From NCBI RefSeq assembly GCF_028864145.1, contig NZ_JARBHJ010000019.1, positions 1-44,916 of the forward strand: DNA of 44,916 bases, written 5' to 3'. This document shows positions 1 to 44,916 of the stretch, one piece after another (the first letter of the stretch is position 1; every line of letters starts with the position of its first letter). The notes beneath the pieces are model-generated. The model made no database searches. It saw only the letters and a list, made by a program, of their open reading frames with translations, and had not been told where the DNA came from. The stretch is from Actinotignum schaalii (lineage in GTDB: Bacteria > Actinomycetota > Actinomycetes > Actinomycetales > Actinomycetaceae). Both the position numbers and the translations under genes were made by a program.

Positions 1-108
1 ACTAGAAGACTCCACTAGACGGTCCAGTAGATCGTCATCAATAAACTCCCGACGCAAAGCATCAGCAGTAGAGCCATTAGCAGTATCAGGAACATCAGTC
101 ATAGTCAT
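1..108 (-). CDS. IS256-family transposase, N-terminal fragment
   Basis: Thirty-six codons are visible before the frame leaves the window. The protein begins MTMTDVPDTANGSTADALRR and continues with an acidic Asp/Leu-rich stretch, similar to N-termini of IS256-type (Mutator-like) transposases. The ATG at 108 has a good ribosome binding site (TGAGGA, 120-115) six bases upstream; a second in-frame ATG lies at 102. The DDE catalytic residues of this family would lie further downstream and are not visible. Such enzymes cut and rejoin the element ends in trans. Whether the gene is intact cannot be judged here. Confidence 0.6.
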   Translation of the reverse strand, partial: MTMTDVPDTANGSTADALRREFIDDDLLDRLVESSS

Positions 109-166
109 AGTCAATCCTCAATTTCTTACTCAAATCAAGCATTTACACAAACTATTTGACACCCTC
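1..166 (-). mobile_element. IS256-family insertion sequence, left-truncated by the window edge
   Basis: The segment runs from the window edge to a terminal sequence whose minus strand reads GAGGGTGTCAAATAGTTTG (166 down to 148). This looks like the terminal inverted repeat of actinobacterial IS256-family elements. About 40 bases further in is the start of a transposase-like reading frame on the same strand, as expected for the 5' end of such an element. The other end and the target-site duplication lie outside the window or cannot be verified; bases 167-175 would be the adjoining target copy. The family call rests on remembered terminus and N-terminus patterns, not on a database match. Confidence 0.65.
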
Positions 167-391
167 AAAGACGTCAAAGCTACCGGTCTCACCAAATCGC
201 CACCCTGGCCGGGAGAATCACGCTCGGATGATCCGCAGTAGGTGGCAGCTTCGCGGCGAGCTCTGTTAGTGACGGCCGATCACTCCTTAAGCGCTCGAGA
301 TTTCTGTCTATGTGGCCAAAAGAATAAGTGCACCGTACCAAGGAGAAATATTGCGGGACTTGTAGCACCGCCCAGCTCAGGGAACCACAAC

Positions 392-404
392 TAAAATTAG
401 GGTG
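392..404 (+). promoter_or_regulatory. Candidate -10 box for a leaderless lipoprotein mRNA
   Basis: TAAAAT (392-397) is a near-consensus -10 hexamer that ends six bases before the GTG at 404. That spacing would put transcription initiation on or next to the start codon, and no convincing Shine-Dalgarno sequence precedes this GTG. No TTGACA-like -35 box is evident. The rest of 167-391 holds no recognisable gene or RNA. Confidence 0.4.
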
Positions 405-886
405 TGAAACGGCAGATTATCTTAACCATGATCGCCGCCCTCGCTCTCACCGCGTGCGGCACCACTAGCAAGTCCAAAGAATCAGCACCAACGGCAACCC
501 CGACTCCCACAACAACGGCCACATTCAATAAATACAAGGGTAAAAGCCTTGAGGTGAGCATCATCGATAAAACACCTTTTGGAAACTCAAAAAATAATGG
601 GGACGGCACTTGCACTCTGCTCGAGAATGTCGATATCGGCGTATACAAGCAAAGTGATACAAATCGGAATAACGTAATTGCCTTCGGCAGTGCCCCAGCG
701 GGAACTCTCGGCGAACTTCGAGATAACTTCTGCGCATATTCGCCAATCCTCACCCTGCCCGCGAAAAGCTGGAACAATGGTGATGCGTGGTTCGTCGACT
801 ACATCACGCCAAGTAAAACCTTCATGAAAGCAATGCATGCGGACCGTACCGTCCGACTGGTCATCTCGGCGAACGGTTTGCGGTAG
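404..886 (+). CDS. Small predicted lipoprotein of unknown function
   Basis: This 160-residue protein begins MKRQ, has a short hydrophobic stretch, and a lipobox LTAC with the lipidated cysteine at residue 18. It should be exported, cleaved by signal peptidase II and anchored in the membrane outer leaflet. A Ser/Thr/Pro-rich linker (about residues 20-40) leads into a roughly 115-residue domain with two further cysteines that could form a disulfide. I do not recognise the family. The GTG start at 404 keeps the basic n-region; the next ATG (428) would remove it. The gene stands alone between the insertion sequence and convergent smpB, and its low-GC, Asn/Lys-rich codons differ from the neighbours, which would fit acquired or accessory DNA. 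Confidence 0.7.
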   Translation: MKRQIILTMIAALALTACGTTSKSKESAPTATPTPTTTATFNKYKGKSLEVSIIDKTPFGNSKNNGDGTCTLLENVDIGVYKQSDTNRNNVIAFGSAPAGTLGELRDNFCAYSPILTLPAKSWNNGDAWFVDYITPSKTFMKAMHADRTVRLVISANGLR

Positions 887-970
887 TCCAAGATGCGGCA
901 CCGTCACGGGGCGACTTCACCAGTCCCGCGATATACGGACTCAAGCCTTGCCACTTATTGCGCGGAAACG

Positions 971-1501
971 CTACCGCACCAGCCCTTCGCGGCGCCGGGC
1001 GGCAGACATCGCCCGCTGCGCCTCCCGATCCGCTTCGCGCCGGCGAATCGTCTCGCGCTTATCCCATTCCTGCTTGCCCTTAGCCACCGCGATTTCCAGC
1101 TTGGCCAGCCCGCGCACGAAATACAGCTCGAGGGGCACAATCGTGTAGCCCTTCGCCTCGACAGCCCGCGCCAGCTTCTCGATCTCCGATTTGTGCAACA
1201 GCAGGCGCCGCTTGCGGGTGGGCGCGTGATTCGTCCACGTCCCCATCGCGTAAATCGGAATATTGATCCCGTGCGCGTACACCTGCCCGCGATCCACCTC
1301 AATCCAGCCGTCCACCAGCGAGGCCCGGCCCATGCGCAGCGCCTTCACCTCGGTTCCAGACAGCGACATCCCCGCCTCGAAGGTGTCCTCGATGAAATAA
1401 TCATGGCGCGCCTTCTTATTGCGCGCGATCACCTGATGCGCATCGGCCGCCGCTTTCGCCTGCTGGGCCGGGCTCAGCTTTCCTTCTTTTTTCTTCGCCA
1501 C
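971..1501 (-). CDS. smpB: SsrA-binding protein SmpB
   Basis: SmpB binds tmRNA and delivers it to stalled ribosomes for trans-translation in the cytoplasm. The 176-residue protein shows the family pattern: ARHDYFIEDTFEAG followed by LSGTEVKALRMGRASL (oligonucleotide-binding beta barrel), a KRRLLLHK segment, the LYFVRGLAKLEIAVAKGK block, and a basic C-terminal tail with WDKRETIRRREADRE that enters the ribosomal mRNA channel. The lysine-rich N-terminus (MAKKKEGK) makes it about 15-20 residues longer than typical members. GTG start, with GGAGAAG six bases upstream. It lies 15 bases downstream of a membrane protein gene in the prfB-ftsE-ftsX region. No tmRNA gene is visible after it. Confidence 0.96.
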   Translation of the reverse strand: MAKKKEGKLSPAQQAKAAADAHQVIARNKKARHDYFIEDTFEAGMSLSGTEVKALRMGRASLVDGWIEVDRGQVYAHGINIPIYAMGTWTNHAPTRKRRLLLHKSEIEKLARAVEAKGYTIVPLELYFVRGLAKLEIAVAKGKQEWDKRETIRRREADREAQRAMSAARRREGLVR

Positions 1502-1516
1502 GCGAGCTTCTCCGTT

Positions 1517-2218
1517 CTAATCCTTGAGCTCACGCCGGTCAGTGATGAGGAACCACACAAAAACAAGGGTTCCGGCCAGCAGTACCACCGCTGGCGCGCT
1601 CACGTCCAGCAGATGATCGGTGAAGAACGACGGCGCAGCTGCCGCATCGATATTCACCGTCAAGGTGATAATCAATCCAATAACAAAAGTAGTCACGCCG
1701 GTAGCTACCCCGGCTACCGCGATCCCCCGCCGCGTGGCAATCGTATTAATCATGCGGCGTACCATCGCCAACACAATGAGAGCCGCGAAACCGACCGCGA
1801 AAAGCAACGTTCCCACCGCGTAAGGCGAATCGGTGATAGCAGCCCGATCCCAGACAAACCAGGCGAGTACCAGCCCCAGCACCCCGGTGAGCACCTCATA
1901 GGCGGTGGCCTTACGCTGCCCGCGCGCGTAGCGCTTCTCCAATTGCCGGCGCGAATACTTGCTCACGTCAGTTTTTTGCTTCTTCTTCGCCGCAGCTGGC
2001 GCTTGCCCCGCAGTCGGAGCAACTGCGCCCTCACCAGCCGGAGCTCCCTTCTCCGTTTCGCCGGGCTGGGTAACCGCCCCGGCCGGCTTATCCGTGCCGA
2101 GTGAGCTACCTAGCTGTTGCGGCGTCGTCGTACTAGAAACGCCCGGCGCGGTGTCACGTGCGGTTGAGGCTGCGTCGGTGGTGGGAGCGGGATCGGTCGA
2201 GCCGTGTGCTTGTGTCAT
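1517..2218 (-). CDS. Uncharacterised membrane protein with disordered N-terminus
   Basis: The 233-residue protein has a long Thr/Ala/Pro/Gly-rich, probably disordered N-terminal half (residues 1 to about 80), then a basic segment (KKKQKTDVSKYSRRQLEKRY) and about four hydrophobic helices to the C-terminus. A conserved-looking helix carries WFVWDRAAITDSPYAVG. I do not recognise a named family; it resembles small integral membrane proteins of unknown function near smpB in actinobacteria. ATG at 2218 with GAGGAT just upstream. The gap to smpB is 15 bases, so the two are probably co-transcribed. The 126 bases up to the preceding peptidase gene contain no clear terminator. Confidence 0.75.
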   Translation of the reverse strand: MTQAHGSTDPAPTTDAASTARDTAPGVSSTTTPQQLGSSLGTDKPAGAVTQPGETEKGAPAGEGAVAPTAGQAPAAAKKKQKTDVSKYSRRQLEKRYARGQRKATAYEVLTGVLGLVLAWFVWDRAAITDSPYAVGTLLFAVGFAALIVLAMVRRMINTIATRRGIAVAGVATGVTTFVIGLIITLTVNIDAAAAPSFFTDHLLDVSAPAVVLLAGTLVFVWFLITDRRELKD

Positions 2219-2344
2219 GACATCCTCTTCGTCGATTCGTGGTTGCGCGCTTGGCTACGCCAGCACACCGGGATAGCCAACGTGCCAGGATGGCCAAATG
2301 CCGGGGCGCCGGGCTAGCCGCCCTAAGCCGGGCTGCCCCGCACG

Positions 2345-3658
2345 CTATTCGTAGAATCCAGGCAGGGACATCGGGTCGATAACCACGCCGTCCTGCCACA
2401 CTTCAAAGTGTACGTGGCAACCGGTGACCATGCCCGTCATGCCGGTCCAACCGATCACATCACCCTGGCCCACGCTTTGCCCCACGGATACATTGAAGCC
2501 GGAAAGGTGATTGTAAACCACCACGTAGGACGAGCCGTTAATATAGCCGAGGTTAAGGATGACCTGGTTGCCGTGTGTGCCGTTACCTGAGGCCGGGCGT
2601 ACCGCCGCGACCACGCCAGCTGCCGCCGCATATTGCGGATTACCACAGGCTGAACGCAAGTCCACGCCCTCGTGCATCCACCAGCCGCCATCGAAGGGGT
2701 AGACACGCATCCCGAAGGGCGAGGTCACGTACAGCGGGGCCGGCACTGGCGGAATGAGAGCACCCGAAGCTGCCGGGGGCGCTGCCGGGGCACCTCCCCC
2801 ACCGCCCTGGGCTGCTGCTTCCGCGGCGCGCCGCCGGTTTTCTTCGTCAATACGGGCGATCTGCGCGGCGGTATCATCGCGGGCCGCGTTCATGGCCGAC
2901 AGCGAGTTCTGGAATTCCCCGCGCCGCGCCTCCAAAGCCTGGGATTGCTGGGTGACAGAAGCTTCCAGGTCCGCGAGTTCCTTGGTGCGGGCCGCGGCGG
3001 CTGCCTCCTTCGATTTCTTTTCCGCCACCGCGGCATCGGCCTGGCTCTTGAGCTGGGAAATCTCCCCTTGTACTGCCTTTTGCCGCTGGGCACGGGTCCG
3101 GTTCGCCGCCGTTGTTTGGGTGACGTCGGTGAGAGTTTGGGATTGCACCCGGGTGATAGCCTGGTTCGCGGATAGCGCGTTGAAGAAATCCGCGCTGGAC
3201 TTCGCGCCGATCAGAAGCTCCACGGTGGAAACCCGGTTATCACCGCGATATTCGGAACGCGCAATCTCGCCGAGGTTATCGCGAGTTTCGCTCAGTTTCT
3301 TCTCACCTTGCGCAATCGAGGTGGTGATGGAATCAAGCTCGCCCTTGGCAGCATCCAGGCGTGCCCCGATTTTTTCTTGTTCGCGCTGGGCTGCTGCGGC
3401 GTCGTTCTGCGCCTGCAATAACGCGGCCTGCGCCCCGGGAACCTGCGCCTGCGTTTCTTGCAGCTTGAGGTAAACGTTTTGCAGATCCACGTCCACTCCC
3501 TCGAGGGAAGAGCGCAGATTCTCAATTTCGGCTTCCTGCTGTTCTTGCTGGCGGACGAGGTCGTCGCGGTCATCGGCACGCGCCGGCGTCGCTAACCCGG
3601 CAACGCCCAGCGCCCCCGCAGCCAGCGCCCCCAGCCATCGTCTGCTCCCGATTCTCAC
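2345..3658 (-). CDS. Secreted coiled-coil M23 (LytM) murein endopeptidase, EnvC-like
   Basis: This predicted 437-residue secreted protein should cleave peptidoglycan cross-links or activate cell-wall hydrolases during division. A signal peptide spans residues 1-28 (RRW, hydrophobic core, ATPARA cleavage site). A long Gln/Glu/Ala-rich coiled coil covers about residues 30-270, followed by a Gly/Pro linker and a C-terminal LytM domain. The zinc motif is present: HEGVD (His329, Asp333), His384 in NHLSG and HVHFE (His415, His417), so the enzyme looks catalytically competent. The GTG start at 3658 has AGGAAAGG upstream and the signal peptide directly after it; a longer open frame into ftsX is not needed. 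It follows ftsX by 86 bases; that gap holds a 7-bp hairpin (3710-3735). The layout mirrors EnvC and PcsB, which are controlled by FtsEX. Confidence 0.9.
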   Translation of the reverse strand: MRIGSRRWLGALAAGALGVAGLATPARADDRDDLVRQQEQQEAEIENLRSSLEGVDVDLQNVYLKLQETQAQVPGAQAALLQAQNDAAAAQREQEKIGARLDAAKGELDSITTSIAQGEKKLSETRDNLGEIARSEYRGDNRVSTVELLIGAKSSADFFNALSANQAITRVQSQTLTDVTQTTAANRTRAQRQKAVQGEISQLKSQADAAVAEKKSKEAAAAARTKELADLEASVTQQSQALEARRGEFQNSLSAMNAARDDTAAQIARIDEENRRRAAEAAAQGGGGGAPAAPPAASGALIPPVPAPLYVTSPFGMRVYPFDGGWWMHEGVDLRSACGNPQYAAAAGVVAAVRPASGNGTHGNQVILNLGYINGSSYVVVYNHLSGFNVSVGQSVGQGDVIGWTGMTGMVTGCHVHFEVWQDGVVIDPMSLPGFYE

Positions 3659-3744
3659 CGGTTCACCTTTCCTATATCTATCTTTTCCAGCGGCCGTACC
3701 GTCAGGATTGGCGACGACGCCCCGGCGCCGTCGCCCCACCTCCG

Positions 3745-4659
3745 TTATACGCGTGCGTACCTGCGCAAAGCGATCCAGGACGCCAAGCCGGACACCAGCA
3801 CTGAACCAATGAGCAGCCAGGGTGCCACCTGGAGGGCCTCGCTCACGCCGATCACTCGAATCCACGGCAGCGATTGGGAAATCCAATCCTCGAGCAGGAA
3901 TTTCGCTGCCAGCCACAGCCCGCCGACCGCAAAAATAGCGCCGACAAGCGAGGCAATAATTCCTTCGAGAATAAAGGGCAGTTCGATGAAGAAATTCGAG
4001 GCGCCCACGTAGCGCATAATCCCTGTTTCGTTACGCCGCGACATTGCCGAGAGTCGGATCGTGGTGGGGATGAGGAGAAGCGCGGTGAGGATCATGACCG
4101 CGGCCAGCCCGCCGGCAATCGCGGTGAAGCGATTAAGGGTGGCGAAAACCGGTTCGATTTGCTCACGCTGGTCGTACACGCTCTGCACCCCGGGTCGGTT
4201 GCCGAGGTCTTCTACAAGAACCTGGTACTTTTCCGGGTCGTGCAATTTGACGCGGAATGAAACCTGCATTTGATCTGCTGTGACGGTGTCACGCCAGACC
4301 GAATCACCCATTTGTTCCCGGTAGTTTGCGAAAGCTTCTTCTTTGGTTTCGAATTCGTAGCGTTCCACCTGGGAAGCAAGCGGTTCGGTGGTCAGTGCGG
4401 TATCGATGGCTTTGATTTGTTCGTCGGTGGCTTCGTTACCGGCGCAGGGTTCGGTAGCATCATTCGCCGCGCACATGAACACCGAGACTTCCACCTGGCT
4501 GTACCAATCGGCACGTAGGTGGCTGATTTGGGTTTGGAGCAGCGCTGCCGCGCCCACGAAAAGGAGGGAAACGAAAGTGACGAGGGAAACCGAGGCAGCC
4601 ATCGCCTTGTTATTGATAAGTCCCTTGAATGTTTGGGACAGGACGAAACGACTGCGCAT
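3745..4659 (-). CDS. ftsX: Cell division protein FtsX
   Basis: FtsX is the membrane subunit of the FtsEX complex, an ABC-type machine that passes conformational signals to cell-wall hydrolases at the septum. The 304-residue protein has a cytoplasmic N-terminus, a first membrane helix (about 20-42), a large extracellular domain (about 45-175) with two cysteines near its start (CAANDATEPC) that could form a disulfide, then three helices with the SAMSRRNETGIMRYVGAS cytoplasmic coupling loop typical of the family. Its ATG overlaps the ftsE stop as TAATG, so the two are translationally coupled. A coiled-coil M23 peptidase follows on the same strand and is its likely partner. Confidence 0.96.
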   Translation of the reverse strand: MRSRFVLSQTFKGLINNKAMAASVSLVTFVSLLFVGAAALLQTQISHLRADWYSQVEVSVFMCAANDATEPCAGNEATDEQIKAIDTALTTEPLASQVERYEFETKEEAFANYREQMGDSVWRDTVTADQMQVSFRVKLHDPEKYQVLVEDLGNRPGVQSVYDQREQIEPVFATLNRFTAIAGGLAAVMILTALLLIPTTIRLSAMSRRNETGIMRYVGASNFFIELPFILEGIIASLVGAIFAVGGLWLAAKFLLEDWISQSLPWIRVIGVSEALQVAPWLLIGSVLVSGLASWIALRRYARV

Positions 4660-5351
4660 TAGTGTTGCCCTCCTCCGTACTGGCCGCGATCCTGATCACG
4701 AACGATCACGCCGTTGGCCAGCTCAATGACGCGTTTACGCATCTGGTTCACGACGCTGGCATCATGCGTGGCCATAACCACCGTGGTTCCCGAGCGGTTG
4801 ATCCGGTCCAGGAGGCGCATAATCGACAGCCCGGTGTTTTGGTCCAGGTTTCCGGTCGGTTCGTCGGCGAGGAGGATCTCGGGGCGGTTGACCATGGCGC
4901 GCGCAATGGCCACGCGCTGCTGTTCCCCGCCCGAAAGTTCGTTCATACGGCGGCGTTCCTTGCCATCCAGCCCGACCATTTCCAGTACTTCCGGAACTTC
5001 GGTGCGGATGCGATGGCGCGGGGCCCCGATGACCTGAAGCGCGAGCGCCACGTTGTCGTGCACATTCTTATCGGGAAGGAGCCGGAAATCTTGGAAAACC
5101 GTACCGATGCGGCGCCGCAGGAAGGGGACACGCCGCTGGGAGACCGTGGCGAGGTCCTTGCCGAGCACCTCGATTTTTCCGGATGTTGGCCGTTCGGCAA
5201 CGTTGATGAGCGATAGCATCGTTGACTTTCCCGAACCGGAGGGACCCACGAGGAAAACGAATTCGCCGCGGTCAATATCCGCGCTTACCGAGTCCAGCGC
5301 GGGTTTCGCGCCCTTCTGGTAGAGCTTCGTCACCTTGGTAAATGTGATCAT
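4659..5351 (-). CDS. ftsE: Cell division ATP-binding protein FtsE
   Basis: FtsE is the cytoplasmic ATPase of FtsEX. The 230-residue protein has a complete ABC core: Walker [10 protein letters not shown] (36-44), Q-loop region [13 protein letters not shown], signature [14 protein letters not shown] (about 138), Walker [13 protein letters not shown] (about 157) and the H-loop ATHDASV. Family hallmarks such as the F-x-V-G-P-S-G segment and a length near 225-230 residues fit. ATG at 5351 with AAGGG upstream. The 169 bases to prfB hold no gene; a GATAGT hexamer about 30 bases upstream of the start could serve as a -10 box. Confidence 0.97.
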
Positions 5352-5520
5352 AAACTTGCCCTTAGATTACTACTATCGTGCTTTACCCTACGGAACAGGC
5401 CGTGAAATCGCGCGGGACGCGCCGCGCACTCGCAAAAGACGCGTCAATCACTCGCGCACCCGCCGCGTGCTCGTGCACCTTACTACTCGGTATGCGCGGT
5501 GCGGTCGCGTTATTCACCGT

Positions 5521-6672
5521 CTACTCCCCCACGTTATTACTTGTCTTTTCCCCTGCCTTTTCGCCCGTGGCACGCCAGCGGATACCAGCGTCGATAAAAC
5601 CGTCAATATCACCATCAAAAATAGCGTCGGTATTCCCCGATTCGTACCCGGTACGCAGATCCTTGACCATCTGGTAGGGCTGGAGCACGTAGGACCGCAT
5701 CTGATCCCCCCACGAAGCCTTAATATCTCCGCGTAGTTCTTTCTTTTCGCGTGCTTCCTCTTCCTGTTTGAGCAGGAGCAGGCGCGATTGCAAGACCCGC
5801 ATAGCGGCGGCCCGGTTTTGAATCTGCGATTTCTCATCCTGCATCGAGACCACGATCCCGGTGGGCAGGTGGGTGATACGTACCGCCGAATCGGTGGTGT
5901 TCACGGATTGGCCGCCCGGCCCCGAGGAACGGAACACATCAATGCGGATATCGGTATCAGGAATATCGATATGGTCAGTTTGTTCGATCAGCGGAATAAC
6001 CTCGACGGCGGCAAAGGAGGTCTGGCGCCGGCCCTGGTTATCAAAAGGCGAGATGCGCACCAGCCGGTGGGTCCCCGCTTCCACCGAGAGGGTGCCATAG
6101 GCATAGGGTGCGCTCACCTCGAAGGTGGTCGATTTCAATCCGGCTTCTTCGGCGTAGGAGGTGTCGAGCACTTTGGTGGCGTAGCCGCTACGTTCGGCCC
6201 AGCGCAGGTACATGCGTTGAAGCATCTGCGCGAAATCGGCCGCGTCCACTCCCCCGGCCCCGGAACGAATAGTTACCACGGCATCACGTTCATCGTATTT
6301 GCCGGAGAGCAGGGTGCGGATATGGAGTTCTTCCAGTGCCTTTTCTGTGCTTGTCATTTCTTCGCCGAGCGCTTCGTAGAGTTCCCGAGCCGAAGCCGGA
6401 TCTGAAAGCTCTTCTTCTTGCGCTATTTCGAGCAGCGCACCGGCATCCTCGATACGCGCGCGCATGGTCTCGAGTTTCTCCAGTTCGCTTTGGGCGTGGG
6501 AGAGTTTCGAGGTGACTTCTTGGGCGCGGGCGGTATCATCCCAGAGCCCGGGAGCGGAGGATTCTTCCGTCAGCGCGGCGATACGCGCGGTGAGGCCCTC
6601 CACATCGGTCACCGCTTCGATTTGGTGAAAAACACTGCGTAGATGGTCAAGACGTTCGGAAAAATCACTCAC
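5521..6672 (-). CDS. prfB: Peptide chain release factor 2
   Basis: RF2 reads UGA and UAA stop codons and triggers peptide release. The 383-residue protein has the coiled N-terminal domain, the anticodon-mimicking SPF tripeptide (about 208, in [16 protein letters not shown]) and the catalytic GGQ loop (about 253, [18 protein letters not shown]). The reading frame is continuous from the N-terminus, so the autoregulatory in-frame UGA and +1 frameshift known from E. coli is absent. GTG start; a TGAGGT sequence lies about 12 bases upstream, overlapping the end of the preceding TadE-like gene. Only nine bases separate prfB from that gene, so it is probably transcribed at least partly from the tad operon. 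Confidence 0.97.
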
Positions 6673-6681
6673 GGCATAAGG

Positions 6682-7113
6682 CTACCTCAGGTCAAGGCGC
6701 GCCCGGGCCTGCGCGCGGAGTGGAACGGGCAGGTCCAGTACCGGCAGCCGTACTGTTTTTTCCAGGGCGACGACGACGCCGGCGCTATCCGCGCCGGTAT
6801 CTGGCAGCACGCGCTCCGCGGGACATGTTGCGGCAGCGAGCTGGCGCACGGTGGTGGTGCTGGGATGGCAATCGGCCAGGGGCGCGCTGCTGAAATAGCA
6901 TTCGCGAGTGATCTCTTGGCTGATCGCGAGCGCGGCGGAATCGGCCTGCCCCTGGAGTGCGTGCCGGGCGGTGAGGACGGTGGCGAGGTAGATAAAACCC
7001 AAGCACAGTAGGGCGCTGAGCGCCCAGGTTCCCAGGCCGAGGATGAGGATATTGCCGCGTTCCCGGGGTGTTGCTCGTGCCCGCAGTGCCGGAGATTTCG
7101 CCAGGGTGTTCAC
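6682..7113 (-). CDS. TadE-like pilus-associated secreted protein (Rv3654c type)
   Basis: The 143-residue protein carries RERGNILILGLGTWALSALL, an N-terminal membrane helix with the ERG motif shared by TadE/TadG-like pseudopilins, then an outward domain with two cysteines near CYFSSAPLADC. This matches the 'helicase/secretion neighbourhood TadE-like' proteins encoded with tad genes in actinobacteria. The GTG start at 7113 overlaps the stop of the preceding gene (GTGA), which favours it over upstream starts giving an Arg/Trp-rich N-terminus with no family character. It is the last tad gene before prfB. Its role is probably in pilus assembly or in the surface structure itself; direct evidence is lacking. 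Confidence 0.8.
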   Translation of the reverse strand: MNTLAKSPALRARATPRERGNILILGLGTWALSALLCLGFIYLATVLTARHALQGQADSAALAISQEITRECYFSSAPLADCHPSTTTVRQLAAATCPAERVLPDTGADSAGVVVALEKTVRLPVLDLPVPLRAQARARLDLR

Positions 7114-7550
7114 GGCCGCGCCTGTCGAAAACGATCCACGGTTGTTGAGGCACTCTGCTCGATAAGAACAGTGCGCCCAAAATAAACGAGCGGAACCGAG
7201 ACCCCGACCGTGACGGTGATACGTGCTCCCGGTCTTAGGCACGGGTGGGCGGAGCAGGAGATCCGCGGGGGCGCGCCGCTTAGGGTGGCGCCGCTAACCG
7301 CGGCATCGCTCACCGCGGCGTGAACAACCGCCCGAGCTCGCGCTGTTCCACTGGCCGTGTTGTCCGCGGTTGCGAAACTGCGGGCTGCTTCCTGGGCTGC
7401 CTGCGCAGCGACCGCGCGGGCGCGGGTAATCCCGGTGCTTTCCACGGTAAATATGAGGAGCGGGAGAACAAGCACAACGAGGATAGCGAAGGCTTCCAGA
7501 GTTCCGTTTCCTTTTTCGCGGGTGCTTCGGTACCTCACCTGGTTTTTCAT
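7110..7550 (-). CDS. TadE-family pseudopilin-like protein
   Basis: The 146-residue protein has a basic N-terminus with the motif REKGNGTLEAFAILVVLVLP, similar to the class III pseudopilin pattern (G-x-x-x-x-E followed by a hydrophobic helix), and a small extracytoplasmic domain with a Cys pair (CSAHPC). It fits the Rv3655c-like TadE proteins of actinobacterial tad loci. ATG at 7550 with AAAGGA upstream; the start overlaps the previous stop (ATGA) and the end overlaps the next start, so the genes are translationally coupled. A prepilin peptidase would be needed to process it, but none is encoded in this cluster. Confidence 0.8.
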   Translation of the reverse strand: MKNQVRYRSTREKGNGTLEAFAILVVLVLPLLIFTVESTGITRARAVAAQAAQEAARSFATADNTASGTARARAVVHAAVSDAAVSGATLSGAPPRISCSAHPCLRPGARITVTVGVSVPLVYFGRTVLIEQSASTTVDRFRQARP

Positions 7551-8041
7551 AACGGTGATCCTTTCGCGGGTGGCGGGTGGGTGTGCGCCCTACGAGCGGT
7601 GAGGACGTGTGCGTGGGCTCGCAGCTTGACTGGATGTGTTCCCAGGAGGGAGGAATATGTTCCGGCGATTTCGACCCGCAGGAATTCTTCTTCTCCGATG
7701 CGGATCGTGCTCGCGCTGGCTGTGCACTGGCAGGCGGGTAGGCGCGCGGTGATCTCCGCGGTGGCCTGGCCGGCTATCTCGGGCAGGCTGAGCTGGCGCA
7801 CCGCTCCCGCGCGAGCGGCCCGTGCTGCGCAATCACGTATCTGTTCGATTGCAAAGACGCGGGATCCGAGAACCGCAAGCGCCAGGGCGGCGAGGACCAT
7901 CGCCCCGGCGAGAAGACAAAAATCGACGACTGCACTGCCGCGTTCAGAATCTGGCGCACGAGGAAAGGGAGCGCTGGACACATGCTCTGCGGGGAGTGGC
8001 TTGCCGGAAAACAGCGCTGTGGGTTCAGGTATCGGTGTCAT
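7547..8041 (-). CDS. TadE-like membrane-anchored pilus protein
   Basis: The 164-residue protein has a short polar N-terminus, then DSERGSAVVDFCLLAGAMVL, a TadE-type helix with the ERG-SA-V-DF signature, followed by an Ala-rich amphipathic stretch and a small beta-rich domain. The start at 8041 is chosen because it overlaps the upstream stop as ATGA; a longer open frame upstream gives a His/Arg-rich stretch with no family character. The gene overlaps the next TadE-like gene by four bases. It probably contributes a minor pseudopilin to the Flp-type pilus. Confidence 0.78.
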   Translation of the reverse strand: MTPIPEPTALFSGKPLPAEHVSSAPFPRAPDSERGSAVVDFCLLAGAMVLAALALAVLGSRVFAIEQIRDCAARAARAGAVRQLSLPEIAGQATAEITARLPACQCTASASTIRIGEEEFLRVEIAGTYSSLLGTHPVKLRAHAHVLTARRAHTHPPPAKGSPL

Positions 8042-8250
8042 GAAAAACTCGAGATGCGTTCGATGGCGGTGGAGAAGAGGTTCGTGAGGGCCGGGCCGGC
8101 TATCGCCCAGATGGCGAGCACCAGGCCGACGGTCATGAGGGTGACAAGTACCCAGCCGGGCACGTCTCCGCGTTCCCGAGAATCCGGAACGGTCCACGTT
8201 GCGGCTGGTAGATCAGGGTGGATAAGCGCGCTGTGCGTACTGACTGGCAT
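8038..8250 (-). CDS. Short Flp-pilin-like peptide
   Basis: This 70-residue peptide has a hydrophilic N-terminal half (about 30 residues ending RERGDVPGW) and one hydrophobic segment (VLVTLMTVGLVLAIWAIAGP) followed by a short amphipathic tail. Size, topology and position between tadC and the TadE-like genes match Flp pilins or their small actinobacterial counterparts. The classical G/x4-E-Y processing site is not obvious, so cleavage by a TadV/CpaA peptidase is uncertain. ATG at 8250 with AAAGGA eight to ten bases upstream; the end overlaps the next gene by ATGA. Confidence 0.75.
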   Translation of the reverse strand: MPVSTHSALIHPDLPAATWTVPDSRERGDVPGWVLVTLMTVGLVLAIWAIAGPALTNLFSTAIERISSFS

Positions 8251-8291
8251 AAGTAGTTCCTTTCGCTAGCGGGGTTGGTTGTGGCGGTGGT

Positions 8292-9197
8292 TTATGGGGA
8301 GGTGAGGGGAAGGAAGGTGAGTCGAGCCAGGCCCGGGTAGAGGGCGATGACCACGATGAAGGGCAAGATGAGGAAAACAACGGGGATCATCATGAGGATT
8401 TCGCGGCGGCCTCCACGTTCGAGGAGCTGACGGCGGGCATAATCTCGTGCTTCTTCAGCTTGTACCCGCAAGGTATCTGCGAGCGGAGAGCCGTGGGCTA
8501 GTGCGGCAACTAAGGCTTCGCATAGGCTTTGCAAGGCCGGGTTGTGTACCCGTTCGTTAAGGTGGCGCACTGCGGTGGTAAGCGGGTCTCCGGCGTAGAC
8601 GTCCCCGAGGGTTCGCCGCAGTTCTTTTCCCAGGGCTCCGCCGGCGAAGCTCGCAACATATTCAATAGCTCCCACGATGCTGGTACCTGCCCCGACCGCG
8701 ATGCTCAGGAGGTGGGCAATATCGGGAAGTTCTGTGGTGATAGAGCCGTCGCGGCGGCGCAGGCGCGCGGTGAGCTGAGAGTCCACGCCGAGGATGGCGC
8801 CGATGAGGAAGAACAGTGGGCAGGCGGCCGCGAGCGCAGCGGGTAATCCGCGGGCCAGGCAGGCTAGCCCGAACACGATACCGACCGCTCCCGCGAGTAC
8901 TCCCGCGCGTAATTGGGCAAAGCGGAAGTCTGCGACGTCGCCCTCCCCTAAACGGTGGAGGCGGCCCGTGACCGATGCGTGAGTGGAACCGAATTTTTCC
9001 GCGCCGCGCAGCGCCATTCTGATGATGCGATGGGGCAGGCGCGGGCGGGCACCGCCAAGGTAGGGCACGATGCGCGAAACCAGTGCGGGGCCTGGCCAGA
9101 GCCACCACCAGCCGAGGAGCACGAGGCCGGCCGCGCAGAGACTCCCGGTAAGTGCAGGGAGGGGTGCAGGAAGAAACGCGCGAAGGGGAAGAAGCAT
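8292..9197 (-). CDS. tadC: Type II/IV secretion inner-membrane platform protein TadC
   Basis: TadC and TadB form the inner-membrane platform on which the TadA ATPase drives pilin polymerisation. The 301-residue protein has N-terminal membrane helices, a cytoplasmic T2SSF domain (about 135-260, including TELPDIAHLLSIAVGAGTS and the AHGSPLADTLRVQAEEARD segment) and a C-terminal pair of helices ending LPFIVVIALYPGLARL. This is the standard TadC arrangement. It follows tadB by 15 bases and precedes the pilin-like gene, so it belongs to the same transcript. Confidence 0.88.
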   Translation of the reverse strand: MLLPLRAFLPAPLPALTGSLCAAGLVLLGWWWLWPGPALVSRIVPYLGGARPRLPHRIIRMALRGAEKFGSTHASVTGRLHRLGEGDVADFRFAQLRAGVLAGAVGIVFGLACLARGLPAALAAACPLFFLIGAILGVDSQLTARLRRRDGSITTELPDIAHLLSIAVGAGTSIVGAIEYVASFAGGALGKELRRTLGDVYAGDPLTTAVRHLNERVHNPALQSLCEALVAALAHGSPLADTLRVQAEEARDYARRQLLERGGRREILMMIPVVFLILPFIVVIALYPGLARLTFLPLTSP

Positions 9198-9212
9198 AGG
9201 AGCGGTCCCGTC

Positions 9213-10211
9213 CTATACTGCGGCGCGCCGGGCGCGACTGGGACGGGGCGGCGAGGACGAGCCGACCTGTGAGGAGGCTGGCGAAGCAGTGGGCAAGGTA
9301 GTAGGTAAGGCTCTCGGAGCGGATCTCGAAACCGATCCCGGCGCAGATCCCGGTGAGCCGGCCAGGACTCGTTGTTCTTCGGGGAGTCGGCCCAGGTGGA
9401 GCATGAGTCCGTAGGCAAGCAGTGTGGCGCCCAGGCCAAGCAGGAGGATGAGCGTGCCGGTTGGCGAGGTGAAGGCATCCATCGTGCCCGGCCTGGTGGA
9501 GAGCAGGAGGAGGACGAGCCACGGGGCAAGAGCGGCCACCCGTGCCCCGTTAACGGTCCATGATTGCCGGGCGAGGAGTTCACCCCGGGCCCGGTTTTCT
9601 GCGCGCAGGGATACCGCGAGGGATTCCAGGACGCGGGGTAGATCGTGGCCGCCGTGGCGCACCGCGAGTCGGAGAATTTCGAGGACCCGGTCCGATACCG
9701 GGTCGTGGAAGGAATCTTTGAGACGAGTCAGGGAGGCATCAATACTTCCGGTTCTTTGCAGGTGAGTGGCGAAGGAGCGCATTGCGGGCGGGGCGTCTGG
9801 CCGAGTGGCGAGATAGAGAAGAGCTTCGGGGATAGTGCGCCCGGCACGCAGGGAAGAGAGCAGCTGATCGATACGGTCGGGCCAGGCCAGACGCTGCGCT
9901 TCCCTGGTTTTTCTCCCGGTGTGACGAGCATGCCAGAATGGCAGCCATATTCCTACCGTTCCTCCGGCTACGCCGAGGAAAGGATGACCGGTGGTGAGCA
10001 AGGCACCCAGGGCCAGTCCAAGACCGCAACACAGAGCTATCCCGAGTCTGCGTGTGGGAATGGTGATGCGCGGCTTTCTTTGACGCGCAGGCCAGCCCGA
10101 GCGATCCCGCCAGCCCGAGCGATCCCGCCAGCCCGAGCGATCCGGCGCGGACAGGGCGCGAATAACTGTGAGAATTCCGGTGGCGAGTAAAGCTCCTACG
10201 ATCAGTCCCAT
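9213..10211 (-). CDS. tadB: Pilus platform protein TadB with an in-frame hexapeptide repeat
   Basis: The 332-residue protein has an N-terminal helix, an Arg-rich spacer, two helices, a T2SSF domain (RIDQLLSSLRAGRTIPEAL to about LLARQSWTVNGAR) and C-terminal helices, matching TadB. The spacer contains three tandem copies of the hexapeptide DRSGWR (encoded by an 18-bp DNA repeat), and the C-terminus is a Ser/Pro/Arg-rich tail of about 45 residues, both unusual for the family. The ATG at 10211 lies ten bases after AGGAAGG; a TTG at 10217 that overlaps the tadA stop is the alternative start. Confidence 0.86.
   Translation of the reverse strand: MGLIVGALLATGILTVIRALSAPDRSGWRDRSGWRDRSGWPARQRKPRITIPTRRLGIALCCGLGLALGALLTTGHPFLGVAGGTVGIWLPFWHARHTGRKTREAQRLAWPDRIDQLLSSLRAGRTIPEALLYLATRPDAPPAMRSFATHLQRTGSIDASLTRLKDSFHDPVSDRVLEILRLAVRHGGHDLPRVLESLAVSLRAENRARGELLARQSWTVNGARVAALAPWLVLLLLSTRPGTMDAFTSPTGTLILLLGLGATLLAYGLMLHLGRLPEEQRVLAGSPGSAPGSVSRSAPRALPTTLPTASPASSQVGSSSPPRPSRARRAAV
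10092..10145. repeat. Three tandem copies of an 18-bp repeat inside tadB
   Basis: The plus strand reads CCAGCCCGAGCGATCCCG at 10092-10109 and 10110-10127 and the same with one final-base change at 10128-10145. Each unit adds six residues (DRSGWR) near the TadB N-terminus, so copy-number change would keep the frame. Confidence 0.95.
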
Positions 10212-10213
10212 GA

Positions 10214-11419
10214 TCAACTCGCCTTCCTCGTAAGAATGTGGCCATCTGGCCCAAGGCCGATTACCTCCAGAATCTGGGTAACCCGGCGCTGCCCGCTGGC
10301 GGCACGCGCCACGTGAATGACGAGGCTGATAGTGGCGGCAACGGTGGGTGTGACGAAGTTCGGGGTAATATTTTCACCCGCGAGGAGGGGGAGGATCTCC
10401 AATTTGGCCAGGGCTTCCCGCGCACTGTTGGCGTGAATCGTGCAGGCCCCGGGAATACCCGCGTTGAGGGCAACAAGAAGATCGAAGGCTTCTGCTCCGC
10501 GTACTTCTCCGATCACGATGCGGTCTGGGCGCATACGTAGACTTTCGCGCACGAGGTCACGGAGCGTCACCGCGCCGCGCCCTTCCAGGGAGGGCGGACG
10601 CGTTTGCATCGCGACAACATCGGGGAGGTCGATACCCAGCTCAAACACTTCCTCAGCACTGATGAGGCGTTCTGTTGGTGGTATCGCACCGAGCAGAGCA
10701 CGTAAAAGAGTAGTTTTGCCCGCTCCGGTTGATCCCGATACCAAAATATTGCGCCCGGCGCTCATGGCTGCGCTCAGGTAGTCAGCCTGCGCTTCTTCCA
10801 GCATCTGCACATTCACCAGATCGCTGAGCTTGCGGGCCCGCACCGTGTATTTTCTGATATTGATCGCCCAGTGGCGTGCGGTGATATCGGGGATGGCCAC
10901 GTGGAGGCGTTCTCCGCTAGGCAGCTGGGCATCGACAAAAGGGGTGGAGAGGTCCAGGCGCCGCCCGGAAGCATAGAGCATCCGCTCGACCAAAGTGTGG
11001 ATCTCACCTTCGGTCATCGTGAGATCAACACGGGCGGATACCCCGGCGCGGGCCACAAAAATCTTATCGGGGGCATTGATCCAGATTTCCTCCACCTGCG
11101 GGTCATCGAAGAATTTTTGTAGCGGTCCGTATCCGCTCAACTGGGAGATGAGGTGGGAGCGCACGCTCTCCGTATCCGCCAGTGCCGCGTGCTCTCCGCG
11201 AACCGATTCGTCATTAAACGTGGTGAGGGTTTCTCCCACGATGGTTTCCAGGAAGGCGGTATCCCGGCGGGGATCAATTCCGCGGTGCCGAATCGTTGCC
11301 CGAACTCGCTCTTCTATGGCCTGCCGGGTGGCGGAGGCAGGGCGATAGGCACGACTGGCCGCGTGCGCTGAGCGAGCCGAGGCGAGGCCCGCTGGCCCCG
11401 GATATGCCGTTTCGTGCAT
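10214..11419 (-). CDS. tadA: Tad pilus secretion ATPase TadA/CpaF
   Basis: This hexameric ATPase of the type II/IV secretion superfamily powers assembly of Flp-type pili. The 401-residue protein shows the N-terminal CpaF domain (LSGYGPLQKFFDDPQVEEIW), Walker A SGSTGAGKTT (about 227-236), the Asp box ERLISAEEVFELGIDLP, Walker B RMRPDRIVIGEVRG and the His box GACTIHANSAREAL. ATG at 11419 with AAAGGGGG upstream. It is the first gene of the tad operon; no Ssd/TadZ-like gene precedes it. Its promoter must lie in 11420-11616, shared with a divergent phosphotransferase gene. Confidence 0.95.
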   Translation of the reverse strand: MHETAYPGPAGLASARSAHAASRAYRPASATRQAIEERVRATIRHRGIDPRRDTAFLETIVGETLTTFNDESVRGEHAALADTESVRSHLISQLSGYGPLQKFFDDPQVEEIWINAPDKIFVARAGVSARVDLTMTEGEIHTLVERMLYASGRRLDLSTPFVDAQLPSGERLHVAIPDITARHWAINIRKYTVRARKLSDLVNVQMLEEAQADYLSAAMSAGRNILVSGSTGAGKTTLLRALLGAIPPTERLISAEEVFELGIDLPDVVAMQTRPPSLEGRGAVTLRDLVRESLRMRPDRIVIGEVRGAEAFDLLVALNAGIPGACTIHANSAREALAKLEILPLLAGENITPNFVTPTVAATISLVIHVARAASGQRRVTQILEVIGLGPDGHILTRKAS

Positions 11420-11511
11420 GGCGCCCCCTTTGGATATTCGGGTGGTGATCGTGGTGAGGTGCTCTCACTGTAGGGTCTCCCGCGTCCGGGAATAGCACCC
11501 AGCCGGCTGGC

Positions 11512-11548
11512 TGTGGATAGGGGATGCGTTTCGCGATGATGTGGATAG
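11512..11548. promoter_or_regulatory. Two DnaA-box-like 9-mers in the tadA/phosphotransferase divergent region
   Basis: TGTGGATAG occurs at 11512-11520 and 11540-11548; its complement CTATCCACA fits the relaxed DnaA box known from high-GC actinobacteria. An imperfect inverted repeat (GGATAGATC / GATCTATATCC) follows at about 11543-11570. The region is too small and lacks an AT-rich unwinding element, so an origin is unlikely; a regulatory role or chance are the alternatives. Confidence 0.35.
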
Positions 11549-11602
11549 ATCCGGTGGCCGATCTATATCCGGGGTGTAGGCAAGCACGTGGCTGAGTTTT
11601 CG

Positions 11603-11617
11603 GATAAATTGAGGGGG
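11603..11617 (+). promoter_or_regulatory. Candidate -10 box for a leaderless phosphotransferase mRNA
   Basis: GATAAA (11603-11608) ends eight bases before the GTG at 11617. The G-rich sequence between them is too close to the start to act as a normal ribosome binding site, which favours leaderless initiation. No -35 consensus is seen. Confidence 0.35.
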
Positions 11618-12675
11618 TGACTACTTCTCCGCTCTATCTTGCTGCGCTTGCCGTCGGGGCTCTCGGCGTCGAGATTGTCTCCACGCGCCAACCGTTTGTT
11701 GAGACGGAAGATTTTGTTTCCGGTTGTGTCCTTGATTCCCAGGGGCGCCACTGGATGGTTAAAGTTCCTCAGAATGGCACGGCGGCAACATCCTTAGAAG
11801 CCGAGGCGGCTCTGGCCCCCCAGCTTTTGGAAGAATTACGGGCCGGTCGCCTACCTTTCGATATCATGCGACCGGCCGGTTTTGTTGATGCGGATACCGG
11901 GGGCCGCGCGGTGGTCTACCCGGAGCCTTTTGGGCGGGCGCTGGTTTTCGAAGCCCTCGGTGAGGAAGAAGTACGGGAGATGGGCCGCACGCTTGCCGCG
12001 ATTCACAGTATTGATCGGGATGTGGTGGCTCGATCCGGGTTGCCTGTTTATACGGCTGGGCAGTGGCGTGCTCGGGTGCGGGCCGAGCTGGAGGCAGCCG
12101 ATCAGGAAACGTCCCTTCCCACGATTTTGCGCCAGCGCTGGATGGATGTGCTGGATAGTGACGAGGTGTGGGATTTTGAGGAAACGGTTGTCCACGGTGA
12201 TGTGGCTTCCGATAATTTCTTGTGGTCGAATGGCTCGGTTGCGAGCGTGCTCGGTTTTGGTGAGGCGCACGTGGGCGACCCGGCTCGGGATTTAGCGGCG
12301 ATGCTTGTTCTTGATGACGAACAGTGGCCGAGTTTTATTACGTCGTATGAGAATGCGCGCTCGGTTGAGCTGAGGGAAGCGGATTACACCCGTATTATTT
12401 TCACTTCGGAGTTCGCGATTATTCGCTGGCTCATGTACGGGATTCGTACGGGCAGCATGGAGATTAGGAACGACGCCGTCCAGATGCTCGGCGCGCTGGC
12501 CGAGGATGTACGTGAAGCCCCGGATTTGCTCCCCGCTCCCCCGGCATCGGAGTCGGCTTTCAGTGAAAGTGCTTCCGATGCCGAGGCGAGCGGTGCGGAT
12601 GAGCTGACCGGGGAGACCGCGGTTACTGCTCCTGATTGGGCAGACCCGCACGAAGCAGAATTTCCTCCTCGCTGA
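11617..12675 (+). CDS. Phosphotransferase (APH/choline kinase-like) family protein with altered metal site
   Basis: The 352-residue protein has a kinase-like fold of the aminoglycoside/macrolide phosphotransferase superfamily: a divergent N-lobe (MVKVPQNGTAATSLEAE), the catalytic loop VVHGDVASDNFLW (HGD at about 193-195) and the following VLGFGEAHVGDPARDLA segment. In typical members the latter begins I-D-W/F, where Asp binds magnesium; here it is Gly (GGT), so activity is doubtful unless this is a sequence error. The last 60 residues are Ser/Ala/Glu-rich and probably disordered. The substrate is unknown; the family alone does not imply antibiotic resistance. The 3' end overlaps convergent adnB by 53 bp. 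GTG start. Confidence 0.8.
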   Translation: MTTSPLYLAALAVGALGVEIVSTRQPFVETEDFVSGCVLDSQGRHWMVKVPQNGTAATSLEAEAALAPQLLEELRAGRLPFDIMRPAGFVDADTGGRAVVYPEPFGRALVFEALGEEEVREMGRTLAAIHSIDRDVVARSGLPVYTAGQWRARVRAELEAADQETSLPTILRQRWMDVLDSDEVWDFEETVVHGDVASDNFLWSNGSVASVLGFGEAHVGDPARDLAAMLVLDDEQWPSFITSYENARSVELREADYTRIIFTSEFAIIRWLMYGIRTGSMEIRNDAVQMLGALAEDVREAPDLLPAPPASESAFSESASDAEASGADELTGETAVTAPDWADPHEAEFPPR

Positions 12676-15600
12676 GCTTCCCGGCCCGTAGTTCCTCAGC
12701 TCTGTTTCCCCGCAGGTATACGAAGGAAGCGTCGATGTCCGCAAGGGGAACGCCGTGTGCCCGGGACCAGGCAAGCCGGTAGAGGGCGAGCTGAAGTTCG
12801 CGGGCAGCTTTCGTTTCCCCGTAGGGGCGCCGCCCGGATTTCCAGTCAACGATAGTCACCGGGGCACGCCCGGGTACCTGGGAGGTGTCGAAAACAGCGT
12901 CGAGCGCACAGTGGACAACATGCCCCCCGATAACCACACCGAGTTGCTGTTCGATGGCGAGCGGCGGGTAGCTCGCCCATTCGGATGCTTCGTAATTCTC
13001 ATACATATGCACGATTTCTTCCGCGCTGAGAACAGGATCATGTTCGAGGGGATCCTCGCTATCAATATTGAGCACGGCGGCGCTCGCGTAACTATCAGCG
13101 ATTTTTTCGTGCAGGATCGTCCCCAAACGCGCAGCTCGCGAGGGCTGGCGGGGAACCGGGCGGCGTTTATTGCGCAGGTATTCTTCCCGGTGTTCAGCCC
13201 GGTAGACCAGCTCGGTGGCGGTGTAATGCCCGCCGGCCTCGGTGTAGTCGGCTGTTTCCGCTTGCTGTTTGCGTGCGATGAGCCGGCCGATGACCTGGGT
13301 GAGTTCGGCGCGCTGGTCAGCATCGAGAGTTTCCGCCTCGATAGGGAGGCTGCGGGCCAGGTCACGCGGCCAGGCAAGCAGATCGGGCGCCTCGAAATAA
13401 TGCGGTACGGGTTCGAGCACCGGCGGGTATACAACTTCTTCCCCGAAAATATCGACGAGCTCATCCACGCTCAAGCTGTCCGGTGCAATATCCGGGAATC
13501 CTTCCGGCAGCTTTACGGACGAAACCGTAGCAGGCGAGGCAACCAGCGTGAGCTCTCCGCTAGCGGCAGCTTCCCGCACCGCGCTCAGGAAGCACGAGGG
13601 AGGCCGCGTTTCAACGCCCAGCGCGTTCTCACTCCCATCTGCCGGGGTATCGGCAGCGTTCTTCTTCGCTTGCTTTTCTGCCTTCTGTACCCGGCCGGAC
13701 ACATCCTTCTCATCTTGGAAACAGTATCCGGCCAGCAGGAGCTCCCGAGTGGACCGGGTAAAGGCCACGTAGGCAAGGCGCCGCATTTCTTCACTTTCGT
13801 GGTACGCCAATTCGTCAAGGAACCGCGCATAGGTATTCGCGACGGTGATTTTGTCGAGATTACGAGCACCGGCCAGCGTAAATTGGGGCAGATACGAGTA
13901 GTCGGTGCGCAGGGGGTACGGGAAAATACCGGTATTGCGCGGCCAGGATTTCACACCTTCGGTCACTTCGGAGAACTGGCCTTTCACGAGTTCTGGTACG
14001 ACGACGAGGTCACGCCATTCCAAACCTTTGGCAGCATGAACAGTCATCAATTGGATAACGCCGGGGATAACATCGACCGCGCTCTCCACCCGCGGAATAT
14101 CTGCCCCGGATTCTTCTTCCCCGCCGTGTTCTTCTGTTTCCACCACATCGAGCCATTCCACGAATTCGCGCATACCGCGCTGACTATCACCGTGCGCATA
14201 GGTGCGAGCCAGGGAGATGAATTGGTCGATGGAGGTACGGACCCGCTGCCCGCCTTCGCTGCGGGTAGCGGCCGCGGTATCGAGGCCGAGCAGGTGAACG
14301 GCCCGATCAATCTGATCGCCCAAAGCATTATGCAAACCGGAACGCAAGGATGCGAGGGTGGCGTTCAAGCGCCGCAGGCGTTCCCAGCCACTGCCGGAGA
14401 ATTCGGCTTGCGCGGATCGGGCTGCTTGCCCGAGCTCAGCTTCGCCCGTTTCCGCCAGCTCCGGCGTATCCACGTGCTCACCCGTGCGCTCACACGGAGT
14501 CGTCGGGGTGCCCGCCAGGAGCATAAGCGCGTGGAGTGCCTCACCCAAATTGGCTTCATCACGGCTGTTGAGAAGGGGTTGCACGGTGGCAGGTGTACCT
14601 TCTGCGCCAGGCTCGCCCTCGTGGACGGGTGCGGCGTCGTCGCTTATAAAACTGGCACGCACGTCGCTATTGACTTTGGTGACCGCAGCAGCCGCGTAGC
14701 GACGCGCCCAGCGCGAAAGCGCGCGAATATCTGCCACCCCGATATTCCAGTGGGCGAGTAAACGCGCGAGGAGGTCGCCGCGGGCCGGGTTGGCAGCCAG
14801 GCCGAGTGCGGCCCGCATGGTAATGATTTCCGGGCGCGCCACCAGTGATTCCCCGCCCACGATCTCAAAGGCGAGGGGCTGGGGCACTGTGCTTCCGGGG
14901 TGAGCAGCAGATTCCCTGGCTAGCTGGCTATTGAGTTCCCGCAGGGCGGCGGCCATCATATCGATATAGGAGCGTTTACGGCACAAAACCGCGATCTCTG
15001 CTCCGCGCGGTGCTTCACCGCGAGCGCGCCGCTCTTCGTTTTCCGCGGCCACCCGCTCGCGTACCGCGAGGATATGCCGGGCGATACTCCGGTAGGAGTC
15101 TTCGCGCAGCAGGGTACGGATTTCGCTGACGCGCCCGGCTCCCGCTCCCGGCCGTTCCCGCAGCCGCAGCGGCGCGATATCTGCACTATCCCCCGCGCTC
15201 CCCGCGGTTTCCGCGTTTGTTGGAGCGGGCCTGAATTCGGGTGGGAAATTCGGGTGGTCGCGATCTTCGCGTAGGAACGTGTCCCGTTCCAAGGGAGTGG
15301 CGACGGCGTTGCCTGCAGCGAGCACGGCTCGATCATTACGGAAAGCGGTGGAGAGCTGGAGTTTCTCTACGTGCCCGAAAATGCGGGTGGTGTGGCGTGC
15401 GAAGTTGGTGAGGGCCGCGGCGCTGGCGCCTCGCCACCCGTAGATGGCCTGGTTCGGGTCCCCTACCGCGGTGATGGATAGGAAGCCGTCTCGTTTCGCG
15501 GTGAGTGCGCTGAGGAGGAACTGTGCCTGATTTTCATCTGTGTCTTGATATTCGTCGAGCAGGATCAGGCGATAGCGGGAGGAGATTTCCTTAGCGATTT

Positions 15601-16465
15601 GGGGATACCGGGTCATGATGCGCCCGGCGATAGCGACCTGGTCGGCGAATTCGGTAACGTTGAGTTCTTTTTTGAGCTGGAGGTAGGCCTCCACTAGCCC
15701 GAGCACGACCTGTTGCTGTTTGGGTACTGCCACTCCCCCTTTCAAATTGGTGAATTTCTTGGAGGCATCCGGGTACCAGCAGCGCGCGCTCATGATGCGT
15801 GTTGAGTCGGCACACAGCGTTTCCAGGGCTTGATCCTGAGCGGTGAGGAAAGTGCGGGCTTCTGCTAGCTCCACGCCGTTGGTGAGGATTCCTTGGGCGA
15901 AGGTGAGGGCGTCGTTGATGAGGCTGGAACGGCTGCGTTCGGCAAGGACCGCGGTGCTAGCGCTGCTGGGCAGGGCGCTCACAACCTGGTCCATGAGCTG
16001 GACGCGTTCGGCATCGGTGATGAGGCGGGCGGTGGGATCGGCTCCGACCAGCATGCCGTAGGCTCCGGCGATGTCGTTCGCGAAAGAGTTGTAGGTGGAT
16101 ATCACGGGCCTGCGCATGGCGCTTCCCGCGTTGCTTCCTTCCGGGGCGAGGAGGCCGAGTTTTTCCAAGCTGGTGTTAACTCGTTCAGCTAGTTCTCCGG
16201 CGGCTTTCCGGGTGAATGTGAGGCCAAGAACCTCATCCGGGGTGACGTTGCCGCAGGCGAGGTGGTAGGCAATCCGGTCCACCATGGTTTTTGTTTTACC
16301 CGATCCGGCTCCGGCAACCACGAGGATGGCCGGCGCGGTGGAGGTGATAACCCGGCGTTGTTCCGCGGTGGGTGGGTGTTCTTGGCCGGCGAGGATGCGG
16401 TCTAGAGCGGCATCGGGTTCCGCTGGCGCCTGTGCTTTAACGTATTCGTGGGATGTGGGTGTCAT
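12623..16465 (-). CDS. adnB: AdnB-like UvrD/Rep helicase-nuclease subunit
   Basis: AdnB is one subunit of the actinobacterial AdnAB motor-nuclease that resects double-strand breaks. The 1280-residue protein has superfamily 1A helicase motifs: Walker A VVAGAGSGKTK (49-59), motif II LLDEYQDTDENQ (about 302), motif III VGDPNQAIYGWRGA, motif V MTVHAAKGLEWRDL and motif VI RRLAYVAFTRSTREL. A RecB-type nuclease domain ends the protein: GTILHEKI, CALDAVFD, VDWKSGR (about 1206) and a QLALYRLA segment, so both activities look intact. Its ATG overlaps the adnA stop (ATGA), so the subunits are coupled. An alternative call would be a stand-alone UvrD with a PDDEXK domain; the paired gene argues for AdnB. 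Confidence 0.92.
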   Translation of the reverse strand: MTPTSHEYVKAQAPAEPDAALDRILAGQEHPPTAEQRRVITSTAPAILVVAGAGSGKTKTMVDRIAYHLACGNVTPDEVLGLTFTRKAAGELAERVNTSLEKLGLLAPEGSNAGSAMRRPVISTYNSFANDIAGAYGMLVGADPTARLITDAERVQLMDQVVSALPSSASTAVLAERSRSSLINDALTFAQGILTNGVELAEARTFLTAQDQALETLCADSTRIMSARCWYPDASKKFTNLKGGVAVPKQQQVVLGLVEAYLQLKKELNVTEFADQVAIAGRIMTRYPQIAKEISSRYRLILLDEYQDTDENQAQFLLSALTAKRDGFLSITAVGDPNQAIYGWRGASAAALTNFARHTTRIFGHVEKLQLSTAFRNDRAVLAAGNAVATPLERDTFLREDRDHPNFPPEFRPAPTNAETAGSAGDSADIAPLRLRERPGAGAGRVSEIRTLLREDSYRSIARHILAVRERVAAENEERRARGEAPRGAEIAVLCRKRSYIDMMAAALRELNSQLARESAAHPGSTVPQPLAFEIVGGESLVARPEIITMRAALGLAANPARGDLLARLLAHWNIGVADIRALSRWARRYAAAAVTKVNSDVRASFISDDAAPVHEGEPGAEGTPATVQPLLNSRDEANLGEALHALMLLAGTPTTPCERTGEHVDTPELAETGEAELGQAARSAQAEFSGSGWERLRRLNATLASLRSGLHNALGDQIDRAVHLLGLDTAAATRSEGGQRVRTSIDQFISLARTYAHGDSQRGMREFVEWLDVVETEEHGGEEESGADIPRVESAVDVIPGVIQLMTVHAAKGLEWRDLVVVPELVKGQFSEVTEGVKSWPRNTGIFPYPLRTDYSYLPQFTLAGARNLDKITVANTYARFLDELAYHESEEMRRLAYVAFTRSTRELLLAGYCFQDEKDVSGRVQKAEKQAKKNAADTPADGSENALGVETRPPSCFLSAVREAAASGELTLVASPATVSSVKLPEGFPDIAPDSLSVDELVDIFGEEVVYPPVLEPVPHYFEAPDLLAWPRDLARSLPIEAETLDADQRAELTQVIGRLIARKQQAETADYTEAGGHYTATELVYRAEHREEYLRNKRRPVPRQPSRAARLGTILHEKIADSYASAAVLNIDSEDPLEHDPVLSAEEIVHMYENYEASEWASYPPLAIEQQLGVVIGGHVVHCALDAVFDTSQVPGRAPVTIVDWKSGRRPYGETKAARELQLALYRLAWSRAHGVPLADIDASFVYLRGNRAEELRAGKLSEEEILLRAGLPNQEQ

Positions 16466-19400
16466 GAGAAAATCCGTCCTTCTTGCGTGAGTGGACTAAT
16501 GGATTGAACCCGGTCATTGGCTTCTTCCAAACTGGGAGAGACCGGCACGAAGCCACTCACCGCGATCTGGGCGGCGCTGCGTACCCGGTCTTCCGCGCGA
16601 GCCGCGCTCACCTCATCAAGAGGCTCTTGGGTGAGAACGGACGGGCTGTGCTGTTTCTTCAAGAAATTATGCGGGTGGACATATACAAGTTCCGCGCCGG
16701 CAGGGGTGTGTTTTTCACTCAGGGCCCACTGGTAGACCTGGAGCTGGGCGTGGTCCTCAGCCTGCGCCTCGCTGGGCTTATATTTTCCGGTTTTCAGGTC
16801 AATGACCCGCGCGCCTTCCCCGCGATTGACGAGGCGGTCAATAGAACCGGATACCCGTACGGGCGGGGTGCCGGGTAGCTCACGGCTAATCCGGCGTTCC
16901 ACGCCTAGCAAGGTGTCATCCCGGTGGGAATCAAAATAGATATAGAGGTTATCGACCATGTCACTGGCTTGGTCGAAGAGGAGTTTGTCGTAATGGGTGG
17001 GAGTTTCGGATAGTTTTTCAGGCCAGAGTTCTACCAGTCGGGCGTGCATCTGCTCCTGGTTGGGTTCCTCAGCGAATTCTTCGGCGATACGGTGAACCAG
17101 GGTTCCGATGGAGGCGCTCTCAGTGCCTTCTTCCGAGCGCAGGCCCACCGCGGAACAGAATCCGTCAAGCGGGCAGGCAAGAAGGGATTCCACCGCTGAG
17201 GGACTCACGTAGACCGGACCGGGCACCGCTGCTTCGGTTGAGGTGGTGAGCTCATCCATCCAGGTGTGTGGATCCGCCGCGTTAAATCCGGCGCTGCGCA
17301 TTTTCTCTAGAGCTGCCCGGGCGAAATCGCTGGATTCTCCCCCGGCGCGTAGTGCCCGGCGCAGTACCCCAACGGTTTCCTCACTGCTGAGGAGCGCGGG
17401 CGGAATCGGTTGGGCAACGAGGGGCCGGTGCCCAAGGGGAAGAGTCATACCCCATCGCGGATCGCTGAGTGAGCGCACGGTGCGTGGAAGATTGGAACCG
17501 CTCCCACCGGCTCCCGCGCCCGCGCTAACACTTGCTCCGGCTGAATTTTCCGAGATGTCAAAGCCGAGCAGGGGGAAGAAGCGCGAAGGGGTATCTCCCA
17601 TGCTGTCCGTGGTGGTCACGAGGAGACTGCGCCGGGAACGCGTAACCGCGAAATGTAATTGGCGTAGTTCATCAGCGATGACCGCCGCCGTGGAATCGCG
17701 ATAGACCGCGCCTCCGTTAGCCGCACTTCCTGTGGTAGCAGCACTTCCTCCACTAACCGCGGTTCCCGCACTAGCCGAACCGTCTGCACCAGCCGCGGCG
17801 GCCGAACTGGCTCCGCCGGTAAACCTTCCGGTCACAAGTTCACTCAGGAGTCCGGTACCCGTGAGGGCATCGCGCGGGCGCGGATTGGGCCATACTCCAT
17901 CCACCACGTGCATGAGGACAATATGATCCCATTCGCGCCCTTGGGCTCCCGCGGGAGTGAGGAGGGAAACGCTATCGGCTTGCGCGCCACCGCGCGCAAT
18001 GGAATCTTCGGGGAGTTCTTGGGAACTCACTCCCTCCAGGAGAGTATCCACCGTGACGGCTGGGTCACGGTCAGCCATGCGTTGCGCCACCCGGAAGAGA
18101 GAAATAACCGCATCGAGATTCCGGTTGGCCCGATCAGCATCCGGGCCGTGCCCGAGGGCTAATTGTTGCCATTCTTCGGATTTTCCAGCGCCCTCCCACG
18201 CGGCCCACAGCACTTCTTCCGCTTGCATGGCGCAGGCCTCCCCCGCCTCCCGGATATGAGCGAGCAGGGCCCGCAAGGGTTCGAGTTCCGCTGCGGTAGG
18301 CCCACCGCACCCCAGGACGGCTCCGGTGAGAAGTTCTGCTTCACTGCCACGCTGCCCGGAGAGGAGGGCTTGGGCGCGCAGCCACCTGCCTACCCGTTTA
18401 ATTTCGAGGGGATCCATTCCGATCATGGGTGAGGCAAGTAATGCCGGGATATCAACGCCTTCAGGGGTGGCGAAGGCATGCGGGCCGCTGGTGAAGGCAG
18501 CGCGGAGGAGGTCAAAGAGTGCGGCGACTGCCGGTTCGCGGTGGAGGGGTTCATCGCTAGCCTGGGGTGCTACCGGTATTCCGCGCCGCACGAGTGCGTC
18601 GCGGATCCGCCCGTGTTCGCTGCGTGCACGGGTAAATACCGCCATCTGCGCGTAGGGGGTTCCGGTGCGCAGATGTACTTCTTCCAGGTAGGAGGCCACG
18701 TAGGCAATTTCTTCTTCCATGTGGGCGAAGCTGGCCCCGCGCAGCGCATCATTCCACGGATCGGTTACCGCATCACCGCCACTGCCATGATCCGAAAGTT
18801 CCGGCCCGGCTCCGCGGTGGGCGTGCACGCCGCCGCCCACCGGGAGGGCCTGCTCAATGCGCTGGGCTTGGCTAATGAGAACGGAACCGCCGCGGTGCCG
18901 GACGTTGAGGTATACAAGATCCGCATCTAGGCCGCGGGGAGCGGGATAGGCAAGATCACCGGGGAGGGAATGCACCCCACCACGGAATCCTTGGACCGCG
19001 CTATCGGGATCACCGGCCACGATGATCCGTGTTCCCTGATCGCGCATCACACCTAAGAGAGGAAGCATAGAACGCGGTGCGTTCTGGGCATCATCAACAA
19101 GGACCATTGCCCAACGGGGCCGCGGTACCGGGACCGTGCGGCCCGCTGCCGCCAGATGTTCTTCCCAATCCGCAAGCATATGGGTAGCCGCACCGACGAG
19201 CTGGCTGTGATCAAGACGATCCGGGCTAGCGGCCGAACCGGCCAGCGCATCCCCCAGAGTGCGCACCTCATCGTAACGGCGCATAAGCGCGCCGGCCAGG
19301 TGCCACATCTGCGCTTGGAGTTCGGGCACGCTGCGGTTTTCCGCCCAGGCTTCCAGCTGGCCGGCATCCAGGCCGAGTTCGCGAGCGCGGGTGATAAGGT

Positions 19401-19872
19401 TACGCAGCTCTTGGCGTAATCCGGGAAGATCACGTACATCCTCTGTAACAAAATCGGGGAATTGTATCCCCGAGTATTCATCACTGAGAATCTCCCGCAC
19501 GATACGATCCTCATCAGGACCGGAGATCAATTCCGGTTTTTCCCGGCCCAGCGCTTGGGCGTAGCGCTGCACGATGGCGTAGGCGAAGGCAGAAAGAGTG
19601 CGGACCTCCAGGTTTTCGGGGCGCACCCCGGCCGCCAAGGTGAGCAGGTGTTGGAGGCGCGCTGCGGCGCGCCGATCCTGGGTGATCACCGCAATATTTC
19701 CCTCACGGAGAGCCGCGCGGGCGATATGCGCGAGGACGGTGGTTTTCCCGCTTCCGGGCGCGCCAATAATGCTCAGCGTGCCCGGGGCTAATCCGCCCGC
19801 GGACCGTGCCAGAGCCGCGCTGACCGCTGCCTCTTGCGAGGCATCGAGTTGTTCGACGATGCTGTCCACCAC
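16462..19872 (-). CDS. adnA: AdnA-like helicase-nuclease subunit
   Basis: AdnA is the partner of AdnB. The 1136-residue protein has Walker A GAPGSGKTT (37-45), a motif II that reads LVDDAQN (about 256) instead of the usual D-E-x-Q, a motif III AGDPDSAVQGFRGG, a motif VI FAVTRSRRSLLVTT, and a C-terminal RecB-type nuclease domain (SGSIDRLVN, IDLKTGKYK at about 1023, QLQVYQWAL). An Ala/Gly/Ser-rich insertion of about 40 residues (about 684-724) sits in the helicase core before motif VI and looks like a flexible loop. GTG start at 19872, with AAAGGA just upstream. The promoter contains a damage-type element at 19906-19928. Confidence 0.92.
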   Translation of the reverse strand: MVDSIVEQLDASQEAAVSAALARSAGGLAPGTLSIIGAPGSGKTTVLAHIARAALREGNIAVITQDRRAAARLQHLLTLAAGVRPENLEVRTLSAFAYAIVQRYAQALGREKPELISGPDEDRIVREILSDEYSGIQFPDFVTEDVRDLPGLRQELRNLITRARELGLDAGQLEAWAENRSVPELQAQMWHLAGALMRRYDEVRTLGDALAGSAASPDRLDHSQLVGAATHMLADWEEHLAAAGRTVPVPRPRWAMVLVDDAQNAPRSMLPLLGVMRDQGTRIIVAGDPDSAVQGFRGGVHSLPGDLAYPAPRGLDADLVYLNVRHRGGSVLISQAQRIEQALPVGGGVHAHRGAGPELSDHGSGGDAVTDPWNDALRGASFAHMEEEIAYVASYLEEVHLRTGTPYAQMAVFTRARSEHGRIRDALVRRGIPVAPQASDEPLHREPAVAALFDLLRAAFTSGPHAFATPEGVDIPALLASPMIGMDPLEIKRVGRWLRAQALLSGQRGSEAELLTGAVLGCGGPTAAELEPLRALLAHIREAGEACAMQAEEVLWAAWEGAGKSEEWQQLALGHGPDADRANRNLDAVISLFRVAQRMADRDPAVTVDTLLEGVSSQELPEDSIARGGAQADSVSLLTPAGAQGREWDHIVLMHVVDGVWPNPRPRDALTGTGLLSELVTGRFTGGASSAAAAGADGSASAGTAVSGGSAATTGSAANGGAVYRDSTAAVIADELRQLHFAVTRSRRSLLVTTTDSMGDTPSRFFPLLGFDISENSAGASVSAGAGAGGSGSNLPRTVRSLSDPRWGMTLPLGHRPLVAQPIPPALLSSEETVGVLRRALRAGGESSDFARAALEKMRSAGFNAADPHTWMDELTTSTEAAVPGPVYVSPSAVESLLACPLDGFCSAVGLRSEEGTESASIGTLVHRIAEEFAEEPNQEQMHARLVELWPEKLSETPTHYDKLLFDQASDMVDNLYIYFDSHRDDTLLGVERRISRELPGTPPVRVSGSIDRLVNRGEGARVIDLKTGKYKPSEAQAEDHAQLQVYQWALSEKHTPAGAELVYVHPHNFLKKQHSPSVLTQEPLDEVSAARAEDRVRSAAQIAVSGFVPVSPSLEEANDRVQSISPLTQEGRIFS

Positions 19873-19905
19873 GATCCTTTCTTCGCAGGTGCGTTGTTAG
19901 GATTA

Positions 19906-19928
19906 ACCATACGAGAGGCTTACGACAA
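19906..19928 (-). promoter_or_regulatory. RecA-NDp/PafBC-type promoter of adnAB
   Basis: On the minus strand TTGTCG (19928-19923) is followed by TAA, eight bases, and the -10 box TATGGT (19911-19906). This spacing and the TTGTCR...TAnnnT pattern match the LexA-independent DNA-damage promoter known from mycobacteria and controlled by PafBC. Predicted initiation near 19899 gives a 27-base leader with a ribosome binding site before adnA. Function is inferred from the motif. Confidence 0.65.
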
Positions 19929-19944
19929 AATTTTTTGTCGTAAG
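19919..19944. repeat. Perfect palindrome between adnA and DUF3107
   Basis: CTTACGACAAAA (19919-19930) and its exact reverse complement TTTTGTCGTAAG (19933-19944) are separated by TT. Each arm supplies the upstream element of one of two divergent promoters. It is unlike a terminator because it lies in a divergent promoter region. Confidence 0.9.
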
Positions 19945-19957
19945 AGGCCGCTACTGT
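19935..19957 (+). promoter_or_regulatory. RecA-NDp/PafBC-type promoter toward DUF3107
   Basis: The other arm of the palindrome gives TTGTCG (19935-19940), TAA, eight bases, and -10 box TACTGT (19952-19957), with the same spacing as the adnA promoter. Initiation near 19964 would leave a leader of about 100 bases before the DUF3107 ATG. Confidence 0.6.
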
Positions 19958-19994
19958 GGAGGCATCGCGAACGCTACTGTGAACGCATCGCGAA
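19949..19994. repeat. Tandem 23-bp duplication carrying a -10 box
   Basis: Copy one (19949-19971) and copy two (19972-19994) both begin CGCTACTGTG and end GCATCGCGAA; they match at 21 of 23 positions. The TACTGT -10 candidate is present in both copies, but only the first is at the right distance from the TTGTCG element. Confidence 0.9.
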
Positions 19995-20065
19995 GATGAG
20001 CTATCAGGCTCCTTCACGGCGGTGCCTTATGGCCCCGCATCCCTAGAGTATTCAAGGAGAAACAT

Positions 20066-20290
20066 ATGGAAATCGTGATTGGTTTTCGTGAAACTACCCG
20101 TGATTTGATTTTGGAAACGGATGCCTCGGTTGAGGAATTGCGCGCACTTGTCGATGCCAGCCTGGGTGGAGAAGGCAAGCCTTTGCGTATTACCGCGAAG
20201 AAGAATCGTGAAGTCACTATTCCCGCCGATGCTATTGCTTTCGTGGAAATCCGCGAACAGGATACCCGCCGGGTTGGCTTCGGTCTCTAG
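20066..20290 (+). CDS. DUF3107 protein (Rv3208A/TB9.4-like)
   Basis: A 74-residue protein beginning MEIVIGFRETTRDLILET and ending with a RVGFGL tail, which matches the actinobacterial DUF3107 family of small cytoplasmic proteins of unknown function. The ATG at 20066 has a strong AAGGAG ribosome binding site. It sits between divergent adnAB and a DEAD-box helicase gene; as I recall, mycobacteria keep a similar neighbourhood, with the DUF3107 gene near rhlE. Its promoter shares a palindrome with adnA, which suggests a link to the DNA-damage response; the biochemical role is unknown. Confidence 0.9.
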   Translation: MEIVIGFRETTRDLILETDASVEELRALVDASLGGEGKPLRITAKKNREVTIPADAIAFVEIREQDTRRVGFGL

Positions 20291-20340
20291 GAGATTCGTG
20301 GTGCACGGGAGGTCGCGGCGGCCCGGCCGGGTTAGTGCCG

Positions 20341-20549
20341 TAGAATAGCCGGGAGCCTGAGGGCGTGTACGCCGCCTCCAGGCGTGATTGATATGTGTAG
20401 CTGCCCGGTCGCTGGGGATTGTCGCGATCGGCTGCTACGCCGGGTGGTGTGCTCGGTCGCCGGTGTGTAACCGGCTGATGTGGCATATATCGCAACTGCT
20501 GCACCCGCCCCTAGCTCGTGCGCGTTAGCGCACGCAGAAAGGACAGCAT
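20341..20549 (+). promoter_or_regulatory. Promoter and structured 5' leader of the DEAD-box helicase gene
   Basis: TAGAAT (20341-20346) is a good -10 candidate. The following 200 bases fold into several clear hairpins: 20355-20383 (GCCTGAGG paired with CCTCCAGGC, enclosing GGCG/CGCC), 20459-20475 (GCCGGT, loop GTGTA, ACCGGC) and 20517-20534 (CGTGCGC, loop GTTA, GCGCACG). The last lies just before the ribosome binding site GAAAGGA. Such a leader would suit autoregulation of an RNA helicase or cold control, but I recognise no named RNA family. Confidence 0.5.
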
Positions 20550-22247
20550 ATGGCTTCCGGAGTGATTGATTCCTCCCGCGCTCATGAACCCACCGACACC
20601 TCCCCCGCCGCCGATATCACCGGTACGGGTGAAGGCCTCGAAACCAAGTCTTTCGCAGATTTCGGAGTTTCCGAACCCATCGTTCGTGCCCTGGCAGAGC
20701 ACGGCATTACCCACCCGTTCCCGATCCAGGCACTTACCCTTCCCGTTGCCCTGACCGGGCACGATATTATCGGTCAGGCCAAAACCGGCACCGGGAAAAC
20801 TCTGGGATTCGGCATTCCTCTCCTCGAGGTCGCCGTAGGCCCGGGAGAAGAAGGCTGGGATGCCATTTCTCCAGCAGATCAGGGTAAGCCCCAAGCACTC
20901 GTCGTGCTCCCTACCCGCGAACTGGCCAAACAGGTTGCTTTGGAACTGCGTAACGCCGCCGCCCACCGCAGCTTGCGTATCGTCGATATTTACGGTGGGC
21001 GCGCCTATGAGCCCCAGCAAGAAGCACTGGCCGAGGGCGTCGAAATCGTGGTGGGCACCCCGGGTCGCATCATTGACCTCATGAAACACGGTGTCCTCGC
21101 ACTCAGCCGCGTTCGCACCGTGGTCCTTGATGAGGCCGATGAAATGCTCGACCTCGGTTTTTTGGACGACGTCGAAAAAATCCTCTCCGCAGTTCCACCA
21201 ACCCGCCACACCATGCTCTTCTCGGCAACCATGCCCGGCCCCGTCATCACCATGGCACGCCGCTACATGACGAAACCGACCCATATTCGTGCCCATACTC
21301 CCGGTGATGACAGCGCCACCGTGAAAAATATTCGCCAGGTTGCCTACCGCGTCCATGCTCTCAATAAAGATGAGGTGGTCTCGCGCATTCTCCAGGCCCG
21401 GGGCCGGGAGCGCGCCATTATTTTCTGCCGCACCAAGCGCAATGCAGCCCGCCTGGCCGATACCTTGCGCGAGCGCGGATTCGCGGTGGGATCCCTGCAC
21501 GGCGATCTGGGCCAAGGCGCTCGGGAACAAACCTTGCGGGCCTTCCGTAAAGGCAAGATTGACGTGCTTGTTGCAACCGATGTAGCTGCCCGCGGTATTG
21601 ATGTGGACGATGTTACCCACGTCATTAACTACCAGTGCCCCGAAGATGAAAAGATCTATATTCACCGCATCGGCCGCACCGGCCGGGCCGGGAACAAGGG
21701 TACCGCCGTGACCTTCGTGGATTGGGAAGATATGCCCCGCTGGTCACTTATCAGCAAGCAGCTCAACCTCGGGATGGCCGATCCGGTGGAGACATATCAC
21801 ACCTCCGATCACCTCTACACCGATCTTGATATTCCCACCGATGCCGGCCCGACCCTCCCCGAATCCCAGCGGGTGCTAGCCGGCTTAGATGCCGAAGAAA
21901 TTGAGGATCTGGGCGAAACCGGCCACTCGCGGGGCAGGCGCGGGAATTCCCAACGTCGCGCGGCTCGCCGTGGCGGGCACGAACGCCGTGGCTCACGCGA
22001 ACGTGGCGGTGCGCGCCATTCTTCTTCCGCCGGTGGATCGCGCCGTGCCACATCCACGGACACAAAGACCGAGGGGCAGCGCTCGGGAAACGGGCGTCGT
22101 CGTGCTGAAGAAAAAGAACAGCGCAGTACTTCCGGGCGCACTCGTCGCAAACTCAGCACCCCCAGCACGCGGGCCGAAACTTCCGCGGCTAGCGAGCAGG
22201 CAGGAACGCAGCGGCGGCGTCGTAAACTCTCCCGCAAACTGGACTAA
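20550..22247 (+). CDS. rhlE: DEAD-box ATP-dependent RNA helicase
   Basis: The 565-residue protein unwinds or remodels RNA, probably in ribosome assembly or mRNA decay. Motifs: Q motif (FADFGVSEPIVRAL...PFPIQ), Walker A AKTGTGKT (about 76), PTREL, TPGR, DEAD box VLDEADEMLD (about 194), SAT (about 225), and motif VI HRIGRTGRAG (about 372). The last 110 residues are a basic Arg/Gly/Ser-rich tail that probably binds RNA. Position after DUF3107 matches the mycobacterial rhlE neighbourhood, hence the symbol; other DEAD-box subgroups are possible. ATG with GAAAGGA upstream, behind a long structured leader; a bidirectional terminator follows. Confidence 0.93.
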   Translation: MASGVIDSSRAHEPTDTSPAADITGTGEGLETKSFADFGVSEPIVRALAEHGITHPFPIQALTLPVALTGHDIIGQAKTGTGKTLGFGIPLLEVAVGPGEEGWDAISPADQGKPQALVVLPTRELAKQVALELRNAAAHRSLRIVDIYGGRAYEPQQEALAEGVEIVVGTPGRIIDLMKHGVLALSRVRTVVLDEADEMLDLGFLDDVEKILSAVPPTRHTMLFSATMPGPVITMARRYMTKPTHIRAHTPGDDSATVKNIRQVAYRVHALNKDEVVSRILQARGRERAIIFCRTKRNAARLADTLRERGFAVGSLHGDLGQGAREQTLRAFRKGKIDVLVATDVAARGIDVDDVTHVINYQCPEDEKIYIHRIGRTGRAGNKGTAVTFVDWEDMPRWSLISKQLNLGMADPVETYHTSDHLYTDLDIPTDAGPTLPESQRVLAGLDAEEIEDLGETGHSRGRRGNSQRRAARRGGHERRGSRERGGARHSSSAGGSRRATSTDTKTEGQRSGNGRRRAEEKEQRSTSGRTRRKLSTPSTRAETSAASEQAGTQRRRRKLSRKLD

Positions 22248-22263
22248 GAAGGATTAACAAGCT

Positions 22264-22302
22264 CAGGCGGGCAGCTCCACATTTCCCGGAGGTGCCCGCC
22301 TG
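22264..22302. terminator. Hairpin terminator between the helicase gene and marC
   Basis: CAGGCGGGCA (22264-22273) pairs perfectly with TGCCCGCCTG (22293-22302), with an inner CTCC/GGAG extension. It sits between convergent genes. A T-run is weak on both sides (CTTT on plus), so intrinsic termination is likely but not certain. Confidence 0.7.
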
Positions 22303-22332
22303 CACTTTAAGAAGTGTGCGGAAAAGAAAAAC

Positions 22333-22959
22333 TTAGGCGGCTCCCGGCCACACGGACACCGCGCCGGCAATAATAAGCTGCACCGAAATAGCGGCTAGCA
22401 GCATACCTGCGATGCGGGTGAGGAACACCGTGCCGCCTTCGCCGAGGAGCCGGTGCATGGGCGAAGCGAAACGCAAAACCACCCATTCAATAATGTGCAG
22501 CAGAATAAAGGCGGCGATGATCGCGAGGATCCCACCCAAAGAATCGCCAGATTCCTCCACCTTAATCATGATGGCAACAATCGCGCCGGGACCCGCCAGC
22601 AGCGGAATCCCCATGGGAACCAGGGCGATATTCACCGAGGAAGCCTTCGCTTCTTCTTCTTGCGGATTGGATTCGTCCTGCATGAGCTGGAGGGCAACGA
22701 GCAAAAGCAAGATACCGCCGGAAATCTGCATGGCGGCGGTGGTGATTCCCAGCAAATCCAGAATGTATTTACCGAAAACCGCGAAAATCGCCAGCACAAT
22801 CGCGGAGGTGAGGACCGATTGCCAGGCCGCGCGATTACGTTCTTTATTGGTATTACGCGCGGTAAGAGCAATAAAAACCGGGAGGTTACCCAGCGGGTCG
22901 GCGATGACGAACAAGGTCATGAAGGTGGACAAGAAGATCGTGACATCAAAGACGGCCAC
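22333..22959 (-). CDS. MarC family integral membrane protein
   Basis: The 208-residue protein has six predicted membrane helices in the UPF0056/MarC pattern: FMTLFVIADPLGNLPVFIAL at the N-terminus, then AMQISGGILLLLVALQLMQ and VPMGIPLLAGPGAIVAIMI. The family's function is unsettled; it was once thought to underlie multiple antibiotic resistance and this was not supported. GTG at 22959 with AGGAGGT eight bases upstream; an upstream ATG at 23004 adds an Arg/Trp-rich stretch and lacks a binding site. The 216 bases up to the PHP gene contain no gene; a TTATAAG sequence on the minus strand could be its -10 box. Confidence 0.9.
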   Translation of the reverse strand: MAVFDVTIFLSTFMTLFVIADPLGNLPVFIALTARNTNKERNRAAWQSVLTSAIVLAIFAVFGKYILDLLGITTAAMQISGGILLLLVALQLMQDESNPQEEEAKASSVNIALVPMGIPLLAGPGAIVAIMIKVEESGDSLGGILAIIAAFILLHIIEWVVLRFASPMHRLLGEGGTVFLTRIAGMLLAAISVQLIIAGAVSVWPGAA

Positions 22960-23175
22960 GGGGCAGTACCTCCTGATTCTCCCCGGCGACCAGGTCCTCC
23001 ACATCCGCAGGAGCGGTTTTACACCGAGCCGGACTTATAACGACACCATCCTAAGACATCCCCGCGATAATCGAAAAGACATCCTGAAAGTTTTCACGGC
23101 CGTGCCCGCACCAGCGAAGAATGGCGCTCGCAGGTACCCGGCTCCCGCCGGAACGCTACGGCAGTGAAGCGCGTT

Positions 23176-24015
23176 TTAACCTAGCACAGGCAAGGCGCTA
23201 CCGTCGACCAACTCGGCGATAATTTCCGCGCTCGTGGTGTATTGCCCGAGCCGATTCGTTTTCCCACTCCCGTGATAATCACTCGCCCCGAAACCGCGTA
23301 GCTGCAGCCGCGCGGCAATGCGTTCCAGGCCCGGCACTAGCTCCGGAGCATTTTCCGGGTGGCGTAGCTCCACCCCAAAAAGCCCGGCCGCGGCCATCTC
23401 ATCAAAAGCACGCTCGGGCACGACCTTATTGCGTGCCGGTGCCACCGGATGAGCCAGGACCGCTTTCCCGCCCGCCGCCGTGACCATCCGGATGGCCTCG
23501 CAGGCCTGCGGCACATAGTGGGACACATAATACGGCCCGTGCACGGAAAGATAGTGGGTAAAAGCCGCGCTCCGGGTGGGAACCACACCGGCCGCCACCA
23601 GGGCATCGGCAATATGGGGACGCCCGACCGTCGCCCCCGGAGGGGTATGAGCCACCACGTCATCCCAGGTGATCGGCACATCCGCGCTGAGCTTATCCAC
23701 AATGGCCCGGGTTCGCGTCAGACGCGATGCCCGCGTGGTGACGATATGTTCCTGGATCGCATGATCGCTCGGATCGAAAAGATAACCAAGGATATGGCAG
23801 GTGATCCCTTCCCATTTCGTGGATAGCTCCATGCCACGGATAAGAACGACGCCGCAGGAGCCCGCCGCAGCGGCGGCCTCCTCCCACCCAGCCACCGTAT
23901 CGTGGTCGGTGAGCGCAATTCCGGCCAGACCGATACGCTCAGCTTCCTCCACGAGTTCGCGTGGAGTGACCGTGGAATCGGAAGCGGTGGAGTGAGTGTG
24001 GGTATCAACAGCCAT
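23176..24015 (-). CDS. PHP-domain metal-dependent phosphoesterase (RNase AM/TrpH-like)
   Basis: The 279-residue protein has the four PHP motifs: DTHTHSTASDST at the N-terminus, LTDHDT (about 35), GMELST, and AHPVAPARNK with a late DYHGSGK, arranged as in the YciV/TrpH group, whose characterised members hydrolyse 3',5'-nucleotide bisphosphates and trim RNA 5' to 3'. All metal ligands expected appear present. ATG at 24015 has GGAGG only two bases upstream. The open frame continues far upstream, but there it is antisense to the aminopeptidase gene and not used. Divergent to the aminopeptidase P operon. Confidence 0.88.
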   Translation of the reverse strand: MAVDTHTHSTASDSTVTPRELVEEAERIGLAGIALTDHDTVAGWEEAAAAAGSCGVVLIRGMELSTKWEGITCHILGYLFDPSDHAIQEHIVTTRASRLTRTRAIVDKLSADVPITWDDVVAHTPPGATVGRPHIADALVAAGVVPTRSAAFTHYLSVHGPYYVSHYVPQACEAIRMVTAAGGKAVLAHPVAPARNKVVPERAFDEMAAAGLFGVELRHPENAPELVPGLERIAARLQLRGFGASDYHGSGKTNRLGQYTTSAEIIAELVDGSALPVLG

Positions 24016-24066
24016 GCCCTCCAGCTTAGCCGACGGTGAGTGCGGGAAAAGTTCCCGGGGCTTTTT

Positions 24067-24089
24067 ATGTCGGGAAAGGGTGCGATAAT
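24067..24089 (+). promoter_or_regulatory. Extended -10 promoter of the aminopeptidase P operon
   Basis: TGCGATAAT (24081-24089) is an extended -10 element ending seven bases before the ATG at 24097, so the transcript may be leaderless. ATGTCG (24067-24072) lies at exactly the distance seen for the damage-type elements elsewhere in this window, but both motifs deviate from consensus, so that reading is weak. Confidence 0.45.
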
Positions 24090-24096
24090 GGACGGT

Positions 24097-25614
24097 ATGA
24101 CTACCAAGGGACAGCACGATCAGGATACTGCGCAGCAAAATTTGCGCGCTCGCGGAAATAACCGTTCTCAGCAGCCCAGTAACCTCGAATTTCGGGAGTT
24201 CATGGGCTCGGATTGGGGCCCGCGCCCCGAACCGGCGCCACGCACGGAGGTGGCAGATTATTTGCCGGCACGCCACGCTGCTCTTTCCGCACTTTTCCCG
24301 GGTGAACGGCTCGTTATTCCAGCCGGGGAAACCAAGGTGCGCGCTAATGACACCGATTACCGCTTCCGTGCTCACTCTGCTTTCTCGCATATGACAGGCC
24401 TGGGCGGGGAACAGGAACCGGGCGCGGTGCTTGTTTTCAACCCGCGTGAAGAGGGCGGGCATGATGTCACCCTGTACTTCTACCCGCGCGCCTCGCGTTC
24501 CTCGGAGGAGTTTTATTCGGACCCGGCCCACGGGGAATTCTGGGTGGGAGCCCGCCCCTCCCTGGAGGAAGTGAGCCGCGCCACTGGATTGGCCACCGAT
24601 TCTCTCGATAACCTGCCCGATGCCCTCGCGAAGGATCTCGGGGAAGGCCAGGTGAGTCTCCGGGTGCTCGCGGAAGCATCGGAACAAATCACCGCACAGG
24701 TAAGCGATTTGCGTGCCGCGGCCGGGCTGTCCCAAGATGCCGCTCAGGATATGGAGCTGGCCCAGGCCCTCTCTGAACTTCGCCTCATTAAAGATGATTT
24801 CGAGATCCGAGAAATGCGCAAAGCTGTGGCCGCTACCTATTCCGGTTTCGATGAGATTATTCGCAGCCTGCCCCGCGCGGTTGCCCACCATCGCGGGGAG
24901 CGCGTGGTGGAAGGTGCATTCTTTGCACGCGCCCGCGAAGAAGGAAACGGCTTGGGATATGACACCATCGCGGCCTCCGGTAACCACGCCAATACCCTCC
25001 ATTGGATGACAAATGACGGCGAAGTACGCGAAGGTGATCTCATCCTCGTCGATGCCGGCGTGGAACTCGATTCTCTCTACACCGCAGATATCACCCGCAC
25101 CCTCCCGGTCAGCGGCACCTTCACCGCAGAACAGGCGGAGGTGTATAACGCTGTGCTCGAAGCTGCTGAGCGCGCCCTTGAGGTAGCCGGTACCCCCGGC
25201 GTGAAATTCAAGGATGTGCATGCCGCCGCCATGGAGGTTATCGCTAGCTACCTAGAAAAGTGGGGTATGCTTCCGGGCACCGCCGCGCAGTCCCTGGCCC
25301 CCGAAGGCCAGTATCACCGGCGTTGGATGCCGCACGGCACCTCCCATCACCTCGGCTTGGATGTGCATGATTGCGCGGCCGCCCGCCGGGATATGTACCT
25401 GGATGCGGAACTGAAACCGGGGATGATCTTCACCATCGAACCGGGCCTGTACTTCCGCGAAGACGACCTCAAGGTTCCCGAACGTTTCCGCGGAATCGGG
25501 GTGCGTATCGAAGATGACATTCTCATCACGGAAAACGGCGCTGAGCGCCTCTCGGAAGATATACCGCGGACCATCGCCGATATCGAAGAATGGTTCACGC
25601 GGGTGCAGCGCTAA
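24097..25614 (+). CDS. pepP: Xaa-Pro aminopeptidase (aminopeptidase P, M24B)
   Basis: This cytoplasmic metallo-enzyme removes N-terminal residues preceding proline. The 505-residue protein has the N-terminal AMP-N domain (about 60-190) and the pita-bread catalytic domain. Metal ligands are visible: Asp in LVDAGVELDS (about 318), Asp in TADITRT (about 329), His in MPHGTSHHLGLDVHD (about 413), Glu in TIEPGLYF (about 447) and Glu in RIEDDILIT (about 470). The start at 24097 (MTTKGQ) is chosen for its spacing to the -10 box; in-frame starts at 24040, 24067 and 24088 are alternatives. The next gene starts within its stop codon (TAATG). Confidence 0.92.
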   Translation: MTTKGQHDQDTAQQNLRARGNNRSQQPSNLEFREFMGSDWGPRPEPAPRTEVADYLPARHAALSALFPGERLVIPAGETKVRANDTDYRFRAHSAFSHMTGLGGEQEPGAVLVFNPREEGGHDVTLYFYPRASRSSEEFYSDPAHGEFWVGARPSLEEVSRATGLATDSLDNLPDALAKDLGEGQVSLRVLAEASEQITAQVSDLRAAAGLSQDAAQDMELAQALSELRLIKDDFEIREMRKAVAATYSGFDEIIRSLPRAVAHHRGERVVEGAFFARAREEGNGLGYDTIAASGNHANTLHWMTNDGEVREGDLILVDAGVELDSLYTADITRTLPVSGTFTAEQAEVYNAVLEAAERALEVAGTPGVKFKDVHAAAMEVIASYLEKWGMLPGTAAQSLAPEGQYHRRWMPHGTSHHLGLDVHDCAAARRDMYLDAELKPGMIFTIEPGLYFREDDLKVPERFRGIGVRIEDDILITENGAERLSEDIPRTIADIEEWFTRVQR

Positions 25615-26966
25615 TGAAAACCTCGCAAAATTCTCGCGTTTTTATCGGGCGGCTGGCCGGTACCCCCGTCTACGATCCCATTGGCGACCAGGTGGGTACC
25701 GTCCACGATGTCGTCGTGGTGTTCCGCGTCAAGGGTGTGCCTTCCGCGGTCGGGCTCACCATTGATGTGGTGGGGCGCCGCCGGGTCTTCCTGCCCATTA
25801 CCCGCGTCACGTCCATCGCGAACGGCCAGGTCATCATTACGGGTGTGCTCAATATGCGGCGCTTCCAGCAGCGCAGTTCGGAAACACTCGTCATGGCTCA
25901 GCTCATTGACCGCGAAGTGGTGGTGCGGGAAACCGGCACCCGCATGAGCGTCGTGGACGCGGCCATTGAGCCCCTGCGCGGGCGCGAATGGGGCCTCACC
26001 CAGGTGTACGTACGCGGAATCGGCACGAATTCTCGCCATTCGGAAATCCTCAAGGTGAGCGAGGTGGCCGGACTATCCACCGCGAGCCACACCCAGGGAG
26101 CCGCCTCTATTGTCTCCCAGCTGGTGGATCTCAAGCCGTGGGATATTGCGGAAATTTTGCGTGATTTACCCGAGGAACGCATGCAATCAGTGGCCCGGGA
26201 ACTTACGGACGAAAAGCTCGCGGACGTTCTGGAAGAACTCGGTGATGAGGACCGCGTAACGGTATTGGCCGGTTTGGATGTGGAACGTGCCGGTGACGTT
26301 TTGGACGTGATGCAGCCCGACGACGCGGCCGACCTCATGGCCGATCTGCCCTCCGAAACAGCAGCGATCCTCCTCGACTCCATGAGTGAAGGCGAAGCGC
26401 AGGATGTGCGCCGCCTCCTCACCTATGATGAGCGCACCGCCGGTGGTCTCATGACCCCCAACCCGGTGATCCTCGGCCCGGATGACACCGTGGCCCAGGC
26501 CCTGGCCGCGGCATCCCGTCCGGATATTCCCCCGGCACTGGCCGCGGTGGCTTTTGTGTGCCGCCCGCCCTTGGAAACTCCCACGGGGCGGTATCTGGGC
26601 GCGGTGCATATCCAGCGGGCGCTGCGCGAACCCCCCACCACGATGCTCGGTTCTATCCTGGATCGCAATACTGAAGGGGTGGATCCAGAAGCCCCCATCG
26701 GCTCGGTGACCCGCGAATTAGCAACCTATAACCTGACCGCTGTTCCGGTGGTGGATCAGGGGCTCCTCCTCGGGGCAGTCTCCGTTGATGACGTCCTCGA
26801 CCATCTCCTCCCCGAGGATTGGCGTGATATGGACGATTCCTGGGAGGGCGCGGATTCCGAGGACGTGAATTCTACGGGAGCGCCCAACGATTCCGCCGCA
26901 TCAGAAAACCCCACAGCATCGGAAGCCCCCGCCGCATCCACGACGAACGAGGTGAACCGTGGCTAA
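25614..26966 (+). CDS. MgtE N-terminal/CBS-domain protein lacking the transport domain
   Basis: The 450-residue soluble protein has a PRC-barrel-like N-terminus (GRLAGTPVYDPIGDQVGTV, about 1-130), MgtE-N helical repeats (LKPWDIAEILRDLPEERM to about DVRRLLTYDERTAGGLMT, about 155-290) and a CBS pair (about 290-400), then an acidic Ser/Ala-rich tail. The membrane domain of a true MgtE magnesium channel is absent. This architecture is common in actinobacteria; a role in magnesium or nucleotide sensing is plausible but unproven. The ATG overlaps the pepP stop as TAATG, and DUF1003 follows with an eight-base overlap, so the genes are coupled. A regulator of, or partner for, the DUF1003 membrane protein is a possibility. 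Confidence 0.88.
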   Translation: MKTSQNSRVFIGRLAGTPVYDPIGDQVGTVHDVVVVFRVKGVPSAVGLTIDVVGRRRVFLPITRVTSIANGQVIITGVLNMRRFQQRSSETLVMAQLIDREVVVRETGTRMSVVDAAIEPLRGREWGLTQVYVRGIGTNSRHSEILKVSEVAGLSTASHTQGAASIVSQLVDLKPWDIAEILRDLPEERMQSVARELTDEKLADVLEELGDEDRVTVLAGLDVERAGDVLDVMQPDDAADLMADLPSETAAILLDSMSEGEAQDVRRLLTYDERTAGGLMTPNPVILGPDDTVAQALAAASRPDIPPALAAVAFVCRPPLETPTGRYLGAVHIQRALREPPTTMLGSILDRNTEGVDPEAPIGSVTRELATYNLTAVPVVDQGLLLGAVSVDDVLDHLLPEDWRDMDDSWEGADSEDVNSTGAPNDSAASENPTASEAPAASTTNEVNRG

Positions 26967-27600
26967 TGATTTCAATGAACCACTCGAACGCCGCAGCCGT
27001 TTGTTTCGGCGCCGGCGGCGTAAAGATCCGGAAGCTGCCGGGCGCGCGGCGGAAAGCATTGCCCGTTTCCAGGGCACCGCGAGTTTCCTCGTTTACCTGA
27101 CTATTTTTGTGGTGGCCTGGCTGGCGTGGAACACCATGGCCCCCGAGAAATGGCAGTTTGATTCCGCGGAATTCGGTTTCACCGCGCTCACGCTCATGCT
27201 TTCCTTGCAGGCCTCCTACGCTTCGCCCCTGATCCTGCTAGCCCAGAACCGCCAGGATGCGCGTGACAAAGTGAGCGCCGAACAGGACCGCCAGCGGGCG
27301 GACCGGAACCTGGCGGATACCGAATACCTCATGCGTGAAATTGCCGGCTTGCGCGACGCGGTCGGCGATATGGCCACCCGAGACTTTGTTCGTTCAGAAT
27401 TGCGCGATTTACTCCACGAGCTTGATGACCGCAATATTGATCGTGCCGCCGAACGCGAAGAACGCATCCGCGAATTGCAAGAAGAACTCGATGCGGTTAA
27501 AGCCCAGCGCGAAGCACGTGACGTTCCCGTTGATCCGGGAGATGACCACGCCCGCGCCGCGCTTGACCGCCCTAGGGAGGAGCCCGGTGCCCACGAGTGA
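26959..27600 (+). CDS. DUF1003 membrane protein
   Basis: The 213-residue protein has a basic N-terminus (RRSRLFRRRRRK), two membrane helices (ASFLVYLTIFVVAWLAW and FTALTLMLSLQASYASPLILL) and a long charged coiled-coil C-terminus (about 95-190). The SLQASYASPLILLAQNRQ segment and EYLMREIA are typical of DUF1003. Function is unknown; it travels with the MgtE-N/CBS gene in actinobacteria. GTG start overlaps the previous gene by eight bases; the end overlaps mrp by 14 bases. Confidence 0.9.
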   Translation: MANDFNEPLERRSRLFRRRRRKDPEAAGRAAESIARFQGTASFLVYLTIFVVAWLAWNTMAPEKWQFDSAEFGFTALTLMLSLQASYASPLILLAQNRQDARDKVSAEQDRQRADRNLADTEYLMREIAGLRDAVGDMATRDFVRSELRDLLHELDDRNIDRAAEREERIRELQEELDAVKAQREARDVPVDPGDDHARAALDRPREEPGAHE

Positions 27601-28741
27601 CCCTGTTTCCGATTCGGTGCCGCGCTCACCCGCGGCCACTCCCCTCACCAAGGATCGGGTTCTGGAGGCCCTCTCCGGGGTTATCGACCCGGAATTACGC
27701 CACCCGATTACCGAACTGGATATGATTCACGGGCTACGGGTGAGCCCGGAAGGTGATGTCACCCTCACGGTACTTCTCACCACCGTGCACTGCCCACGCC
27801 AGGACGTGATCGAACGTGAGGTACGCGAGGCCATCGCCGCACTTGACGGCGTCAGCACCGTTGCCATCACCATGGGTGCCATGACTCCACTCCAGGTGCA
27901 ACACCTGCAGCAAAAGCTGCGTGGCGGGCGCACCACAAGGGAGATTTCTTTTGCGCGACCCGATTCCCCCACCCGCGTTATCGCGGTGGCCTCCGGGAAA
28001 GGCGGGGTAGGCAAATCCTCAATAGCCGCGAACCTCGCGGTTGCACTGGCCGCCACCGGACAGCGCGTGGGCCTCATCGATGCCGATATTTACGGTTTTT
28101 CCATCCCCGGAATGATGGGAGTGGACACTCCCGCTCAGCAGCTCAACGGCATGATCATTCCCCCGGTCGCACACGGCGTGAAAGTCATGTCCATCGGTAT
28201 GTTTGTGCCGGGTAATACCCCGGTGGTCTGGCGCGGCCCTATGCTTCATAAAGCCCTCGAACAATTCTTCGCGGACGTGTACTGGGGGGATCTTGATTAT
28301 GTTTTCCTCGATTTGCCGCCCGGGACGGGCGACGTCGCTATTTCATTGGCGCAGATGCTACCGCGCGCGGATATCCTCGTTGTGACGACGCCGCAAACGG
28401 CTGCCGCGGACGTGGCTGAACGAGCCGGTGCAGTTTCTAAACAAACGGAGCAGACAGTTATCGGCGTCGTCGAAAATATGTCCTACCTGGAACTACCGGA
28501 CGGAACAAAAAATACAATTTTTGGTTCCGGCGGTGGACAGCTCGTCGCCACGAATCTCAGCGCAACGCTCGGGTACCCGGTCGAACTTCTCGCCCAGATT
28601 CCGCTGGAGCCGGCACTGCGGGAGGGCTGCGATGCCGGAACACCATTCGTCCTCGATATGGTGGACTCCCCCGCGCGTGATATTTTGCGAGCCCTAGCGG
28701 CACGTATCCAAGAGCTGCCGCGGCGCGCATGCCCCGCGTAA
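27587..28741 (+). CDS. mrp: Mrp/ApbC/NBP35 family ATPase, iron-sulfur carrier
   Basis: Mrp proteins bind and transfer iron-sulfur clusters to apo-enzymes. The 384-residue protein has a DUF59/MIP18-like domain (about 15-100; GVIDPELRHPITELDMIHGL) and a ParA-type ATPase: deviant Walker A SGKGGVGKSS (about 135), LIDADIYGFSIPGMMG, DYVFLDLPPGTGD and VVTTPQTAAADV. The CxxC motif that bridges clusters in many homologues is missing (ENMSYLELPDGTKNTIFGSG at that place), as in other actinobacterial Mrp. The GTG at 27587 is six bases after AGGGAGG; longer in-frame starts lie inside DUF1003 and are unlikely. Confidence 0.93.
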   Translation: MPTSDPVSDSVPRSPAATPLTKDRVLEALSGVIDPELRHPITELDMIHGLRVSPEGDVTLTVLLTTVHCPRQDVIEREVREAIAALDGVSTVAITMGAMTPLQVQHLQQKLRGGRTTREISFARPDSPTRVIAVASGKGGVGKSSIAANLAVALAATGQRVGLIDADIYGFSIPGMMGVDTPAQQLNGMIIPPVAHGVKVMSIGMFVPGNTPVVWRGPMLHKALEQFFADVYWGDLDYVFLDLPPGTGDVAISLAQMLPRADILVVTTPQTAAADVAERAGAVSKQTEQTVIGVVENMSYLELPDGTKNTIFGSGGGQLVATNLSATLGYPVELLAQIPLEPALREGCDAGTPFVLDMVDSPARDILRALAARIQELPRRACPA

Positions 28742-28801
28742 TGGCACAGCGCACTATGATAGAAACATTGCTGCGCACGATCCCTGTTATGGAGGAGGCT
28801 T

Positions 28802-29425
28802 ATGTCCGATCGGACCCTGGCGTGGACATACGCTGAAGATGCCGTTATCGAAGGGGATATTACCCGGGCGGCCCGCGCCACCGCCGCTGAATTCTCTATC
28901 CGGTGCGTGAGCCCAGCCTGCGGGAACTTCCTCACGGTCCTGGCTGCCTGCGCGAAAGTCAATAACGCGGTCGAAATCGGAACGGGCAGTGGAGTTTCCG
29001 GCCTCTACCTGCTGCGTGCCGGGGATATTCACCTCACCACGATTGACGTGGAGTCCGAAGCCCAGCATGTGGCACGTTCCCTCTTCGCTCGAGCCGGGGC
29101 CCGCCCTGGAAAAGTGCGCATTATTAACGGGCGCAGTGCTGATATTTTGCCGCGACTAGCGGCCCACTCCTACGATATGGTGCTTGTCGACGGCGATCCC
29201 CTCGAGGCGGCCGGTGACTGTGAAGAAGCTTTGCGGATTTTGCGACCCGGGGGCCTATTGGTAGTGGCTGGCGCCCTCCAGGGCGGTAAGGTCGCTGACC
29301 CGGCGCGCCGCGAAGAACCCGTGGTGGCCATTCGCCATCTCATTAAAGCACTTATGCAAGCCGAAGAACTCGACACTAGCCTGGTGCCTCTGGGCGATGG
29401 AGTACTAGTCTGCCGGCTGCGCTAA
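28802..29425 (+). CDS. SAM-dependent O-methyltransferase (methyltransferase 3 family)
   Basis: The 207-residue protein resembles bacterial catechol-type O-methyltransferases. The SAM site is visible as AVEIGTGSGVSGLYLLRAG (about 57), with the TIDVESE acidic loop and DMVLVDGDPLEAAGDCEEAL where the metal-binding Asp residues lie. The physiological substrate is unknown. ATG at 28802 with GGAGGAG upstream, and a TATGAT -10 candidate at 28755-28760, so it probably has its own promoter although it follows mrp by 60 bases. A strong hairpin at 29527 ends the unit. Confidence 0.88.
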   Translation: MSDRTLAWTYAEDAVIEGDITRAARATAAEFSIRCVSPACGNFLTVLAACAKVNNAVEIGTGSGVSGLYLLRAGDIHLTTIDVESEAQHVARSLFARAGARPGKVRIINGRSADILPRLAAHSYDMVLVDGDPLEAAGDCEEALRILRPGGLLVVAGALQGGKVADPARREEPVVAIRHLIKALMQAEELDTSLVPLGDGVLVCRLR

Positions 29426-29526
29426 CCGGGCCATTCTTCGTTTAAAAGGAGTTTTATCTGGTACCGGTGGCTGACTAGTTAGCCACTCACCCTTTCACCA
29501 GGATGCTCCGGTTATAAGCATGCATG

Positions 29527-29563
29527 TATCCGGGGGCCGCGCCTGCCGGCCGGCCCCCGGATA
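29527..29563. terminator. Strong bidirectional hairpin between O-methyltransferase and DUF3117
   Basis: TATCCGGGGGCC (29527-29538) pairs perfectly over 12 bp with GGCCCCCGGATA (29552-29563). It lies between convergent genes. There is no long T-run. A smaller hairpin (GTGGCT/AGCCAC, 29467-29486) precedes it. Confidence 0.7.
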
Positions 29564-29592
29564 GGTAGTCGATGCAGATACTTCGGTGGTGG

Positions 29593-29760
29593 TTACTTCT
29601 CCACACTTGCGAGAGCTTCTTTAAGGCTCACGCATTCTTCATCGTTGAGTTCCAGGACGAGGCGTCCGCCGCCATCCACTGGGATGCGGACCACGATTCC
29701 GCGCGCTTCACGTTCGACTTCCAGCGGTCCATCACCCGTGCGTGGCTTCATAGCTGCCAT
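29593..29760 (-). CDS. DUF3117 protein (Rv1211-like)
   Basis: A 55-residue protein, MAAMKPRTGDGPLEVERE to ALASVEK, matching the actinobacterial DUF3117 family in length and sequence. It is small, acidic and probably cytoplasmic; function unknown. ATG at 29760 with AGGAAGGAAA upstream; the open frame extends 50 codons further but there is no initiation signal or family similarity there. It follows the LOG-family gene by 55 bases. Confidence 0.92.
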   Translation of the reverse strand: MAAMKPRTGDGPLEVEREARGIVVRIPVDGGGRLVLELNDEECVSLKEALASVEK

Positions 29761-29815
29761 AGTGGTTTCCTTCCTGTTCGCCGCAACTATGCGACTAACG
29801 TCACCCCTAATTCTA

Positions 29816-30598
29816 CTAGAAGTCCGCCACCTGTTCGCGGCGAGCTTGTCGCGTGGCTTGTTCCGCAGTAAGGGACCTCTGACCTGCGATAAGAGCATCG
29901 ACAGCCTCATGTGCGGTATCCACCACGGTGAAAATATTCGGATCTGCGGGCGAAATCATACCTTCGCTCACGAGGCGCCCGCGGATCCATTCCACGAGAC
30001 CGCCCCAGAAATCGCTACCCACCAGCACCACCGGGAAACCGGCGACTTTACCTGTTTGTACCAGGGTGAGGGCTTCGAAGAGTTCATCGAGGGTACCAAA
30101 ACCACCGGGGAGCACCACGAAACCTTGAGAATACTTGAGAAACATTGTTTTGCGCACGAAGAAATACCGGAATTCAATGCCGAGATTGACGTACTCGTTG
30201 AGGCCCTGTTCGTGCGGGAGTTCAATTCCCAGGCCGATGGAGAGACCGTCATTCGCCGCCGCGCCTTTATTGGCGGCTTCCATAATCCCCGGCCCGCCAC
30301 CGGTAATAATCCCGAAGCCTTGCTGGCTGAGAATATCGGCGGTTTCTTCGGCCACCCGGTAGTAACGGGATTCGCGCCCGATGCGCGCCGAACCGAAAAT
30401 CGAGACGCAGGGTGGCACGTGGGCGAGCGCCCCGAATCCTTCCACGAATTCGGATTGGATGCGCAGCACTCGCCACGGGTCGCTGAGGGTCCAGTCCCCG
30501 TTGCTCCGGTTGGACAGCAGCTTGGTATCCGCGGTGATGGGCGGGATCTGGGCACCGCGCCGGGTTTGTGCCCCGCGCCGATAGTCGCGTGTATTCAT
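29816..30598 (-). CDS. LOG family protein (TIGR00730, cytokinin riboside monophosphate phosphoribohydrolase-like)
   Basis: Members of this family hydrolyse nucleoside 5'-monophosphates to a free base and ribose 5-phosphate; in bacteria the natural substrate is often unclear. The 260-residue protein has the fingerprints GIITGGGPGIMEAANKGA (about 97) and PGGFGTLDELFEALT (about 164), plus FFVRKTMFLKYS, so the active site looks complete. A 45-residue N-terminal region is more variable. ATG at 30598 with GAAGGA about 12 bases upstream. It follows manC by 58 bases, and DUF3117 follows it, probably in one transcript. Confidence 0.9.
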   Translation of the reverse strand: MNTRDYRRGAQTRRGAQIPPITADTKLLSNRSNGDWTLSDPWRVLRIQSEFVEGFGALAHVPPCVSIFGSARIGRESRYYRVAEETADILSQQGFGIITGGGPGIMEAANKGAAANDGLSIGLGIELPHEQGLNEYVNLGIEFRYFFVRKTMFLKYSQGFVVLPGGFGTLDELFEALTLVQTGKVAGFPVVLVGSDFWGGLVEWIRGRLVSEGMISPADPNIFTVVDTAHEAVDALIAGQRSLTAEQATRQARREQVADF

Positions 30599-30656
30599 GG
30601 TTTCTATTGTCCTTCGCTACCTACGCGCCTTCCACTTCGCTACGCGGAGCGGAAAA

Positions 30657-31817
30657 CTACCTGAGCTCGGCCAGCCCGGCCGCGTCCAGGCCGTCAACGG
30701 CTTTTTTGACATCCTGAGCTTTATCGCGGGTGGTTACTAGCAGGGCACTTCCGGTATCGATAACGACGGCGCCCGGCACTCCCACCACAACAACGGGCTT
30801 CGTCGAGCTGTACACCAGAGAATCCGGCGCATCAACGGCAAGCACCGGAGCCCCCGTGCTTCCCGGGGCGCGTTGGGTGGTGAGCTCCCCCGCAGGGATA
30901 CCTTCAGCGAGGGAATCGTAATCTCCCGCATCGGACCAGCCCATATCTGCTGGTACCACGGCAACCCGGCCCGCAGCAGCTGCCGGTTCCGCTACCGCCC
31001 TGTCAATGACTTCCTTCGGGATGGACGCCCATATTTCTTCTACCTGCGGATTTTGCCGGACCGAGTCCAGATCCCACAATTGAGCAAGCTGGCGCAGCGG
31101 TGCGGCGATATCAGGGCGGTATTCGGTGAGCATATCCATAAGCGTGGCCGCCCGCGCCACGAAAATCCCGGCGTTCCAATAGTAGCCGCCCTGCGCGAGA
31201 TAGCGCGCGGCGGTTTCCGCATCCGGTTTTTCTACGAATTGTTCTACCTGCAAGGCGGCGGTGCTCTCCAGCGGTCCACCGGCGTTCTCCGTGTTCTCTC
31301 TGCTAGCGGGCGATCCGCCGGCCGGAGATTGACCGGGAAGTGCCGCGCCCGCACGGATATAGCCAAATCCGGTGGCCGGTCCGGTTGGAGTAATCCCGAG
31401 GGTAACAAGATAACCGCGGGAGGCAGCCTCCAGCGCCTTGCGCACGGCCGCGGTGAACGCCGCGGTATCGGAAATACGGTGATCGGCCGCGAAGGAACCA
31501 ATCAGAGCATCCGGATCTGCGCGATGGGCGAGCGCCGCGGCAATACCGATAGCGGCCATAGTGCCACGCGGACTCGGCTCAACCACATAGTGAAGGGGCG
31601 TTGTAATACCAGCCAGTTGATCGCGCACCGCCGCGGCATGTGCGGTGCCCGTCACGGTGTAAATACTGGACGCCAGCGGGGCAAGCCTGGTCACCGTATC
31701 GTGAATCATGGTGTGCCCCGAACCGAAATCAACCAGGAACTTCGGGTGGCTGGCCCGCGAGAGTGGCCACAGCCGCGAACCGGCTCCCCCGGCGGGAATA
31801 ATCGCATGGAATGTCAC
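30657..31817 (-). CDS. manC: Mannose-1-phosphate guanylyltransferase
   Basis: This enzyme makes GDP-mannose from GTP and mannose 1-phosphate, feeding mannosylated lipids, glycans and glycoproteins. The 386-residue protein has the nucleotidyltransferase signature AGGAGSRLWPLSR (8-20), the FVEKP loop (about 193) and GGYYWNAGIFVA. It is the short type, without a fused phosphomannose isomerase domain. A Gly/Ser/Pro-rich insertion (about 158-182) is unusual. ATG at 31817; the gene follows brkB by only two bases, so the two are co-transcribed. Confidence 0.93.
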   Translation of the reverse strand: MTFHAIIPAGGAGSRLWPLSRASHPKFLVDFGSGHTMIHDTVTRLAPLASSIYTVTGTAHAAAVRDQLAGITTPLHYVVEPSPRGTMAAIGIAAALAHRADPDALIGSFAADHRISDTAAFTAAVRKALEAASRGYLVTLGITPTGPATGFGYIRAGAALPGQSPAGGSPASRENTENAGGPLESTAALQVEQFVEKPDAETAARYLAQGGYYWNAGIFVARAATLMDMLTEYRPDIAAPLRQLAQLWDLDSVRQNPQVEEIWASIPKEVIDRAVAEPAAAAGRVAVVPADMGWSDAGDYDSLAEGIPAGELTTQRAPGSTGAPVLAVDAPDSLVYSSTKPVVVVGVPGAVVIDTGSALLVTTRDKAQDVKKAVDGLDAAGLAELR

Positions 31818-31819
31818 GC

Positions 31820-33118
31820 CTAGCTATCCTTTCGCTGCGAGCGCGCAAGTTCGCGTTGTCCGCTCACGTAGTGTGCGCGAGCTTCCTCAGCTTTAAGCTG
31901 TGCCTCACGCGCCTTTGATTCTAGCTTTTCGGCCCGGCGGCGGGCCAGGTTACCGGCCAGGCCTCCCCATTCGGGGAGCTCTTCTTCCTCCTGGCCGGTG
32001 GCATTATTCGGTTCGGGCAGGAGGGAACCGGTGATGGGATCATGGGGCCACGTGAGTGTTTCCGGAACGGAGAGGGTGACGTAATTGGGCGTGGTGGTAC
32101 CCCGCAATTCTTCCGGATCCTGCGCTACGTAAGCCCTTGGCGGGTTCGCCATATACGCGGAGACCATGAGCACAATACGCGAAGCGAGGTTGAGCCACAG
32201 CAGCAGGGTGGCAATAGCGGCGAAGGGCGCGAGGAGCGGGTTTCCGGACACGCTGGATACCGCGGAGGTCCCCACCACCCGAATGATGGAGAGGAGGAAC
32301 GCGCCGAGGGCCGCCCCCGTGATGAAATCACGGCGGGGCACCCGGATCCCGGAGGTGAAGCGAATAATGAACATGATGACGAGCGCGTCCACGGTGGCCG
32401 CGAGCAGGAAGACCGCGATTTTGGTTCCGAATTGTACGAAGGCCCCGTCCATTCCAACATGGGTAAGGAGCATGGTTCCCACCGAGCCAACGAGGGAACC
32501 GATGATCGCGGAGGTAAGGATCCCCAGGGCGAGCACCACGAATCCGGCGAGGCGGAAGAAGATGCTCACCACCCCATTTTCGGTTCGTTGATTCACCCCG
32601 AACATGGCACCGATGGCAGTGGAGAGCCCGGCCATAATGGACATGGCCGTCCACAGCAGCACCGCGCCAGCGATGATGGTAGCCACCACGGAGGTTCCCG
32701 AGAGGATGAGGTCATCGGGATTGATGAGGCCTTCCCCGGAGGAATCTTGGAGAATACCGGGCAGGGCCGCATTGACGCCATCCACCACGGTTTCCCGCAG
32801 CTGCGCGTTTCTTCCGAGAGTAGCCATAAAAACGGTCCAGGTTATGGTGAGAGCCGCGGTGATGGCGAAAAGCGCCGAATAGGCGATTCCACCGGCGAGC
32901 AGACCCCCACGGGCCTTTCCGTAGCGACCCAAGCCCCGCATAATACGCGTGCCTTGCGCCCATTCGGCCAGGGCTTTTCCTTTGCGAACGACGCCGGCTA
33001 TCCCGCTTTCCGCCCCTTGTTCTCCGCTGGGTGCACCGCGCCGAGCGGCTTGCCGCCCCTGCCGGTCCACGCCGAGAGCTTGAGAGATACCGTCCATCAT
33101 TGAATTCCGCTTTGTCAC
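31820..33118 (-). CDS. YihY/BrkB family membrane protein
   Basis: The 432-residue protein has a charged N-terminus, then about six membrane helices with YihY/BrkB motifs (GGLLAGGIAYSALFAITAAL, LLLWLNLASRIVLMVSAYMA), and an acidic-to-basic cytoplasmic coiled tail (about 340-432). The family was annotated as ribonuclease BN by mistake; its real function is unknown. The GTG at 33118 lies six bases after a -10 box (TACGAT), so a leaderless transcript is plausible; ATG codons at 33100 and 33097 are alternatives. A damage-type promoter element precedes it. It heads a unit with manC and probably the LOG and DUF3117 genes. Confidence 0.88.
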   Translation of the reverse strand: MTKRNSMMDGISQALGVDRQGRQAARRGAPSGEQGAESGIAGVVRKGKALAEWAQGTRIMRGLGRYGKARGGLLAGGIAYSALFAITAALTITWTVFMATLGRNAQLRETVVDGVNAALPGILQDSSGEGLINPDDLILSGTSVVATIIAGAVLLWTAMSIMAGLSTAIGAMFGVNQRTENGVVSIFFRLAGFVVLALGILTSAIIGSLVGSVGTMLLTHVGMDGAFVQFGTKIAVFLLAATVDALVIMFIIRFTSGIRVPRRDFITGAALGAFLLSIIRVVGTSAVSSVSGNPLLAPFAAIATLLLWLNLASRIVLMVSAYMANPPRAYVAQDPEELRGTTTPNYVTLSVPETLTWPHDPITGSLLPEPNNATGQEEEELPEWGGLAGNLARRRAEKLESKAREAQLKAEEARAHYVSGQRELARSQRKDS

Positions 33119-33124
33119 ATAGCC

Positions 33125-33147
33125 ATCGTACGTGAGGCCTACGACAA
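33125..33147 (-). promoter_or_regulatory. RecA-NDp/PafBC-type promoter of brkB-manC
   Basis: On the minus strand TTGTCG (33147-33142), TAG, eight bases, and -10 box TACGAT (33130-33125). The T-rich lead-in TTTTTGTCGTA resembles the adnA arm closely, and GCCTCACG in the spacer also resembles the adnA spacer GCCTCTCG. Initiation would fall on the GTG start. Confidence 0.6.
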
Positions 33148-33188
33148 AAACAGACGTTTTGATTCCTCAACGGTTCTGAATAGTACGC

Positions 33189-34019
33189 CTAGAGCTGGTA
33201 GTCCACCGTGAGCGGGGCATGGTCGGACCAGCGCTCCGCGTAGGAGGATGCTCGCCCGATAGTAAAGGCTTGCGCGGTGGCGGCAAGTGCCGGGCTAGCC
33301 ATATGGTAGTCGATGCGCCAACCCACGTTGTTGTCAAAAGCTTTGCCGCGCTGGCTCCACCAGGTGTAGGGGCCTTTGCCCTCATGCCCGCTGCGTTCTA
33401 GCAATGCGCGTTGCACATCCACCCAGGGGCCACCGAACCACCGATCCAGGTAGGCGATTTCATCGTCAAGCACCCCGGAGGTGCGATTGTGGTTGGACTT
33501 CCAGTTCTCAATATCAGCTTCGGTGTGAACGATATTGAAGTCCCCGGCAACTAGGGTGCGTGCGGCCGGGTCGAATTGTGCTAGGCGGGCACTCACCCGC
33601 TCGAGGTGCGCGTATTTTGCCGCCATTTTTTCCGGATTATCCGCCACTCCCGAATGCAGGTAGGCGCTCACCACCCGCAGCTGGAGATCCGGGAGTTCCA
33701 CTTCAAGCCAGCGCCCGCTATCCACCGGGGCTTCAAAGCCAACAGGTTCCCCATCAGCTCCCACGCCCAGGTGATCCCGAACTTCACCTACGCCAATGCC
33801 TTCGCGTACTGCTACCGCGACTCCGGCCCGGCCTTTGAGTTCGGAAACAGCCGTGTAGACCTGATAACCGGTGCCCGCGAAAATTTCTGCGGTGATATCC
33901 GCGGGGGCACGCACTTCTTGGAGCAGGACGATATCCGCCGCGGTAGCCTCCAACCACGCCGCGATTCCTTTTCGCGCCGCCGCGCGAATCCCGTTGACGT
34001 TGACAGTGCTGATCCGCAT
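33189..34019 (-). CDS. xthA: Exodeoxyribonuclease III
   Basis: ExoIII cleaves abasic sites and trims 3' ends in base excision repair. The 276-residue protein has the EEP nuclease motifs: NVNGIRAA at the N-terminus, VLLQEV (metal Glu), the Tyr of SAYLHSG, GDFNIVHTEADI, WRIDYHMASP and the terminal SDHAPL with the catalytic His. ATG at 34019 has AAAGGGA six bases upstream and comes right after the folD stop, so it is the third gene of glyA-folD-xthA. A longer frame inside folD has no initiation signals. Confidence 0.94.
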   Translation of the reverse strand: MRISTVNVNGIRAAARKGIAAWLEATAADIVLLQEVRAPADITAEIFAGTGYQVYTAVSELKGRAGVAVAVREGIGVGEVRDHLGVGADGEPVGFEAPVDSGRWLEVELPDLQLRVVSAYLHSGVADNPEKMAAKYAHLERVSARLAQFDPAARTLVAGDFNIVHTEADIENWKSNHNRTSGVLDDEIAYLDRWFGGPWVDVQRALLERSGHEGKGPYTWWSQRGKAFDNNVGWRIDYHMASPALAATAQAFTIGRASSYAERWSDHAPLTVDYQL

Positions 34020-34020
34020 A

Positions 34021-35025
34021 TCATTCCCTTTCGTGTCCAGTCCCGGAATGCTCCGGGAGGATATGTGCTGCCGCGGGTGATCCTGCTGGGATCTGCTGTT
34101 CTGCGGCACACGGGACCGACGCGTATTCACCAGCCGTGCCGTGTTGTTCCGCCAGGTAGCGTTCAGCCATATCGACAACGTTGCTGAGCAGCATCACCCG
34201 AGTCATCGGGCCGACCCCGCCAGGATTCGGTGATACCCAGGCTGAGTGTTCACGCACGCCCGGGTCTACATCCCCAAGGGTGCGCCATGTGCCTTCCGCG
34301 GTGCGCTCCCGGGTTACCCCCACATCAACAACAACGGCGCCGGGCGCCAACCATTCCGAACGAACGAAACCAGCCTGGCCTACCGCGGCGATAATGACAT
34401 CCGCGTGCCGGCATAGCTCGGGAATATTCGGAGTGCCGGTATGGCAGAGCGTCACGGTGGCGTTAATGTTCTTCCGGGTGAGGAGAAGGCCAATGGTTCG
34501 CCCCACCGTGATGCCGCGCCCGAGGACCACTACGTGTTTTCCCGCAAGATTGAGCCCGTGGCGTTCGATCAGCTCCACTATGCCGGCCGGGGTGCAGGGC
34601 AGCGGGGAGGTGAGCTGCCCGCTCACGCCTGCCACCAGACGCCCGAGGTTAACCGGGTGAAGGCCATCAGCATCCTTATCCGGAGCGATTGCTTCGATGA
34701 GGCGGGATTCGGGCATCCCGGCGGGAAGCGGGAGTTGGAGAATATATCCGGTGCAGGCCGGGTTGGCATTGAGCTCATGCAGCGCAGCGGCAACTTCTGC
34801 CGCGCTCGCGCTAGCCGGCAGCTCTACTTGCAGAGAAGCGATACCTACCTCCGCGCAATCACGGTGCTTACCGCGTACATACGCCGCGGACGCCGGATCA
34901 TCGCCCACCAGCACCGTTCCAAGCCCGGGAGTGTAGCCGCGGGCGCGCAGGGCATCCACCCGCACCCGCAGTTCATCTTTAATAGTGGCGGCGACGGCGC
35001 GCCCGTCCAGAAGTTGTGCTGCCAT
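34021..35025 (-). CDS. folD: Bifunctional methylenetetrahydrofolate dehydrogenase/cyclohydrolase FolD
   Basis: FolD interconverts 5,10-methylene- and 10-formyl-tetrahydrofolate with NADP. The 334-residue protein shows the catalytic Tyr49-x3-Lys53 pair (AYVRGK), [10 protein letters not shown], the [16 protein letters not shown] segment, the NADP loop [17 protein letters not shown] and the late [16 protein letters not shown]-terminal tail of about 40 residues (rich in Ala, Pro, Glu) extends beyond the usual end. Its ATG overlaps the glyA stop as TAATG, placing it directly downstream of serine hydroxymethyltransferase, whose product methylene-THF it uses. Confidence 0.95.
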
Positions 35026-36335
35026 TACTGACCTTCCCCGCTCCGGGTGGCGCCAACCTGGTCCAGACCAGCGTAGAGCGGGAAGCGGTCCGTGAGCGCG
35101 CGTACCCGAGTGCGCAGTTCTTCGACCGGTGCCGCGTGGCCCCCGATGAGGGCGCGGGCGATAATATCGGCAACTTCCGTGAATTCTTCCGGGCCGAAGC
35201 CTCGAGTGGCCAGCGCCGGGGTGCCGATGCGCAGCCCGGAGGTGACGAACGGCGGGCGGGGGTCATAGGGAACCCCGTTGCGGTTGACGGTAATACCGAT
35301 ACTACCGAGCAGGTCCTCCCCTTCCCGACCGTTGATCGCGGCATTGCGCAGATCCACAAGGACCAGGTGGACATCCGTGCCCCCGGAAATAATCGAGATT
35401 CCGGCCTGAGCCACATCAGCTTCCGTGAGCCGCGCGGCCAGAATCCGGGCCCCTTCCAGGGTGCGGCGTTGGCGCTCGCGGAATTCTGCCGTGGCCGCGT
35501 ACCCGAGAGCCACCGCTTTCGCGGCAACCACGTGCATGAGCGGGCCTCCCTGGTTGCCCGGGAATACCGCGGAATTAAGCTTCTTGCCGTATTCCTCCCC
35601 GCGCGCGGAAAGGATCATCCCCGAGCGAGGCCCACCTAGGGTTTTATGGATGGTGGTGGTGACCACATCCGAGTACGGGAGGGGGTTGGGGTGCAGCCCG
35701 GCGGCTACCAGGCCGGCGAAATGGGCCATATCAGTCCACAACACGGCACCGACTTCATCGGCAATGGAACGGAAGGCCGCGAAATCCACATGCCGCGGAT
35801 AGGCGGACCACCCGGCGATAATCATGGCGGGGCGTTCGCGCCGGGCGGTTTCACGCACCTCATCCATATCGAGAAGATAGGTTTCCGGGTTGACGTGGTA
35901 GGCAGCCACATCGTAATTGCGCCCGGAGAAATTAAGTTTCATGCCGTGGGTAAGATGCCCGCCCTGATCAAGGGCCATACCCAGTACTTTCGCCCCCGGT
36001 TTCACCATCGCGTGGTAGACAGCGGCATTCGCTGAGGCACCCGAATGCGGTTGCACGTTCGCGTAATCCGCCCCGAAGAGGCTTTTTGCCCGCTCTATGG
36101 CGAGGGTTTCGGCCTTATCCACCCATTCGCAGCCCCCGTAATAGCGCCGCCCGGGATAACCTTCCGCGTACTTATTGGTGAGAACAGAGCCTTGAGCTTG
36201 CAAAACCGCGCGGGAAACAAAGTTTTCCGAAGCGATCATCTCCAAGCCTTCTTGCTGGCGACGCAATTCCCCGGTGAGAATCGCGGCAACTTCCGGGTCC
36301 GCCACGGCTAAAGGTTCATCCAGTGGTGTACTCAT
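35025..36335 (-). CDS. glyA: Serine hydroxymethyltransferase
   Basis: GlyA converts serine and THF to glycine and methylene-THF using PLP. The 436-residue protein has [10 protein letters not shown] near the N-terminus, [28 protein letters not shown]-like [13 protein letters not shown], and the PLP lysine in [16 protein letters not shown] (about 231), followed by the VFPGNQGGP segment. ATG at 36335 follows GGAGGAGA closely; an ATG five codons upstream is less favourable. First gene of glyA-folD-xthA. The upstream region holds a damage-type promoter and no recognisable glycine riboswitch. Confidence 0.96.
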
Positions 36336-36377
36336 GTCTCTCCTCCACACCTTCCACGCCTTCGCTGTTAGGTCGAC

Positions 36378-36400
36378 AGTCTACCGCGGGGTTACGACAC
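36378..36400 (-). promoter_or_regulatory. RecA-NDp/PafBC-type promoter of glyA-folD-xthA
   Basis: On the minus strand GTGTCG (36400-36395; one mismatch to TTGTCG), TAA, eight bases, and -10 box TAGACT (36383-36378). Initiation near 36371 gives a leader of about 36 bases that contains the glyA ribosome binding site. An imperfect palindrome (CGCCACAA / TTGTGTCG, 36395-36413) overlaps the upstream element. Confidence 0.5.
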
Positions 36401-36519
36401 AAAAATTGTGGCGCAGCTTTCCGGACCACGCGGGCCGTTGCGGCGTCGTCGTACACAGGCTCGTAGAAAATGCAGCCGTTCCGCGCAGAAACACCGCGCC
36501 GCACGCAACAACGCGTCGT

Positions 36520-38019
36520 TCAGGAAATCTTGGGGGCGCTCAGGTCCGCGCGGGAGAGATCCGCGGCGGGGCTCTTGGTGATGAGTTTGTGGCCCCACCA
36601 CAGGCCGAAGAACAGCGGCAATCCGATATAGGAGGAGAGCAGGTCGAGGGCTCCACCACCTGAGGTAATAATGAGGTAGCTCTGCCCCACGATCACCACC
36701 GCGCACATCACCAGCGCCACAATGGGGCCGGCCGGGTAGAAACGCGCCTTGAAGGGGAGTTCGTCGAGGCTACGGCCCTGGGCGATAAAAGCGCGCCGGA
36801 AATTGTAATGGCTCCACGCGATACCCATCCAGGTGATAAAACCGGCCAAGCCGGAGGCATTGACGAGCCAGGCGTAAGCTTTGCCGTCGCCCATAAAGGA
36901 GGAGATGAAGCAGGCGGTAGCCACCAGAATCGTGATGATCATGGCGTTGAGCGGGACGCCGCGGCGGGTCAGACGCGCCAGGAATTTCGGGGCGCTGCCC
37001 TGCTCGGCGAGCGCAAAAAGCATGCGGGTGGAGACATACAGGCCGGAATTACCCGCCGATAGCACCGCGGTAAGAATAACGGCGTTCATGACGGCGGCCG
37101 CGAAAGCCACCCCGGCGCGCTCAAACACCAGGGTGAAGGGCGAGACCGCAATATCGGAAATATCGGTGCGCAGCAGGTTCGGGTCGCTATAGGCCACCAG
37201 GGTGCCCACCACCACGATGGCGCCGATGTAGAAGATGAGGATGCGCCAGAAAATTGTGCGGGTGGCACGCGGAACCGTGGTGGCGGGGTCGCGAGCCTCC
37301 CCCGCGGCGATCCCCACCATTTCGGTGCCCTGGAAGGAGAAACCGGCCACCATGAAAACCGCGAGGATTCCTGCTCCGCCGTTGACGAAAGGCGCCTCGC
37401 CTTCCGTCCAGTGAGCCAGTCCCGGGCTCGCCCCGAAAACACCGGCAATCATGAGGAGCCCCACCGCGATAAAGGCGAGAACCGTCACCACTTTAATAAG
37501 AGCGAACCAGAATTCACCTTCCCCGTAGGTGCGCACCGAGAGCGCGTTGAGCAAAATGAGCAGGGCCAGGAAGATCGCAGACCACACCCAGCCGGGCGTA
37601 TCCGGATACCAGTACTTCATCACGAGCGCCGCGGCGGAAAGCTCTGCGGCCACGGTGATCGCCCAGTTGTACCAGTAGTTCCAGCCGGTGGCGAAACCGA
37701 AAGAGGGCGAAACGAAACGCCGCCCGTATTCTTCGAAGGACCCGGCCACCGGCAGGTAGGCCGCCATCTCCCCCAGCGATTGCATGAGGAGGTAGACCAT
37801 CATGCCGATGAGCCCGTAGGCCACCAGGGCTCCGCCCGGGCCGGCTTGGCTGATTGTTTCTCCGGAGGCCACGAAAAGCCCGGTGCCAATCGCCCCGCCC
37901 ACCGCGATCATGGTGAGGTGGCGGGCGTGCAGGCCGCGCTGCAGCTGCGGCTCGGCGGATTGTTCCGATTGCCCGGACGGCCCGGTCTGCTCGGATTGTC
38001 CAGCTTGCTGTGGTGCCAC
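36520..38019 (-). CDS. lysP: Amino acid permease, LysP (lysine) type
   Basis: The 499-residue APC-superfamily transporter has about 12 membrane helices and is close to E. coli LysP over its whole length, for example GAIGTGLFVASGETISQAGP, GFATGWNYWYNWAIT, GFSFQGTEMVGIAAGEARDP and VILTAVLSAGNSGLYVSTRM. It is therefore expected to take up lysine with protons; related amino acids cannot be excluded. The Gln/Ser-rich first 25 residues are variable. GTG start with GAAGGAG about 11 bases upstream. Monocistronic as far as can be seen; a TACACT -10 candidate lies near 38125. The 220 bases upstream to acpS hold no gene. Confidence 0.88.
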   Translation of the reverse strand: MAPQQAGQSEQTGPSGQSEQSAEPQLQRGLHARHLTMIAVGGAIGTGLFVASGETISQAGPGGALVAYGLIGMMVYLLMQSLGEMAAYLPVAGSFEEYGRRFVSPSFGFATGWNYWYNWAITVAAELSAAALVMKYWYPDTPGWVWSAIFLALLILLNALSVRTYGEGEFWFALIKVVTVLAFIAVGLLMIAGVFGASPGLAHWTEGEAPFVNGGAGILAVFMVAGFSFQGTEMVGIAAGEARDPATTVPRATRTIFWRILIFYIGAIVVVGTLVAYSDPNLLRTDISDIAVSPFTLVFERAGVAFAAAVMNAVILTAVLSAGNSGLYVSTRMLFALAEQGSAPKFLARLTRRGVPLNAMIITILVATACFISSFMGDGKAYAWLVNASGLAGFITWMGIAWSHYNFRRAFIAQGRSLDELPFKARFYPAGPIVALVMCAVVIVGQSYLIITSGGGALDLLSSYIGLPLFFGLWWGHKLITKSPAADLSRADLSAPKIS

Positions 38020-38239
38020 GTTTTCTCAGCTCCTTCATCGCGGCGCCTCGCCCCGTGCGGGCTCCGCTCCCCGCGGTGACCGTGCCACCGCCTCAGTGCT
38101 TCGTTCGTACCGGCACACGGTAGTGTACGCCAGCGGTGGCGCGCCACTGCTTCTCAGAGCGTGAACCGCGGGTCTATTTCCGGCCACTTCGGGGTGTAGT
38201 TACGGCCAGGAGCTGGGTGTAGCGCGGTTTAGGCGCGGT

Positions 38240-38761
38240 TTATCGGGTGGGTGCGGCCCGGTGCGGCGCACCGGTGTTCTGGTATTCGATAAGAACGACG
38301 GCGCTGGCCACGTTCCCATCGTGACTCATCGAAACATGAATATTGACACTCCCCAGGGTTTTATGAACCGCCCCGGCTATCGGTGCCCCGAGGATAATCG
38401 CCGGGCGCCCCCAGCGGTCATTGGTGACCTCGATGGCGTCCCAATGCCCCTCGGGCAGTACCGGTTGGGAGCCGTAAAGAGCCGCCGACCACGCTTTAAT
38501 AAAGGCCTCTTTGGCGGCCCACCGGGCCGCCAGGTGCGGGGCGAGTTCCGCGGCCGGAATAACGGTCTCAAATCCGGCATCTTCCGCGGCCGGGGTGGCG
38601 AAAGCTCCGGCGGCCTCGGTGCGGGTGTGGCGCTGGGCCCGGCGAATCGCGTAGCGCATTTCCCGCGCGGTAAAAACGTTGCGGAAGCGGGAGCCGGGTA
38701 GATCCAGCTGCTGGGCGAAGGCATCGATTGCGACGGTATCGGTTCCAATTCCGGCGATCAC
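38240..38761 (-). CDS. acpS: Holo-[acyl-carrier-protein] synthase
   Basis: AcpS transfers 4'-phosphopantetheine from CoA to the acyl carrier protein. The 173-residue protein has the N-terminal GIGTDTVAID motif (metal Asp8), FTAREMRYAIRR, the RWAAKEAFIKAWS helix (metal Glu) and the late VSMSHDGNVASAVVL strand. An insertion of about 25 residues (TEAAGAFATPAAEDAGF) makes it longer than the usual 120-130. The GTG at 38761 is six bases after AGGAAGGAG and gives the canonical N-terminus; the open frame continues 39 codons upstream without support. Confidence 0.92.
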   Translation of the reverse strand: MIAGIGTDTVAIDAFAQQLDLPGSRFRNVFTAREMRYAIRRAQRHTRTEAAGAFATPAAEDAGFETVIPAAELAPHLAARWAAKEAFIKAWSAALYGSQPVLPEGHWDAIEVTNDRWGRPAIILGAPIAGAVHKTLGSVNIHVSMSHDGNVASAVVLIEYQNTGAPHRAAPTR

Positions 38762-38952
38762 CGCGTGCTCCTTCCTGGTGACGTATCCGTGTGGCCAGCT
38801 CAAAGCCAAAGCGGCGCCGTCGTTCCCCGTGACTTTCGCTCCCGCGTAACTATTCCCTTTTATGGTAAACGAGGCCACCGCTTCCTGTCTGCTCGTCCCG
38901 AATTTCGCTGTCCCTCTACCATTCCCCGCTGAGCTGGAGAAAGATAGTACCT

Positions 38953-40386
38953 ATGGCATCGATAGAGACAACCGGCATCGAAATAGTCGACGATAGTGAG
39001 CGCACCGCGAAACCCCGGCATCTTTTCCTGCCGTGGTTCGCCTCGAATATCTCCGTTTTTGGGATGAGTTACGGGGCGTGGGTGCTTGGATTTGGTATTT
39101 CTTTCCCGCAGGCGCTGGTTATCACGGTCATCGCCGTGATTCTTTCCTTTGCTATTTGCGGGGTCATCGCGCTGGGCGGCAAACGCGGCTCGGTGCCTAC
39201 GATGGTCATGTCCCGGGCAGCTTTCGGGGTCAGCGGCGCGAAAATTCCGGGCATTATTTCCTGGCTGACCTCCATCGGCTGGGAAACTTCGCTGGCCATT
39301 ACCGCAGTTCTGGCCACCAATACGGTGCTCGCGCGGCTGGGGTGGGCCGGGGAAGATTCCACCACGGTCAAAGTGGTAGCGGCCGCAATTGTTGCCACCC
39401 TCATCGTTTTGGGCGCGGTGGCCGGCTACCACATTATTATGAAAATGCAGGCGGTTCTCACGTGGATCACCGGCATCACCACCATTATCTATATTATTTT
39501 AGTTTTCCCGCATCTCGACGCCGGCGCGCTCTTCTCCCACTCTTCCGGCTCAGTTGCGGCCATGCTCGGAGCTTTCGTCATGGTACTCACCGGCATGGGC
39601 CTGGGCTGGGTGAATATCGCGGCGGATTGGTCGCGCTACCAGAGCCGGGAGGCGCGCGGAAGCCACATTATTTTCTGGAATACCCTGGGCGGTTCCCTCG
39701 GCCCGGTGGTGCTCATTAGTTTCGGTCTTATGCTGGCCGGTTCAGATGACGCCCTCTCCGAAGCCATCGGCTCTGACCCGGTCGGGGCACTGGCCACCAT
39801 CCTGCCCACCTGGTTCCTTCTCCCCTTCCTCCTCACCGCAATTCTTTCGCTGCTATCGGGCGCGATTAACGGTATTTATTCTTCCGGGCTCACGCTCCTG
39901 ACCCTAGGGATTCGGATTCCGCGGCCGCTCGCCTCCCTTATCGACGGTGTCATTCTCACCGTGGGAACCGTATACGTCACCTTCTTCTCGCCCACGTTTA
40001 TCGGCCCCTTCCAGTCCTTCCTGGTCACCTTGGGGGTACCGCTTGCCGCGTGGACCGGCATCATGATGGCGGATATTACTTTGCGTAAGCGTGATTACGA
40101 CGACGCCGCACTCTTCTCCCCCACCGGCCGCTACGGCAAGTACAACGTGACCTCACTGGCCATCTTGGCGGTGTGCTGTGTGATCGGCTGGGGTCTGGTA
40201 GTCAACGGCTTCTCCGATGCCCCCTTCAATGATTGGCAGGGCTACCTCCTCCCCCTCATCGGCGGGGTGGACGGGCCGCTCGGCTCGGGCAATATCGGCG
40301 TGATCCTGGCCCTCATCATCGGCTTCGTGGCCTACTACGCCCTGTGCGGGGCGCGGGTGCGGCGCCAGGAAGTAGAGATGATTTAG
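38953..40386 (+). CDS. NCS1-family nucleobase permease (cytosine permease-like)
   Basis: The 477-residue protein has about 12 membrane helices in the nucleobase:cation symporter-1 pattern: PWFASNISVFGMSYGAWVLG, RGSVPTMVMSRAAFGVSGAK, GWETSLAITAVLATN, then NIAADWSRYQSRE and a TFIGPFQSFLVTLGVPLAAW segment. Substrate is probably a pyrimidine, purine or related compound; it cannot be fixed by reading. ATG with GGAGAAAG about 10 bases upstream. It is divergent from acpS and ends at a strong terminator, so it is probably monocistronic. Confidence 0.9.
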   Translation: MASIETTGIEIVDDSERTAKPRHLFLPWFASNISVFGMSYGAWVLGFGISFPQALVITVIAVILSFAICGVIALGGKRGSVPTMVMSRAAFGVSGAKIPGIISWLTSIGWETSLAITAVLATNTVLARLGWAGEDSTTVKVVAAAIVATLIVLGAVAGYHIIMKMQAVLTWITGITTIIYIILVFPHLDAGALFSHSSGSVAAMLGAFVMVLTGMGLGWVNIAADWSRYQSREARGSHIIFWNTLGGSLGPVVLISFGLMLAGSDDALSEAIGSDPVGALATILPTWFLLPFLLTAILSLLSGAINGIYSSGLTLLTLGIRIPRPLASLIDGVILTVGTVYVTFFSPTFIGPFQSFLVTLGVPLAAWTGIMMADITLRKRDYDDAALFSPTGRYGKYNVTSLAILAVCCVIGWGLVVNGFSDAPFNDWQGYLLPLIGGVDGPLGSGNIGVILALIIGFVAYYALCGARVRRQEVEMI

Positions 40387-40400
40387 CGCTCGCATACACA

Positions 40401-40438
40401 AGTGGGGCGGACATGTTAATGCTGTCCGCCCCACTTTT
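40401..40438. terminator. Intrinsic terminator after the NCS1 permease gene
   Basis: AGTGGGGCGGACA (40401-40413) pairs perfectly with TGTCCGCCCCACT (40423-40435), loop TGTTAATGC, followed by TTTT. It can also serve the convergent membrane-protein gene ending at 40478. Confidence 0.93.
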
Positions 40439-40477
40439 ATGATTTTACTTTTTCTCGCTATGCGCAGGCTTTCCTCG

Positions 40478-41425
40478 TTATTGCTGCTTTTTGACCACCA
40501 GTACGATAGCCCAGATGGAGAAGGCAATATTCACGATGGTGGCGAGGATGAAGAGAATAAAACCAATACCTACGCTGGCAACCTCAGAGAATTCAGAAAG
40601 CTTCGACAGCGCGTTCATGCTCCCGATGAAGAGCAGAATTCCGAAAAGCAAACCCACCCCGCCGGCGGTGGCCATGGTCCACTTCTTCTTAATGACAAGA
40701 GCAAGCGTGGCGAATACCGCCGCAATGAGGTAGCAGAGAATGACCATCCACGCCGACTCGGCATCCCCCTTCATCATGCTGGCGGAAAAACCGAAGGCAG
40801 AGGCAAAGGGCAGGAAAACGCTGAGCATCGCAAGCACCTGAGCACCAATGAGCACGGCCGGCACAATCGTACGCCAGTTAATGCCGCCTGTTGCGGAAGC
40901 GTTCGCGAAGCCCTGGCGCATCGCACCGGCCTGCTGGGCGACAGCCGGCGCCACCCGGTTACTAACAAATTCTTTGGCGCCGGTGGCGAATTGCTTGAGG
41001 CCCTCTTTCATATCCCCCACGGAATTATCGGAAACACCCGGCCCGGCCACGGCGCCCTGCGCCACGGCCTCCTGGTATTCCCGTAACGTGGGTTCACGCC
41101 CGTTATCCAGCTGGAAACGAGCTTGCCACTGTTCGGCAGTGAGGGGCTGCGAGGCATGCGCGGCGGGCTGCTGGAACTGAGGTGCGGACTGCTCTTCCGG
41201 CTGCGCTGCCGGTTGCTGAGCCTGCGCACACTGCGGAGCCTGCTGCGCCGGGGCTTCGGCCTGGCGCTCGCGAATCCAGGAGACCAGTGCCGGATAGCAC
41301 TGCGGGTGCACCGCGATAGCATCCCAGAGGTCGGGACGCTGGGCCGCGACATCGGCAAGATCCCGCGCGGTAATCTGCGGGTCTCCCAAGTTTTCAAGGG
41401 TCATCGTGCGCGGATCGTACATCAT
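40478..41425 (-). CDS. Membrane protein with N-terminal leucine-rich-repeat-variant-like segment
   Basis: The 315-residue protein begins MMYDPRTMTLENLGDPQIT and continues with ADVAAQRPDLWDAIAVHPQC, similar to the variant LRR segment found in many actinobacterial surface or regulatory proteins. A Gln/Ala/Pro-rich linker (about 60-95) and an amphipathic region follow, then four membrane helices (about 190-310). Function unknown. The ATG at 41425 has GGGAGAAAG about 10 bases upstream; a TTG at 41467 and an ATG at 41446 are alternatives. Divergent from the proline-rich membrane protein gene, with which it may work. Confidence 0.75.
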   Translation of the reverse strand: MMYDPRTMTLENLGDPQITARDLADVAAQRPDLWDAIAVHPQCYPALVSWIRERQAEAPAQQAPQCAQAQQPAAQPEEQSAPQFQQPAAHASQPLTAEQWQARFQLDNGREPTLREYQEAVAQGAVAGPGVSDNSVGDMKEGLKQFATGAKEFVSNRVAPAVAQQAGAMRQGFANASATGGINWRTIVPAVLIGAQVLAMLSVFLPFASAFGFSASMMKGDAESAWMVILCYLIAAVFATLALVIKKKWTMATAGGVGLLFGILLFIGSMNALSKLSEFSEVASVGIGFILFILATIVNIAFSIWAIVLVVKKQQ

Positions 41426-41659
41426 AGCCGTTCTACTTTCTCCCATAGAATTTTCGTTCCGTGACAACGCGGACGAAAACCCGTGTAGCTACTAATAGTT
41501 TCTATGGTTAATATACGGAGTTTTCTCCTGTAGCAACTGTATCCCAGCTACCCTGGATACGTGGAGTTTATGAAAAACTCTACAGGTACGACGGCGGGGC
41601 TCATCACGCGAGTTCCACCTTCCACGTCACCGTACTCCATCTGTGAGGAAGGACTTTCT

Positions 41660-43309
41660 ATGACTAACGGACCTGACCAGTTCCCACCGTCCACGCCGGT
41701 GCCGCCACCCCCACCTCCGCCTCCGCCGACTTCCGCGCCGACGCCCGAGGACGCGGAGCTGACCCGGACTATTCCGCCCGTCGAGGAGGTGCCGGCAACG
41801 CAGCAGGAAGCTACCCCGGCGCATCCGCTCGCGGTTCCGGTGCCTCCCCCGCAGCCCGATCCGGAGGCCACATTCTCCGCTGAGACCCCGGCGGGTGATT
41901 CGCCCGCGCCAGCGGCGCCGTCGCCCCTGCCCCCAAGCGGGCCTGAAGCATGGCTCACCACCGAGGCTGATGCGGGTGCGCCCACCCGTATCGCACTTCC
42001 GCGAATGCTCGAGGAGATTCCGAGTGCTACCAGTGCCGGGACCGGCACGGATGCGGTACCAGCTCCGGATGCGGTACCGGTCCCGGGGTACCCGCCCGCT
42101 CCCGGCTATGCGCCGCAGCCCGGTTACGGCGCCCCGCCGCAGGGCTACGCACCTCCGGGCGGGTACGGCACCGCGCCGAGCCCGGCCGCCGGCCCCGGAA
42201 TGCCGGGCGGAATGTACGCCGCTGCCCCGGCCCCAGCGCTCCCGCGGGAAAAGAAATCACATAAGAAATTGTGGATCAGCCTGGCGGTTTTGCTGGTGCT
42301 CGTCGTGGCGGGCGTTATTGGTTTTAAGGTAACGGCCAGTAAATTCGCGCCGGAGAAAACTGCCGAGGCATACCTCTCCGCGATTGTGGAAGGGAAAGCC
42401 AGTGCAGCGCTCGAGGTGTACGACCCGAATGTGCGTTCCGGGGAGCGCCTATTCCTCAGCGACGAAATCTACAGCAAGGCCACGAACCGGCCCACGGATT
42501 TTGAGGTTATCTCCGCCTTTAAGCAATCGCAGCCGGGCGGGAAAAATACCGTGCACGTGAGCGCGGAATTCACCATCGATATGAAGAAATATCCCGTTGA
42601 TCTCACCCTCAGCGAGCGCGGCAAGAAATTCCTGTTCTTCTCCGAATGGCAGGTGACCGATGCACCGCTGGGAACAGTGGAGTTACGTTCCGCCACGCCG
42701 CTGGTGAATGTTAATGGGGTCGACGTCGATCTTTCGGCCACGATGGACCCGGCCACGAAGGGCGAGCGCGCTAGCGAGTACTATTCGCTGCCCGCTTTCC
42801 CAGGGACCTACACGGTGGGTGCCCAGGGCGGTGATACCTTCGTGAGCTTCGGGGAGGCGGAGAGTGTATCCGTTCCGGTTAGTGGCCCGGGTTCCTCGGC
42901 ATCCATTGAACCGAGCTTCACTCCGGAGGTGGCCGCGGAAATCCAAAAACAGGTGAATGCCCGGTATGAGGCGTGCATGCCCGCTAATACCTTCGAGGTG
43001 AAAGACTGCCCCGAATTGAATATGAGCGATCCTCTTTTCCAGGCCGTGACGGAGATTCGACGCTCGTGGAAGGAAGAACCCAAGGTCGAGGTGGAGGCCT
43101 CCAGCCTGCGCTACGAGAATGGCGCTTATGTGGGCACCGCCAAGGTCAAGGGCAAGGCGATTATTAATTACAAGCAGCGCTACAGCGAGAAGGATCCCTG
43201 GAAAGAATCGGAGTGGCCGGTCAATATCTGGGTGAACCGCACCCTGCGCTTCGAAGTGAAGGACGGGGCGATCACGGTGGATTTCTCCAAGGATAATTAC
43301 GGCTGGTAA
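41660..43309 (+). CDS. Proline-rich single-pass membrane protein of unknown function
   Basis: The 549-residue protein has a cytoplasmic Pro/Ala/Gly-rich N-terminal half with poly-Pro and repeats of the type PGYAPQPGYG (about 135-175), one membrane helix after KKSHKK (about 207-227) and an extracytoplasmic C-terminal region (about 230-549) with two cysteines (YEACMPANTFEVKDCPE). The topology resembles actinobacterial Pro-rich envelope proteins. I do not recognise the domain, though NTF2-like modules are common in such proteins. ATG at 41660 follows GAGGAAGGAC; in-frame GTG/ATG codons at 41561 and 41570 would add 30 residues. A small hairpin (TAACGG/CCGTTA, 43321-43336) follows the stop. Confidence 0.78.
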   Translation: MTNGPDQFPPSTPVPPPPPPPPPTSAPTPEDAELTRTIPPVEEVPATQQEATPAHPLAVPVPPPQPDPEATFSAETPAGDSPAPAAPSPLPPSGPEAWLTTEADAGAPTRIALPRMLEEIPSATSAGTGTDAVPAPDAVPVPGYPPAPGYAPQPGYGAPPQGYAPPGGYGTAPSPAAGPGMPGGMYAAAPAPALPREKKSHKKLWISLAVLLVLVVAGVIGFKVTASKFAPEKTAEAYLSAIVEGKASAALEVYDPNVRSGERLFLSDEIYSKATNRPTDFEVISAFKQSQPGGKNTVHVSAEFTIDMKKYPVDLTLSERGKKFLFFSEWQVTDAPLGTVELRSATPLVNVNGVDVDLSATMDPATKGERASEYYSLPAFPGTYTVGAQGGDTFVSFGEAESVSVPVSGPGSSASIEPSFTPEVAAEIQKQVNARYEACMPANTFEVKDCPELNMSDPLFQAVTEIRRSWKEEPKVEVEASSLRYENGAYVGTAKVKGKAIINYKQRYSEKDPWKESEWPVNIWVNRTLRFEVKDGAITVDFSKDNYGW

Positions 43310-43363
43310 ACGTGGTCTCATAACGGCATACCGTTAGCTCGGATCCAGTCCAGTACTGCATGA

Positions 43364-43425
43364 ACCGGGCCCGGTGCCGCACGACGGACCGGGCCCGATG
43401 CCGCACGGTGGACCGGGCCCGGTAT
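43364..43425. repeat. Tandem 24-bp GC-rich repeat
   Basis: ACCGGGCCCGGTGCCGCACG begins copy one (43364-43387); copy two (43388-43411) differs at three positions; a third, partial copy starts at 43412. Each unit starts with the palindrome ACCGGGCCCGGT or a one-base variant. It lies between two converging genes. Confidence 0.85.
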
Positions 43426-43482
43426 GTGTTTTCCGGGGTGTACTGCGAATGTCGTACATACGAAGTACAGCGCTGAAAACAC
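43426..43482. repeat. Long imperfect inverted repeat
   Basis: GTGTTTTC (43426-43433) pairs with GAAAACAC (43475-43482); inside, GTACTGCGAATGT (43440-43452) pairs with ACATACGAAGTAC (43456-43468) with two mismatches and a three-base loop. Directly follows the 24-bp repeats. It could end transcription from either side. Otherwise 43310-43573 contains no gene. Confidence 0.7.
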
Positions 43483-43552
43483 CTGGCGCCCCCGCAGATG
43501 CTGGTGTGACTCCTGCGGTTTGACTTATAGGACCTCAGTTCGACTATAGGAA

Positions 43553-43592
43553 CTCAGCTCACCCAGGATTCCCTCAGCTCACCCAGGATTCC
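43553..43592. repeat. Perfect 20-bp tandem duplication over a stop codon
   Basis: CTCAGCTCACCCAGGATTCC occurs at 43553-43572 and again at 43573-43592. The second copy encodes the last residues (ESWVS) and the stop codon of the winged-helix gene; the first lies just after the stop. Confidence 0.95.
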
Positions 43593-44677
43593 AGAAGAGT
43601 CGTTATCTCGCTTCGAATACTTTCGGGTGAGAAGCCCTCATCCACCTCAAGGTTTTCTATTCCCACGTGGCCATCTTTTACCCGAGCCGCGACACGCCCG
43701 ATAATCTGCTCATCACACAGAATCGGCATCCCGAAATATCCAAACTCCCGTTTATGCGCGGGCTTATATGCCTCGAGTCGATAATCTTTTCCGAAAAGCT
43801 CACGCTGGCGCGAGCGCGTCCAGATAAGCGAATCGAAGGGAGATAGCAGCGTCATACTGCCCGTTTCCCAACGGGCGTTATGTAGTTCCTCCATGAGGGC
43901 CTCGTGAACAAGCCACGTTCCGGCCAGCCCGCGCACCTCAACCGCTACATATCCGTCCGCAAAACAATGCTCGCGGATATTCGCGCTTTTCGGGAACCTG
44001 AAATAATCCACCACATCGTCAAGGCGCGCAATCCCGAGTGCCCTCAGGGCTAGCACAACGGTTTTATTCAGGCTTGTATCCGCATCGAGAAGCTCCACGT
44101 CCGGCAAACCCGCTTGCTCGGGCGTGCAGTAAATTCTTTGCCACTTCTCGTCTCGGCTGATCACCGCGAGTTCACCAATGCTCAGCAACCATTCACAGGC
44201 AGTTTTAACCGGGCTGCTGCGCTCCCACCCCTGCCCCACCGCTCGCCCGAGCTGCGAGTGCACCATCGGGCCGTTCTCGCGTATGCGTTCCAGCACGGCC
44301 CGCGCCACATCGTCATCGACCTGGGGACCGGATAACCCGTGTTGTTTAATGAGGCGACGACGCCAATGGAGCAAGGGCCATATTAACCTGGGCATAAGCG
44401 AATGCGCGTGGCCCCAAGTTTCGAAGAGGCCAGTCGAACTCTCGTGCAGCAGCGGTAAGCTCTGTTTATCGACCCCGCGGGCGAGCAGAACCAATTCTTG
44501 AGATCTGCGTACGGCCTGTAGCGAATCAATCTGGACGCAGCCGAGGCGCTGGAAAACATCGGCAATAGAAGGCTCGGCGCTGCGAGCTTCCGGGGCAAGC
44601 CCCTGCGCCGTCACCGCAATTCTTCGCGCTGTTTCGATATCGATGCGATACCGCGGCTCACTATCAGGATTCACCAT
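43574..44677 (-). CDS. Winged-helix DNA-binding/YcaQ (AlkX) DNA glycosylase-like protein
   Basis: The 367-residue protein belongs to the DUF1006/HTH_42 family that includes E. coli YcaQ, a glycosylase that unhooks interstrand crosslinks, and Streptomyces AZL. It shows QRLGCVQIDSLQAVRRSQEL (about 40-60) with the Q-x-D motif of the catalytic loop (QID), LFETWGHAHSLMP, and the C-terminal SPFDSLIWTRSRQRELFGKDYRLEAYKP block. The start is taken at ATG 44677 (MVNPDSEP), where no strong binding site is visible; a GTG at 44680 is possible. A longer frame runs into the G/C tract and is not credible. Such a protein would fit crosslink repair or self-resistance. Confidence 0.85.
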   Translation of the reverse strand: MVNPDSEPRYRIDIETARRIAVTAQGLAPEARSAEPSIADVFQRLGCVQIDSLQAVRRSQELVLLARGVDKQSLPLLHESSTGLFETWGHAHSLMPRLIWPLLHWRRRLIKQHGLSGPQVDDDVARAVLERIRENGPMVHSQLGRAVGQGWERSSPVKTACEWLLSIGELAVISRDEKWQRIYCTPEQAGLPDVELLDADTSLNKTVVLALRALGIARLDDVVDYFRFPKSANIREHCFADGYVAVEVRGLAGTWLVHEALMEELHNARWETGSMTLLSPFDSLIWTRSRQRELFGKDYRLEAYKPAHKREFGYFGMPILCDEQIIGRVAARVKDGHVGIENLEVDEGFSPESIRSEITTLLESWVS

Positions 44678-44695
44678 CACGGTATTCAAACATTC

Positions 44696-44912
44696 GTGCC
44701 CGATCACAAGCAAGCGCGCGCACAGATAGAAGCAAGCGCGCACAGAGACGCAAGCAACGCACACACAGAGCGGGGGGGGGGGGGCGGGCCCCCCACCCCC
44801 CCCCCCCCCCCGCGCGCCCCCCCCCGCGCCCAGCTCCGCGCAGACCGCGCAGTCCGGCGAACCCGAACAGCCCACACAGAACGACGACGAGGAAGGAACG
44901 ACCCATGCGTAA
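44696..44912 (+). pseudogene. Low-complexity reading frame interrupted by a poly-G/C tract
   Basis: The stretch just before the partial gene at 44905 reads SSAQTAQSGEPEQPTQNDDE and ends EGTTHA-stop (44832-44912), with coding-like codon use and a C-terminus that overlaps the next start. In this frame there is no start codon after the TAG at 44727. A different frame upstream, from GTG 44696, reads MPDHKQARAQIEASAHRDAS before the G run. A one- or two-base change in the homopolymers would join the two. It may be a frameshifted gene, a phase-variable gene or a sequence error. Confidence 0.3.
44772..44825. repeat. Homopolymer poly-G/poly-C tract
   Basis: Runs of 13 G (44772-44784), 6 C (44789-44794), 16 C (44796-44811) and 9 C (44817-44825) stand almost side by side. 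Nothing comparable occurs elsewhere in the window. Just before it, degenerate copies of AGCAAGCGCGCACAGA lie at 44709-44748. Confidence 0.95.
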
Positions 44913-44916
44913 GGCC
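44905..44916 (+). CDS. Start of a further gene (partial, first four codons)
   Basis: ATGCGTAAGGCC (MRKA) at the window end is preceded by GAGGAAGGAACG at a suitable distance, and its ATG overlaps the end of the upstream low-complexity frame. No product can be named. Confidence 0.5.

Follow-up and report, generated by a model that had tools for sequence, protein, structure and literature searches.

The window analysed here is a 44,916-nucleotide stretch of DNA from an Actinotignum genome (G000; 2.2 Mb in 77 contigs). Between the start codons of adnA (19872, minus strand) and DUF3107 (20066, plus strand), the 52 bases at 19906-19957 contain two TTGTCG-TAA-N8-TAnnnT elements in opposite orientations that point outward. 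On the minus strand, TTGTCG (19928-19923) is followed in the direction of adnA by TAA, eight further bases and TATGGT (19911-19906); on the plus strand, TTGTCG (19935-19940) is followed in the direction of DUF3107 by TAA, eight bases and TACTGT (19952-19957). The preliminary description of this DNA had placed these outward-facing elements in the arms of a perfect 26-bp palindrome. The sequence confirms both directions as well as the arms (19919-19930 and 19933-19944), which are 12 nt each and 100% complementary, but the palindrome is not perfect throughout since the two nucleotides at its centre (TT) are unpaired. The features of the window are as follows.

12623..16465, minus strand: adnB, 1280 aa, overlapping the adnA stop (Pfam and PDB matches)
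16462..19872, minus strand: adnA, UvrD-like helicase and PDDEXK nuclease, 1136 aa (Pfam and PDB matches)
19899, minus strand: predicted transcription start of adnAB, giving a 27-nt leader (from the genome-wide start-codon peak)
19906..19911, minus strand: -10 element TATGGT of the putative adnAB promoter (sequence and alignment)
19919..19944, no strand: palindrome with both -26 elements inside, 12-bp perfect arms around TT
19923..19928, minus strand: -26 element TTGTCG of the putative adnAB promoter, identical in 5/5 aligned Actinotignum genomes
19929..19934, no strand: AATTTT, 6-bp A/T spacer common to both -26 elements (sequence and alignment)
19935..19940, plus strand: -26 element TTGTCG of the putative DUF3107 promoter (sequence and alignment)
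19950..19995, plus strand: tandem duplication of 23 bp within the leader of DUF3107; the -10 element is repeated in it, the -26 element is not (sequence)
19952..19957, plus strand: -10 element TACTGT of the putative DUF3107 promoter, TACGGT in A. sanguinis and A. schaalii
19964, plus strand: predicted transcription start of DUF3107, giving a 102-nt leader (from the genome-wide start-codon peak)
20066..20290, plus strand: DUF3107, 74 aa, relative of TB9.4 (7RUR) and of 9NIP (PF11305 and PDB matches)
33125..33147, minus strand: exact TTGTCR-N11-TAnnnT element before brkB, with the start codon 6 nt past the -10 element
36378..36400, minus strand: putative promoter element GTGTCG before glyA-folD-xthA-like genes, with G replacing the first T

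The PDB matches of AdnA and AdnB are mycobacterial helicase-nuclease chains in the AdnAB entries 6ppj, 6ppr, and 6ppu, and AdnA is 82%, 83%, and 91% identical to its counterparts in A. schaalii, A. sanguinis, and A. timonense, respectively. The brkB, manC-like, glyA, folD, and Exo_endo_phos (xthA-like) genes were named by Pfam. The DUF3107 protein scores 73.9 bits against PF11305 (cut-off 27) and has a predicted fold of strand-strand-helix-three strands (pLDDT 85.5). It matches the PDB relatives TB9.4 (7RUR), 7RUS, and 9NIP over its full length, the last with 3.4e-18. The entry 9NIP is named 'Small RNA-Binding protein (SRB)'; RNA binding is taken here from this molecule name alone, and our literature search found no papers tied to RNA binding by DUF3107 or SRB.

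Recurrence of the element and the PafBC machinery

Both arms carry the two parts that define a RecA-NDp promoter, namely a -26 TTGTCR and a -10 TAnnnT with 11 nt between them. In the window, TTGTCR-N11-TAnnnT occurs three times against 0.17 expected, and none of 100 shuffles reaches three. The motif and spacing that had been assigned to the RecA-NDp type are thus exact in both directions; the same element had also been reported before brkB-manC and glyA-folD-xthA, where the former copy is exact but the latter is inexact.

Matches in G000 as a whole were counted against the reversed pattern as a control. TTGTCR-N11-TAnnnT is little enriched (17 matches versus 12), and the pattern was for this reason refined to TGTCGTAR: TGTCGTAR-N8-TAnnnT gives 20 matches versus a single control match. 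The wider TGTCG-N11-TAnnnT gives 48 matches, many of which must be due to chance because the control gives 32. Behind the 20 strict sites lie, among others, recA, priA, sbcD, dnaX, two RNase_T-type exonucleases, and a C5 cytosine methylase, and also mshD, brkB, and glyA-folD-xthA. The element was therefore found at recA and at other repair genes, where the preliminary description had proposed to look for it. Further genes that come in with the wider set are radA, thyA, a PD-(D/E)XK (RecB-family) nuclease, a UvrD-like helicase, argS, and RNase PH. Genes unrelated to repair lie downstream of the element too, including an MscS channel, an acyl-CoA dehydrogenase, an ABC ATPase, a PepO-like peptidase, and several genes without a family; one strict site (C20:11361), situated within an open frame of the opposite strand, may be a chance match.

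An ATG or GTG followed by at least 100 open codons is present 29 or 30 nt from the 5' end of the motif at 22 of the 48 wider sites, as compared to 31 start codons at the other 53 offsets scanned taken together. These two offsets place the start codon 6-7 nt after TAnnnT, the position expected if a real promoter gives rise to leaderless transcripts. At most of the 22 leaderless-type sites an A/T-rich stretch immediately precedes TGTCG, and an A stands two bases after TGTCG at 91% of them.

Two further occurrences deserve mention. The TGTCGGGGAGTTTAAGTACCGT motif is found at G000:C32:1318 and C54:4746 within a pair of almost identical repeats, each on a short contig, by eye perhaps a mobile element. 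Beside a LexA-type gene (54859), a near-match TTGTCGTAA-N8-TTTGAAT on the minus strand (G000:C22:54794-54817) faces away from that gene.

Both pafB and pafC, whose presence the preliminary description had left to be checked, were recovered in G000. A PafB relative of 338 aa has matches with E ~1e-4 to the fused PafBC 6sj9 and to one chain each in 7p5x and 9fnd, where the second chain bears the name PafC; a nine-sequence profile built from the protein encoded next to PafB finds the PafC of 7p5x with 8.8e-10. On contig C33, pafB-pafC is followed directly by a HelY-like helicase gene (by eye) with no tat genes in between, an arrangement that we compared with the mycobacterial gene order.

PafBC promoters and the control of adnAB by PafBC are already known from mycobacteria. 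In the portions of the literature available, the M. tuberculosis motif is given as TGTCGG-N10-TA-N3-T, with the same spacing as the element of the window (PMC8151990), AdnAB falls within the M. smegmatis PafBC regulon (PMC8223512), and PafBC is described as heterodimeric, its motif being non-palindromic (PMC6789036). Judged against these partial sources, the Actinotignum system resembles mycobacterial RecA-NDp/PafBC promoters in its TGTCG-N11-TA-N3-T sequence of identical spacing, in a predicted regulon with recA and adnAB, and in the presence of pafB and pafC; it likewise resembles mycobacterial adnAB in its homologous subunits and PafBC-type promoter. It differs in that an A/T tract followed by TGTCG(T/G/C)A(G/A) is typical, in that many start codons stand 6-7 nt after the -10 element, and in the head-to-head placement of two promoters 6 bp apart. 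With high confidence, we read the adnA-facing element at least as a PafBC-type promoter, and it is very likely, if slightly less so, that a PafBC-type (RecA-NDp) promoter is the best reading of the elements in both directions.

Conservation and a second divergent pair

DUF3107 was found in 140 of 151 genomes of the family, and among the 110 for which upstream DNA was read, adnA is divergent from DUF3107 in 82 (tblastn), unlike mycobacterial adnAB. When spacers of 5-17 were scanned between adnA and DUF3107 in these 82 genomes, spacer 11 alone was enriched, with 16 genomes toward adnA and 6 toward DUF3107, as compared to none or one for every other spacer. Conservation of the DUF3107 promoter across the family, which we had anticipated, is not borne out, the motif facing DUF3107 in only 6/82 genomes. 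These six comprise five Actinotignum genomes, including G000, and G031 of another genus, in which a motif faces each gene and the two are ~240 bp apart.

The adnA-side motif is present in 16 of the 29 genomes with a PafB match of E ~1e-15 or better (13 lack it) and in none of the other 53, an association inflated by relatedness and by distance from the query. It is partly phylogenetic because the PafB E-value falls with distance from the query; counted with a single Actinotignum, it amounts to 12/25 versus 0/53 (Fisher p 1.2e-7).

Within Actinotignum, the promoter pair is kept in five of six genomes. Both -26 elements and both TAnnnT elements are intact in all five aligned genomes, G000 included, and 48 of the 52 columns of the block are invariant, the four variable columns falling in the 6-bp centre (two), the N8 spacer, and the free base of TAnnnT. 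This conservation is weak evidence because the block is no more conserved than the 64 columns on its adnA side, which are partly coding (61/64 invariant). The DUF3107 leader is more variable, with 67/109 columns invariant and a 23-bp indel; the second unit of the duplication at 19950-19995 is present in three of the five genomes and missing from A. sanguinis and A. schaalii. The sixth genome (G105, of the same genus in the taxonomy used) encodes a PafB relative that is 38% identical, lacks the motif between adnA and DUF3107, and shows no genome-wide enrichment of it (24 matches versus 35 in the control). Its PafBC may read another -26 sequence.

The preliminary description had called a palindromic arrangement serving divergent genes unusual, and the fixed geometry is indeed rare. 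Head-to-head promoters separated by 6 bp occur at three distinct sites in 2 of 396 genomes of the order, a sample that excludes the other Actinotignum genomes, and the reversed pattern gives no such pairs among the same 396. In the titles, abstract beginnings, and some passages of open-licence literature, we found no published head-to-head PafBC promoters that share one A/T tract. G000 holds two of the three sites, 19906-19957 of the window and the following pair.

G000:C4:44339-44390, divergent: second pair, between a gene for a RecB-family PD-(D/E)XK nuclease and a TrmI gene

At this second pair each of the two start codons is found 6 nt past its -10 element. Among the 48 wider matches in G000, these two are the only divergent pairs less than 200 bp apart; a pair at dnaX is 231 bp apart. 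The third site is in G192, from another family, beside a gene whose start resembles that of a RecB-like nuclease (by eye).

The two pairs of G000 differ in what has been retained. The RecB-side element is intact in five of five genomes (G000 and four relatives), whereas the trmI-side -26 element, intact in A. sanguinis, is altered in G017, A. timonense (G071), and A. schaalii (G089). Both -26 arms are thus kept in 5/5 genomes at adnA|DUF3107, and the symmetry as a unit is lost in 3/5 at RecB|trmI. The altered trmI-side elements suggest that selection at RecB|trmI seems to keep one promoter rather than symmetry.

Proposed function of the divergent arrangement

The available parts of PMC11804915 describe PafBC as responding to single-stranded DNA, which activates it, and as needing RNA polymerase in order to bind promoter DNA. 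It is positioned between sigma domain 4, touched by PafC, and the promoter, where PafB touches the -26 element. By analogy, single-stranded DNA arising from DNA damage would activate PafBC, which would adapt the RNA polymerase carrying the housekeeping sigma factor to the -26 TTGTCG and -10 TAnnnT elements, and transcription would begin at ~19899 on the minus strand for adnAB and at ~19964 on the plus strand for DUF3107. Each arm would form a complete asymmetric promoter, the two overlapping back to back. The palindrome would then be a by-product of the close head-to-head placement of two -26 elements, each non-palindromic, across a shared 6-bp A/T tract, and it is probably not itself an activator site. 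Lying upstream of both predicted starts, it was also rejected as a transcript hairpin or terminator.

RNA polymerase holoenzyme usually covers ~50 bp upstream of its own start. The predicted starts are separated by 65 bp, and since each complex would cover ~50 bp upstream, two complexes would overlap on the palindrome. As a consequence, one direction would probably be occupied at a time, and adnAB and DUF3107 would be co-induced through competing, mutually exclusive initiation that alternates between them. We regard mutual exclusion of two polymerases on the pair as fairly probable.

Other readings of the site were considered. The preliminary description had suggested that one bound activator complex drives both genes, and more generally the palindrome could be an operator through which a single symmetric regulator (a repressor or activator acting as a homodimer), or else one PafBC complex spanning the two arms, controls adnAB and DUF3107 together. 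The inverted symmetry of the 12-bp arms, the centre-to-centre distance of 12-13 bp between the -26 elements (slightly more than one helical turn), and the retention of both elements in 5/6 genomes of the genus speak for such an operator. Nevertheless, the half element recurs singly elsewhere in G000 without a palindrome, keeping the motif (and the A/T tract at most leaderless-type sites) at a fixed distance from the -10 element and often from a start codon, and the sister site is altered on its trmI side in 3/5 genomes while its RecB side is intact in 5/5. As far as the excerpted sources go, PafBC is moreover heterodimeric, has a non-palindromic motif (PMC6789036), and requires RNA polymerase to bind a promoter (PMC11804915), and one complex driving both genes is further opposed by predicted starts just 65 bp apart. 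We thus consider a single operator quite improbable, and competition between two polymerases appears likelier than one activator complex serving both genes.

Alternatively, the adnAB direction alone could be functional and the DUF3107-side motif a chance or decaying copy, as might be expected from a motif that faces DUF3107 in just 6/82 genomes, from a sister RecB|trmI site degenerate on one side in 3/5 genomes, and from the long DUF3107 leader (102 nt). Yet the DUF3107-side TTGTCGTAA and TAnnnT are intact in 5/5 Actinotignum genomes despite the variable leader behind them, and G031, in another genus, carries a motif toward each gene; this alternative is unlikely, if less so than a single operator. 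Control of adnAB and DUF3107 by LexA as part of an SOS response is the least probable reading, and a highly improbable one. A LexA-type gene is present in G000 and AdnAB is a DNA-break enzyme. The mycobacterial-type SOS box is TCGAAC-N4-GTTCGA. With up to two mismatches, it has three matches in the window, no more than chance (1.8 expected), and none near 19906-19957, in agreement with the earlier assignment of the element to PafBC rather than LexA; the consensus is mycobacterial-type and may not be that of this genus.

On the reading as two competing PafBC-type promoters, a PafBC-type response with exact geometry would extend to Actinotignum, with a predicted target set and many leaderless starts. 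DUF3107, a small protein family, would be placed under a predicted damage response in Actinotignum and G031, its divergent order with adnA being common. The link of DUF3107 to break repair that had been drawn from the shared palindrome is weak: the motif does face DUF3107 in these genomes, but in only 6/82 overall, and the PDB relatives include SRB. Two sigma-adapted promoters 6 bp apart at two nuclease genes of one genome would also offer a natural test of how promoters share DNA. More tentatively, and in our estimation doubtful, the 6-bp back-to-back geometry could be a selected device that admits one PafBC-polymerase complex at a time, firing either the nuclease or its partner, and that would thereby fix the induced ratio (adnAB to DUF3107, RecB-family nuclease to trmI) and cap nuclease output. 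Were this true, and were DUF3107 to bind RNA, the switch would link the resection of DNA ends with a response at the RNA level.

The gap itself was allowed to vary in a search of the 151 family genomes, which returned 36 rows in 27 genomes. We inspected the left flank of every row; the 36 rows represent 30 loci and three further places, the rest being the opposite strand of rows already read. Five of six Actinotignum genomes have a pair at gap 6, and pairs with both -10 elements also occur at gap 27 (G079) and gap 28 (G008). The GC-rich pair in G008 is probably due to chance, and the divergent pair in G079 led us to reject a 6-bp gap as a universal rule. The G079 pair lies on contig C4 between genes that by eye are response regulator-like and membrane protein-like.
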